Positions 1 through 35,875 of a stretch of 35,875 bases of DNA are shown here, in pieces. Numbering within the stretch: the first letter of the stretch is position 1; every line of letters begins with the position of its first letter. Source of the DNA: an uncultured Prochlorococcus sp. (GTDB lineage: Bacteria > Cyanobacteriota > Cyanobacteriia > PCC-6307 > Cyanobiaceae); NCBI GenBank assembly GCA_902535025.1, contig CACARV010000007.1, positions 1 to 35,875 of the forward strand, read 5' to 3'. The notes beneath the pieces are model-generated. The model worked only from the letters and a program-made list of their open reading frames with translations. It was not told the DNA's origin and ran no database searches. The position numbers were made by a program, and so were the translations under genes.

Positions 1-755
1 AAGGAAGATGGGGAGAAGTTAACTTAAAAAGAATTTTAGAATTTGTAGGACTTGTTAACTATTGTGATTTTAACGAGCAAGTTACTGTTGAAACAGAAGA
101 GAAGGGAAGATTAAGGCCAGATTGCGTAATTAGTATCCCCGGATCAAGAAGATTAATAGTTGATTCAAAAGCGCCTATAGAAAGTTATCTTGACGCGATA
201 AAAGCAACTGATCAAAATCTTCAAGAAAAGGCCATTACAGACCATCTTAGGAAGGTTCGTAGCCATATTGATCAACTTGCTAAAAAGGATTATTCAAATC
301 AATTAAGTGAAATTGACGAAGTAGTGGATGGAGTGATTTTATATATTCCAGTTGAAGGAGCATTATCTATGGCTTTGGAGCGAGATCCCTATCTTTTGGA
401 ATATGCATTTGAAAAAAATATAATACTTACTTTCCCTACAAGTCTCCTCGCCATATTAAAAGGATTTTCTATGAGCATCCAAAAAGCTGAGATGACAAAA
501 AACATAAACGAGATTCAGCAAATGTCCACTAATCTTCATAAGAGATTAATCACCTTTGTTGAAAAATTTTCTGCAGTAGGAGCAAATATTACCAAATTAA
601 ATAAATCCTATAATGTAGCTCAGAGAGATTATGAAAAATGGCTCTTACCTCATGCAAAAAAAATTAGTGAATTATCTGGACAAAATAATGAATTTCTCCC
701 TCTAAATGAAGTAGATTCAAATATTAAAGAATTCAAGTCTATAGAAAACAATTAA
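1..755 (+). CDS. rmuC: DNA recombination protein RmuC, C-terminal part (5' truncated by window)
   Basis: An open frame enters at base 3 and ends at 755. The visible residues open with GRWGEV..LKRILE, then RPDCVIS, VDSKAPIESYLDA and a long helical stretch, which is the RmuC family signature. The first ATG inside the window (324) is internal, because homologous sequence reads straight through it. RmuC is a predicted nuclease-like protein known in other bacteria for limiting DNA inversions. The charged, helix-rich C-terminus (about residues 60-250 of the visible part) fits its coiled-coil region. No downstream partner on the same strand follows. Confidence 0.9.
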   Translation, partial: GRWGEVNLKRILEFVGLVNYCDFNEQVTVETEEKGRLRPDCVISIPGSRRLIVDSKAPIESYLDAIKATDQNLQEKAITDHLRKVRSHIDQLAKKDYSNQLSEIDEVVDGVILYIPVEGALSMALERDPYLLEYAFEKNIILTFPTSLLAILKGFSMSIQKAEMTKNINEIQQMSTNLHKRLITFVEKFSAVGANITKLNKSYNVAQRDYEKWLLPHAKKISELSGQNNEFLPLNEVDSNIKEFKSIENN

Positions 756-769
756 TAAATTAATATTAC

Positions 770-815
770 AAGAATATTCTTTAAACATTAAAGGTATTCT
801 TATAAAAAATTTGTT
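770..815 (+). terminator. Possible terminator of rmuC
   Basis: AAGAATATTCTTT and AAAGGTATTCTT form an imperfect AT-rich inverted repeat 15 bases after the rmuC stop, followed by a T-rich tract. The stem is weak, so this is a tentative call. Confidence 0.35.
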
Positions 816-853
816 TTTGTAGAAATCTTTTTAATGAATATTCTTTTAAAAAA

Positions 854-1537
854 TTATTTACTAACAGTAAAAGAGTAATGACCTACGGTGTTCCTGCATG
901 TTTTTGGCATTGCATTAAAACTTAGGGTTAATCTATTACCTTCTTTGTTAGGTTTCGCGAATCCATGAGTGAGATGACTTCTCCATATTAAAATTGAACC
1001 CTCTTTTATAGGAACAGAAATTAACTTTTGATTATAAATTGTTGGAGAATTTCTATTTTCTTGAATATCAATGCCAGGCCCTTTTCTATCAGCTGTAAGA
1101 CGGTCATTTGAGTACGATAATGGAGTATGATTTTCATTATCAAAATTTACATAATAAGTTCCAGATAAATAAGAATTGGTATGATAATGAAAGCCTAAAG
1201 TTGAATTTTTACCGTCCATATTTGCCCAAGCGTCATTAATTACCATTTGGTCACATAAGTAACCTGTTCTTCTTATGTAAGAGAGTAATACCGTATGTAT
1301 GTCTTCTTGTAAGTCCGATAGTGATTCGAACTGTTCAAATATATGTTGATCAAAATTGTGGCATATACGATACGAAAGCTTGTCATATGCAATTAATTCT
1401 GAATCTTTGGGAATTTCTTTAACTATTTTTTCAAGAGCATTTTTGTATTTAAGATGTCTCTCATTTGGCAAGGTAAATATTCCAATAGGTTCAGGATTTA
1501 TATTCGCAACCGTATTTGTAATCTCTTCATTAATCAT
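854..1537 (-). CDS. Putative 2OG-Fe(II) oxygenase (TIGR02466-like)
   Basis: The 227-residue protein has the layout of the TIGR02466 family of putative 2-oxoglutarate/iron oxygenases that is common in marine cyanobacteria and their phages. NDAWANMDG is followed by HYH around His117/His119 and the SGTYYVNF strand. Near the C-terminus come SILIWRSHLTHG with His191 and then Arg202-x-x-x-SFN, the expected distal His and 2OG-binding Arg. The usual HxD carboxylate is not obvious: the motif reads H117-Y-H119-T-N121. The iron ligand set is therefore uncertain and the substrate unknown. It lies alone, convergent with rmuC. Confidence 0.75.
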   Translation of the reverse strand: MINEEITNTVANINPEPIGIFTLPNERHLKYKNALEKIVKEIPKDSELIAYDKLSYRICHNFDQHIFEQFESLSDLQEDIHTVLLSYIRRTGYLCDQMVINDAWANMDGKNSTLGFHYHTNSYLSGTYYVNFDNENHTPLSYSNDRLTADRKGPGIDIQENRNSPTIYNQKLISVPIKEGSILIWRSHLTHGFAKPNKEGNRLTLSFNAMPKTCRNTVGHYSFTVSK

Positions 1538-1648
1538 GTTAATTTTTTATCTGAATGCAATTGCTAGTATTTTAAAACATAAAATACCGAAAATAATTTT
1601 CAGCAGTTATTGTTTTAATTTTAATTAATTTTACTGATGCTTCTCTAA

Positions 1649-1930
1649 TTAATAGTAGTTGTCTTCAATTTTCGAGCTTTCTTTTATTGTCCAAAATTCA
1701 ACAGTTTTCCTCCAGCCCTGAGAAAGTAATCTTTCATAAATTTCTCTAGCCAAATCTATATCTATCGAAATTGTTGTTGTCATTATAGGAGTTTCTCTTC
1801 CTGAAAAGCCAACAATTTTTCCAGTATCTACAAACATATACTCGATCACTCCATCAATATTCTTATCATTTTTTATAAATCTTTTTACTTCAGTTCTAGT
1901 TGAATTAATCAACCAATAAGATTTAGCCAT
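1649..1930 (-). CDS. DUF1651 family protein
   Basis: The 93-residue protein starts with the YWLIN strand and ends in an AREIYERLLSQGWRKT helix, matching the small cyanobacterial DUF1651 family (N-terminal W-L-I/V plus C-terminal A-R-x-x-W/Y-x-x-L-x-x-x-G-W). Function is unknown. It lies 15 bases downstream of the Cys-rich mini-protein at 1946-2104 on the same strand, so the two are probably cotranscribed. A second, more divergent family member is at 13784-14032. Confidence 0.75.
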   Translation of the reverse strand: MAKSYWLINSTRTEVKRFIKNDKNIDGVIEYMFVDTGKIVGFSGRETPIMTTTISIDIDLAREIYERLLSQGWRKTVEFWTIKESSKIEDNYY

Positions 1931-1945
1931 AATTATATATTTGTT

Positions 1946-2104
1946 CTAAAGTTTTGATTTTCTTGTTCCCCCATAAGAATATTGGCTTTCTTTTGAGATA
2001 ATATGCCAACATTTTTTACAGCAAAAAATCCAACTTTTGAAATTTATAGTTTTTACCCTGTAATGGATTGAATCTACCTTATTACATAAATCACAATCTT
2101 TCAT
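1946..2104 (-). CDS. Cys-rich 52-aa mini-protein, probable metal-binding knuckle
   Basis: A 52-residue frame starts MKDCDLCNKVDSIHYR and contains C4-x2-C7 and FCCKKCW (Cys28, Cys29, Cys32), ending in SYGGTRKSKL. The paired Cys clusters suggest a small zinc ribbon. The codon pattern and composition look protein-like, and I recall similar short conserved proteins in Prochlorococcus. It is followed after 15 bases by the DUF1651 gene. Function is unknown; a nucleic-acid or protein adaptor role would be inference. Confidence 0.7.
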   Translation of the reverse strand: MKDCDLCNKVDSIHYRVKTINFKSWIFCCKKCWHIISKESQYSYGGTRKSKL

Positions 2105-2285
2105 TTTTTAAACAGTATTTGGTCCAGGTTTGTTTAGTCAAATCAAAACTAATTATAGTTCCAATAATAAAATTCAAGCTCCATACCTGCGAGTAAATAG
2201 TAATGAAATTTGCTGCTTTATTAATTCTAAAAAGCCCAAAAAAATCCAAAGCTAAGAAAGTTAAATTCGAAATTATTACTCTAGT
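2091..2285 (-). pseudogene. Start-less hydrophobic reading frame, probable gene remnant
   Basis: The minus strand downstream of the SRAP gene has an uninterrupted frame of about 64 codons. It reads as a membrane-type peptide with RVIISNLTFLALDFFG, then ITIYSQVWSLNFIIGT, and ends KYCLKNERL. No ATG, and no GTG preceded by a ribosome-binding site, occurs in frame. Its 3' end overlaps the start of the Cys-rich gene by 14 bases. The YSQ-x-W-x-L-x-F stretch recurs in the frame preceding the MGEAR gene at 11992-12090, so both may descend from one family. An unusual start codon cannot be excluded. Confidence 0.4.
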
Positions 2286-2298
2286 TAAAAAAGTATCT

Positions 2299-2937
2299 CT
2301 AAAATAACTCTATTTGTTTAGTCTCTGTTTTATTTTTATCTTCTACTATCCAACCATCAGGTGTCCAAGAAATCATTATTTTTAATAAATCATTTAATTT
2401 ATTAGGATCTTTAACAGGCTCTATCCATTCTTCTTCATACCCGTTAGGGACAATAACAGGCATACGGTTATGTAAGGGTTTAATTAGTTGATTTGGTTCT
2501 GTAGTCAAAATGCAGCAACTTTCAAGTTCATTACCGTCAGGTGAAAGCCACTTGTTCCAAATCCCCCCTAGCCAAAAAGTCTCATAATTTTCTTTTCGAA
2601 TGCGATATTTCTTCTCAAAAAAACCAGTCGCTGGTATTAAGCACCTTTTATATTTCCAACTGCCACTAAATAAATTTTTTTCTCCTATGGTTTCTAATCT
2701 TGCATTAAATGGTTTCGGTATTATTTTATTAAATGGGTCTTTAGCCCAGGGAGGAATAAAGCCCCATGACATTAAAGTAGTTTTAATTTTTCCATCGTTT
2801 TTTATAACAAGAATAGGATCACTGGGCCTTATTAAATTTTGAGTCTCGTATTTGGAATCAAGTTCACATGGATAGTCTGTTTTTAAAATTTTTGGTAAGT
2901 TATCAAACTTAGTTTTCAGTTCAAATCTTCCACACAT
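2299..2937 (-). CDS. yedK: SRAP domain protein (YedK/HMCES), abasic-site DNA shield
   Basis: The 212-residue protein begins MCGRF, so Cys2 is exposed after Met removal. It carries the complete SRAP active-site set: Cys2, Asn78 in NARLET, Glu108 in GFFEKK and His156 in PLHNRMPV, plus SWGFIPPWAKD and the KRCLIPATGF strand. Known family members form a thiazolidine crosslink with abasic sites in single-stranded DNA and protect them during replication. Length is normal and no residue is missing. It stands alone on the minus strand, with an AT-rich upstream region. Confidence 0.93.
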   Translation of the reverse strand: MCGRFELKTKFDNLPKILKTDYPCELDSKYETQNLIRPSDPILVIKNDGKIKTTLMSWGFIPPWAKDPFNKIIPKPFNARLETIGEKNLFSGSWKYKRCLIPATGFFEKKYRIRKENYETFWLGGIWNKWLSPDGNELESCCILTTEPNQLIKPLHNRMPVIVPNGYEEEWIEPVKDPNKLNDLLKIMISWTPDGWIVEDKNKTETKQIELF

Positions 2938-3121
2938 TATATTTTTAAAACTCCATTAAACTTAAAAAAAAGAGGAAATTTTTTTTTATCCATTGTCAAC
3001 ATTTTCAACAAAGATACTTACTATTTCTTAATTATAAATATGTTTTAATTTATTTATTAAGAGAACATTTAGATCTTAAAAAGATTCCTCAAATTTAATT
3101 TGAATATTTAAGAATATAGTC

Positions 3122-3271
3122 ATGGTTGACCCTGTTTTATTCATATCTATGTTTCTTGGACTTGGAGGAGTATACATATTAGTTTCCTCTTTCGATGATG
3201 ATGATGACGGCGATGATGATGGAGAAAAAAATATTTATAATCTTGAATTTACTAATTTAGCTTTTAAATGA
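3122..3271 (+). CDS. Small single-helix membrane protein with poly-Asp tail
   Basis: The 49-residue frame starts MVDPVLFISM. It has one hydrophobic helix (about residues 5-23, FLGLGGVYILVSS), then an acidic run DDDDDGDDDGE and a short tail. This looks like an N-out or peripheral mini membrane protein with an acidic cytosolic tail. I recall related short proteins in Prochlorococcus genomes. No Shine-Dalgarno is obvious. Function is unknown; the Asp cluster could bind cations, but that is inference. Confidence 0.6.
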   Translation: MVDPVLFISMFLGLGGVYILVSSFDDDDDGDDDGEKNIYNLEFTNLAFK

Positions 3272-3559
3272 ATTTTATCAATAGTATTCAAAAAAAGACT
3301 TCTTTTCAAATATGCCTTTACAATTTAACCATTAGCAGCCTATTTTTGTCGTTTTTAAAACCCATAAAAAGAAATTTAATTTTATGCACCACTTACTTAA
3401 CAACACCCTTTTAAAAAAATCTATCCCATTCTTCTCTAAATGGGTAATATTTTCATCCCAAATATTAAATACTTTTTTAAATGAAGATAACATAACAATA
3501 AATATTTGAGAAGGTTGAAATATCATTCTTGTAACCTATAAAGAAGTGTTTGACTTCTA

Positions 3560-3727
3560 TTATAAAAATTTCAAAGGATGATCAACAAAGTTTGGTTCTA
3601 GATATTTCTGATAACAAGCAGTTGTACAATCTATTCCTTCACTATTGATACTGCAGGAAGTTATGCATTCAAAAAAAACTTCCAAAGCATCTGATTCTTT
3701 AATGTTTGAATAAATATCTTTTTTCAT
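3560..3727 (-). CDS. Twin-CX3C 55-aa mini-protein
   Basis: The frame starts MKKDIYSNIKESDALE and contains CITSC (Cys21, Cys25) and CTTAC (Cys34, Cys38), two CX3C motifs separated by eight residues in a helical context. That is the geometry of a disulfide-linked helical hairpin, as in the eukaryotic twin-CX3C/CX9C proteins, though homology is not implied. There is no signal peptide, so metal binding or a reducing cytosol may apply instead. The ATG is preceded by a weak purine stretch. It is a lone gene. Confidence 0.65.
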   Translation of the reverse strand: MKKDIYSNIKESDALEVFFECITSCSINSEGIDCTTACYQKYLEPNFVDHPLKFL

Positions 3728-3935
3728 AATTTCACCTTAAATCTGGGATCTTTAAAGCAATAGTCACCTTGCAAAGTCAATTTTGGGCAAAGTACCTATT
3801 CTATTTTTTTAAAAATCAATATTGTAATGTATTAGTTTTTTCGTCCGTCATAGCAACAATAAATTAGTCTAATATTTATAAAATAAATGCTAATTCATGA
3901 TTAATTAAATTAATAAAAACCTAATAATAGACCAC

Positions 3936-4031
3936 AATAAGTACTTTAAAATTATGTATACATTCTTCGTAGAATTTCTTTTTCTTTTATAAAATTATCC
4001 TTAAGGTAATTAATTTCATAAAAATAATAAT
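3936..4031 (+). repeat. Duplicated upstream region, copy 1
   Basis: The 96 bases before the first TPR gene match those before the second TPR gene at about 85-90% by eye. Shared blocks are AATAAGTACTTT, ATTATGTATACATTCTTCGT, AATTTCTTTTTCTTTTATAA and CTTAAGGTA. The promoter was therefore copied together with the gene. The rest of the gap 3728-3935 shows nothing recognisable. Confidence 0.8.
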
Positions 4032-5471
4032 ATGAATGGCTTTGGTAATCAAAATAAATCTAAAGAGAATGTCACTAATAAAGTCAACGCATCAAAGGAG
4101 CAGATAATTTCCCAAGCATTACATTTTCATTCAAAAGGAAACATTGATGAAGCATTTAAATATTATATATACTTCATAAATCAAGGTTTTAAAGATCATA
4201 GAGTTTTTACTAATTGCGCAATCATACAGATGAGTCGTGGCAAATACAAAGAAGCAGAAATTTTAGTTCGACAAGCGATTGCACTTAAACCTAATCTTGT
4301 AGAAGGGCATTTTAATCTGGGCTGTATATTGACTAACCTTTCCAAATTTAAAGAGGCCGAGTTTGCAACTCGTAAAGCAATTGAACTTAAACCCAATCAT
4401 TTTCAAGCGCATTCCAATCTTGGAAGTATATTAACCAACCTAGGCAAATTGAAAGAGGCTGAACTAATAACTCGTAAAGCAATTGAACTTCAACCTACTT
4501 TTGTTGATGCACATATAAATCTTGGTGAAATATTGATAGAGCAAGGAAAATTAAATGAAGGTGAGCAATCACTACTTAAAGCAATTGAAGTAAATCCTAA
4601 GAATTGGAAGTCATACTTTCATATTAGTAAATTTTACAGTAGAGAAAAGAAATTTAGAGAGGCATTTAGATTAATTAATTCAGCCCTTAAATACGATCCC
4701 AAAAACCACATAGTACAGGGTGAGTTTACGCGTCTTAAATATATATTGGGTAAATATGATGAGGGAGAAAATTATGCGAATAATCTTTGGGATGATAGTG
4801 ATGATTATTTTTATGAAGATAATAATTCAGATACTCTATTAATATCATTCGGCAGTATGGGAACTAGAACAATCGATAAAAATAAAATAGCATCATTTAA
4901 TTTTTATCGATTATTTGAAAATGATAAATCTTTTGATAAGCTTTTTATTAGGGATGTTAAAAGAGAATTTTATCTAACTGGTCTTAAAAATAGTACAAAA
5001 AATATATCAGAGACAATTAATTTAATAGATGAGTTAACTTCAGTAAAAAGTTATAGAAAAAAAGTAGCTATTGGTTCCTCTGCTGGTGGATTTGCCGCGA
5101 TCCTATTTGGAAATCTTCTTAACTTTTCCAAAGTTATAGCTTTCAATCCTCAAACCGTTATTTCTGAAGAGAAGGAAACAGTTTTGAATGACTTCACTAC
5201 GTTAGATGGACTTTGCAAAAAGTTAAGGGTGCAAAATACTTCAGATACTTTATATCAAAAATGCTTAAACTTAAAAAATCTTATGCCCTTTAAAACAAAA
5301 GTAGATTTACATTTCTCTAATCTTTCAATAGTTGATAGGAATTTTGCAAAATTTATTGAACACAAAAACTGCAAATTAATACCATACCAATCTTCCTCAC
5401 ATTTAATTGCTCAGCAGCTGAAGGAAAGCGAAAAACTTAAATCAATAATTAAAGAAAACCTTGCTTTTTAG
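4032..5471 (+). CDS. TPR protein with C-terminal alpha/beta-hydrolase-like domain
   Basis: The 479-residue protein has about six tetratricopeptide repeats (residues 25-240; recurrent A-x-x-x-NLG-x-x-L-x-x-x-GK-x-x-EAE and AIEL-x-P). A linker with acidic residues follows. Residues about 265-479 resemble an alpha/beta hydrolase: LLISFGSMG strand, KVAIGSSAGGFAA nucleophile elbow (Ser350), NPQTVIS, a later Asp in SIVDRN and a late SSHL His as the catalytic candidate. TPRs mediate protein contacts and the C-domain could be an esterase or peptidase. Substrate is unknown. The first repeats are nearly identical to the next gene, indicating tandem duplication. Confidence 0.75.
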   Translation: MNGFGNQNKSKENVTNKVNASKEQIISQALHFHSKGNIDEAFKYYIYFINQGFKDHRVFTNCAIIQMSRGKYKEAEILVRQAIALKPNLVEGHFNLGCILTNLSKFKEAEFATRKAIELKPNHFQAHSNLGSILTNLGKLKEAELITRKAIELQPTFVDAHINLGEILIEQGKLNEGEQSLLKAIEVNPKNWKSYFHISKFYSREKKFREAFRLINSALKYDPKNHIVQGEFTRLKYILGKYDEGENYANNLWDDSDDYFYEDNNSDTLLISFGSMGTRTIDKNKIASFNFYRLFENDKSFDKLFIRDVKREFYLTGLKNSTKNISETINLIDELTSVKSYRKKVAIGSSAGGFAAILFGNLLNFSKVIAFNPQTVISEEKETVLNDFTTLDGLCKKLRVQNTSDTLYQKCLNLKNLMPFKTKVDLHFSNLSIVDRNFAKFIEHKNCKLIPYQSSSHLIAQQLKESEKLKSIIKENLAF

Positions 5472-5566
5472 ATTTTTTGCTTGCAAGCTAGTCAAAACGA
5501 TTACTAATAGGGTTCCTGTTCCTTTTAAAATCGCTTTTTCCAACTTTATTTGTGGGTAATCGTCCT

Positions 5567-5662
5567 AATAAGTACTTTGTAATTATGTATACATTCTTCG
5601 TAAAATTTCTTTTTCTTTTATAAGATTATTCTTAAGGTAGTTTACTTCTTAAAAATAACAAT
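5567..5662 (+). repeat. Duplicated upstream region, copy 2
   Basis: This is the second copy of the 96-base upstream block seen at 3936-4031, offset by 1631 bases. It ends at the ATG of the second TPR gene and contains the same ATGTATACATTCTTCGTA and CTTAAGGTA elements. Confidence 0.8.
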
Positions 5663-6523
5663 ATGAATGGCTTTGGTGATCAAAATAAATCTAAAGAGGA
5701 GGCAAAAAAGAAAATAAACAAATCAAAGCAGCAAATAGTTGCCCAAGCATTTCATTTCCATTCAAAAGGTAATATTAAAGAGGCATTAAAATGTTACGAT
5801 CACTTAATAAGAAAAGGCTCTAAAGATTATCGAGTTTTTATTAATTGTGCAATTATACAGATGAGTCGTGGCAAATACAAAGAAGCAGAAATTTTAGTTC
5901 GACAAGCGATCGTACTTAAACCTAATCTTGTAGAAGGGTATTTCAATCTGGGCTGTATATTGACTAACCTTTATAAATTTAAAGAGGCCGAGTTTGCAAC
6001 TCGCAAAGCAATTGAACTTAAACCCAATCATTTTCAAGCGTATTCCAATCTTGGAAGTATATTGAGTCATCTTGGTAAATCGAAAGATGCCGAGTTAGCA
6101 GCTCGTAAAGCAATTGAACTTCAACCTGCTTATGTTGAGGCACATATAAATCTTGGTGAAATATTGATAGAGCAAGGAAAATTAAATGAAAGTGAGCAAT
6201 CACTACTTAAAGCAATTGAACTAAATCCTAAGAATGGAAAGTCACACTTTCATCTAAGTAAACTTTATTGCAAAGAAGAGAGATTCAGGGAGGCCTTTAG
6301 TTCAATTACTTTAGCACTTGAATACGATCGACAAAACCATGTAATACAAGGTGAGTTTAATCGTATTAAGCATATTTTATATAAGATAGATCATGAAAAT
6401 AATGTGACAGGTGCTCTTTCAGAAAATGCTGGTGATACTATTATGTGGGATAACGATGGTGATCAGGTTGATGTAATCTTTTCTGATCATCAAGAGTCTT
6501 TAGAAGAAACTATTGACTTTTAG
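5663..6523 (+). CDS. TPR protein, hydrolase-less paralogue of the preceding gene
   Basis: The 286-residue protein shares the start MNGFG-x-QNKSKE and TPR repeats 1-6 with the preceding gene, with long stretches almost identical at DNA level. After residue about 240 it diverges into an acidic tail (ALSENAGDTIMWDNDGD...). The esterase-like domain is absent, so it may act as a binding-only partner or competitor, which is inference. The recent duplication makes the pair prone to recombination. The hydroxylase gene follows after 53 bases on the same strand. Confidence 0.8.
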   Translation: MNGFGDQNKSKEEAKKKINKSKQQIVAQAFHFHSKGNIKEALKCYDHLIRKGSKDYRVFINCAIIQMSRGKYKEAEILVRQAIVLKPNLVEGYFNLGCILTNLYKFKEAEFATRKAIELKPNHFQAYSNLGSILSHLGKSKDAELAARKAIELQPAYVEAHINLGEILIEQGKLNESEQSLLKAIELNPKNGKSHFHLSKLYCKEERFREAFSSITLALEYDRQNHVIQGEFNRIKHILYKIDHENNVTGALSENAGDTIMWDNDGDQVDVIFSDHQESLEETIDF

Positions 6524-6576
6524 AAGCTTCAATAATTTATAATTATTGGAATTTAACCAAAATTGCAGGTTTTATT

Positions 6577-7233
6577 ATGCTGTACTTTACTCACAAATTA
6601 CTAAATGAAGAGCAAGTTAATGAAATATCAAATGGTATATTGTCTAGCAGAGATTGGGTAGATGGGAAAGTGTCTAGCATGGGTAACCCAGTCAAAAAAA
6701 ACTTACAGTTACATGCTAAAGGAGAACATTATGACAAATTCTCTAACAAAATAATAAATATAGTAGAGCAAGATATGTCCGTCCAAACTGCTGTTTTCCC
6801 AGCTAAGGTTCATAATATTCTATTCACTAGAACTGGAGGTGGAATGTTTTATGGCACTCATTATGATACTCCTCATATCCCCTCTGGGCGCAGAGACTTA
6901 TCTTTTACAATTTTCTTAAATGAAAAAAAAGACTATGAAGGAGGGGAATTAATCCTTTATGTCCCTCCCGAAAAGAAAACGATCAAACTTAATCCTGGAG
7001 AAATGATTATATATCCTACTAAATATCTTCATGAGGTAAAAGAAGTGACTCAAGGAGAAAGAATGGTTTGCGTAGGATGGATTGAAAGCCTAATACCAAA
7101 TCATGAAGATAGAGAGTCTCTTCATTTATTTAAATCAGCAACTAAAGCTCTGGAAAATAAACTTGGGGATCAACCAGTAATTCAGTCATTAAATATAAGT
7201 TTTAATAATATTTTTAAACGTTTAATGACTTAG
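6577..7233 (+). CDS. PKHD-type 2OG-Fe(II) hydroxylase
   Basis: The 218-residue protein matches the PKHD/PiuC (YbiX) hydroxylase family. FTRTGGGMFYGTHYDTPH supplies His95-x-Asp97, YEGGELIL and PGEMIIYPT are the jelly-roll strands, YLHEV supplies the distal His152, and GERMVCVGWIES supplies the 2OG-binding Arg162. The facial triad and Arg are therefore all present. Family members are linked to iron uptake loci in proteobacteria; the substrate here is unknown. It lies 53 bases after the second TPR gene and may be cotranscribed with it. Length is typical. Confidence 0.9.
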   Translation: MLYFTHKLLNEEQVNEISNGILSSRDWVDGKVSSMGNPVKKNLQLHAKGEHYDKFSNKIINIVEQDMSVQTAVFPAKVHNILFTRTGGGMFYGTHYDTPHIPSGRRDLSFTIFLNEKKDYEGGELILYVPPEKKTIKLNPGEMIIYPTKYLHEVKEVTQGERMVCVGWIESLIPNHEDRESLHLFKSATKALENKLGDQPVIQSLNISFNNIFKRLMT

Positions 7234-7372
7234 CAATAAGTAATTTTTGCCAAAAACTACTTTTATGATGCATTCATCTACTTTGATTGAGGATAGTTAA
7301 ATATTGTTTAAGAATTGACTTTAAAAAAGAAACAAACAATTATTTAATTTTCAGAAATAAATGTATTATTCA

Positions 7373-7765
7373 TCATAATTTCATATAGCCACTTAACTTT
7401 GATAATTCCTTAAGTGTCTGGACACCAAGAATTATTTTTCCATTAATTTCCCATGATGGAAATCCTTTTATTTTTTTATCAATGCATAGTTGTGTTTGAC
7501 TGTTTTTCCCATCTCTTGCACACTCAATTACATTAAGTTCCCTATATGCTTGCTTACCAAATAGTTCACTTTGTATAAGACAATTTGGACACCAATAGGC
7601 TGAATATTTAACAACACCTTTATCTTTAAGGTACTTTGCGAGTGCTATAGATTCTTTTGTACTTTCTGCAGTAACTATAAGTTCTTTTTGATTGTTTAAA
7701 TGAGAACTATATAAAGTAGTTGGTACAACAAAAGTAATAAATAGATAAAATAGTAAACGTTTCAT
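7373..7765 (-). CDS. Secreted thioredoxin-like protein related to the VKOR C-terminal domain
   Basis: The 130-residue protein has an N-terminal hydrophobic signal or anchor (residues 3-20). A thioredoxin-like domain follows with YWCPNC (Cys59, Cys62), ELFGKQAYRELNVIECA, a further Cys in LCIDKK and GFPSWEINGK, then a terminal helix. This is the sequence style of the thioredoxin domain fused to cyanobacterial vitamin K epoxide reductase (VKOR). It should face the periplasm or lumen and receive electrons or pass on disulfides. Here it is stand-alone, with no VKOR membrane domain nearby. Its ATG overlaps the stop of the small upstream frame (ATGA). Confidence 0.8.
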   Translation of the reverse strand: MKRLLFYLFITFVVPTTLYSSHLNNQKELIVTAESTKESIALAKYLKDKGVVKYSAYWCPNCLIQSELFGKQAYRELNVIECARDGKNSQTQLCIDKKIKGFPSWEINGKIILGVQTLKELSKLSGYMKL

Positions 7766-7866
7766 TTAAAAAAACTGGACATAAAACTAAAGTTATAGAT
7801 ATGACCATCCCATTTTTCAAAAGTGATATTGTTTATGAATTTTAAAACAATAGTTTCAAGAGGCAT
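7762..7866 (-). CDS. 34-aa leader-type ORF, possible truncated DUF3764-like N-terminus
   Basis: The frame starts at ATG 7866 directly after a TTTTTT run and ends by TGA overlapping the thioredoxin ATG. The peptide (MPLETIVLKFINN, then FEKWDG) resembles the first strand and helix of the DUF3764-type protein at 14801-15106 (V-x-x-F-x-I-x-x-x-F-x-x-W). It may be a shortened family member now serving as a translational coupler. It is the first gene behind the shared promoter box at 7889-7907. Coding status is plausible but unproven. Confidence 0.45.
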   Translation of the reverse strand: MPLETIVLKFINNITFEKWDGHIYNFSFMSSFFK

Positions 7867-7888
7867 AAAAAATAGTTAATTAATCTTT

Positions 7889-7907
7889 ATTCTAAATAGA
7901 CTGTCAA
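7889..7907 (-). promoter_or_regulatory. TTGACA-box promoter upstream of 7866
   Basis: Minus strand reads TTGACAGTCTATT immediately followed by TAGAAT, then 22 bases to the ATG at 7866 ending in TTTTTT. It is one of twelve copies of this box in the window. Confidence 0.5.
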
Positions 7908-7933
7908 TAACTAAAAATAGTTAGATAAAACTA

Positions 7934-8071
7934 ATGATATTTCCACATCTAAAAGTTAATTTTGGTTTGTTGCTTCTTTCAATATCTTCTGTATTAATTT
8001 AGGATATTAGCCTTAGTCCATTAGAGGGAGAAGAAATTGAATTAAGATTTATAGTTTTAAAAGTTTCATGA
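7934..8071 (+). pseudogene. Small secreted-type ORF interrupted by one amber codon
   Basis: A 46-codon frame opens ATG at 7934 and codes for a hydrophobic signal-like stretch (VNFGLLLLSISSVLI). It hits TAG at 8000-8002 and continues in the same frame with SPLEGEEIELRFIVLKVS to TGA. The conserved-looking sequence on both sides suggests a single nonsense mutation. Readthrough or independent use of the 3' part is possible but unsupported. Confidence 0.4.
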
Positions 8072-8294
8072 AAAATAAAAAGCCTTACTCAAATTATTAT
8101 TTAGTAATTCAATTAAATTTATACATAAATAAATTTAGATTTATCCTTTAAAAATTATCTTTAAATTTCGTTCAATATTATTTTATTGGGTAAAGTAAGA
8201 CTATTTTATTTCAATTTTCAATTGCAATTAAGTATAAGCGCTTATTGATGATAATAATTTTTCTAGATAAATTAAGCAGAACATAATTTCAAAG

Positions 8295-8465
8295 ATGAGT
8301 TTTATGAGTGGAGATTATGAGACACTAGAATGCAATCAACCAAAAATTGCATATATTCAAAAAAAATCTGAAAATAATACAGAATGGTTAGATAATTTAA
8401 TTAATAAAATTGAGGATATGAAAAACAATATATCCAATGTTTCGAAATGTTGTTTGGATGAATAA
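8295..8465 (+). CDS. Hypothetical 56-aa protein
   Basis: The frame starts MSFMSGDYETLE, has a hydrophilic, probably helical middle (NTEWLDNLINKIEDMKNN) and ends SKCCLDE. Composition looks protein-like and a weak purine stretch (AAAG) precedes the ATG. No family is recognised. The flanks 8072-8294 and 8466-8576 contain nothing I can assign. Confidence 0.5.
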   Translation: MSFMSGDYETLECNQPKIAYIQKKSENNTEWLDNLINKIEDMKNNISNVSKCCLDE

Positions 8466-8576
8466 AAACTAAATTATTTATGTTTTGGCAAAAATAAGAA
8501 CGGCATTTGAAATGATTAATTTTATTGAATTTAGTTAATTGCATCATAAGTATTTAAGAAAGTAGATAAAAAAACT

Positions 8577-8823
8577 AAAACTTAAAAATAAAAAAAAACG
8601 TAGAAAAGAAGTAGTATCTTATTTAATTACTCTAATAATTATTTTTTATCTGGCACTTTATATATCTCTCTAAAACTATTAGGGTTAGATTCTTTTTTAG
8701 CTTATAGAATGGCATGGGGTAATTTTGGTTTTTAAACTTGCAACTTTCTACTTGATATTTGAAGGAATATCCTCGATAATTTTCTTAATTTCTGGAGTTA
8801 AATTATTAAAAAATAATTTTTAA
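8577..8823 (+). pseudogene. Decayed copy of the PepSY-like membrane gene at 11303-11563
   Basis: Base-by-base comparison shows clear homology to the intact gene at 11303. Shared blocks include TTAATTACTCT, TCTGGCACTT/TCTGGAACTG, CTATTAGGGTTAGAT/CCATTAGGAGTAGAT, GGGTAATTTTGG and TCTGGAGTTAAATTATTA. The copy has lost its ATG, has a stop in the middle (GGTTTTTAAAC) and several indels. It is therefore a dead paralogue. Confidence 0.75.
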
Positions 8824-8846
8824 TTTTACAAATAAAGTTAGAGTAT

Positions 8847-8993
8847 CTATTTAGCCTTCTTCAAATATAGATTCTTTGTATTTGCCTGATCTGATGTAAA
8901 TAATAAAATTAATATAGTACCAATTAAAAATAAAAATATCATTGAAATTCCAACTACTTCTACCATCTCAATAGGTAAATAATTTAAAAACAT
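8847..8993 (-). CDS. Hypothetical 48-aa single-helix membrane protein
   Basis: The frame starts MFLNYLPIEMVEVVG, has one strong transmembrane helix (about residues 14-33, ISMIFLFLIGTILILLF) and a short polar tail ending NLYLKKAK. It shows the usual layout of small thylakoid or plasma membrane peptides. No recognised family and no clear ribosome-binding site. The flank 8994-9263 holds nothing I can assign. Confidence 0.5.
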   Translation of the reverse strand: MFLNYLPIEMVEVVGISMIFLFLIGTILILLFTSDQANTKNLYLKKAK

Positions 8994-9263
8994 GAAAAAT
9001 AGATCCAACACTTTAAACCTAGCAAGTTTATTCCTAATGTAAAGTAATTATTCATCTTGAAATATCATAAAAAACTTTTTTAGACTTCCAAAAGTATTCA
9101 ATTTATGAAAAACCTAATTTCTAAAAATTATTTAATTAATAAATCTTTCAAAAACCCTTTTTTATTTATCATTTAAGAATATTAACAGGCAAATAACCAA
9201 AGCTCTATATGAATCTTTTATAATTTAAAAGTTTACAAATTTTTAAAAATTAATTTAATCTAA

Positions 9264-9398
9264 TTAAGCAGCTAAATTTTCTTCTGTGAGAGATCTAATT
9301 TTTGCAGCTTTTTTTAGTAAACTAACTACTTCTTTTCTCCCAATTGCATTATCAACTTGATGCATAATTTCAGCATATTTTTTATTTATTTTTTTCAT
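9264..9398 (-). CDS. Hypothetical conserved-type 44-aa basic helical protein
   Basis: The frame MKKINKKYAEIMHQVDNAIG followed by RKEVVSLLKKAAKIR and a short acidic end is amphipathic, helical and strongly protein-like. I recall very similar short proteins repeated in Prochlorococcus genomes, but cannot name a function. It is an isolated gene with AT-rich flanks (9399-9606 shows nothing). Confidence 0.6.
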   Translation of the reverse strand: MKKINKKYAEIMHQVDNAIGRKEVVSLLKKAAKIRSLTEENLAA

Positions 9399-9606
9399 AA
9401 ATATTTTTATAACCATATCTAAAATACTGTAGAACTTAATACTGTCAACAAGAATTAGATCTTATAAATAGGAGATCTTCAATCTTTTTCTTGGAAAACT
9501 AATATTTATATAATTATTATATTATTGGAAAAACTTATATAATTTTTTAAAAATAATTTACACCTACTATTGGAACTAATATAGCTTCTATTTACATCTT
9601 CTATAT

Positions 9607-9837
9607 TTAATTTTGAGGGAAACTTATACACTCTAAAAAATTAATATCCGCTTCGTCCAAAATTAAATTCCACTCTTCATCAGATTTACTAACAGCATTT
9701 TTAAGATCCTTTTCAAATTTAGAAGTACATCTTTTTTCTATATTTTCTGGAGAATTATATTTTCGTAAAAAACTCAAACTAAAATAAGAAATTAGTGAAA
9801 TAACTATGATTAGAAATATTATTCTAAATCTATTCAT
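9607..9837 (-). CDS. Hypothetical membrane-anchored 76-aa protein
   Basis: The start at ATG 9837 (MNRFRIIFLIIVIS) is preferred over an upstream in-frame start because it lies 23 bases from the -10 hexamer of the shared promoter box, behind a TTTTTT run. One N-terminal helix (residues 4-22) is followed by a polar domain with two Cys (RCTSKFEKDL and FLECISF), possibly a disulfide outside the membrane. No family is recognised. The longer form would start at 9879. Confidence 0.55.
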   Translation of the reverse strand: MNRFRIIFLIIVISLISYFSLSFLRKYNSPENIEKRCTSKFEKDLKNAVSKSDEEWNLILDEADINFLECISFPQN

Positions 9838-9860
9838 ATCAAAAAAGATAATTTTTTTTA

Positions 9861-9879
9861 ATTTTAGGTTAGTTGTCAA
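9861..9879 (-). promoter_or_regulatory. TTGACA-box promoter upstream of 9837
   Basis: Minus strand reads TTGACAACTAACC then TAAAAT, with 23 bases to the ATG at 9837. The second half of the box is more divergent than in other copies. Confidence 0.45.
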
Positions 9880-9990
9880 TCATATATATATTTTGAAATT
9901 TCTATTTTTGAAAGTACTAAGTGATAGACAAAAAAAAAATTTTTTTTTATGATTTTTTTAAATCTCTTTTGAACTTATAGTAATTACAAA

Positions 9991-10188
9991 ATGAAAAATT
10001 CTTTTAATTTAAACCATTTACCAATAAAAGATTTAGTTGTTTCAGGTTTAATAGTATTAATAATGTCAACTATTATTTCCAATATTTATAACCCATTATT
10101 TGGTTTTTTTTATGCTTTTAGTAATTTGTTAACACTTTCTTTCTTAAGTTGGCTATATCAAGAGTCGTGGAGTGACCCTACTAAATAA
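9991..10188 (+). CDS. Hypothetical 65-aa membrane protein
   Basis: The frame starts MKNSFNLNHLPIKDLV and has two hydrophobic helices (about residues 15-33 and 38-56) followed by a short tail SWSDPTK. It follows an AT-rich upstream region with A9/T8 runs. No family is recognised; the coding call rests on length and a transmembrane pattern. Confidence 0.5.
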   Translation: MKNSFNLNHLPIKDLVVSGLIVLIMSTIISNIYNPLFGFFYAFSNLLTLSFLSWLYQESWSDPTK

Positions 10189-10392
10189 ATAGATTTAAAA
10201 ACTTCATTATGTTTTGTTTACTCTTACAAAAAGCAACTCTTAAAAAAAAATAAAACTTGAAAAGTTCTCTAAGCTCTCCATTAAAACAATTTTTTTAACA
10301 TAACAATTTTTATTGCTTAACTAAGATTTTAGATAATACTAAACTGAAATCCTATTAAGCATCAAAACATTTTTAACTTTAATTGTATATGT

Positions 10393-10485
10393 TTAATATT
10401 CATCCTCAGAGCACACATAAGATTCAATTTCAGCTTTTACTCTACTTATATAAACTTTCTTTATGTAGTATCTTCTTTTCTTTTT
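10393..10485 (-). pseudogene. Start-less basic/acidic peptide remnant
   Basis: An open frame without ATG reads KKKRRYYIKKVYISRVKAEI and ends ESYVCSEDEY before TAA. It looks like the body of a small protein whose start was lost, possibly through an indel in the A-run near 10485. It is a weak call. The flanks 10189-10392 hold nothing else I can assign. Confidence 0.25.
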
Positions 10486-10539
10486 TTATTAAGGCTTGAA
10501 AACAAAATTTTAAAATTCATAGCTAATTATTTATAAAAA

Positions 10540-10704
10540 CTAGCCAAGAGAATCTAAATCTCTTCTGTGGTGAACTGTATTTGCTTTATCTTTCAAAACT
10601 TTTTGTTCTCTCAATAAATCAGCAATAGTTGGAAACTCTTTTGCATAAACAAGATCTTTTACATTTTTATCTTGAATTACGAATGGTGATTTTTTTGAAT
10701 TCAT
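10540..10704 (-). CDS. Hypothetical 54-aa protein with a clear ribosome-binding site
   Basis: The frame MNSKKSPFVIQDKNVKDLV continues with EFPTIADLLREQKVLKDKAN and ends VHHRRDLDSLG. GAGGAAAT lies 8 bases upstream of the ATG, one of the few convincing Shine-Dalgarno sites in this region. The protein is hydrophilic and cytosolic. No family is recognised. Confidence 0.6.
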   Translation of the reverse strand: MNSKKSPFVIQDKNVKDLVYAKEFPTIADLLREQKVLKDKANTVHHRRDLDSLG

Positions 10705-10915
10705 GATTAAATTTCCTCAAAATTTTTATTGGTTCCTGATTAAAGAGCGTGTATGATCGTTTAGGTAGGAGTAAAATTCTTTTGCAAACATCAGGCATTC
10801 TTAGTTATCGCGAGCTTAGAACCCTAACTGATTTGTTTTGTTTAAAGAATCTTTGTAAGTCAATATGTATTCATTGCAAGATTTGATTGAAATCGTATGC
10901 ATTCTGAATCATATA

Positions 10916-11029
10916 TAGCACTACTATTTTCTAGCTAATAGTATTGAGCAAGTGTCTTTAAAGGATGTACGGTTTGAAGAACAAATATATACGGATAAAA
11001 GACTCACAATTAGATTTGAAAATGTATAG
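10916..11029 (+). pseudogene. Coding remnant without start
   Basis: The frame HYYFLANSIEQVSLKDVRF... IYTDKRLTIRFENV ends at TAG 11029. It has protein-like composition but no start codon after the stop just upstream. It reads like the surviving part of a larger gene. Family is not recognised, and 10705-10915 shows nothing else. Confidence 0.25.
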
Positions 11030-11101
11030 AATTACGAATTCGAAAATTTTGGAATAGAGTATTTGTTATACATATATATTATGATTTTTGTTTTTGAGAA
11101 A

Positions 11102-11302
11102 ATGAAGACTTCCACTTTAATCTTTTTCTTATTTCTTAGTTTAAATCTTTCTTCTAATGCCCATATGATGGGTACATTTTCTACAGAAAAAGATGCCGAA
11201 AAAGAATCATTAAAACTTGGTTGCGAAGGGACACATAAAAATCAAGATAAATGGCTCCCTTGTGAGAACGAAAAAGAACTGCATAGATATTTAAGAAAGT
11301 AA
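11102..11302 (+). CDS. Secreted DUF3721 protein
   Basis: The start at ATG 11102 gives a clean signal peptide (MKTSTLIFFLFLSLNLSSNA). A mature domain follows with HMMGTFSTEKDAEKES, LGCEGTHKN and WLPCEN. This is the DUF3721 signature (M-G-x-F-x-T-x-x-x-A-E, G-C-x-G-x-H, W-x-P-C) of small cyanobacterial secreted proteins with two conserved Cys. The upstream start at 11063 would add a spurious leader. Its stop directly abuts the ATG of the next gene, so the two form an operon. Function is unknown. Confidence 0.8.
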   Translation: MKTSTLIFFLFLSLNLSSNAHMMGTFSTEKDAEKESLKLGCEGTHKNQDKWLPCENEKELHRYLRK

Positions 11303-11563
11303 ATGCAAAAAATGAAAATTAATAAAAGAAAAATACATAGAAAAGTAGCCATACTTTCTGCAATCCCTTTATTAATTACTCTGATATCTGGAACTGCTTA
11401 TAGTATTCTTCAGCCATTAGGAGTAGATGCTTTTTGGTTAATCAAATGGCATACGGGTAATTTTGGAATTTTTAATTTGCAGCCCTTTTATTCTATATTT
11501 CTTGGTATTCTCTCATTAATCTCTGTTATATCTGGCGTTAAATTATTACAAAAAAATGATTAG
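11303..11563 (+). CDS. Small PepSY-TM-like membrane protein
   Basis: The 86-residue protein begins with a basic segment (NKRKIHRKV) and has two hydrophobic helices, AILSAIPLLITLISG (about 15-32) and a second ending VISGVKLL (about 63-82). Between them lies WLIKWHTGNFG with a conserved-looking His. The H-R-K-x-A-x-L-x-x-I-P-L-L-I-T-L-x-S-G start resembles PepSY-associated membrane helices. The gene starts on the base after the DUF3721 stop. A dead copy lies at 8577-8823. Confidence 0.7.
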   Translation: MQKMKINKRKIHRKVAILSAIPLLITLISGTAYSILQPLGVDAFWLIKWHTGNFGIFNLQPFYSIFLGILSLISVISGVKLLQKND

Positions 11564-11787
11564 ACTTAACTCAAAAAGCTACAAGGAGATAATGTTAAAA
11601 GTACATCTAATAAAAAAGATTTTTTACGGAAGGAGTTTTAAAAATCTTTAGTTTTTTAACATTAAGATCTGAAATTATTGTTTGAATTTTAATTTCTTCT
11701 ATTCCTTCTTCTCGCTGAATAAATCTTTAAATAAAAGAACATGTATATGAAGTCTAGAATTTTGAAGATCTGCAAAAAGGGGATTAA

Positions 11788-11991
11788 TTAATTATTAATA
11801 CTATTTGCTCCTCCGCTAGCTAAAAAAATTATTCCTCCTAATGCCATAGTTACAACTCCCATATAAGGGTATTTTTTAATTGTTGATTTAGTAATAGGAA
11901 GCCAAGAAAAATATTTATCCGATTTATTAACTTCAATTTTCTTTTCTCTTGGAGGTAGGCCTAGCTCCTCTCTTCTTCTAGCTTCTCCCAT
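11788..11991 (-). CDS. DUF2839-like protein with C-terminal membrane helix
   Basis: The start at ATG 11991 is chosen because MGEARRREELGLPPREK aligns with MGEAKRRKKLGVPPREK of the gene at 13434-13631. The protein then has a polar linker and a C-terminal transmembrane helix (about 46-62, YMGVVTMALGGIIFLAS). The MGEAKRRK-x-LG-x-PPR start is typical of the small cyanobacterial family I know as DUF2839. Function is unknown. The reading frame stays open upstream, see 11992-12090. Confidence 0.65.
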   Translation of the reverse strand: MGEARRREELGLPPREKKIEVNKSDKYFSWLPITKSTIKKYPYMGVVTMALGGIIFLASGGANSINN

Positions 11992-12090
11992 AATAGAATA
12001 AGTAATGCAAATTGTTAACTCTATACTAAAAATTAAGGCCCACCTTTGCGAGTAATAGTTATTCAATAAACTCAAGTTTAAAACTATATC
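11992..12090 (-). pseudogene. Upstream in-frame remnant fused to the MGEAR gene
   Basis: The frame continues upstream of ATG 11991 for about 33 codons (LNNYYSQRWALIFSIELTI...) without its own ATG. It resembles the frame at 2091-2285 in both DNA (TATTACTCGCA / TATTTACTCGCA) and peptide (YSQ-x-W-x-L-x-F). It is probably the relic of a lost gene that happens to run into the downstream one. Confidence 0.35.
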
Positions 12091-12092
12091 TT

Positions 12093-12320
12093 TCAATCAT
12101 TAGCTTTATTCCATCCCCTAGAATATTCAGTATTTATCATATTTGAAAAATCTTCTAAACTTGAAACTTTAAAGTAGGAATGAGGCTTGTGGTCACTAGT
12201 ATTTAATAAGTAATAATCAATTACTTTTCCATTATCTTATTCTTTTACCCATTGCTAAACTCTTTTCTCATACTATTAAAAAAACCAATCAAAAGTACAA
12301 ATTATGAATAGCTTTTCCAT
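12093..12320 (-). pseudogene. Pseudogene with five in-frame stops behind an intact promoter box
   Basis: A single 76-codon frame starts at ATG 12320 (MEKLFIICTFDWFF) right after a TTTTTT leader. It meets TAA and TAG side by side, then TAG after YEKRV and TAA after QWVKE. It then runs cleanly through DNGKVIDYYLLNTSDHKP, YFKVSSLEDFSNMIN and EYSRGWNKAND to TGA. All parts are in one frame, so substitutions rather than indels inactivated it. The original family is unknown. The 3' half still looks strongly protein-like, so decay is recent or the region is read otherwise. Confidence 0.5.
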
Positions 12321-12341
12321 AAAAAAGGTTTTTATCTTACT

Positions 12342-12360
12342 ATTTTAGATCAATTGTAAA
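12342..12360 (-). promoter_or_regulatory. TTGACA-box promoter upstream of pseudogene 12320
   Basis: Minus strand reads TTTACAATTGATC then TAAAAT, 21 bases before the ATG at 12320, with CCTTTTTT just before the start. Confidence 0.45.
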
Positions 12361-12363
12361 TAT

Positions 12364-12711
12364 TTAAGAGAAGACTGGAGGATAAGGTGTTTGTCCATTC
12401 ATTAAAGATGAATCTATTGGTTTGCAAATGTTCATCAGAGCATCTTGTCCAAAACCTGGGCCAGAAGGTCCATCAATAAATTCTTGAAATTCCTCAGCAG
12501 AAATTCCATCTTTCACTTCCCAAAAACAATAAATAGGGCCAGTTTTAGTGACGGCATTTGCAGAATGATTAAAAAATCCTTTTTCTTTATTTGCTGCTAC
12601 TGCATCATCCCAACCACCGCCTGGAGCCATAGCTCCATAAGCTGTTTCCCACCATTTTTCAGCTTTTCCTACTTTGAATTCATGATGAACAATGTAAAAT
12701 GTTGATGACAT
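12364..12711 (-). CDS. Small ferredoxin-fold-type protein of picocyanobacteria
   Basis: The start at ATG 12711 is chosen because it lies right after TTTTTTTT and begins with the beta strand MSSTFYIVHHEF; the longer frame upstream is hydrophobic filler. The 115 residues continue AEKWWETAYGAMAPGGGWDD, ANKEKGFFNHSANAV, IYCFWEVKDGISAEEF and a C-terminal NGQTPYPPVFS. I recall close relatives in Prochlorococcus and Synechococcus; the strand-helix pattern suggests a dimeric alpha-beta barrel-like fold. Function is unknown. It fits the similar small proteins at 14.8-17.3 kb. Confidence 0.7.
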   Translation of the reverse strand: MSSTFYIVHHEFKVGKAEKWWETAYGAMAPGGGWDDAVAANKEKGFFNHSANAVTKTGPIYCFWEVKDGISAEEFQEFIDGPSGPGFGQDALMNICKPIDSSLMNGQTPYPPVFS

Positions 12712-12899
12712 AAAAAAAACATGTGCGCTGATAATTAATTTACTTCGAATACCCAAAAGGGGGATTAATTTATATTGAATTCCTAAATAAAAAAACATTA
12801 GATATCCAGTATGATTGTCTCATAGTTAAAAAAGATAGTTATAACTTTTTAAATATTAAATCCTATTTTGCATCGCATCACTCTATAACTTCAAGGGTT

Positions 12900-13016
12900 A
12901 TATGCATTGCAATCCAAGAACTTGAAAATTTTTACAGCGAAATCGTGGAAACTATCATTATTGAAAAATGTCCAGACAAAAAAACAGCCACATCAAGCGC
13001 AGAATGTTTAAGTTAA
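12900..13016 (+). pseudogene. Start-less coding remnant
   Basis: The open frame reads VICIAIQELENFYSEIVE, then EKCPDKKTATSSAECLS, and ends TAA at 13016. The nearest ATG (12902) is in another frame and terminates at once. Protein-like composition suggests the 3' end of a lost small gene. Confidence 0.3.
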
Positions 13017-13066
13017 TGCATTCAAGACTTATCTTCACCATTTCTATCAAAATTAGAATTACTCAT

Positions 13067-13336
13067 TTAAAGAATTGGATATGCTATCCATCCAAATAAG
13101 GTGTAATTAATAATGACAGCCATGAAGCCTATCATTGCCAATCTACCATTTGTTCTTTCCGCAATAAACCAATAGCTATTTGGCCATTCAAAATTCTCCC
13201 CCATATTGGATATTTGATTTTCTAAAAGTGGAGTTTGAGTACTAGTAGTGTCCTGATCAAGATAATAATTACTATCTGGGTAATAGCTTTCGCTTTTAAC
13301 ATTGTCTTCTTTCTTTTCGATCATCTTATTAGACAT
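13067..13336 (-). CDS. hli: High-light-inducible protein (Hli), long form
   Basis: The 89-residue protein has a polar N-terminus (residues 1-50) and one chlorophyll-binding helix with ERTNGRLAMIGF (60-71) and a hydrophobic continuation to the end. E-x-x-N-G-R-x-A-M-I-G is the Hli signature, supplying the Glu/Asn/Arg pigment-binding set. Hli proteins bind chlorophyll and carotenoid in thylakoids and protect photosystems under excess light. It is one of four hli genes in the window; this one has the long N-terminal tail. Confidence 0.93.
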   Translation of the reverse strand: MSNKMIEKKEDNVKSESYYPDSNYYLDQDTTSTQTPLLENQISNMGENFEWPNSYWFIAERTNGRLAMIGFMAVIINYTLFGWIAYPIL

Positions 13337-13433
13337 CTAAACTTTAATTATCTTAATGTGTAAAAAAGCAAAATAGGGTAAAAAGGTAGTTTTGAAGAAT
13401 GTTAAAAGTGTTTCTCCTTAATTAAATCAATTT

Positions 13434-13631
13434 TTAGAATTTAGCCACATAAATTACACCTCCAACAAGTATTAATATTCCTGCCCCATAAAAAAGAATT
13501 GGAATAATTGGATATTTATATATTGTAGCCCTTACTTTTTTTTGTACAGACTCCTTATCAAATTTTGGGAACTCTATAGGTTTTTCTCTGGGTGGAACAC
13601 CTAATTTTTTTCTTCTTTTAGCTTCTCCCAT
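13434..13631 (-). CDS. DUF2839-like small membrane protein
   Basis: The 65-residue protein starts MGEAKRRKKLGVPPREKP and ends with a hydrophobic helix (residues 42-62, IIPILFYGAGILILVGGVIYV). It is the intact paralogue of 11788-11991. The Lys/Arg-rich start and C-terminal anchor are the whole of the protein. The ATG lies 30 bases from the -10 of the shared promoter box at 13662-13680. Confidence 0.7.
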   Translation of the reverse strand: MGEAKRRKKLGVPPREKPIEFPKFDKESVQKKVRATIYKYPIIPILFYGAGILILVGGVIYVAKF

Positions 13632-13661
13632 AATTCATAAAAAGAGGCATTTATTACTTTA

Positions 13662-13680
13662 ATTTTAGATCGATTTTCAA
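13662..13680 (-). promoter_or_regulatory. TTGACA-box promoter upstream of 13631
   Basis: Minus strand reads TTGAAAATCGATC then TAAAAT. The leader contains CCTCTTTTTATG 13 bases before the annotated ATG, an alternative tiny start that leads nowhere. Confidence 0.5.
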
Positions 13681-13783
13681 TCAATAAATGTAGAAGTCGA
13701 TGGTAGATGAATATCGCGTGAATAGACGCCCAATATGAAAGTTGCAAAAAATCGTTTATAGCTAAATATCTTCGAAGATGACC

Positions 13784-14032
13784 CTAGAAGTAGCTTTTGA
13801 AGATGCTTGTTTTCTTCCATCCTTTTTCTAATAACTCCTTATATTCTTTCCTGGCTTCCTTTATAGTTTCTACTCTACTTCCCTTCATAACTGGTTTACT
13901 CGATCTCTTATAAACACAACCATAGGAAATCATCATTGCGTCAATATTAGGACTAGGTTTAGATAAATCTTCAAATGGTTCAAAAACTTTTATTCTGGTT
14001 CGATCCTTATTAATGAGACAAAATTTATCCAT
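13784..14032 (-). CDS. DUF1651-like protein
   Basis: The 82-residue protein starts MDKFCLINKDRTRIKVF and ends in TIKEARKEYKELLEKGWKKT, the same strand-then-helix with A-R-x-x-Y-x-x-L-x-x-x-GW as at 1649-1930. Its ATG overlaps the stop of the upstream membrane gene by one base (TAATG), so the two are translationally coupled. Function is unknown. Confidence 0.65.
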   Translation of the reverse strand: MDKFCLINKDRTRIKVFEPFEDLSKPSPNIDAMMISYGCVYKRSSKPVMKGSRVETIKEARKEYKELLEKGWKKTSIFKSYF

Positions 14033-14283
14033 TACTTACCTTTAGATAAAAAATAATTTAAAAAGATACCTCCAGTAACTAATAAACCACCCATAGCTAT
14101 AAATCCAAGTAAATCTAATATTGACTTATCAGTATTTATTTTTAGAAAAGTTAAAGCAAAAGCAACTGGAGGGAACAATAATATTGCTTTTGGAATAAGT
14201 GCCTGATTCCATTTCTTAATGTCAGTATCTTCTTCATTCAATTCTTGATACATCTTTTCTAGCTTTGCCCTTTCTTCTTCCAT
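14032..14283 (-). CDS. Hypothetical two-helix membrane protein
   Basis: The 83-residue protein has an acidic helical N-terminus (MEEERAKLEKMYQELNEEDT) and two transmembrane helices (about 31-47 and 58-77) separated by KINTDKSILD. It is the first gene of a two-gene operon with the DUF1651-like gene. No family is recognised. Confidence 0.6.
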   Translation of the reverse strand: MEEERAKLEKMYQELNEEDTDIKKWNQALIPKAILLFPPVAFALTFLKINTDKSILDLLGFIAMGGLLVTGGIFLNYFLSKGK

Positions 14284-14439
14284 TAGATAAGTGTAGAAAA
14301 ATCATTCTTCAAATACTATAAATTAAGTTAAAACCCTGCGAATTAAAAATAATTAAAATTACAACTAAATTTTATATGCAAAGAGAAAGTAATATTAAAA
14401 CAAATGCTATAAACCACTTCAAAGACTTTATCAAAATTC

Positions 14440-14713
14440 ATGTCAATATTAGTCACTTCACCTTTCCAGTAGTACTGCTGAGGAATAAGGAATTAACAAC
14501 TGGCCAATGTGGACATGTGAAATAAGTTCTTTTGATTGGCCTTACGAGGATAAAGAAACTTGTTTATTTTTTGAGGGTGAAGTGAAAGTTACTCCTGAGG
14601 TAGGGGAACCTGTGAAGTTTGGTGCAATTGACCTATTTATTTTTCCAGCAGGCATGAATTGTAGATGGGATATTCATCAAGCAGTTCGAAAGCATTATCG
14701 ATTTGGAGATTAA
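14440..14713 (+). pseudogene. Cupin (DUF861-like) gene broken by frameshift and nonsense codon
   Basis: The 3' frame encodes WTCEISSFDWPYEDKE, FEGEVKVTP, FPAGMNCRWDIH and AVRKHYRFGD, the hallmark of the small DUF861/Cupin_3 proteins common in Prochlorococcus. ATG 14507 lies inside the conserved first strand and has no ribosome-binding site. Upstream, the same frame reads STAEE-stop-GINNWP, and the expected N-terminus (MSILVTSP) sits in another frame starting at ATG 14440. One indel near 14460-14470 plus the TAA at 14486 therefore separate start and domain. A shortened product from 14507 cannot be excluded. Confidence 0.6.
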
Positions 14714-14800
14714 TAAAACATTTTTAAAATATTAGCTTCATTTAAACGGCTAGACCTTTAATTTACAGGAGCTGGGAATAAGCATGCGTTTTTTTATTTG

Positions 14801-15106
14801 TTAATCACAACAACTATCCTCTTTTAATGAAGCAGTCCAAGAAGATTCCTGCATTGTTGATAAGTCAACTCTATGAGTTGACATCCAATCACCATTCGCT
14901 TCCACGAACTTTTGAACATTCCCTTCTGGAGCTTGATGTATAACGATAACTTTTTGAGGATCTTCCTTACTTACTCCTCTAAAAAGCGGCTTAATATCAA
15001 ATTCAGAATGTCTTTTATCTGCCTCTGGACTATCAAATATCGCAACCCATTCATCAAAATTACTTTCAATTTTAAATGTAAACACAGAGGTGACAGAGCA
15101 AGACAT
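14801..15106 (-). CDS. DUF3764 family protein
   Basis: The 101-residue protein has VTSVFTFKIESNFDEW, IFDSPEADKRHSEFDIK, LFRGVSKEDPQKVIVIHQ and EGNVQKFVEAN, the pattern of DUF3764, a small cyanobacterial family with a likely dimeric alpha-beta barrel fold. It ends with two Cys (DSCCD). Function is unknown. The ATG follows a T9 run 23 bases after the -10 of the shared box. Confidence 0.8.
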   Translation of the reverse strand: MSCSVTSVFTFKIESNFDEWVAIFDSPEADKRHSEFDIKPLFRGVSKEDPQKVIVIHQAPEGNVQKFVEANGDWMSTHRVDLSTMQESSWTASLKEDSCCD

Positions 15107-15129
15107 AAAAAAAAATATAACTGCTACTC

Positions 15130-15148
15130 ATTCTAAATTAGCTGTCAA
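15130..15148 (-). promoter_or_regulatory. TTGACA-box promoter upstream of 15106
   Basis: Minus strand reads TTGACAGCTAATT then TAGAAT, with 23 bases to the ATG, the last ten being TTTTTTTTTA. Confidence 0.5.
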
Positions 15149-15169
15149 ATATTATCCAAAATTTATTCC

Positions 15170-15559
15170 TTAATCCCATAAAGTTAAATCTGAATCTCCT
15201 GTTGATCTTTGCATCCAATGGATTTTCCAAATCCCATCAATTTTTTTAAAGATAGAAGTTACAGTAGGTAAATCATCATTAGGAGTTCCTTTATAAGTAA
15301 ATTTTGCACCAAGCGTAAAAACACACATTGCTGCATCAACAGATAGAAATTCGAACCTATGAATTTTTGTAATTTCAGCTTTTTCCTGAACCACATCGCC
15401 AGAACTCATCATTTCTTCTAATCCCTTTGCACTTATTGGATTCCCACTAGGCCTGATAAATAGAAAATCCGAAGTGGCATTATTTACAAAAAATGAGCCC
15501 ATATTCTGAGGTGTTGCAAGCTCATACAACATCGATTCAATTGTTTCTCTATCAGTCAT
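15170..15559 (-). CDS. NTF2/SnoaL-like protein
   Basis: The 129-residue protein shows the NTF2-like order: N-terminal helix (TDRETIESMLYELAT), NPISAKGLEEMMSSG helix, then long strands IHRFEFLSVDAAMCVFTLG, TYKGTPNDDLPTVTSIFKK and WKIHWMQRSTGD. In this fold the terminal W-K-I-x-x-x-x-Q strand closes a small-molecule pocket. Enzymatic function cannot be inferred. It is a neighbour of other small single-domain alpha+beta proteins. The ATG follows a T7 run 23 bases after a TATAAGAT element. Confidence 0.7.
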   Translation of the reverse strand: MTDRETIESMLYELATPQNMGSFFVNNATSDFLFIRPSGNPISAKGLEEMMSSGDVVQEKAEITKIHRFEFLSVDAAMCVFTLGAKFTYKGTPNDDLPTVTSIFKKIDGIWKIHWMQRSTGDSDLTLWD

Positions 15560-15644
15560 TAAAAAAAGTGATTATTAACCATATCTTATATCCATTACCC
15601 ATTACTTAACATTAACTCAGCACTTTTTAAGCATTTCACCTTTA

Positions 15645-15920
15645 ATGGTGTTCTATAGTCGCTATTGGTCATTTAAGACTGGATATCATCAAAAAGGTGC
15701 AGAAAAATTTCTTGGGGGAGGGGGAGATTATCCTGGAGTTGAGATGATTGGAAGATATCATGCGCCTGGTTCTTTAGAGGGTTGGATAGTTTTAAAGACT
15801 GATGATCCGAAAGCCATTTATCAACATGCCGCAGAATGGGGTGAATTCCTAAATTGGGAAACCACGCCTGTATTTACTGATGAAGAAGCTGGTCTAATAG
15901 TAGCCAAAGTCTACTCATAG
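15645..15920 (+). CDS. DUF3303 family protein
   Basis: The 91-residue protein has YSRYWSFKTGYH, KFLGGGGDYPGVEMIGRYHA, EGWIVLKTDDPKAIYQHAAEW and TTPVFTDEEAGLIVAKVY. This matches DUF3303 (P-G-V-x-M-x-G-R-x-H, G-W-x-V-x-x-T/S-D-D, P-V-x-x-D/T-E-E), a small family with a dimeric alpha-beta barrel-like fold. It has a typical length with nothing missing. Function is unknown. It reads toward the gene at 15970 and lies 49 bases before it. Confidence 0.85.
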   Translation: MVFYSRYWSFKTGYHQKGAEKFLGGGGDYPGVEMIGRYHAPGSLEGWIVLKTDDPKAIYQHAAEWGEFLNWETTPVFTDEEAGLIVAKVYS

Positions 15921-15927
15921 TTAATAT

Positions 15928-15945
15928 TTGACAGTTGACTACAAT
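15928..15945 (+). promoter_or_regulatory. TTGACA-box promoter upstream of 15970
   Basis: Plus strand reads TTGACAGTTGAC then TACAAT, and 24 bases to the ATG. The leader contains GCAATTAGTTGC followed by TTTTTTT: a four-base-pair hairpin plus T-run that touches the start codon. Confidence 0.55.
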
Positions 15946-15969
15946 AAGGGGCAATTAGTTGCTTTTTTT

Positions 15970-16230
15970 ATGAATACATTAATCATTTCAACTTTTAGCT
16001 GCACATTTGAAGAATTTAAAAATGACGTTTCTGGATTCATAACAGCAATGGGTCAAAATGTAGTTTCAGAATATGAGTTCGTAGAAGCTGGCGAGCATAA
16101 ATCTCATTTATTAATGAATGTCTTAGATATGGAAACACTTGAAGCTGAAATGACTTCAGATGCAGCTAAAGAGTGGGACAAAAAAAACAATTGCAAAGAT
16201 ACCATTTATGCAATTGAGCTTGTTGAATAA
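15970..16230 (+). CDS. Small alpha+beta protein, probable dimeric alpha-beta barrel type
   Basis: The start at ATG 15970 (MNTLIISTFSCTFEEF) is chosen because it directly follows the TTTTTTT leader. The earlier in-frame start at 15928 lies on the promoter box itself. The 86 residues continue VSGFITAMGQNVVSEYEF, HKSHLLMNVLDMETLEAEM and end DTIYAIELVE. The strand-helix-strand-strand-helix-strand order and MNTLIIS-TF start resemble the DUF3764/DUF3303 neighbours. Function is unknown. Confidence 0.65.
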   Translation: MNTLIISTFSCTFEEFKNDVSGFITAMGQNVVSEYEFVEAGEHKSHLLMNVLDMETLEAEMTSDAAKEWDKKNNCKDTIYAIELVE

Positions 16231-16330
16231 AAATGAAATGCTTACTTTTTGGACCGTTTAGAAGGAGAGATATTTCAAAAAAGATATTTAATTATTAAAA
16301 AATTTATTCTAAAAAAAGGGTGTAATTTTT

Positions 16331-16444
16331 ATGGGATTTTTAAATGAGCTTTGGCAAAATCAAACTAATACCGTTATTGGTTTGGGTTTAGCAACATTAG
16401 TTTTATTGGGAATTTATATAACATTACTCAATACTTATAAGTAG
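16331..16444 (+). CDS. 37-aa single-helix membrane peptide
   Basis: The frame MGFLNELWQNQTNTVIG continues into a single hydrophobic helix (residues 15-33, LGLATLVLLGIYITLL) and ends NTYK. The form is that of the small subunits of thylakoid complexes, but I cannot match it to PetG, PetN, PsaI or a Psb protein. An AT-rich TTTTT precedes the ATG. The flank 16445-16567 shows nothing. Confidence 0.5.
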   Translation: MGFLNELWQNQTNTVIGLGLATLVLLGIYITLLNTYK

Positions 16445-16567
16445 TAGATAAACACCCATATGGGATCATTGAAGATTCTAAATCCACCTAAAAATTTCCT
16501 ATCTCAATAGGAATAATAATCAAATAAAAAACAGGTTAACCAATTGGTGAAAGTAGTAACCGATTCA

Positions 16568-16849
16568 TTAACGATATAGAGCTACTGTTTCATCTAAATC
16601 AGCACAAGGTTCAATAGTAATTTCCATTAATTCTCTCCAAGGTCGCCATTGACGCCAAATGGTTTCTAAAGAGTCTGTATTTACCACTGAGTAACCTTTT
16701 CCATGTTGGGGTAAGAAAATCCAGGATTTGACGTCATAATTATCTGGTCTATTTCGCGGACCTCCTTTGTCGTACCATTCAGTTAGCATTTTTGCTCCCT
16801 TCTCTTGGGCGTTTGCATCAGTAAATTTATAAGAAATTAGAAACAACAT
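16568..16849 (-). CDS. DUF3303 family protein
   Basis: The 93-residue protein reads MLFLISYKFTDANAQEKGA, then RPDNYDVKSWIFLPQHGKG, SVVNTDSLETIWRQWRPWREL and ITIEPCADLDETVALY, the strand order of DUF3303 with the late T-I-E-P-C/V-x-D strand. It is a divergent paralogue of 15645-15920. The ATG follows a TTTTTTAGTTT leader 24 bases after TATAAAAT. Function is unknown. Confidence 0.75.
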   Translation of the reverse strand: MLFLISYKFTDANAQEKGAKMLTEWYDKGGPRNRPDNYDVKSWIFLPQHGKGYSVVNTDSLETIWRQWRPWRELMEITIEPCADLDETVALYR

Positions 16850-16996
16850 AAACTAAAAAACTAATTTCAATTTATTTTATAAGAACTTCTTTAAAAGCGT
16901 TTTATGTAGTAATAGTTTCATCTTTTTATAAATACAGTTTCCTGCGTCTTTTAACAAGGAAATAATATAATCGTAATCTAATTTTTTATAAAATAA

Positions 16997-17335
16997 TTAA
17001 CCTGAGAACCCCATTTTCTGTTCTGCTGCCATTAATGATCCAACAAGCTTATGTTCAGCAACTTTTTCATCATCAGTCATAACTGGCTTGATATCAAAAT
17101 CTATATCAAACTTAACTTTCCAAGGAGCAAAATGTTCTGTCATTTTTATACCTGCTGAAGCTTGGACAATAATATAAACATTATTTGAGTAAGAAGCATG
17201 ATATCTTCCCAAAACTTTGAATCCTTCAAACTCATCATTCAAAGTCCCATCTTCAACAACCTTTAAAAAAAGATCGTAAGCTGCACCCATTAAAGCAACA
17301 TTTTTAAAAGTTGCAGTTACAAAATAAGTATTCAT
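16997..17335 (-). CDS. DUF3303-like protein
   Basis: The 112-residue protein reads MNTYFVTATFKNVAL, FEGFKVLGRYHASYSNNVYI, APWKVKFDIDFDIKPVM and TDDEKVAEHKLVG. The G-R-Y-H-A element and the K-P-V-M-T-D-D-E end are those of the DUF3303 protein at 15645, so this is a third family copy. A TTGACA box lies 87 bases upstream, further than for other genes, so its link to this gene is uncertain. Confidence 0.7.
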   Translation of the reverse strand: MNTYFVTATFKNVALMGAAYDLFLKVVEDGTLNDEFEGFKVLGRYHASYSNNVYIIVQASAGIKMTEHFAPWKVKFDIDFDIKPVMTDDEKVAEHKLVGSLMAAEQKMGFSG

Positions 17336-17422
17336 TTAATTAATAAACCTAAACTATTTCTAGGATATATTATTTAAAATTGAGTTAAGGATCTTGAAAT
17401 GAATACTTATGTTTGGTGAATT

Positions 17423-17441
17423 ATTTTAAATTGATTGTCAA
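17423..17441 (-). promoter_or_regulatory. TTGACA-box element, distant from start
   Basis: Minus strand reads TTGACAATCAATT then TAAAAT, but 87 bases separate it from the ATG at 17335 and there is no T-run at the start. It is the one exception to the short spacing. Confidence 0.35.
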
Positions 17442-17476
17442 TCGTATTTAATAAAGAGGTGCAAGTAGTAAGCATT

Positions 17477-17581
17477 TCATTTTTTTTTATTTCTCATTTG
17501 ATACTGTAAAACAGCTTTTAAATGCTTAACTTCTTTTTCTAAGTTTTCAATTCTTTTTTCTAAATTTTCGTTAGTAACCAT
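17477..17581 (-). CDS. 34-aa coiled-coil mini-protein
   Basis: The frame reads MVTNENLEKRIENLEKEVK, then HLKAVLQYQMRNKKK, an almost perfect heptad pattern with Leu/Ile at core positions. A short parallel coiled coil is likely. It starts directly after the leader hairpin and T8 run of the best-conserved promoter box, which supports its being a real gene despite its size. Function is unknown. Confidence 0.6.
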   Translation of the reverse strand: MVTNENLEKRIENLEKEVKHLKAVLQYQMRNKKK

Positions 17582-17624
17582 AAAAAAAAGGGTCTTCTCC
17601 CTCTCAGTTTAGATCGACTGTCAA
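17582..17624 (-). promoter_or_regulatory. TTGACA box and hairpin leader of the coiled-coil gene
   Basis: The box at 17606-17624 reads TTGACAGTCGATC-TAAACT on the minus strand. The 24-base leader contains AGGG-AGAAGA-CCCT followed by T8 and then ATG. The hairpin plus T-run looks like a terminator placed on the start codon. Confidence 0.55.
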
Positions 17625-17625
17625 T

Positions 17626-17882
17626 TTAATTAATTTTTTTAAATTTAGGTTCATACACAGCACCATTGCAAACTGCTGTTGCAATACTTTCTTTTGATGC
17701 TTTATCCCAATTTTTTAGCTCCATCTCATTTTTATCAATCCATTGGAAAGTTTTTTAAAGCATTGATTCCAATAAAATGCCTTTTTTGAAATTGGTATCA
17801 AAGAAATGAAAATAAGAACTATCGCAGTTGTTGATGTAATTACGCAGTATTTGATGTTATTTGGACTTTTATTAAGTGAAAT
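17626..17882 (-). pseudogene. Membrane/secreted protein gene with ATT start and frameshift
   Basis: Behind a promoter box and TTTTTTT leader, the position of the start codon is ATT (17880-17882). The frame reads SLNKSPNNIKYCVI, a hydrophobic helix (TAIVLIFISLIPI) and KKAFYWNQCF. At an A6 run near 17750 the frame shifts to TFQWIDKNEMELKNW, KASKESIATAVCNGAVYE and ends PKFKKIN. The A-F-Y-W-N-Q-C and I-A-T-A-V-C-N-G-A-V-Y-E parts belong together in proteins I recall from other Prochlorococcus. An indel plus loss of ATG marks a pseudogene; ATT initiation and sequencing error are alternatives. Confidence 0.55.
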
Positions 17883-17904
17883 AAAAAAAGCGTTTTACTC
17901 TTTT

Positions 17905-17923
17905 ATATTAGATCGACTTTCAA
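17905..17923 (-). promoter_or_regulatory. TTGACA-box promoter upstream of 17882
   Basis: Minus strand reads TTGAAAGTCGATC then TAATAT, 22 bases before the ATT codon. The sequence to its right is shared with the copy at 23799, so box and A-family gene were duplicated together. Confidence 0.5.
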
Positions 17924-17979
17924 TGTGAAAAGCGTTAATTTGAATGGATAGAAATAAAATTCAAATGTGAATTTTTATA

Positions 17980-18090
17980 ATGGAAAACTTAGACGAGATC
18001 ATCAAAGAAATTAGAGAAAATACATATGATAATGAGCTAGTTGACATCTACATAAGAGAGCTATTAGACAGGGAGAAAGAGTATGATTAA
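17980..18090 (+). CDS. Family A 36-aa acidic helical protein, copy 1
   Basis: The frame MENLDEIIKEIRENTYDNEL continues VDIYIRELLDREKEYD. It aligns over its whole length with the proteins at 23881-23994 and 26632-26832 (shared K-E-I-R-E-x-x-Y-D-x-E/K-L, Y-x-R-E-L-L, K/E-x-E-Y-D). The family is short, acidic and probably one helix-turn-helix-like hairpin. Its last codons overlap the start of the family B frame. Function is unknown. Confidence 0.6.
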   Translation: MENLDEIIKEIRENTYDNELVDIYIRELLDREKEYD

Positions 18091-18252
18091 CTATACAATT
18101 TTTTAGTGGGTTTATTAATGCCTCTAATAGGTTTAGGAGTATTTGTTGTTTAAAAGAGATAAAAGAGAAAGAAAAGAAAGAAAAGAAAGAAAAGAAAGAA
18201 AAGAAAGAAAAGAAAGTTTCATGCGCCGTCTACCCATCAATTACCTAGCTGA
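18083..18252 (+). pseudogene. Family B membrane peptide, decayed copy with expanded 9-base repeat
   Basis: Compared with the intact gene at 23987-24121, this copy starts ATG ATT AAC, shifts frame at the T6 run (ATTTTTTAG), then reads LVGLLMPLIGLGVFVV and meets TAA and another TAA around the K-R-S-K-R segment. A tract of KKR codons is expanded, and it ends F-H-A-P-S-T-H-Q-L-P-S like the intact one. It is therefore a dead paralogue. Confidence 0.7.
18168..18216 (+). repeat. 9-base tandem repeat AAAGAAAAG, about 5.4 copies
   Basis: Five exact AAAGAAAAG units plus AAAG follow each other. The intact paralogue at 23987-24121 has a single such unit. The period is a multiple of three and keeps the Lys-Lys-Arg coding frame, so expansion lengthened a basic tail. 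Confidence 0.9.
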
Positions 18253-18443
18253 CTAGTCCTGACAAAAGTTACTAAAAGAATATAGTATGAGGAGAATAAA
18301 TTTTATTTTTAGTTTTGTCTGCAATTTGTCAGCAAAATATTAATAAAAAAATTTAACTAGCATTTGATACAAGACATTGATTGATTTAAATCAAAAAAAA
18401 TTTTAAAGCTGAGATATAGTTTTATAAAATTATTAAAATTATT

Positions 18444-18569
18444 TTGGAATCATTTGATTACTTCGAATATCTAAATTCAATATCATTTCATCCACCAATA
18501 ATGATAATTACTACATTAGTATTCTTTTATATAAGAAAAAAATTTTTATTAGCTAGCAAAAAACATTAG
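18444..18569 (+). CDS. Possible TTG-start 41-aa membrane peptide
   Basis: An open frame from TTG 18444 reads LESFDYFEYLNSISFHPP, then a hydrophobic helix (IMIITTLVFFYI) and a basic end RKKFLLASKKH. It has no ATG and no ribosome-binding site. It is a weak call based on the helix plus positive-tail pattern. The preceding 18253-18443 shows nothing. Confidence 0.25.
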   Translation: MESFDYFEYLNSISFHPPIMIITTLVFFYIRKKFLLASKKH

Positions 18570-18573
18570 CAAC

Positions 18574-18657
18574 CTATTTAGTATTTATATCTTTGAATGA
18601 GTCAAAAATAAAATAAACAAAGCAAGTAATAAAAACAATTACATATATAGATTCCAT
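18574..18657 (-). CDS. 27-aa membrane peptide coupled to the preceding gene
   Basis: ATG 18657 directly abuts the TAA of the upstream gene (18658). The peptide MESIYVIVFITCFVYFIFD plus a polar tail is one transmembrane helix. The gapless junction supports translation. Function is unknown. Confidence 0.45.
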   Translation of the reverse strand: MESIYVIVFITCFVYFIFDSFKDINTK

Positions 18658-19026
18658 TTAACTAACTGTTGTTATTGAACTGCTTAATCCATAAGTAAGA
18701 AAAATAAAACTTGCAATAGTAACCCCAATCATTACTGTTGTGTAGATTTTATTAAGTTTTAAATTATTACTTGCAGATGAAAAGTCTGCAATAACCAAAC
18801 TTTTCATTGAATATTTATTTCTATTTCTGAAATTATTGCTGTTAACCAAACTGCCTAAAATTGGATCTGTTGAAACATCTATTTTTTGATTGATAACAGA
18901 ATTTAAACCTTTATCTTCATTGAAGAATCTTGGAAACATGTATGCATGCCATAAAGATATTATTGCTACCCAAAAAACTACACTTACTCCTGCAAAACCA
19001 AAAAGTAAAAATCTAAAAGTCTCCAT
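18658..19026 (-). CDS. Hypothetical two-helix membrane protein
   Basis: The 122-residue protein has an N-terminal helix (FLLFGFAGVSVVFWVAIISL, 6-25), a polar stretch (WHAYMFPRFFNEDKG to NRNKYSMKSL) and a C-terminal helix (about 96-116). No family is recognised. It forms a pair with the abutting 27-aa peptide. The upstream gap 19027-19244 has no recognisable element. Confidence 0.6.
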   Translation of the reverse strand: METFRFLLFGFAGVSVVFWVAIISLWHAYMFPRFFNEDKGLNSVINQKIDVSTDPILGSLVNSNNFRNRNKYSMKSLVIADFSSASNNLKLNKIYTTVMIGVTIASFIFLTYGLSSSITTVS

Positions 19027-19244
19027 ATTAATTTTTTAATTAACTAAAATTTACATCAAAAAAAATATCTAAATATAGCAATTCAAAAAATATACTTTAA
19101 GTAAATCAATTAATCATTTCTTGATGTTACTAATGATTAGAATCAATGTTAATAAGGGTTTTTCTTTAAATATAAGTTAATGAACAAATCATTTTTTAAG
19201 GAAAAAAGACAAAATAATAATCAAATTATTATTTCTTTATACGA

Positions 19245-19544
19245 ATGGATTACAGGATTGTTCTTGTTATTACCCCAATAATATTCTCATGGATATTTAC
19301 AATATTTTGGTTAGGTAGGTGGGATGTATTTCGATTAACACCACTAGGATTACCAAAGAAGGGTGTATCTCCTTTTAAGAATTATCAAGTATGGGAAGAT
19401 TCAGCATTAATTCCTGATACTGGTAGACCAGCAGAAGGTTATCCAGTATTTACTGTAAGGACCGCAGCTGTTAATGCCCTAGGGATTCCTACGGTTTTCT
19501 TTCTTGGAGCAATTTTGGCAATGCAATTTAAATCTTATCAATAG
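19245..19544 (+). CDS. PsbF-like protein with PsbY-like N-terminus; heme-ligand His replaced by Asn
   Basis: The C-terminus (residues 66-97) reads [20 protein letters not shown] then [10 protein letters not shown]. This is the sequence of PsbF, the beta subunit of cytochrome b559 (typically [29 protein letters not shown]). The His that binds heme is Asn77 and the preceding Trp is Thr73. The N-terminus ([20 protein letters not shown]) resembles small one-helix PSII proteins such as PsbY, and recurs in the next gene. It is thus a two-helix protein of 99 residues that probably cannot bind heme but may sit at the b559 position or near PSII. Similarity is judged by eye. Confidence 0.7.
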
Positions 19545-19552
19545 GAATTTGA

Positions 19553-19738
19553 ATGGATATTAGATTTTTAATTGTTGGAGCACCATTTTTAATTGCATTT
19601 TTTTATAGTTTATTTTGGCTAAAAAAATGGGGTGCTTTTAATTCTAACAATAATAATTTGCCAAAAAAAATCACTCTTAAAAATGAATCAATAGAACAAA
19701 GTTTTACTCTAGAAAATATCTTCTTTACAAAAAATTAA
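19553..19738 (+). CDS. Short paralogue of the PsbF-like protein's N-terminal half
   Basis: The 61 residues begin MDIRFLIVGAPFLIAFFYSL, then FWLKKWGAF and LPKK. This parallels [29 protein letters not shown] and LPKK of the gene 8 bases upstream. The PsbF-like half is absent. The tail is polar (IEQSFTLENIFF). It is probably cotranscribed with its neighbour, as a duplication followed by loss of the second helix. Confidence 0.6.
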   Translation: MDIRFLIVGAPFLIAFFYSLFWLKKWGAFNSNNNNLPKKITLKNESIEQSFTLENIFFTKN

Positions 19739-19772
19739 TTAAATTTTACTTATCCTAAATTTATATCTTGTC

Positions 19773-19871
19773 ATGATTCAAATAAAACAGTATTTATTTT
19801 TTGCAGTTTCTATTTATACATTTTTTTATCTTTCCATAACCATAGTAAGCGCATTAATTAGCTTCTCTTAA
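19773..19871 (+). CDS. 32-aa single-helix membrane peptide
   Basis: The frame MIQIKQYLFFAVSIYTFFYL, then SITIVSALISFS, is almost entirely one hydrophobic helix. It is third in line behind the PsbF-like pair and may be part of the same transcript. Function is unknown. Confidence 0.4.
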   Translation: MIQIKQYLFFAVSIYTFFYLSITIVSALISFS

Positions 19872-19950
19872 ACATTAATTACATAAATATTGAACACTTA
19901 TTTGTATAAAATTAAGCTTCCTGTATTTTAAAACTCATATTATAAATATA

Positions 19951-20070
19951 TAAGTAGATATTAGGGAAATCTACTAGCCGCTAGCTTTGATAATGCGGTT
20001 CGTAATGAGAACCTCCCTTTAACCTCATTTTCTTTTTCGCAATCTTAGAAAATGAGGTTTAAATATTTTT
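19951..20070 (+). ncRNA. Small RNA candidate 1 of a tandem pair
   Basis: TATAAA at 19941 is followed 13 bases later by GTAGATATTAGGGAAATCTAC, a hairpin with stem GTAGAT/ATCTAC. An unstructured middle follows, then a strong terminator hairpin AACCTCATTTTC/GAAAATGAGGTT at 20021-20059. No reading frame spans it. The 5' hairpin and promoter recur at 20174-20206. The arrangement resembles the tandem Yfr2-5 sRNA family of Prochlorococcus, but I cannot confirm that identity. Confidence 0.5.
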
Positions 20071-20182
20071 AATGGTTAGGAATATTAGATTTAATTTTCT
20101 ATATAAAATTCAGTCATTAAATATTATTCATGATTATGTATATTATTTACTTTTTAAAAAAGAGTTTTTTATTTATAAAGAA

Positions 20183-20297
20183 TATGTAGATATTTGGCAA
20201 ATCTGCAACGGTACAGATTCCGTCTTTATGAACCTAGCCAACGAAAATATTCTTAACTACGTTTTAGTTATTTTAGTAGTTAGGAATATTTTTATTT
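20183..20297 (+). ncRNA. Small RNA candidate 2 of a tandem pair
   Basis: TATAAA at 20174 precedes GTAGATATTTGGCAAATCTGC by 12 bases, almost the same 5' hairpin as candidate 1. The 3' end is a 15-base-pair stem, AATATTCTTAACTAC (20246-20260) with GTAGTTAGGAATATT (20276-20290), followed by TTTTATTTT. The middle differs from candidate 1, which suggests homologous RNAs with diverged target regions. The open frame at 20072-20335 that covers it is rejected. Confidence 0.55.
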
Positions 20298-20324
20298 TAA
20301 AGGTTAATTTTTTCTTAGAAACAA

Positions 20325-20738
20325 ATGATCAATAAATCACAAAAAGTATCCTCATTAGAAAATATCTATAAAAATTTAGAATCTGGAATGCCAGAGAATA
20401 AATCTATTAAAGATTATGCTCTCCCTAATGCGAGACAGTGGTTGGGTGGAAGATATGTAGCCCTTTGGGTATTACCTATTTATTTAATTAGAAAAATTGC
20501 GAAATTCGCAGCTTCCTCTATGTTTATAAAACCATATTCCCCAATTAAAAATGGCCCATCGTATAAAAAACCAGAAACTTTGTACACCTCTCTAAAAGCT
20601 GTTTTTAAAGGAGAAGACCATTTAAGATTTTTTGATCATAGGTTCATTGCTATTTGGGTATTGCCTATTGCTTTGACGGGAATTGTTTTTGAAATATTTT
20701 TTATATCTCCTACTAATAATGTTTTCCCTTTCAATTAA
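20325..20738 (+). CDS. Hypothetical two-helix membrane protein
   Basis: The 137-residue protein has a polar N-terminus (residues 1-36). Two similar segments follow, ARQWLGGRYVALWVLPIYLI (about 36-55) and DHRFIAIWVLPIALTGIV (about 105-122), both with the element I/L-W-V-L-P-I. The internal repeat suggests duplication of a helix unit. It begins 27 bases after the terminator of sRNA candidate 2. No family is recognised. Confidence 0.6.
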   Translation: MINKSQKVSSLENIYKNLESGMPENKSIKDYALPNARQWLGGRYVALWVLPIYLIRKIAKFAASSMFIKPYSPIKNGPSYKKPETLYTSLKAVFKGEDHLRFFDHRFIAIWVLPIALTGIVFEIFFISPTNNVFPFN

Positions 20739-20799
20739 GCCTCTTTTACCCGAAATTTATCATCAATCTTTTAGGGAAGTACTTAAAAATAAAAAAGAA

Positions 20800-20890
20800 A
20801 GGCTGGAGGACCTTTTTATGAATTGGATTATTAGAGTTGGGTAACAGAATTAGAAACTGAGACCTAATTATCCAATAGAACTTCCAGCCT
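20800..20890 (-). repeat. Nested inverted repeat, possible structured RNA or terminator
   Basis: AGGCTGGA (20800-20807) pairs with TCCAGCCT (20883-20890), and inside it ATTGGATTATTAG (20822-20834) pairs with CTAATTATCCAAT (20864-20876) with one mismatch. On the minus strand the outer stem is followed by TTTCTTTTTTATTTTT, as in a terminator. It may be a small RNA read leftward. Confidence 0.45.
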
Positions 20891-20907
20891 CATTGCAAGC
20901 ACTTTAC

Positions 20908-21006
20908 TTACAGGCTATAACTAGATTCTTGCGCGATGTTGCGTAATTTGTCCCGTCAATAATGGGAGTATTCTCCATAATTTGTCCAATTTATTGAAAA
21001 GTTGCA
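20908..21006. repeat. Copy of the sequence that flanks the tRNA-Pro relic at 27.4 kb
   Basis: Shared with 27421-27515 in the same order: GCTATAACTA, TTCTTGCG, ATG(/TTG)CGTAATTTGTC, and two further TTTGTCC elements, ending near GTTGCACCC/GTGCAGC. No tRNA relic remains here. On the minus strand both copies read as ...TNYA-x-x-RK-x-LVIA, perhaps the end of a lost recombinase gene. Confidence 0.5.
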
Positions 21007-21042
21007 CCCTAAATCTCTTCCTTTTGTACATATGATATTCCT

Positions 21043-21765
21043 ATGGCTATAAGAATAAATAAATATTTAAGTGAAGCCGGTTACTGTTCTAGAAGAGGGG
21101 CAGATAGGTTAGTTGAAGAAGGAAAAGTAACCATTAATGGTGAAATTTCAGAAATGGGTACTAAGGTAAATGAAGGTGATCAAGTAGAAGTCGAAGGTCA
21201 AATAATACAAAAATCAACAAAACAAAAAAACATATACTTGGCCTTTAATAAACCTATTGGAATTGTATGTACAACCGATAGAAGAGTGGAACCCGACAAT
21301 ATCATAGACTTCATAAATTATCCCACAAGAATTTTTCCTATTGGAAGATTGGATAAGCCAAGTGAGGGATTAATTCTTTTAACTAACGATGGAGACATCG
21401 TAAATAAAATACTCAGAGCAAGAAATAACCATGAAAAAGAATATGTAGTAAGTCTTAATCATCCGATTAATAGTGACTTTATTCAAAGGATGAGTAACGG
21501 AGTTGAGATATTAGGTGTAAAAACTAAGAATTGTTTAGTTCATCAATTGGGTCCAAAAAAATTTAAGATAATACTTACTCAAGGACTTAACCGTCAGATT
21601 AGGAGAATGTGTGAGTCCTTAGGCTACAGAGTTCAATCATTAAAGCGTGTAAGAATTATGAATATTGAGTTAGACGTTCCAACAGGAAAATATCGCGAAC
21701 TTACTAAAGAAGAACTCTTAGAATTAAATAAATCAATCAAAAACTCTTTAAAAACATTTGACTAA
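21043..21765 (+). CDS. rluF: 23S rRNA pseudouridine synthase, RluF type
   Basis: The 240-residue protein has an N-terminal S4 domain (RINKYLSEAGYCSRRGADRL, residues 4-60) and an RsuA/RluB-type catalytic domain. The catalytic Asp104 lies in FPIGRLDKPSEGL, with LTNDGDIVNKILRARNNHEK, QGLNRQIRRMCESLGY and RIMNIELD. NKILRA-x-N-x-HEKEY and ILG-x-x-TK match E. coli RluF (U2604 of 23S rRNA) better than RsuA or RluB by memory. Length is normal and all motifs are intact. It lies alone. Confidence 0.85.
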   Translation: MAIRINKYLSEAGYCSRRGADRLVEEGKVTINGEISEMGTKVNEGDQVEVEGQIIQKSTKQKNIYLAFNKPIGIVCTTDRRVEPDNIIDFINYPTRIFPIGRLDKPSEGLILLTNDGDIVNKILRARNNHEKEYVVSLNHPINSDFIQRMSNGVEILGVKTKNCLVHQLGPKKFKIILTQGLNRQIRRMCESLGYRVQSLKRVRIMNIELDVPTGKYRELTKEELLELNKSIKNSLKTFD

Positions 21766-21929
21766 TCATTAAAATTGCCAAAAGCTTATAACTAGTGTGT
21801 ACGGCAGTAAGTGGAACTTGTTTTAGATTTCATATTGTATAAAGTATTTACTTATATTTGAATAGTGTTTATTTTGAATGCCCCTTCTACGAAATAACGC
21901 ATCATTTGAAGTTGGTCGATGAAATGATT

Positions 21930-22085
21930 TCATTGATTATCTTTTGGATTTAGAAAAGGTCTTATTTTATTCTTAACTTCATTGAGTGGATTTTCAATAA
22001 AATCAGGTTTTCTTATGACTGCAAGAATAATCCAACTTGTACTAATAGCAAGAACCATCACTAGATAGGCAAAACCATAAATCAT
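21930..22085 (-). CDS. 51-aa single-helix membrane protein
   Basis: MIYGFAYLVMVLAISTSWII forms one helix, followed by the polar tail RKPDFIENPLNEVKNKIRPF. It lies 25 bases after the gene at 22111-22278, likely in one operon. Function is unknown. Confidence 0.55.
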   Translation of the reverse strand: MIYGFAYLVMVLAISTSWIILAVIRKPDFIENPLNEVKNKIRPFLNPKDNQ

Positions 22086-22110
22086 AAATAACTTGATTAA
22101 TTTGTTTTTA

Positions 22111-22278
22111 TTATGCTTGTTTTTTAACTTCTAAAGAGGGTTCGATGTTTTTCTCTTTTTTAACCTTTTCCTCTTCATTAATGATTAATTTATTTTCGGT
22201 TCTTCCAAAATCATTTTTACCTGAAATAAAGAAAATAAGAGCACTAATAAAAAAAAGTGCAAAAAGCAAAACTTCCAT
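22111..22278 (-). CDS. 55-aa single-helix protein with charged tail
   Basis: MEVLLFALFFISALIFFISG is an N-terminal membrane helix. The remainder is a highly charged Lys/Glu tail (EEEKVKKEKN). It is the first of a two-gene operon with 21930-22085. The upstream gap 22279-22626 (348 bases) contains nothing I can assign apart from AT-rich sequence. Confidence 0.5.
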   Translation of the reverse strand: MEVLLFALFFISALIFFISGKNDFGRTENKLIINEEEKVKKEKNIEPSLEVKKQA

Positions 22279-22626
22279 ATGCTAATACCATTTAATTAAC
22301 TCCAAATTAGTTTAGACGTCTAATTTTAATCAATATCAAATAATACAACTTAGGGTAAATTTCGTGCAATTAAATTCAAAATATAAAATTCTTTAATTTC
22401 AATCTATTTAAGTAGATAACAACCTTAAAGTGTTATTTTTTACGATGGAACCTATTTAATAAGTATTATTTTTGTGATTAATAATTTTGATTTTCATTGT
22501 TTATTTACAATCTGGCAATTTAATCTTTATATTTAAGAATGCTTTTTTCTGCATTGTTTTATAAATTTTGAACTTGAATAAATCTTTAAAAATATTTAAG
22601 GTTATTTAGTAATTAATTTATAGAAA

Positions 22627-22842
22627 ATGTTAGGAACAATCAAAGATCCAACTCTATTTCTATTTTTGAGTAGTGTTGTAATTTTACTATTTGGCTCAAT
22701 AGGATATGGGATTTTTACAACAGTTGGCCCATCATCTTATAAGTTAAGAGACACCATTAAAGAGCATGCAAGAATGCATGAATTAGGGATTGCTCATGGT
22801 AACAATCATCACAACCATAATGAAGCAGAACATATTCACTGA
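22627..22842 (+). CDS. PsbN-like protein with His-rich tail
   Basis: The 71-residue protein has a single helix (FLFLSSVVILLFGSIGYGIF) followed by TTVGPSSYKLRD. This is the PsbN pattern (helix, then Y-x-x-F-G-P-P-S-x-x-L-x-D), but with V-G-P-S-S for F-G-P-P-S. Where PsbN ends in D-P-F-x-x-H-E-D, this continues into KEHARMHELGIAHG and a His-rich end (NNHHNHNEAEHIH) that could bind metal. PsbN assists PSII assembly; this is a paralogue with a new tail. Function is inferred only. Confidence 0.6.
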   Translation: MLGTIKDPTLFLFLSSVVILLFGSIGYGIFTTVGPSSYKLRDTIKEHARMHELGIAHGNNHHNHNEAEHIH

Positions 22843-23116
22843 GAAAATATAAATGTATTTATATTTTTGATTCAGAATTAACAACATAATTCTTCTTTAT
22901 TTTTCTATTATTTTGGTTGACTAATCAAAATGCCATTTGTACAAATTAATAAAGTTACTTCTAATAAATAATTTTAAGAACGTGATTAAATAGCTTTGTA
23001 AAGCTATAACTTGCTGCATTTTTACCCCATTTACGGATTAGATGAATCATTTGATACAGCCATATCTCGGCAGCTGTTTACATAAAGTAACATTTGAGTA
23101 TTATATTTAAAAAACA

Positions 23117-23233
23117 ATGGATTCAAACAAGGATATTCTCAACAGAGCCATTGGAAGACCAGCAATGATGGCTTTCATGATCTTAGTGGGAACATATTTA
23201 ACAACAGGTCAGCTTATCCCAGGAGTTTTTTAA
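23117..23233 (+). CDS. hli: High-light-inducible protein, short form
   Basis: The 38 residues MDSNKDILNRAIGRPAMMAF... TYLTTGQLIPGVF form one pigment-binding helix. The N-R-A-I-G-R-P-A-M-M-A-F core replaces the usual E-x-x-N-G-R-x-A-M-x-G-F, so the first Glu ligand position (L-N-R-A) is degenerate. The GQ-x-IPG end is typical of short Hlis. The stop abuts the ATG of the next hli, giving a coupled pair. Hlis protect photosystems under light stress. Confidence 0.85.
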   Translation: MDSNKDILNRAIGRPAMMAFMILVGTYLTTGQLIPGVF

Positions 23234-23378
23234 ATGGAAAAAAAAAAATCAATCCAGAAATATTGATCCTCAAAAAATAAGAGCAGAGAATTTAAATGGT
23301 AAATTTGCTCTTGTCGGTCTAATTGCTCTAGTGGGAGCATACATTACATCTGGACAAATTATTCCTGGAATTATTTAA
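23234..23378 (+). pseudogene. hli: Second hli of the pair, frameshifted at an A11 run after the start
   Basis: ATG 23234 is followed by GA11TC. As written, the ATG frame ends at TGA after ten codons. With one A fewer, the gene reads MEKKNQSRNIDPQKIRAEN, then LNGKFALVGLIALVGAYITS and GQIIPGII, a normal Hli with E-N-L-N-G-K-F-A-L-V-G. The domain is intact. Either it is a real +1 frameshift, an assembly error in the homopolymer, or the A11 run allows polymerase slippage that restores the frame in some transcripts. Confidence 0.7.
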
Positions 23379-23473
23379 AAAATATTAATTTCTAATTTCT
23401 TCAAGATATCTGGCTATGCAAGACAAGAAATTACACAGAATTGCGCTAAACCTTTAACTTGGATAATAAAAAA

Positions 23474-23728
23474 ATGGCAAAACCTACTAACGAACTTAAA
23501 TCAACTTCCTTCACAGAAGTAATTGAACTAGAAAGGATAGTTACTCCAGATGAGGAAAAAAGAGTTGATCATATTTTTGTAAGAAGAAAGAAAATATGTA
23601 CTCGTCATCCTGAAGGTTTCGCGACAGAAGAGATTGCGAGATTTGATATTGCCTGGCCAGAAGAACCAAAAGATGAGTTAAAGGCGTCAACCGAAGAAAA
23701 AGAAGAGATTAAAATCAATACTGATTGA
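23474..23728 (+). CDS. Hypothetical 84-aa acidic soluble protein
   Basis: The start at ATG 23474 (MAKPTNELKSTSFTEV) is preferred over TTG 23459. The protein reads ERIVTPDEEKRVDHIFVRRK, ICTRHPEGFATEEIARFDIA and WPEEP, then an acidic tail. It has one Cys, no helix in the membrane and no recognised family. It is in the same orientation as the hli pair, 95 bases downstream. Confidence 0.6.
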   Translation: MAKPTNELKSTSFTEVIELERIVTPDEEKRVDHIFVRRKKICTRHPEGFATEEIARFDIAWPEEPKDELKASTEEKEEIKINTD

Positions 23729-23798
23729 ATAGTCCAAAAATTCTTTCTATAAATATATTCAAGTAGTAATTTTTAATTGGATTTTTAACGAAGCTTTT

Positions 23799-23817
23799 AG
23801 TTAAGATCGACTGTCAA
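23799..23817 (-). promoter_or_regulatory. Orphan TTGACA-box element
   Basis: Minus strand reads TTGACAGTCGATC then TTAACT, but no ORF follows. Its right flank matches the flank at 17924-17960, so the box was copied with the A/B gene module and lost its own gene. Confidence 0.5.
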
Positions 23818-23880
23818 TTAAAGAAGTGTTATTTTGAATTAAATAGAACTAAAAAAACTGTCAAATGGAGGTTGACGCTT

Positions 23881-23994
23881 ATGAAAATTCCGGACGAAAG
23901 CATGAAAGAAATTAGAGAAAGCGGATACGACCAAAAGCTTTTACATAACTACAAAAGAGAGCTATTAGGTAGCGATAAAGAATATGATGTTTAA
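23881..23994 (+). CDS. Family A 37-aa acidic helical protein, copy 2
   Basis: MKIPDESMKEIRESGYDQKL continues LHNYKRELLGSDKEYDV. A good Shine-Dalgarno, GGAGG, lies 10 bases before the ATG, and the sequence TGGAGGTTGACG-x-TTATG is shared with the third copy at 26832 (TGGGGGTTGACGATTATG). Homologous to 17980-18090. Its end overlaps the family B start by eight bases. Function is unknown. Confidence 0.7.
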   Translation: MKIPDESMKEIRESGYDQKLLHNYKRELLGSDKEYDV

Positions 23995-24121
23995 CTTTCC
24001 GATTTTTGTAGAAGGTTTATTGTTGCCTTTTCTAGTTTTAGGAATATTTGTTGTCTATAAAAGATCAAAGAGAAAGAAAAGAAAGTTTCATGCGCCGCCA
24101 ACTCATCAACTACCTAGTTAA
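23987..24121 (+). CDS. Family B 44-aa membrane peptide with basic tail, intact copy
   Basis: MFNFPIFVEGLLLPFLVLGI then FVVYKRSKRKKRKFHAPPTH and QLPS: one helix followed by a Lys/Arg-rich cytosolic segment. The ATG lies inside the last codons of the family A gene, so the two are translationally coupled. The copy at 18083-18252 is decayed. The gap 24122-24317 after it has only a weak inverted repeat, AACCCT/AGGGTT at 24262-24293, perhaps a terminator. Confidence 0.65.
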   Translation: MFNFPIFVEGLLLPFLVLGIFVVYKRSKRKKRKFHAPPTHQLPS

Positions 24122-24317
24122 TTGGAAGAGAAAGGTTTTAATATAACTCAGGGATTGGCTTTACTACTATTGAAGCCCTTAGATTTACCTGCAAATCTTG
24201 TCTTAAATCTGATTATTTTTATAACTAATCCTAAAAACAATATTGGGTATTAAACAAAAAACCCTCCAGAAATTCAAACTCCGAAAGGGTTATTAAATTG
24301 ACTCGTACTATATAAAG

Positions 24318-24607
24318 TTAATCTATGTCTTGGGGTAAACGAAGAATGGACTCATTGAGGTCTTGCCTCAATTCATCTATAGCAAAAATTTTTAAACCCC
24401 CGCTACTTTTTGTTCCTCTAGTCGTTTTTTTAGAATTGCATAATTCTGTGAAGCCCATTTTCGAGAAATATCTAATTCAGCATCTAACAACTTTTGAAGT
24501 GATTTGATTATTTTAAAAACTTCTTCGAAGCCTAGATAAATTATTAAAAGCAACTTAATTATATTTATTGCAACAGCCACTAACTTTTCAATCCTTTGAT
24601 CTTGCAT
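24318..24607 (-). pseudogene. Helical protein with one membrane segment, frameshifted at G5
   Basis: From ATG 24607: MQDQRIEKLVAVAINIIKLL, then IIYLGFEEVFKIIKSLQKLL and RKWASQNYAILKKRLEEQKV. At GCGGGGGTT the frame closes; with one extra G it continues GLKIFAIDELRQDLNESILR and LPQDID to TAA 24318. The whole would be 96 residues, a membrane helix plus coiled-coil-like body. No family is recognised. A homopolymer indel, real or technical, is the simplest explanation. Confidence 0.5.
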
Positions 24608-24724
24608 TTGAACTTATTGAAGCCCACTAAAATTAACAGAGGTAAGAAATTATGCAAATTTTAGTGAGACAGATGATAATACACAAATCACATAAAGAGA
24701 AAATATCAAATCGCTGAGACTCCA

Positions 24725-24775
24725 ATCGGGGGCTATACGATTAGAGCCTGCGACCTAGTACTCCCAAACTACTCG
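24725..24775 (-). repeat. Degenerate tRNA-Pro 3' relic (relic 1)
   Basis: The plus strand reads AATCGGGGGC, GATTAGAGCCTGCGACCTAG and TACTCCCAAA. This aligns with the T-arm and anticodon-arm part of the intact tRNA-Pro (TCGGGGCG, GATTCGAACCTGCGACCTAG, TGCTCCCAAA) with several changes. It is the most decayed of four relics. The remaining gap 24608-25135 holds TAACTAAG-x-GAGTGGAACGAG at about 24823, a sequence shared with 29010-29050, and otherwise nothing. Confidence 0.65.
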
Positions 24776-25135
24776 ATCTATGATTTGGGGATATCTAATA
24801 AAACAAGGCTATGAGTAGGTTATAACTAAGCGAGTGGAACGAGTTTGATACTCAATAATGTACAAATATATATTTCTATATACAAGATACATAGCCTAAT
24901 TACCCCCTCTTGTGCCCCCTTTAGCGACCTAGTGCCACCAGCCGAAACGATCGATAGTGAGATTTATTTTTTTTTCAAAATACTTTTAAAAATTATTTTT
25001 TTTTTACATTTTACTTAAAAGTACTTGCTTATTATTTCTTAAATTCGCATAAAACTAATAACAAGGTTTACTTCCCTTTTTTATGTCTTATAGTTAATCA
25101 ATTTCTTATATTAAAAAATTTTTCTTTAACAAATA

Positions 25136-25816
25136 ATGGAAATTTCAAAAACAATTAAATTTGTTGGTCCTTTTAATCAACAACTCATAAAAAAACTTTT
25201 CCCAACATTTTTAATTTTAAATGTTTTATTATTGCCATTAAAAATTTTTTTTTCATCTTCTTTTTTAACTCAAATAATTTCAGCCTTCATAGAGGGAATT
25301 ATTTTTATATTTATAATTGAAGCTTTGAAAAAAATTTATAATAATGAGAAATACTTAAAACCAAGATTTTCTAATATTAAAATAACTCTTCAGAAACTTT
25401 TAAGGATTTTTATAGCAAGCATTCTTCCAATTATTTTCACTTTACTTGGTTTGGTTTGTTTAATTATCCCAGGTTTTATTCTTGCGAAAAGATATATGTA
25501 TGTTCAAGTTATTTCCGAAGAAGAATCAATAGGCCCTTTAAATGCCATGAAAAAGAGTAAGCTTATTTCAAAAAATCAAACTTGGGAAATTTTTAGCTAC
25601 ATTTTTTGGCTGTCTGTTGGTTATGGCATTATTGGATTTCTGATTGTAAGTATTTTGGGATCTTTAATAAGCGCATTCATAGTTAGTGCTTTTAATCCTC
25701 TTGGTTTAGTTTCTTGGATTGTAAGTATATCTTTAGGTTGGGTTTCAACGGTTCATATTTCGTCTTTAATAGTCAAAGGCTATCAAGAGGGGAAATTATC
25801 AATTACTAAAAATTAA
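25136..25816 (+). CDS. Polytopic membrane protein, unknown function
   Basis: The 226-residue protein has about five to six transmembrane segments (about 22-40, 42-64, 84-110, 157-180, 183-203) with a cytosolic segment RYMYVQVISEEESIGPLNAM then KKSKLISKNQTWEIF in the middle. The Y-V-Q-V-I-x-E-E-x-x-I-G-P-x-x-A-x-K-x-S element resembles membrane proteins of the YciC/GPDPase-membrane-domain type, where a related motif follows a P-G-x-x-L-x-x-R turn (here IPGFILAKRYM). It is the only gene between tRNA-Pro relics 1 and 2, so it is probably cargo. Confidence 0.6.
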   Translation: MEISKTIKFVGPFNQQLIKKLFPTFLILNVLLLPLKIFFSSSFLTQIISAFIEGIIFIFIIEALKKIYNNEKYLKPRFSNIKITLQKLLRIFIASILPIIFTLLGLVCLIIPGFILAKRYMYVQVISEEESIGPLNAMKKSKLISKNQTWEIFSYIFWLSVGYGIIGFLIVSILGSLISAFIVSAFNPLGLVSWIVSISLGWVSTVHISSLIVKGYQEGKLSITKN

Positions 25817-25900
25817 ATTATTGTTTGGTACATTTTAGATCAAAGTACTTCAAACGAGTGCTCCTTAGAGTGCACCTTTCTCAAGATGAGACAATAAGCA

Positions 25901-25926
25901 ATAAAAAAGCGAGTAGAGAGACTCGC
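25901..25926 (-). terminator. Displaced copy of the tRNA-Pro terminator (with relic 2)
   Basis: On the minus strand GCGAGT-CTCTCT-ACTCGC is followed by TTTTTTATT. It stands in the same position relative to the tRNA relic as the terminator of the intact tRNA-Pro at 31091-31117. Confidence 0.7.
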
Positions 25927-25949
25927 TAGCATGACTAGTTTTATAAGAG

Positions 25950-26000
25950 TCGGGGCGAAAGGATTCGAATCTGCGATCTAGTGGTCTCAAAGCTCCCGCC
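25950..26000 (-). repeat. tRNA-Pro 3' relic (relic 2)
   Basis: The plus strand reads TCGGGGCGAAAGGATTCGAA, TCTGCGATCTAG and CTCCCGCC, matching the 3' half of the intact tRNA-Pro with about six changes. The 5' half is missing. The gap 25817-26194 contains only this relic and its terminator. Confidence 0.75.
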
Positions 26001-26194
26001 ATAAAAGGTCATAACTGAGACTTATAGCTAATAACACTACATTTAGAGAAAAAAGAGTTGACTAATTCTTACTAGTTTGGAATGATATTCGTTCCTTATA
26101 GCTTAACTTTAAAGGGGAATGCTCTCGCCCAAATAATTAATTGACGCGCAAATAAAGAACATAATTACTATGATAAAAAAAATTTAAATTACAT

Positions 26195-26365
26195 ATGAAA
26201 TCAATTCTTACGAATAAAAGATCAAAAGCAATTTTGGGTATAGGTTTAATAGCAATAGGAATTGGTGCAATTTCAAAGAAGGTTATAAGCTATCCAACTG
26301 GTGGCTGCATGAAAGGTACTCAAGAATTGACTTTGAACAAAGGGATTAATAAGTTCTTTATTTAA
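26195..26365 (+). CDS. 56-aa membrane-anchored mini-protein
   Basis: MKSILTNKRSKAILGIGLIA then IGIGAISKKVISYPTGGCMK and a polar end: a basic N-terminus, a short Gly/Ile-rich helix and GGCMKGTQEL with one Cys. It lies between relics 2 and 3 and is probably cargo. No family is recognised. Confidence 0.5.
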   Translation: MKSILTNKRSKAILGIGLIAIGIGAISKKVISYPTGGCMKGTQELTLNKGINKFFI

Positions 26366-26377
26366 CGAATAAGCGTT

Positions 26378-26479
26378 TCATTTTTTAAAAGTCATCTTGA
26401 AGGTTAAATACGCAAAGCCACTTAGTAATAACAAACTAACAACGCCGTAAGTAATAGCTATTCCATACATATGGGTCAT
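26378..26479 (-). CDS. 33-aa single-helix membrane peptide
   Basis: MTHMYGIAITYGVVSLLLLS, then GFAYLTFKMTFKK: one helix with a basic end. The ATG overlaps the stop of the upstream 47-aa gene (ATGA), so it is the third gene of a small operon starting at 26832. Confidence 0.55.
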   Translation of the reverse strand: MTHMYGIAITYGVVSLLLLSGFAYLTFKMTFKK

Positions 26480-26619
26480 TTACCAATAATACAGATATAT
26501 TTTTTTCGATAACTTACTTCTGCGCCAAAAATAATTAAACCAATTTGATCTTGTTTTTTTTGTTCAGTCGAACGATCGTAGTAACTATCACTAGCAATTA
26601 ATATTTTAGTTTCAATCAT
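26476..26619 (-). CDS. Hypothetical 47-aa soluble protein
   Basis: MIETKILIASDSYYDRSTEQ, then KKQDQIGLIIFGAEVSYRKK and YICIIGK, a strand-helix-strand pattern. It follows the family A gene by 12 bases and overlaps the next gene by four. It is the middle gene of a three-gene operon. No family is recognised. Confidence 0.55.
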   Translation of the reverse strand: MIETKILIASDSYYDRSTEQKKQDQIGLIIFGAEVSYRKKYICIIGK

Positions 26620-26631
26620 ATTCTTCGGGAG

Positions 26632-26832
26632 TTAAGCAGCATCATATTCATCCCTATCTTCAAGCTCTCTCATAAATCTTTTATCTAATAAGTAGTTGTC
26701 TAAATGCTCTGGATTGTTATTGTCTTTAATTTCGTTATCGCTTTCTAATAGCTCTCTTATGTAGGCAATTATAAGCTCTTGATCGTATCCACTTTCTCTA
26801 ATTTCTTTTAGCCTTTCGTCTGGAATTTCCAT
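26632..26832 (-). CDS. Family A protein, extended copy 3 (66 aa)
   Basis: The start at ATG 26832 (MEIPDERLKEIRESGYDQEL) aligns with copy 2, including the Shine-Dalgarno-like GGGGG ten bases upstream. The in-frame TTG at 26841 is rejected. After IIAYIRELLESDNE the protein has a further 30 residues (NPEHLDNYLLDKRFMRELED, RDEYDAA) that may be a second diverged repeat of the same unit (Y-x-x-x-x-R/L-M-R-E-L, D-E-Y-D). Family B is absent here. The gene diverges from the promoter box at 27079. Confidence 0.65.
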   Translation of the reverse strand: MEIPDERLKEIRESGYDQELIIAYIRELLESDNEIKDNNNPEHLDNYLLDKRFMRELEDRDEYDAA

Positions 26833-27078
26833 AATCGTCAACCCCCATGTGACATTTTTTAGAGGAAAATAAGCTTAAATAAGCTAGTAATAGCCTTATT
26901 AAGAGCAAATTAGAGCCTATATACGCATACTTACGAAAAAATAATGAAAAAGCAAGAAAATCGCTAAAAAAACAGGGTGTATAAAGCTATTAGCCGCAAT
27001 CATTTTTCTGCTTGTGCGTAACATCAACCCATAGTTGTTTCTTTACACCTTCTACCCTCGGCCTATACTTATTAACGA

Positions 27079-27120
27079 TTGACAGTCGATCTAACATAGA
27101 GGGAAAAAACCTCTTTTTTT
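27079..27120 (+). promoter_or_regulatory. TTGACA box and hairpin leader of 27121
   Basis: Plus strand reads TTGACAGTCGATC then TAACAT (27079-27097). The 23-base leader contains AGAGG-GAAAAAA-CCTCT followed by a T-run and ATG. With 17582-17624 it is the best-conserved box and leader. The rest of 26833-27078 shows nothing. Confidence 0.6.
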
Positions 27121-27279
27121 ATGGCAACTGAAACTTGGATATTAGATGGCGTTAAAGAATTAGATGATAAGGAAAGAGTTATATTTTTTTATTCAATACG
27201 AGCGAGAAAAAAGAAGAGTTTCAAAGGGGTTTTAATAACTATGTTATTAGGATTTACGAGAATACAAAATTTTGTTTGA
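27121..27279 (+). CDS. Hypothetical 52-aa protein behind the TTGACA leader
   Basis: MATETWILDGVKELDDKERV, then IFFYSIRARKKKSFKGVLIT and MLLGFTRIQNFV: an acidic N-terminus, basic middle and hydrophobic end. There is no known family and no Shine-Dalgarno; the ATG follows the hairpin T-run. It lies between relics 2 and 3. Confidence 0.5.
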   Translation: MATETWILDGVKELDDKERVIFFYSIRARKKKSFKGVLITMLLGFTRIQNFV

Positions 27280-27346
27280 GGCAATTTTTAGGGAAAGACT
27301 TTTTGAGGGAAATATATTATTAGCTGAGACTTACTTCTATAACTGA

Positions 27347-27392
27347 TCGGGGCGACAGGATTCGAACCTGCGACCTAGTGCTCCCAAAGCAC
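27347..27392 (-). repeat. tRNA-Pro 3' relic (relic 3)
   Basis: TCGGGGCGACAGGATTCGAA, CCTGCGACCTAG and TGCTCCCAAAGCAC are identical to the intact tRNA-Pro through the anticodon stem, then the match ends. It is the least decayed relic, with no adjacent terminator copy. Confidence 0.85.
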
Positions 27393-27420
27393 TTAATAGC
27401 CCTAGTGCAGCACTAGGTTT

Positions 27421-27515
27421 TTAAGCTATAACTAATTTCTTGCGTAGTGATGCGTAATTTGTCTAGTTAAATAAAGCAACATTTGTCCATAGTTTGTCCA
27501 TTTTTTCAAAATCAG
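27421..27515. repeat. Relic 3 flank with TTTGTCC direct repeats
   Basis: Contains GCTATAACTA, CTTGCGTAGTGATGCG, AATTTGTC, ATTTGTCCAT and AGTTTGTCCAT, shared with 20908-21006. The repeated TTTGTCC elements next to a tRNA attachment core could be recombinase arm sites. The rest of 27280-27693 shows no gene. Confidence 0.5.
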
Positions 27516-27693
27516 GTGCAGCTTTACCCCTCTTTTTTTTATGCAAGTAGTAAGCGTTATAAATCAGTTTTTAGGTCATAATCAAGAATTATTGACTATA
27601 ACAAAATAATTTGATGTATATATCTTTCAATATTTAAATTACTTTAAGGCTGTAAATTATATTTTTTTTAACAAGCTTATTTCTCATTACATA

Positions 27694-28665
27694 GTGGGCA
27701 TTTTCAAAAAAACTCTCATTTTATCTTCTACAATTTCATTAATACTTTCTCAATCTGCGATGGCTTCAAAAAGATTGAGTGGAGCTGGTGCATCATTTCC
27801 TTCAAAAATTTATACCAGGTGGTTTTTTGACTTAGCTAAATCTGGAGGCTCTAGAGTTAATTATCAAGCAGTAGGTTCTGGATCTGGAAGAAAAGCTTTC
27901 ATAGATGAAACTGTGAATTTTGGAGCGTCAGATGATCCTATGAAAGATTCTGATATACAGAAAGTTAAAAGAGGACTTGTTCAAATACCTATGATAGGTG
28001 GCACAATTGCCTTTGGATATAACTACGATTGCGATTTAAAACTAACACAAGAACAAGCTGTTCAAGTAGCAATGGGAATGATAAAAAATTGGAAGGAATT
28101 AGGATGTAAGTCAGGTAAATTAACTTGGACGCATCGTTCTGATGGCTCAGGCACTACTAAAGCTTTTACCAATTCTATGGAGGCATTTTCTACAACTTGG
28201 AATTTAGGTACTGGTAAATCAGTTAAATGGCCTTCTGGAGTTGGAGCAAAAGGTAATTCGGGTGTTGCAGGTGTTATTCAAAACACTCCAGGCGCAATTG
28301 GTTATGTAAACCAGTCATACATTAAAGGTAATGTTAAGGCTGCTGCACTTCAAAATCTTTCTGGTGAATTCGTTACCCCCAATACTGAATCAGGCGCAAT
28401 AGCTTTAAACGGCATTAAACTTGATGAAAACTTAGCTGGTATAAATCCTAACCCTGAAGATAAAGGAGCTTATCCAATAGCAACCTTGACTTGGATACTT
28501 GCTTATGAAAAAGGTAATGGCAGGAATACTAATGCAATTCAAGATACATTCTATAAATTACTCAGTGATGAATACCAAGATAAAGCTCCTGCCTTAGGTT
28601 TCGTTCCCTTGAAAGGTGAAATTTTAAAAAAATCAATTGAAGCTGTTGGAATAATAGGAAGGTAA
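27694..28665 (+). CDS. pstS: Phosphate ABC transporter substrate-binding protein PstS
   Basis: The 323-residue protein has a signal peptide (1-24, ending SAMA), then GAGASFPSKIYTRWFFD, YQAVGSGSGRKAF, FGASDDPM, RSDGSGTTKAF and TPGAIGYVNQSY, the phosphate-binding loops of PstS. It binds periplasmic phosphate for the Pst importer. The start is GTG (GTG-GGC). It is alone here: pstCAB are not in the window, and the gene lies between tRNA-Pro relics 3 and 4, so it is probably an extra copy carried as cargo. Regulation by phosphate is expected from the family, but no clear Pho box was seen. Confidence 0.93.
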   Translation: MGIFKKTLILSSTISLILSQSAMASKRLSGAGASFPSKIYTRWFFDLAKSGGSRVNYQAVGSGSGRKAFIDETVNFGASDDPMKDSDIQKVKRGLVQIPMIGGTIAFGYNYDCDLKLTQEQAVQVAMGMIKNWKELGCKSGKLTWTHRSDGSGTTKAFTNSMEAFSTTWNLGTGKSVKWPSGVGAKGNSGVAGVIQNTPGAIGYVNQSYIKGNVKAAALQNLSGEFVTPNTESGAIALNGIKLDENLAGINPNPEDKGAYPIATLTWILAYEKGNGRNTNAIQDTFYKLLSDEYQDKAPALGFVPLKGEILKKSIEAVGIIGR

Positions 28666-28725
28666 TTTAGAACTAGTAAGCCAAGAAATAAAAAATAAAA
28701 AAGGGATGAATAATAGTTTTTTCAT
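28633..28725 (-). pseudogene. Signal-peptide fragment overlapping the pstS end
   Basis: ATG 28725 opens MKKLLFIPFLFFISWLTSSK, a convincing secretion signal. The frame then runs into the antisense of the pstS C-terminus and stops after 30 residues. It looks like the 5' end of a secreted protein gene whose remainder was replaced. Confidence 0.3.
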
Positions 28726-28809
28726 TAACTGATTAAAGAAATAATAAGGGTCAGTATCTTTTCAGCAATAAATCTTCCATTCATTAAACAAAAAGGATTT
28801 TATCCTTCT

Positions 28810-28828
28810 ATGTTAGATAGTCTGTCCA
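28810..28828 (-). promoter_or_regulatory. TTGACA-box-like element with hairpin leader
   Basis: Minus strand reads TGGACAGACTATC then TAACAT, followed by AAGG-ATAAAAT-CCTT and TTTGTTTA, with ATG 25 bases on (28784), opening a frame of only 19 codons. The box overlaps the TTTGTCC repeats, so its identity is ambiguous. Confidence 0.4.
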
Positions 28829-28858
28829 TAATTTGTCCATTTCACTTATGGACAAATT
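28821..28858. repeat. TTTGTCCA repeat cluster near relic 4
   Basis: CTGTCCATA, ATTTGTCCAT (28831-28840) and the inverted ATGGACAAAT (28848-28857) lie just before the terminator copy and relic 4. A structurally equivalent cluster built on TTTGTTGGCT lies at 31046-31084. Confidence 0.6.
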
Positions 28859-28864
28859 TCCCAA

Positions 28865-28890
28865 TAAAAAAGCGAGTCTGGGTAACTCGC
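28865..28890 (-). terminator. Displaced tRNA-Pro terminator (with relic 4)
   Basis: GCGAGT/ACTCGC stem (28872-28877 with 28885-28890) followed on the minus strand by a T-run. The block AAGCGAGTCTGGGTAACTCG, then CTAGTATGACTTGG, is identical to that beside the intact tRNA. Confidence 0.85.
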
Positions 28891-28914
28891 TAGTATGACT
28901 TGGTTTTTAAATGG

Positions 28915-28967
28915 TCGGGGCGACAGGATTCGAACCTGCGACCTAGTGTTCCCATATCACTCCCTCG
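28915..28967 (-). repeat. tRNA-Pro 3' relic (relic 4)
   Basis: TCGGGGCGACAGGATTCGAA and CCTGCGACCTAGTG are identical to the intact gene. The anticodon arm (TTCCCATATCAC) is altered and the D-arm/acceptor half is missing. It is bounded by the displaced terminator on its left. The gap 28968-29273 contains TAACTAAGAGAGTGGAACGA (shared with 24.8 kb) and a doubtful 38-codon frame at 29136-29252. Confidence 0.85.
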
Positions 28968-29273
28968 TAAATATGAGATTAATCAATATTTCCCTAATAT
29001 AACTAGGGTTTAACTAAGAGAGTGGAACGAGTTTGATTATCAATATTGCGGTAACTATATAGTCGTATATAGTTTGTAAATAAGTTTAGCGCTCCCCTCT
29101 ATGACATAGTGCCCGATATTGGCTAGGTTGAACAAATGATACTTTTTGGGGAACTTTATCTAATGAATCGGTTTATAGCTTTTTATAATTATTTTTTAAA
29201 AGCATCTCCACATATGAAATATAGTAAGCCAGGGAATTTTGATATAAGTTAATTAGGTATATTTACTTGTTTA

Positions 29274-31001
29274 GTGAAAAAATATAATTTCTTGAAAGCT
29301 AGAAAGATTAAATTTAAGCTTAGTAATTTATTTACTCTTTCATTAGGGGTAGTTTTATTAATAGCAGAGCCAGTTAATAAAGTTTTTGCTAATCCTGTAA
29401 CAGTGACAGTAAATGGTACTTCCTATTCTGTTGGAGCTGTAAAATTTGACAGTTATAGCGACGATATTTCAGTTCTGCAATCTCAAGTTTGGTGGGGGGA
29501 TGAGGCGTTGGCTATAAGTTTTGCTGATGTAGTAAGAGCTAACCTTCCTCTTGAAGATGATAGTACTAATTTCGGACCCTTATTTGGTATTGCAAATCCA
29601 TCAGGGAGAGAATTAAACCTTGTTTTTTGGGGACCTGGATCAGTAAATACAAGTTTTGCATCAGGTAGTACATATCCTCCTTGGGATGTGAATTTTGAAT
29701 ATTACTACGCTTACTTAACTCAAACAGATGATGGAGATGCAACCTATTCAATTACAGGTCAAACCTATGCAGGAAAAACATTAACAGCTGGAGTTTCTTC
29801 AGATGATCCAGATGGGAATGGAACAGTTAGCTCTTATACTTGGCAGTCTTCCTCTGATGGAAGTAACTGGAGTAATATTAATGGCGCAACAAGTTCTTCT
29901 TTTACTGTTACTTCTTCAGAGGAAGGAAAACATATCAGAGTTATAGTTGAATATACAGATGGAGAAGGGACAAGTGAATCAGTTACGGCTTCATCAATAA
30001 CAATTAGTCAGCTTCATACTGAATGGGTGCAACCATATGCAGCGATGCAAAATCTTGGCTTAAAATCAATTCATAATAATAGAGATTTAGTTTTAGCAAA
30101 AGCAGGAAAATGCAATAACTATGGTTGGGTAATTGGAGATTCTGATTATTGCGCTTATACCAATGCCAATAATTCAATTTCTAATGTAGAAGGAGATAGC
30201 ACGAAGGGTTCTTACGAAACAACTTCTTTTAATTCCTCTCTAAATTTAGAGAAAACTATAAATGCAAAATGGAAAGCAGGAATTGCCTATGGTGTTGGAT
30301 CTTCTAATTTAAATGGTTATGATTTCTCAAATACAACAGCAAGTTTAAGTTCTACCAATACACATTATTCAATTTATGCAGTAAAGAAAGTAAGCGATAA
30401 ATTTACCCTAAAAGGGATTATTGGAGGATCTGACTTTGACTACAAAGGAGAAAGAAATTATTCAACTACATCAGCAACATCTTCTTACGATAGCGATGGA
30501 TATACAGCAGAAATAAATGGTAGTTGGGATATTAAAAAGACTATAAAAAATACGAAAACCCCAATCCGTTTACAACCATCTTTTGGGGTTGCATATGCAG
30601 CTCACACTCAAGATGGATTTAGTGAATCTGGCAGCGGAGATTTAATAACAATAGATCCTAATCAAGCAGAATCTCTACTATTTAAAACTGGAATTGCAGT
30701 AGACAAACAAATCCTTATGGAAGGAGGAAAATGGTTATTGGTCCCATCAATAGCACTTAATTATGATGTTGATGCTTATGCTTATTCTGGTCATAGAGGA
30801 CTAAAAGGATCTTTAACAGAAAGTAGTACAGCGTCTACAAGAGTATCTGCAAAGAACATGGGAGAACAAACTGGTTCTGTAAAAGTGGGAGCAGATTTTG
30901 TAGTAACAAAAGATTTAATGTTTAATTTAAATGCAAAATATGGCTTGGCAGATGGAGGAGATGAGCAGTCCTATGGCGGCGGTTTCAGATTCGTATTCTA
31001 A
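29274..31001 (+). CDS. Outer-membrane beta-barrel (autotransporter-like) protein with Ig-like domain
   Basis: The 575-residue protein starts with GTG and a long signal peptide (to about residue 39, KVFA). Residues about 155-243 form an Ig-like module (DPDGNGTVSSYTWQSSSDGS, WSNINGATSSSFTV, GKHIRVIVEYTDGEGTSESV). The last 300 residues are amphipathic strands typical of an autotransporter barrel, ending YGLADGGDEQ, then YGGGFRFVF with terminal Phe. The short N-terminal passenger would be surface-exposed, and phage or grazer contact is a plausible inferred role. It lies alone between relic 4 and the intact tRNA-Pro, so it is probably the youngest cargo. Confidence 0.75.
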   Translation: MKKYNFLKARKIKFKLSNLFTLSLGVVLLIAEPVNKVFANPVTVTVNGTSYSVGAVKFDSYSDDISVLQSQVWWGDEALAISFADVVRANLPLEDDSTNFGPLFGIANPSGRELNLVFWGPGSVNTSFASGSTYPPWDVNFEYYYAYLTQTDDGDATYSITGQTYAGKTLTAGVSSDDPDGNGTVSSYTWQSSSDGSNWSNINGATSSSFTVTSSEEGKHIRVIVEYTDGEGTSESVTASSITISQLHTEWVQPYAAMQNLGLKSIHNNRDLVLAKAGKCNNYGWVIGDSDYCAYTNANNSISNVEGDSTKGSYETTSFNSSLNLEKTINAKWKAGIAYGVGSSNLNGYDFSNTTASLSSTNTHYSIYAVKKVSDKFTLKGIIGGSDFDYKGERNYSTTSATSSYDSDGYTAEINGSWDIKKTIKNTKTPIRLQPSFGVAYAAHTQDGFSESGSGDLITIDPNQAESLLFKTGIAVDKQILMEGGKWLLVPSIALNYDVDAYAYSGHRGLKGSLTESSTASTRVSAKNMGEQTGSVKVGADFVVTKDLMFNLNAKYGLADGGDEQSYGGGFRFVF

Positions 31002-31045
31002 AAAAAATGATCCGCAATATCCTGCATGATTCTGAAAACTACTTA

Positions 31046-31084
31046 TTTGTTGGCTATTTGTTGGCTGCTATGAGCCAACAAGTA
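31046..31084. repeat. TTTGTTGGCT repeat cluster before tRNA-Pro
   Basis: TTTGTTGGCT (31046-31055), the same again (31057-31066) and the inverted AGCCAACAA (31073-31081). The layout and position equal those of the TTTGTCCA cluster at 28821-28858 but the sequence differs. Confidence 0.65.
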
Positions 31085-31090
31085 AATGTA

Positions 31091-31117
31091 ATAAAAAAGC
31101 GAGTCTGGGTAACTCGC
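31091..31117 (-). terminator. Terminator of tRNA-Pro
   Basis: Minus strand: GCGAGT (31112-31117), loop, ACTCGC (31099-31104), then TTTTTTAT, 25 bases after the tRNA 3' end. Confidence 0.85.
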
Positions 31118-31141
31118 TAGTATGACTTGGATTTGATTGAG

Positions 31142-31215
31142 TCGGGGCGACAGGATTCGAACCTGCGACCTAGTGCTCCCAAAGCACCCGCGCTACCAAG
31201 CTGCGCCACGCCCCG
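31142..31215 (-). tRNA. tRNA-Pro (UGG)
   Basis: The minus strand folds into a full cloverleaf of 74 nt: acceptor CGGGGCG/CGCCCCG with discriminator A, D-loop AGCTTGGTAG, anticodon loop CTTTGGGAG with UGG, and T-arm GCAGG-TTCGAAT-CCTGT. It is the only complete copy of the sequence repeated as relics 1-4 to its left, and is probably the integration site. Confidence 0.95.
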
Positions 31216-31396
31216 CTCATAAGATACTAGTTCATAATAAGTATCAATAAAAGACTTATTTTGTAAATATTTTATAAGATAAACTTTTTTGACTCAAAAA
31301 GGCTTCTTGGTTACTTTTTTCAACAGAATTAATATTAATATTAGTGAAACCTAAAACTAAGCATAATTTTTTGAAATCATACTGTTTAATTTATTT

Positions 31397-31909
31397 ATGA
31401 AAAAACTAGAAGCATTGATATCTACATATAGTGATTTCCCAAAAAAGGGAATAGATTTTAAAGATGTTCTTGGAATAATTCAAAATCCTGAAATTTTTCG
31501 AGAATTAATATCAGAAATGTCTTCAAGTGAAATTGTAAAAAACGCTGAAGCAATAATCTCAATAGATGCTAGAGGTTTTATTTTTGGTTCAGCAATTGCC
31601 TTGCATACTTCGATGCCTATGATAGTTGCTAGAAAACCTGGAAAGCTGCCTGGCAAAATTATTGAACAAAAATATAATTTAGAGTATGGAGAAAATTCAC
31701 TATCAATTCAAAAAAGTGCTTTAGCAAAATTCAATTCATTCGTAATTGTTGATGATCTTCTTGCTACAGGTGGCACTGTTGAATGTGTTTCAAACTTACT
31801 TAGTGGTAATGGTAAGGAAATAAAGGGGTTGTTAACTGTTGTTGAGTTGAGTTATTTAAAAGGAAAAGCAAGATTTAATTTCCCTGTTAAGTCAATTATT
31901 TCATTCTAA
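31397..31909 (+). CDS. apt: Adenine phosphoribosyltransferase
   Basis: The 170-residue protein starts with the KKGIDFKDV region, then SIDARGFIFGSAIA, ARKPGKLPGKIIEQKYNLEY and the PRPP-binding loop FVIVDDLLATGGTVE (115-129). These are the standard Apt motifs for salvage of adenine to AMP with PRPP. Length is normal. It lies alone and marks the start of the core genome to the right of the tRNA-Pro hotspot. Confidence 0.95.
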   Translation: MKKLEALISTYSDFPKKGIDFKDVLGIIQNPEIFRELISEMSSSEIVKNAEAIISIDARGFIFGSAIALHTSMPMIVARKPGKLPGKIIEQKYNLEYGENSLSIQKSALAKFNSFVIVDDLLATGGTVECVSNLLSGNGKEIKGLLTVVELSYLKGKARFNFPVKSIISF

Positions 31910-31994
31910 ATTCGCTTTAAAAGTATAATTATATATTTAATTAATTGATATCCAATGACTTAAATAAGTTAGAAAAAGAAAATTATTTAAATTT

Positions 31995-32099
31995 TCAAAC
32001 TATTCCAAGTGAACCTGCAGTGAAGCCCACTGCTACAAAAAATGCAAACTCTAGAAGATCCCTAGGTAGGGAGTTAATTATTAAATTGAATTGAGTCAT
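31995..32099 (-). CDS. 34-aa single-helix membrane peptide
   Basis: MTQFNLIINSLPRDLLEFAF, then FVAVGFTAGSLGIV: a short polar start and one Gly/Ala-rich helix. Conserved-looking, and convergent with apt. I recall similar short ORFs at this position in related genomes, without a function. The stretch 32100-32290 has nothing assigned. Confidence 0.5.
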   Translation of the reverse strand: MTQFNLIINSLPRDLLEFAFFVAVGFTAGSLGIV

Positions 32100-32290
32100 T
32101 TAACCTTGTGCTCCTCAGGTGTATAAATTTGTTTGAATATAACCAAAAATTTTTTTGGGTGAGTTGAATACTAATAATTTTTTCTTTTTTCTAAAGATTT
32201 TAGTTTTACTCTATATAACTTGTTTATAAGTTTAGATTTTTTTGTTAATCGAAAATTAAAGTGCTATATTTTTAAGAACCTCTGATGGTT

Positions 32291-32464
32291 ATGGATTATT
32301 TAAAAAAATCTTTAAAAAAACTTGATCTAAAAAAAGATTATGAGGAGATAGACACAAGATTAGCCTCTGGTTGGTTCGTTGAACCTTTAGGTAATAACAA
32401 GAAGAAAAAATATAAAACAAGTGAGGTAACTTTTAAGATTTCAAAGAAATCAACTGCTAATTAA
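32291..32464 (+). CDS. Hypothetical 57-aa basic protein
   Basis: The start at ATG 32291 (MDYLKKSLKKLDLKKDYEEI) is favoured over ATG 32285 two codons earlier. It continues RLASGWFVEPLGNNKKKKYK and ends TFKISKKSTAN. It is Lys-rich and soluble. No family is recognised. It precedes the porin by 161 bases. Confidence 0.55.
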   Translation: MDYLKKSLKKLDLKKDYEEIDTRLASGWFVEPLGNNKKKKYKTSEVTFKISKKSTAN

Positions 32465-32625
32465 CTAATTTTTTATAAATTTAAGTTTTTCAGATCAATA
32501 ATAAAATCTAAAAGTGTTAATTTATAAACTGGCACAAGGTTTAAGTTTTGTAGTCGTTGATACTTGAATTCGTGTGCGGATATACATTATCATGAGGTGT
32601 CCTTTAAATTCGTGTGAGGAATTTT

Positions 32626-33927
32626 ATGAAGCTTTTTAAAAGCTTGCTTGTAGCTCCAGCGTCTTTAGGCTTATTAGCCCCTCTGACAGCTACAGCGAAC
32701 GAAGTTACTATTAATGACTTCAACCCTGCAGAAGAAATTGCAGTAACAAATAGCCGTGTAGACGGTCTTGAAGCTAGGCTCAACGATGTTGAAGCTGGTA
32801 GTTTTTCTGAAACAACAACTGCATCATTTGGTTCTACTTTCTACGTAGGTTCTGTTGATGCTGGTGTAGATTTAGGAGTTACTACATTCACATATGACTT
32901 TGGTATCGACTTAAACACATCATTTACTGGTGAAGATTCACTTGATGTAGCAATTATCGGTGGTAACGCTGATGGAGATGTCACTTCAGGTGCTGTTGAT
33001 AACTACATGGGTGGTGATGGTACAGGTGATGTACTAACACTTGACGGCATTGCTTACACTTTCCCAGTTGGTGGCATTACAGTTACTGCTGGAGACGGTG
33101 TTGGTGTTGATGATCTTAACGTTGGTGCTTGTGCATACAGTGCATTTACAGACCTATTAGGTGATTGTGGTACATCAAACGTTGGTGGACAAGCTGATTC
33201 AGCTGTAGCTGCATCATATGATTTCGGTAATGGATTCACTGTTGCTGCTGGTATTGGTGGTGGTGGTTTCTCTGACGTAGTTACTACTGAAGACTTAACT
33301 GTTGCTGACATTACTTCTGCTGATATCCTTAATCTTGTTGAACTTAATGGTACTGGTGTAGATGCTGTTCTTCGTGCTGCAACAAACGGTACAGCTGTTG
33401 GTGCTGAAGAAGAGTTTGCTGGAGCAGTAGCTGGCGCTACAACTGGAGAAACTGTTAACGTTGGACCTCTAGCTGCAACTACAACTACTGGTGGTGATCC
33501 TCTAGGTTTTATCTCTGATCAAGATCCAAGTACTGTTGGTCTAGAACTTGCATATACAGCTGATACATTCGGTGTATCATTTGCTTACACTGATGATGAT
33601 GCTGCTGGTACAGAAGCTACTTACTACAGTTTCCAAGCTGCATACACTCCTGACGCACCTTATTCTGTAAGTGCTGGAATGGAATATGATGATGATGATA
33701 ATTCTAGTTACTTTGTTGGTGTAACAACAGAAGCTGGAGTTGGAAGTCTAAGTGCTGGTTTATCAACACAAGCTTTAGCTTCAGATCATGCAGACAACTT
33801 ACAGTATGAATTATCTTATTCATACCCAGTAAATGATGGTATGACTATCACACCTGGAGCATTCATCGCTGAAAGCGCAGCTGATGATGAATTCGGAGTT
33901 GTTGTAACAACAAGCTTTAGTTTCTAA
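32626..33927 (+). CDS. Outer-membrane porin
   Basis: The start at ATG 32626 (MKLFKSLLVAPASLGLLAPL) with GAGG nine bases upstream gives a signal peptide ending TATA. The in-frame GTG 32614 is rejected. A short coiled coil follows (SRVDGLEARLNDVEAG, about 42-57), then a Gly/Asp-rich amphipathic-strand barrel ending VVVTTSFSF with terminal Phe. This matches the abundant Prochlorococcus porins that lack a full S-layer-homology domain. Codon use and GC are higher than in neighbours, as expected for a strongly expressed protein. A repeated ATTCGTGTG-x-GGA occurs before the start. Confidence 0.85.
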   Translation: MKLFKSLLVAPASLGLLAPLTATANEVTINDFNPAEEIAVTNSRVDGLEARLNDVEAGSFSETTTASFGSTFYVGSVDAGVDLGVTTFTYDFGIDLNTSFTGEDSLDVAIIGGNADGDVTSGAVDNYMGGDGTGDVLTLDGIAYTFPVGGITVTAGDGVGVDDLNVGACAYSAFTDLLGDCGTSNVGGQADSAVAASYDFGNGFTVAAGIGGGGFSDVVTTEDLTVADITSADILNLVELNGTGVDAVLRAATNGTAVGAEEEFAGAVAGATTGETVNVGPLAATTTTGGDPLGFISDQDPSTVGLELAYTADTFGVSFAYTDDDAAGTEATYYSFQAAYTPDAPYSVSAGMEYDDDDNSSYFVGVTTEAGVGSLSAGLSTQALASDHADNLQYELSYSYPVNDGMTITPGAFIAESAADDEFGVVVTTSFSF

Positions 33928-33965
33928 GTTTATCTAAATTATTTAAATAAACTTTTTAATTTAGA

Positions 33966-34000
33966 AAAGAGACCTGCTTAGGGCAGGTCTCTTTTTTTTT
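33966..34000 (+). terminator. Strong terminator of the porin gene
   Basis: AAAGAGACCTGC, loop TTAGG, GCAGGTCTCTTT and a run of T. It is a perfect 12-base-pair stem. Confidence 0.95.
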
Positions 34001-34057
34001 AAGCATTAATAAGTTTCAAATTTTGAGTTAAATTTATAATATAATTATTGGATTTTA

Positions 34058-34201
34058 ATGGCACCAATATTTAGATGTCTAATTTGTAGAAATGACATTG
34101 AGAGATCAACAAAGACTTTTTGGGCAAAAAAGGGTCATCTATTATGTTCAAGATGTCTTGATGATATTGAAAAAAAACAAAAAAAAACTTTGATTAACTA
34201 A
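34058..34201 (+). CDS. 47-aa zinc-finger-type mini-protein
   Basis: MAPIFRCLICRNDIERSTKT, then FWAKKGHLLCSRCLDDIEKK: two CxxC pairs (Cys7/Cys10, Cys30/Cys33) about 20 residues apart, the layout of a zinc ribbon, with a Lys-rich end. Function is unknown. Confidence 0.65.
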   Translation: MAPIFRCLICRNDIERSTKTFWAKKGHLLCSRCLDDIEKKQKKTLIN

Positions 34202-34238
34202 AATCAAAGTTTAAGATAATTTGCAATAGTTGTTAGGC

Positions 34239-34346
34239 TTAAAACCAACCAGGAATAATTTGACCTGTTGTTACGTATGCACCAACTGCTGCTACGAAAC
34301 CTAGCATTGCTGCCCAGCCGTTAAAACGTTCTGCTTCAGGAGTCAT
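34239..34346 (-). CDS. hli: High-light-inducible protein, short form
   Basis: The 35 residues MTPEAERFNGWAAMLGFVAA, then VGAYVTTGQIIPGWF: ERFNGWAAMLGF is the Hli core (Glu, Asn, Gly-x-Ala) with GQ-I-I-P-G at the end. W replaces the usual Arg/Lys after N-G, a known short-Hli variant. It binds chlorophyll in the thylakoid and is light-stress related. Confidence 0.92.
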   Translation of the reverse strand: MTPEAERFNGWAAMLGFVAAVGAYVTTGQIIPGWF

Positions 34347-34493
34347 GATTAAAAGAATTGAATTTATATGTATAATTGTAACAGCTAATATGAAGGTTTG
34401 TAAAGTATTTGGTTAATTATTTCCAAAGATCCAAAAATTACTATTTAATTGGTGATTAAATTGACATAATTGTCACAGTTATGTGAATTAAAA

Positions 34494-34808
34494 TTAATTT
34501 ATTTCCCAAATATCTTTGCAATCATTCAATTCAACAATCTCCTCGTTTGTTAGAGCAGGCATTATGTCAAATGTAATGCTGTAATTTTTTCTCCACATAT
34601 TTAAAATACTGTAAATTATAGATACATTCTGCGCCTTGCATATAATAATTCCAGTTCCATTATGAGGGATATGGGCTATGTATTTTAATTCAAAACCATC
34701 AATGTATTGCTCTAATTTATTATTTTTAAAATTCTCGCAAAATTCATTTGTTGCAAACAATTGATCTTCAGAATTTTCAAATGACCAATCAATAACGTAT
34801 AACTGCAT
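34494..34808 (-). CDS. DUF3303-like protein
   Basis: The start at ATG 34808 (MQLYVIDWSFENSEDQLFAT) is preferred to the one two codons earlier. It continues YIDGFELKYIAHIPHNGTGI, CKAQNVSIIYSILNMWRKNY and TFDIMPALTNEEIVELN. The late I-x-P-A/V-L-T-N/D-E-E strand and overall length match the DUF3303 proteins at 15.6-17.3 kb. It lies outside that cluster and has no TTGACA box. Function is unknown. Confidence 0.65.
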   Translation of the reverse strand: MQLYVIDWSFENSEDQLFATNEFCENFKNNKLEQYIDGFELKYIAHIPHNGTGIIICKAQNVSIIYSILNMWRKNYSITFDIMPALTNEEIVELNDCKDIWEIN

Positions 34809-34893
34809 GATCAAATAATGTTTTTAAAAACTTGAAAGCTTGGATCTATTTTTATGAACCAATTTCTTAAGAATGAACTCAATTTATGTAATA

Positions 34894-34965
34894 TGGGTCG
34901 CCTGAGATTCGAACTCAGGACCAGCCGGTTAAAAGCCGGATGCTCTACCGCTGAGCTAGCGACCC
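34894..34965 (-). tRNA. tRNA-Lys (UUU)
   Basis: Complete 72-nt cloverleaf on the minus strand: GGGTCGC/GCGACCC acceptor with discriminator A, D-arm GCTC-AGCGGTAG-AGC, anticodon loop CTTTTAA with UUU, T-arm CTGAG-TTCGAAT-CTCAG. Confidence 0.95.
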
Positions 34966-35141
34966 ATTTTGTAAAATTGAGTACATATGAAATTATCCCT
35001 TTTTAAGGTGAAAAAAACAACTTAATATCTAAAGTTGAACAATAGAAATACAATTCTTAACTTATGAAATAAAAAATTAAAATTTCTCTCTATATTTACA
35101 GTTCAAAGGTAAGATATTTAGTAATTAACAGAATTTCTAAA

Positions 35142-35258
35142 ATGCTCAGAACAATCGTAGTTTTCGCACCAATTATTGCAGCTTTAGCATGGGTTATATT
35201 CAATATACAAAAACCAGCAAGAGAGCAATTTAATAGAGACTTTTTAGGAAAGGATTAA
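35142..35258 (+). CDS. psbY: Photosystem II protein PsbY
   Basis: The 38 residues [20 protein letters not shown], then [18 protein letters not shown]: one helix followed by N-I-x-K-P-A-x-E-Q-x-N-R, the PsbY signature. PsbY is a peripheral PSII subunit next to cytochrome b559. It lies five bases before the trmFO start on the same strand. Confidence 0.85.
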
Positions 35259-35263
35259 TCCAT

Positions 35264-35875
35264 TTGTTAGAGAAAGAGGTAATAGTAATTGGAGCAGGTC
35301 TTGCAGGTTCTGAAGCTGCATGGCAGGTTGCAAACTCTGGCGTGAGAGTTAAATTAGTTGAAATGAGACCGTTTAAATCAACTCCAGCACATCATACGGG
35401 TGAATTTGGAGAATTGGTTTGTAGTAATAGTTTTGGTGCTTTAAGCCCTGATAGAGCTGCAGGGTTATTGCAAAAAGAACTCAGATTCTTTAATTCATTA
35501 ATAGTTCAAACTGCAGATAAATTTGCTGTACCAGCTGGAGGTGCTTTAGCCGTCGATAGATCTAAATTTAGTAAAGTTTTAACTGAATCTTTATCTAATC
35601 ATCCTTTAATTGAGATTAAGAGATTTGAACAATTGGATCTCCCAAGCAAAGAAAATATAACTATCCTCGCAACTGGTCCATTAACTGCAGATGAATTGGC
35701 CAGTAAAATTAAAAATTTTACTGGTATTGATTCATGTCATTTTTTTGATGCTGCTAGTCCAATAATTTATGGTGACTCTGTAGATAAAGAGATCGTCTTT
35801 AAAGCTAGTAGATACGACAAAGGAGATCCAGCATATCTTAATTGCCCGATGGATAAAAATAATTATATCCATTTC
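35264..35875 (+). CDS. trmFO: tRNA m5U54 methyltransferase TrmFO, N-terminal part (3' truncated by window)
   Basis: The frame opens with the FAD-binding [18 protein letters not shown], then [40 protein letters not shown] and [17 protein letters not shown], the TrmFO (Gid) sequence. It uses folate and FAD to make m5U at position 54 of tRNA. The likely start is TTG 35264 (no ATG is in place); it runs off the window end. About 204 of about 470 residues are visible. Confidence 0.93.

Follow-up and report, generated by a model that had tools for sequence, protein, structure and literature searches.

The stretch from rluB to tRNA-Pro is a stack of small integrated cassettes; cassettes of this kind were likely inserted by a lambda-like recombinase that would act in trans on most of them and be matched to them through short arm words. 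It lies in a window, the whole stretch of DNA analysed here, of 35,875 nucleotides from an uncultured Prochlorococcus sp. The tRNA-Pro relics in this window are real and mark stacked integrations, and the matched arm repeats at cassette ends are a new finding of this analysis.

Relics and elements in the window

The intact tRNA-Pro(TGG), the integration target, was located with ARAGORN on the minus strand at 31141-31215. A BLAST search of the own genome with 161 bp around this gene returned the tRNA plus exactly four relics, all in one orientation, at 28873-28960 (90 %), 27347-27392 (100 %), 25921-25999 (84 %) and 24729-24768 (85 %). Their local alignment scores of 38, 46, 33 and 22, compared with a top score of 11 in 20 first-order Markov sequences as long as the window, searched on one strand, bear out the four relics proposed by a sequence-only reading. 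That reading also had the tRNA's own terminator hairpin preserved at the 28.9 and 25.95 kb relics, which is correct: a 41-base stretch at 28863-28903 is letter-for-letter the same as 31090-31130, and the 25900-25940 copy is still able to fold (RNA energies of -10.7, -10.7 and -9.2 kcal/mol for the three stretches). For the relics at 27.3 and 24.7 kb, no adjacent hairpin of this kind was predicted. Two points had to be corrected. Decay does not grow strictly leftward, since the most intact relic is the one at 27.3 kb (46/46), ahead of that at 28.9 kb, and the 24.7 kb relic is not the oldest boundary, since older element ends continue left to rluB.

The left flank of the stack is a core gene for an rluB-type pseudouridine synthase (21043-21765, plus strand, as are all elements below), with a match in 126 of 148 genomes of at least 80 % completeness, the own genome included and a few fragments counted in. 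Where it shares a contig with tRNA-Pro, it lies about 4.6-46 kb away in the same orientation, as read by eye. Directly after it comes the decayed left end, of the AG..CCCC type (type C), of the oldest recognisable element (21766-23797), for which no relic was found. Its psbN-like cargo (ORF 22627-22842), with a PsbN Pfam match below the cut-off, sits between relics with matched arms in loci L047, L050 and L060, and 21890-23797 is 87 % identical to L020 across 1,952 columns. The right end of a further old element (24655-24728) ends in the 24.7 kb relic; from 24658/24660 to 24728 it is 86-90 % identical to the DNA immediately left of relics in L059, L072 and L122.

Relic 1, a 3' part of the tRNA on the minus strand (24729-24768, 85 %, from BLAST and local alignment), precedes element 1 (24769-25999), which carries a cargo ORF of 226 aa (25136-25816), a terminator (25900-25945) and relic 2 (25946-25999). 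Decayed arms of the AGTGCCCC type were recognised by eye at about 24899-24919 on the left and at 25856-25876 on the right, with the hinge CGACCTAGTGC at 24925; the matched-arm test was not passed. The element recurs between relics in L341 of genome G097 at 88.7 % identity, and its gene was found at 93 % or more in 3 of 266 genomes, including the own one, and at 29-36 % in five more. Element 2 (26000-27392) holds small-gene cargo (ORF 26632-26841, minus strand) and relic 3 (27347-27392) and has no terminator. Its right arm is TGAGGGA at 27304 with decayed copies ahead, a left arm was not recognised, and this element did not pass the matched-arm test either. The small-gene DNA is common to L011_1, L042_4, L054_2 and L083_2, the arms of which are TGTCCAC.

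Element 3, the pstS cassette (27393-28954), comprises pstS (27694-28665), a terminator (28863-28903) and relic 4 (28914-28954). It is the only window element with matched arms, the other three of the four failing the test: TGTCCAT occurs twice on the left (27484-27501) and twice on the right (28823-28840), followed by an inverted copy (28848-28854). A full-length copy with 99.3 % identity adjoins the tRNA of genome G167, relic-to-relic and beside a different older neighbour, in contrast to 88 % identity for trmFO DNA and 79 % for the RluB protein. Element 4 (28955-31187) contains an autotransporter-barrel gene (29274-31001) and a terminator (31090-31130) and ends in the tRNA 3' half. At its left end stand one AGCGCTCCCC (29088) and the leader GACATAGTGC (29103), and at its right end TGTTGGC occurs twice (31048-31065) with an inverted copy at 31074-31080. 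The two ends do not match, and element 4 is probably a fusion of two elements. The tRNA 5' side is flanked by an adenine phosphoribosyltransferase-like gene (31397-31909, plus strand; PF00156 phosphoribosyltransferase domain), which served to fetch named Prochlorococcus loci.

The assignment of one cargo to each interval was sustained by the autotransporter barrel (PF03797), PstS (PF12849; TIGR00975), the small ORFs and the 226-aa protein, which has no Pfam match. No ORF for an integrase of the tRNA-Pro family was found within the window, nor at an E-value of 1e-20 in the own genome, the assembly of which is 61 % complete.

Recurrence of cassettes across Prochlorococcus

The genus search covered 266 genomes. 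Regions came first from the best tRNA-Pro matches, next from genomes in which pstS matched strongly plus a small number of others, and last from genomes with the TGTCCAT word; cassettes with pstS or TGTCCAT are therefore sampled too heavily. The counts exclude named loci present twice, the overlapping locus L129 and six loci that do not belong to Prochlorococcus. Contig ends truncate many of the loci, and relics were counted on the fetched DNA.

Relics on the 3' side occur in 67 of 77 non-redundant tRNA-Pro loci, the window included, with a maximum of nine, and most relics break near the anticodon arm. Decay increases with rank away from the tRNA (rho -0.42 for 217 relics in 47 arrays of at least three relics). 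The share of perfect relics falls from 91 % at rank 1 to 29 % at rank 5, ranks 6-9 holding few relics and showing no further fall. Segments shorter than 4 kb make up 84 % of 292, the window elements measuring 1.2-2.3 kb, and a recombinase is present in 9 of 274 segments of the compared loci.

Between relics of different genomes, 209 whole-cassette pairs with at least 90 % coverage both ways were found, all integrase-less and many of them belonging to one family, a 4.3-kb pstS-GAPDH-arsJ cassette. For 116 of these pairs, both arrays showed the older neighbour, and in 115 of them the neighbours were unrelated, which supports the view of stacked, separately acquired cassettes. Presence and absence also change at the relic borders, as the sequence-only reading had expected: the pstS and 226-aa-protein cassettes each recur relic-to-relic in another genome in a different setting. 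In general terms of tRNA-targeted islets, the window shows a restored tRNA 3' half, a displaced fragment at the far end, and exact units present or absent between genomes. A search for a phage carrier via the tRNA 3' half gave only annotated cyanophage tRNA-Pro genes in the best 20 of 239 records.

Arm repeats, integrases and alternative readings

Matched arm repeats, 11 or 12 bp apart, were found near both ends of 166 of 287 segments in a relaxed test and were absent in the other 121, compared with 189 of 5658 cross-pairs (3.3 %). In a strict test, 33 of 40 right arms had a left-end match, whereas cross-pairs gave 2 matches in 1390 and interior windows 1 in 1110. These fixed-spacing tests replaced a first one based on 7-mers in 260-bp ends, which was positive for 161 of 204 segments but also for 62 of 144 interior controls. 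Repeat words vary from cassette to cassette: the same word within an array was seen in 1 of 141 pairs against 9.8 expected from label shuffles, which ignore relatedness, and one-ended arm sharing inside arrays in 10 of 996. A search of the 266 genomes located pairs of TGTCCAT at 20 places, spread over 11 genomes, while the word read backwards as a control gave none. Outside the window, 17 of 18 of these places begin no more than about 140 bp from tRNA-Pro or one of its relics, the exception being position 4809 of L054, about 0.8 kb inside a segment. An IMG/VR search with the arm word was discarded, as the word is too unspecific. Elements on the 5' side, with relics of the tRNA 5' half, were kept apart from the arm model because matched arms were found in none of their 31 segments.

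The cassettes could instead be dead leftovers that lost their integrase by deletion after one insertion and now spread only by homologous recombination between tRNA or relic flanks. A 55-aa integrase remnant in L062_1 and the 11-mer CGACCTAGTGC, which precedes several integrase genes and persists at many left ends of types C and D (105 of 287 left ends versus 8 of 780 interior windows, with up to two mismatches), speak for this, so that integrase carriers did give rise to some of the cassettes; likewise, the way in which relic and leader are fused in L020 resembles a short-homology deletion. As an account of the whole stack it is nevertheless unlikely. Integrase-less cassettes at least 99 % identical lie exactly between relics, some at differing ranks, with unrelated older neighbours and across species clusters, relics of about 47 bp offer little length for homologous exchange to be frequent, and the arms of many cassettes match exactly at both ends, which decay in dead elements would have erased.

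The reading of the cassettes as moved in trans is connected with integrases in other genomes. Of 82 integrase ORFs, duplicates included, 76 lie within 450 bp of a relic or tRNA. These proteins have the invariant R, K, R, H and Y, with a Tyr at the usual first His of box II, and match a PHROG integrase with E-values from 4e-14 to 8e-6. Foldseek with an integrase model retrieved the Tn1549 integrase 6emy (E 4e-4), and the alignment to 1z19 (VIA) reached Z 13.2 and rmsd 3.2 over 252 residues; catalytic residues and catalytic fold thus identify tyrosine recombinases. Because lambda Int (top), XerH, the integron integrase and the Tn1549 integrase are tied within 1 Z unit, lambda is not claimed as the single nearest relative. 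The model of the L330 integrase has the tyrosine-recombinase fold and a helix with three strands at residues 5-50; the lambda entries 1z1g, 1z1b and 5j0n cover the N-terminus with an rmsd of 9-17, and the parts before residue 90 are barely tested by this comparison. The L331 integrase had no match in IMG/VR in a scan that finds close relatives only. Among three integrase-bearing tRNA-Pro elements scanned, two carry a prohead protease-capsid fusion together with an AAA ATPase; the third encodes a primase-polymerase with an AAA domain.

The lambda-like integrases beside tRNA-Pro relics carry arm words as well. About half of the 82 ORFs have no readable word at the expected place, and among the 47 unique integrases whose word can be read, none has TGTCCAT, the word of the pstS cassette. 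Five close integrase pairs with different words are 94-98 % identical except for the first ~57 residues (29-38 %); the words of integrases L321 and L320 are TTTGTTGGC and TTTGTCGGC. In a further close pair with different words, L297/L301, the N domain differs little (0.86 vs. 0.95). Once identity outside the N domain drops below 75 %, the word says hardly anything about how identical the N domains are (0.51 vs. 0.42-0.44), in part because words were labelled the same there on the basis of a shared 7-mer. With word families grouped by hand on cores of 5-7 letters, 82 of 162 integrase-less, arm-matched cassettes have a word in common with an integrase-bearing element. A spurious link by the core ACCAC was removed, which changed the count from 90/166, and for 22 of the 37 word families among integrase-less cassettes, the sample contains no counterpart with an integrase. 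These shared words suggest that integrase-less cassettes may be mobilised in trans by an arm code.

Operators and iterons, too, typically have direct repeats with a period of roughly one helical turn, and the heptamers might be operators or replication iterons of the elements rather than recombinase arm sites. This is still less probable than the origin from dead leftovers: the heptamers stand near both ends at narrow offsets, they occur on cassettes without a visible regulator or replication gene, such as the pstS cassette, and in close integrases the words differ together with the N-terminal domain. That the relics, which are indeed partial copies in direct orientation, arose when the tRNA region was duplicated in tandem or shuffled in segments, without site-specific integration, has next to no probability, as flanks would have been copied along with the tRNA piece while the cargo differs between relics, most relics break near the anticodon arm, and the recurrence of the cargo-plus-relic unit exactly relic-to-relic in other genomes rules out plain duplication.

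According to the favoured model of a stack moved in trans, a unit bounded by a tRNA-Pro 3' half and, in over half of the segments, by matched end repeats too would be inserted as a circle at the tRNA. The N-terminal domain of a lambda-like tyrosine recombinase would bind the arm repeats, and the remainder of the enzyme the anticodon region of the tRNA. The unit would bring a new tRNA 3' half, often with a terminator, and the old half would be displaced one step left as a relic, so that the newest cassette should adjoin the tRNA and older ones lie farther left. Integrase-less cassettes would borrow the recombinase of a same-word element in the same cell, and differing words, given the near absence of repeats within arrays, may allow many units on one target without cross-excision. 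Arm words, recombinase N-domains and cargo appear as mosaics and may have been swapped as modules over evolution. No excision product or circle of the cassettes was seen.

With less confidence, the balance of evidence favours the view of the tRNA-Pro of Prochlorococcus as host to an open system of cassettes that resembles an integron and has an address code. The arm words, dozens of them at one site, would each be read by a swappable N-terminal domain of a common integrase, and phosphate, arsenate, restriction and other cargo would be moved in trans by a word-matching element, the code having diversified because same-word cassettes cannot stably share an array. This would provide a rule, from arm word to matching integrase, for the enzyme-less movement of ecologically important DNA between Prochlorococcus species, including pstS, the ArsJ arsenate pair and Mrr-type restriction genes. 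The integrase pairs differing almost only in the N-terminal domain amount to domain-exchange experiments made by nature on how tyrosine recombinases recognise arm sites.

Relation to known systems

Tycheposons of Prochlorococcus are reportedly the subject of Hackl et al. 2023 in Cell. They share with the tRNA-Pro elements described here the tRNA target, a tyrosine recombinase, nutrient cargo and some satellite-like members, such as the integrase-bearing elements with capsid or primase-polymerase genes. The earlier naming of the window elements as tycheposons without integrase stands in part: arm-matched cassettes have the target and often the arm word in common with integrase-bearing elements, and a tRNA gene and a displaced fragment bound the window elements. 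In contrast to tycheposons, the window elements encode no tyrosine recombinase and measure 1.2-2.3 kb, below the 4 kb minimum of the quoted range of 4-200 kb (PMC10872708), and are therefore called non-autonomous partners here, not tycheposons. The passages treating tycheposons second-hand in PMC10872708, PMC10187409 and PMC11389934 make no mention of arm words or an N-domain code.

Integrons and integrase-less arrays (CALIN) are similar, as far as the relevant passage of PMC11389934 describes them, in their tandem cassettes, the newest adjoining the attachment gene, and in the possible mobilisation of integrase-less arrays in trans. They differ in that the site is attC and not a tRNA half, that the enzyme here is lambda-like with an extra N-terminal domain, and that many cassettes here carry their own arm word.

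Lambda and P2/P4-type phages share the tyrosine integrase, the paired repeats on both sides, and the combination of arm-type and core sites, the tRNA core site being P4-like. In contrast to these phages, there are many arm words per core target here, and most units are integrase-less. In the S-subunit of type I restriction systems, the recognition domain is swapped while the remaining protein stays nearly identical. The exchange of a recognition domain is common to both, whereas here the domain would presumably target recombination arm sites, which move together with the element.

Stacked cassettes behind tRNA-Pro

Four relics, displaced partial 3' copies of tRNA-Pro, were proposed by the sequence-only reading to mark stacked integrations in the window. 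These relics are real, with scores of 22-46 compared to a maximum of 11 in Markov controls (n=20), and they are the sole other matches to the intact tRNA-Pro(TGG) at 31141-31215 in its own genome, a 0.98-Mb, 61%-complete assembly of which the window is contig C7. Copies of the tRNA terminator, claimed for the 28.9 and 25.9 kb relics, are present at both, and no terminator hairpin is predicted at the 27.3 and 24.7 kb relics.

A total of 77 non-redundant loci with an intact tRNA-Pro were compared, the window among them. Some genomes assigned to this genus are named Prochlorococcus records; the G149 region and the named locus L066 (AG-355-P07) are identical DNA. At least one 3'-side relic was found in 67 of these loci, with a maximum of nine. 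In the 47 arrays with three or more relics (217 relics), relics are less well preserved the farther they lie from the tRNA (rho -0.42), a trend that fits a stack whose latest insertion adjoins the tRNA. The proportion of perfect relics falls from 91% at rank 1 to 70%, 49%, 43% and 29% at ranks 2-5, and is 25 to 50% at ranks 6-9, which comprise few relics.

Whole cassettes, the units between relics, recur relic-to-relic in 209 locus pairs, none of which involves an integrase carrier, and the next older cassette is unrelated in 115 of the 116 pairs where it is visible in both arrays. The pstS cassette of the window (27393-28913) matches the first cassette of genome G167 over its full length at 99.3% identity. 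Between the same two genomes, identity is 88% for the trmFO-region DNA, 69-87% for other matched stretches next to trmFO (93% for one 28-bp piece), and 79% for the RluB protein. Element 1 (24769-25999) is also bounded by relics in G097 (88.7% identity), where one flank holds a TGTCCAC right arm and the opposite flank TGAGGGA arms. Its gene occurs at 93% or more in three of 266 genomes, its own counted, and at 29-36% in five more. The pstS cassette, element 1 and the 209 pairs thus bear out the anticipated presence and absence of cassettes at relic borders, and recurrence with unrelated older neighbours refutes conservation of the cargo in place across strains. Integrase-less units have therefore been inserted independently and stacked at this tRNA.

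In G167:C1 (~35.7-37.4 kb and 207.9 kb), no apt match adjoins the intact tRNA; a match of 68% lies ~170 kb from the tRNA, near a second relic pair. This displacement may reflect rearrangement through tRNA-Pro sites.

The stack exists as proposed, but extends further left than reported, beyond the 24.7 kb relic. The DNA adjoining this relic on its left (24658-24728) shares 86-90% identity with relic-adjoining left DNA in L059, L072 and L122, and the relic therefore closes another, older element. From the rluB stop (21765) onward, the sequence can be read as a decayed left end of type C (AG..CCCC-type). The psbN-like cargo behind it shares 87% identity with L020 (1,952 columns) and is found, bounded by relics and with matched arms, in L047, L050 and L060. 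Since element remains reach back to its stop, rluB is the left core flank. It has a match in 126 of 148 genomes, and its distance to tRNA-Pro, read by eye for contigs that carry both genes in matching orientation, ranges from ~4.6 to 46 kb. The cargo includes a 71-aa psbN-like ORF at 22627-22842 (Pfam E 1.6e-4, under the cut-off). Two further short stretches, 23852-23985 and 24253-24662 (the latter with a 71-aa ORF), are shared with many arrays, in varying place and orientation.

Arm words and cargo as separate modules

Short repeats, here called arm words, are paired near the ends of many cassettes. A strict test on 269 segments (500 bp or longer) required two exact copies of a 7-mer near the right end, spaced 10-12 bp, and an inverted third copy; 40 segments qualified, 39 of them with a spacing of 11 bp. 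The same 7-mer is paired at the left end in 33 of the 40, compared to 2/1390 left ends of other-word segments and 1/1110 interior windows. Under a relaxed test, more than half of the segments (166/287) have matched arms, with control rates of 189/5658 for ends of different loci and 10/996 for different elements within one array. The period is 11 in 122 and 12 in 44 matched pairs; 13 was permitted and never seen. The distance between the left relic and the start of the left pair is ~80-140 bp; right pairs start mostly ~90-100 bp, in some cases 50-80 bp, before the right relic. The pstS cassette is the sole window element to pass the matched-arm test, the ends of elements 1, 2 and 4 being decayed or unmatched.

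The words vary between cassettes and were grouped by hand into 38 families. Two elements of one array never had a word in common (0/141 pairs vs 6.9 expected, P 0.0015). By shared 6-mers, 1/141 pairs was found vs 9.8 expected, with 0/1000 shuffles as low, and 0 adjacent pairs vs 4.5 expected (P 0.007); all of these shuffles ignore relatedness.

A second insertion class lies on the 5' side of tRNA-Pro, between it and apt, and leaves tRNA 5'-half relics starting at about position 34 of the window tRNA copy (L015, L033, L040, L042, L078, L085 and others). Matched arms were found in none of the 31 segments of this class examined.

Words and cargo are modular. The word pair of the pstS cassette, TGTCCAT-NNNN-TGTCCAT, has 20 occurrences, spread over 11 of the 266 genomes, and its backward-read control has none. 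Of the 18 occurrences outside the window, 17 begin no more than ~140 bp from a tRNA-Pro relic or the tRNA, the exception (L054, 4809) lying ~0.8 kb inside a segment. Among the proteins encoded by TGTCCAT cassettes are Mrr-type nucleases, a UvrD helicase and its partner, a DnaJ protein, a T5orf172 protein and a protein with a borderline GTPase match. Conversely, pstS was found with four words: TGTCCAT, GATCGCCC, TAATCGCTA and AGCTACCC. A 4.3-kb form of its cassette, which also encodes an ArsJ-associated GAPDH and the ArsJ transporter, shows up to 99.9% identity between different genomes (L043, L052, L057, L049 and others) and often adjoins the tRNA. In G113, the 99% identity of pstS is limited to positions 127-1311 of the cassette, within a segment lacking the pstS-cassette ends.

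One and the same 2.6-kb cargo is combined with AGCTCCCC arms in L047 but with TCGCCC arms in L050; the homology begins 8-9 bp before a conserved 11-mer, CGACCTAGTGC, that is also found within tRNA-Pro. With up to two mismatches, this 11-mer occurs in 105/287 left ends, compared to 8/780 interior windows and 2/287 right ends. It lies, in full or with one mismatch, shortly 5' of the integrase genes in L029, L034, L053 and L061, and was not found before those of L018, L051 and L130. In L020 the 11-mer is apparently joined to the relic, and the left arms are missing.

The integrase family and its N domain

The tRNA-Pro integrases are proteins of ~400-470 aa, found in 103 of 266 genomes (E 1e-20); at this threshold none was found in the 61%-complete own genome. 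Of 82 examined ORFs, duplicates included, 76 lie no more than 450 bp from a tRNA-Pro relic or the tRNA; the remaining six were mostly located where the available DNA begins. No such relic was found near five more distant members (L334-L338), which may use another target. A tested representative had no Pfam match; PHROG integrases match the family (E 4e-14 to 8e-6), and the catalytic residues are invariant. Scans of three carriers showed a prohead protease-capsid fusion together with an AAA ATPase in two and a primase-polymerase in the third. Integrase-bearing elements of 7-9 kb with a large ~540-aa gene in reverse orientation are L034_2, L029_3, L059_4 and L125_1; in L034 and L125, the two scanned, this gene encodes the capsid fusion, and the element also holds the ATPase gene. 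In L061, an element already bearing a tRNA-Pro integrase contains a second, short tyrosine recombinase (12764-13342; 192 aa, PF00589). A 468-aa integrase with TTGCGTACA repeats is located directly 5' of the intact tRNA in L072, L028, L064, L111, L113 and L126; the next relic in L028, L064 and L126 comprises tRNA positions 14-47.

Integrase-bearing elements have arms of the same kind as the cassettes. Their words are TTTGTTGGC (L321, L325), TTTGTCGGC (L318, L320), TTTGTCCGC (L330), TTTGACGGC (L329), TTTGTCCAC (L331), TTTGACGGA (L332, L333), TTGACATC (L323, L324, L328), TTTGAGGGA (L327), CTCGCTCA (L326) and AG..CCCC words (L061, L053, L312, L290, L313, L314). Among close integrases, the word covaries with the N domain. 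Five pairs with different words (L320/L321, L320/L325, L330/L329, L330/L332, L330/L333) share 29-38% identity within the first ~57 residues and 94-98% outside. Divergence is smaller, and also greatest in the N domain, among L312, L313 and L314 (0.78-0.84 vs 0.94-0.95 outside); the corresponding values are 0.69 vs 0.90 for L053/L290 and 0.86 vs 0.95 for L297/L301. Conversely, N domains agree between distant bodies with the same word (L053/L312, 0.86 vs 0.47; L318/L320, 0.83 vs 0.68). For pairs at least 90% identical outside, the N-domain mean is 0.95 (0.51-1.00) with the same word (48 pairs, mostly redundant) and 0.56 (0.29-0.86) with different words (nine pairs). Below 75%, the gap is small (0.51 vs 0.42-0.44), partly because the same word there means one shared 7-mer.

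In the L330 model (mean pLDDT 84, pTM 0.53), the recombinase fold is clearly recognised: lambda Int 1z19 aligns over 252 residues (Z 13.2, rmsd 3.2). A helix and three strands are predicted at residues 5-50, followed by a helix. Since only full-length lambda rows cover this N-terminus (1z1g: Z 13.6, rmsd 14.2, 308 aligned, residues 2-391), its reading as a putative arm-binding domain leans on position, predicted strands and covariation.

Mechanism and relation to known elements

These observations suggest a model in which the N domain would bind the arm words, crossover would take place in the tRNA anticodon region, and integrase-less cassettes would be mobilised in trans. Exclusion of equal words could then be the reason for word diversity. 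Among integrase-less cassettes with matched arms, 82/162 (15/37 families) share their word with an integrase-bearing element; TGTCCAT is not one of these shared words.

Searches of open-licence literature, at the level of titles and abstract openings and, for PMC10872708, PMC10187409, PMC11389934, PMC12416821 and PMC2784084, of passages, turned up no recognisable description of the arm words in these elements. Clusters of tRNA relics as such are already known, since PMC2784084 describes a Prochlorococcus island with five pseudo-tRNA-Met genes. The nearest published kind of element are the tycheposons.
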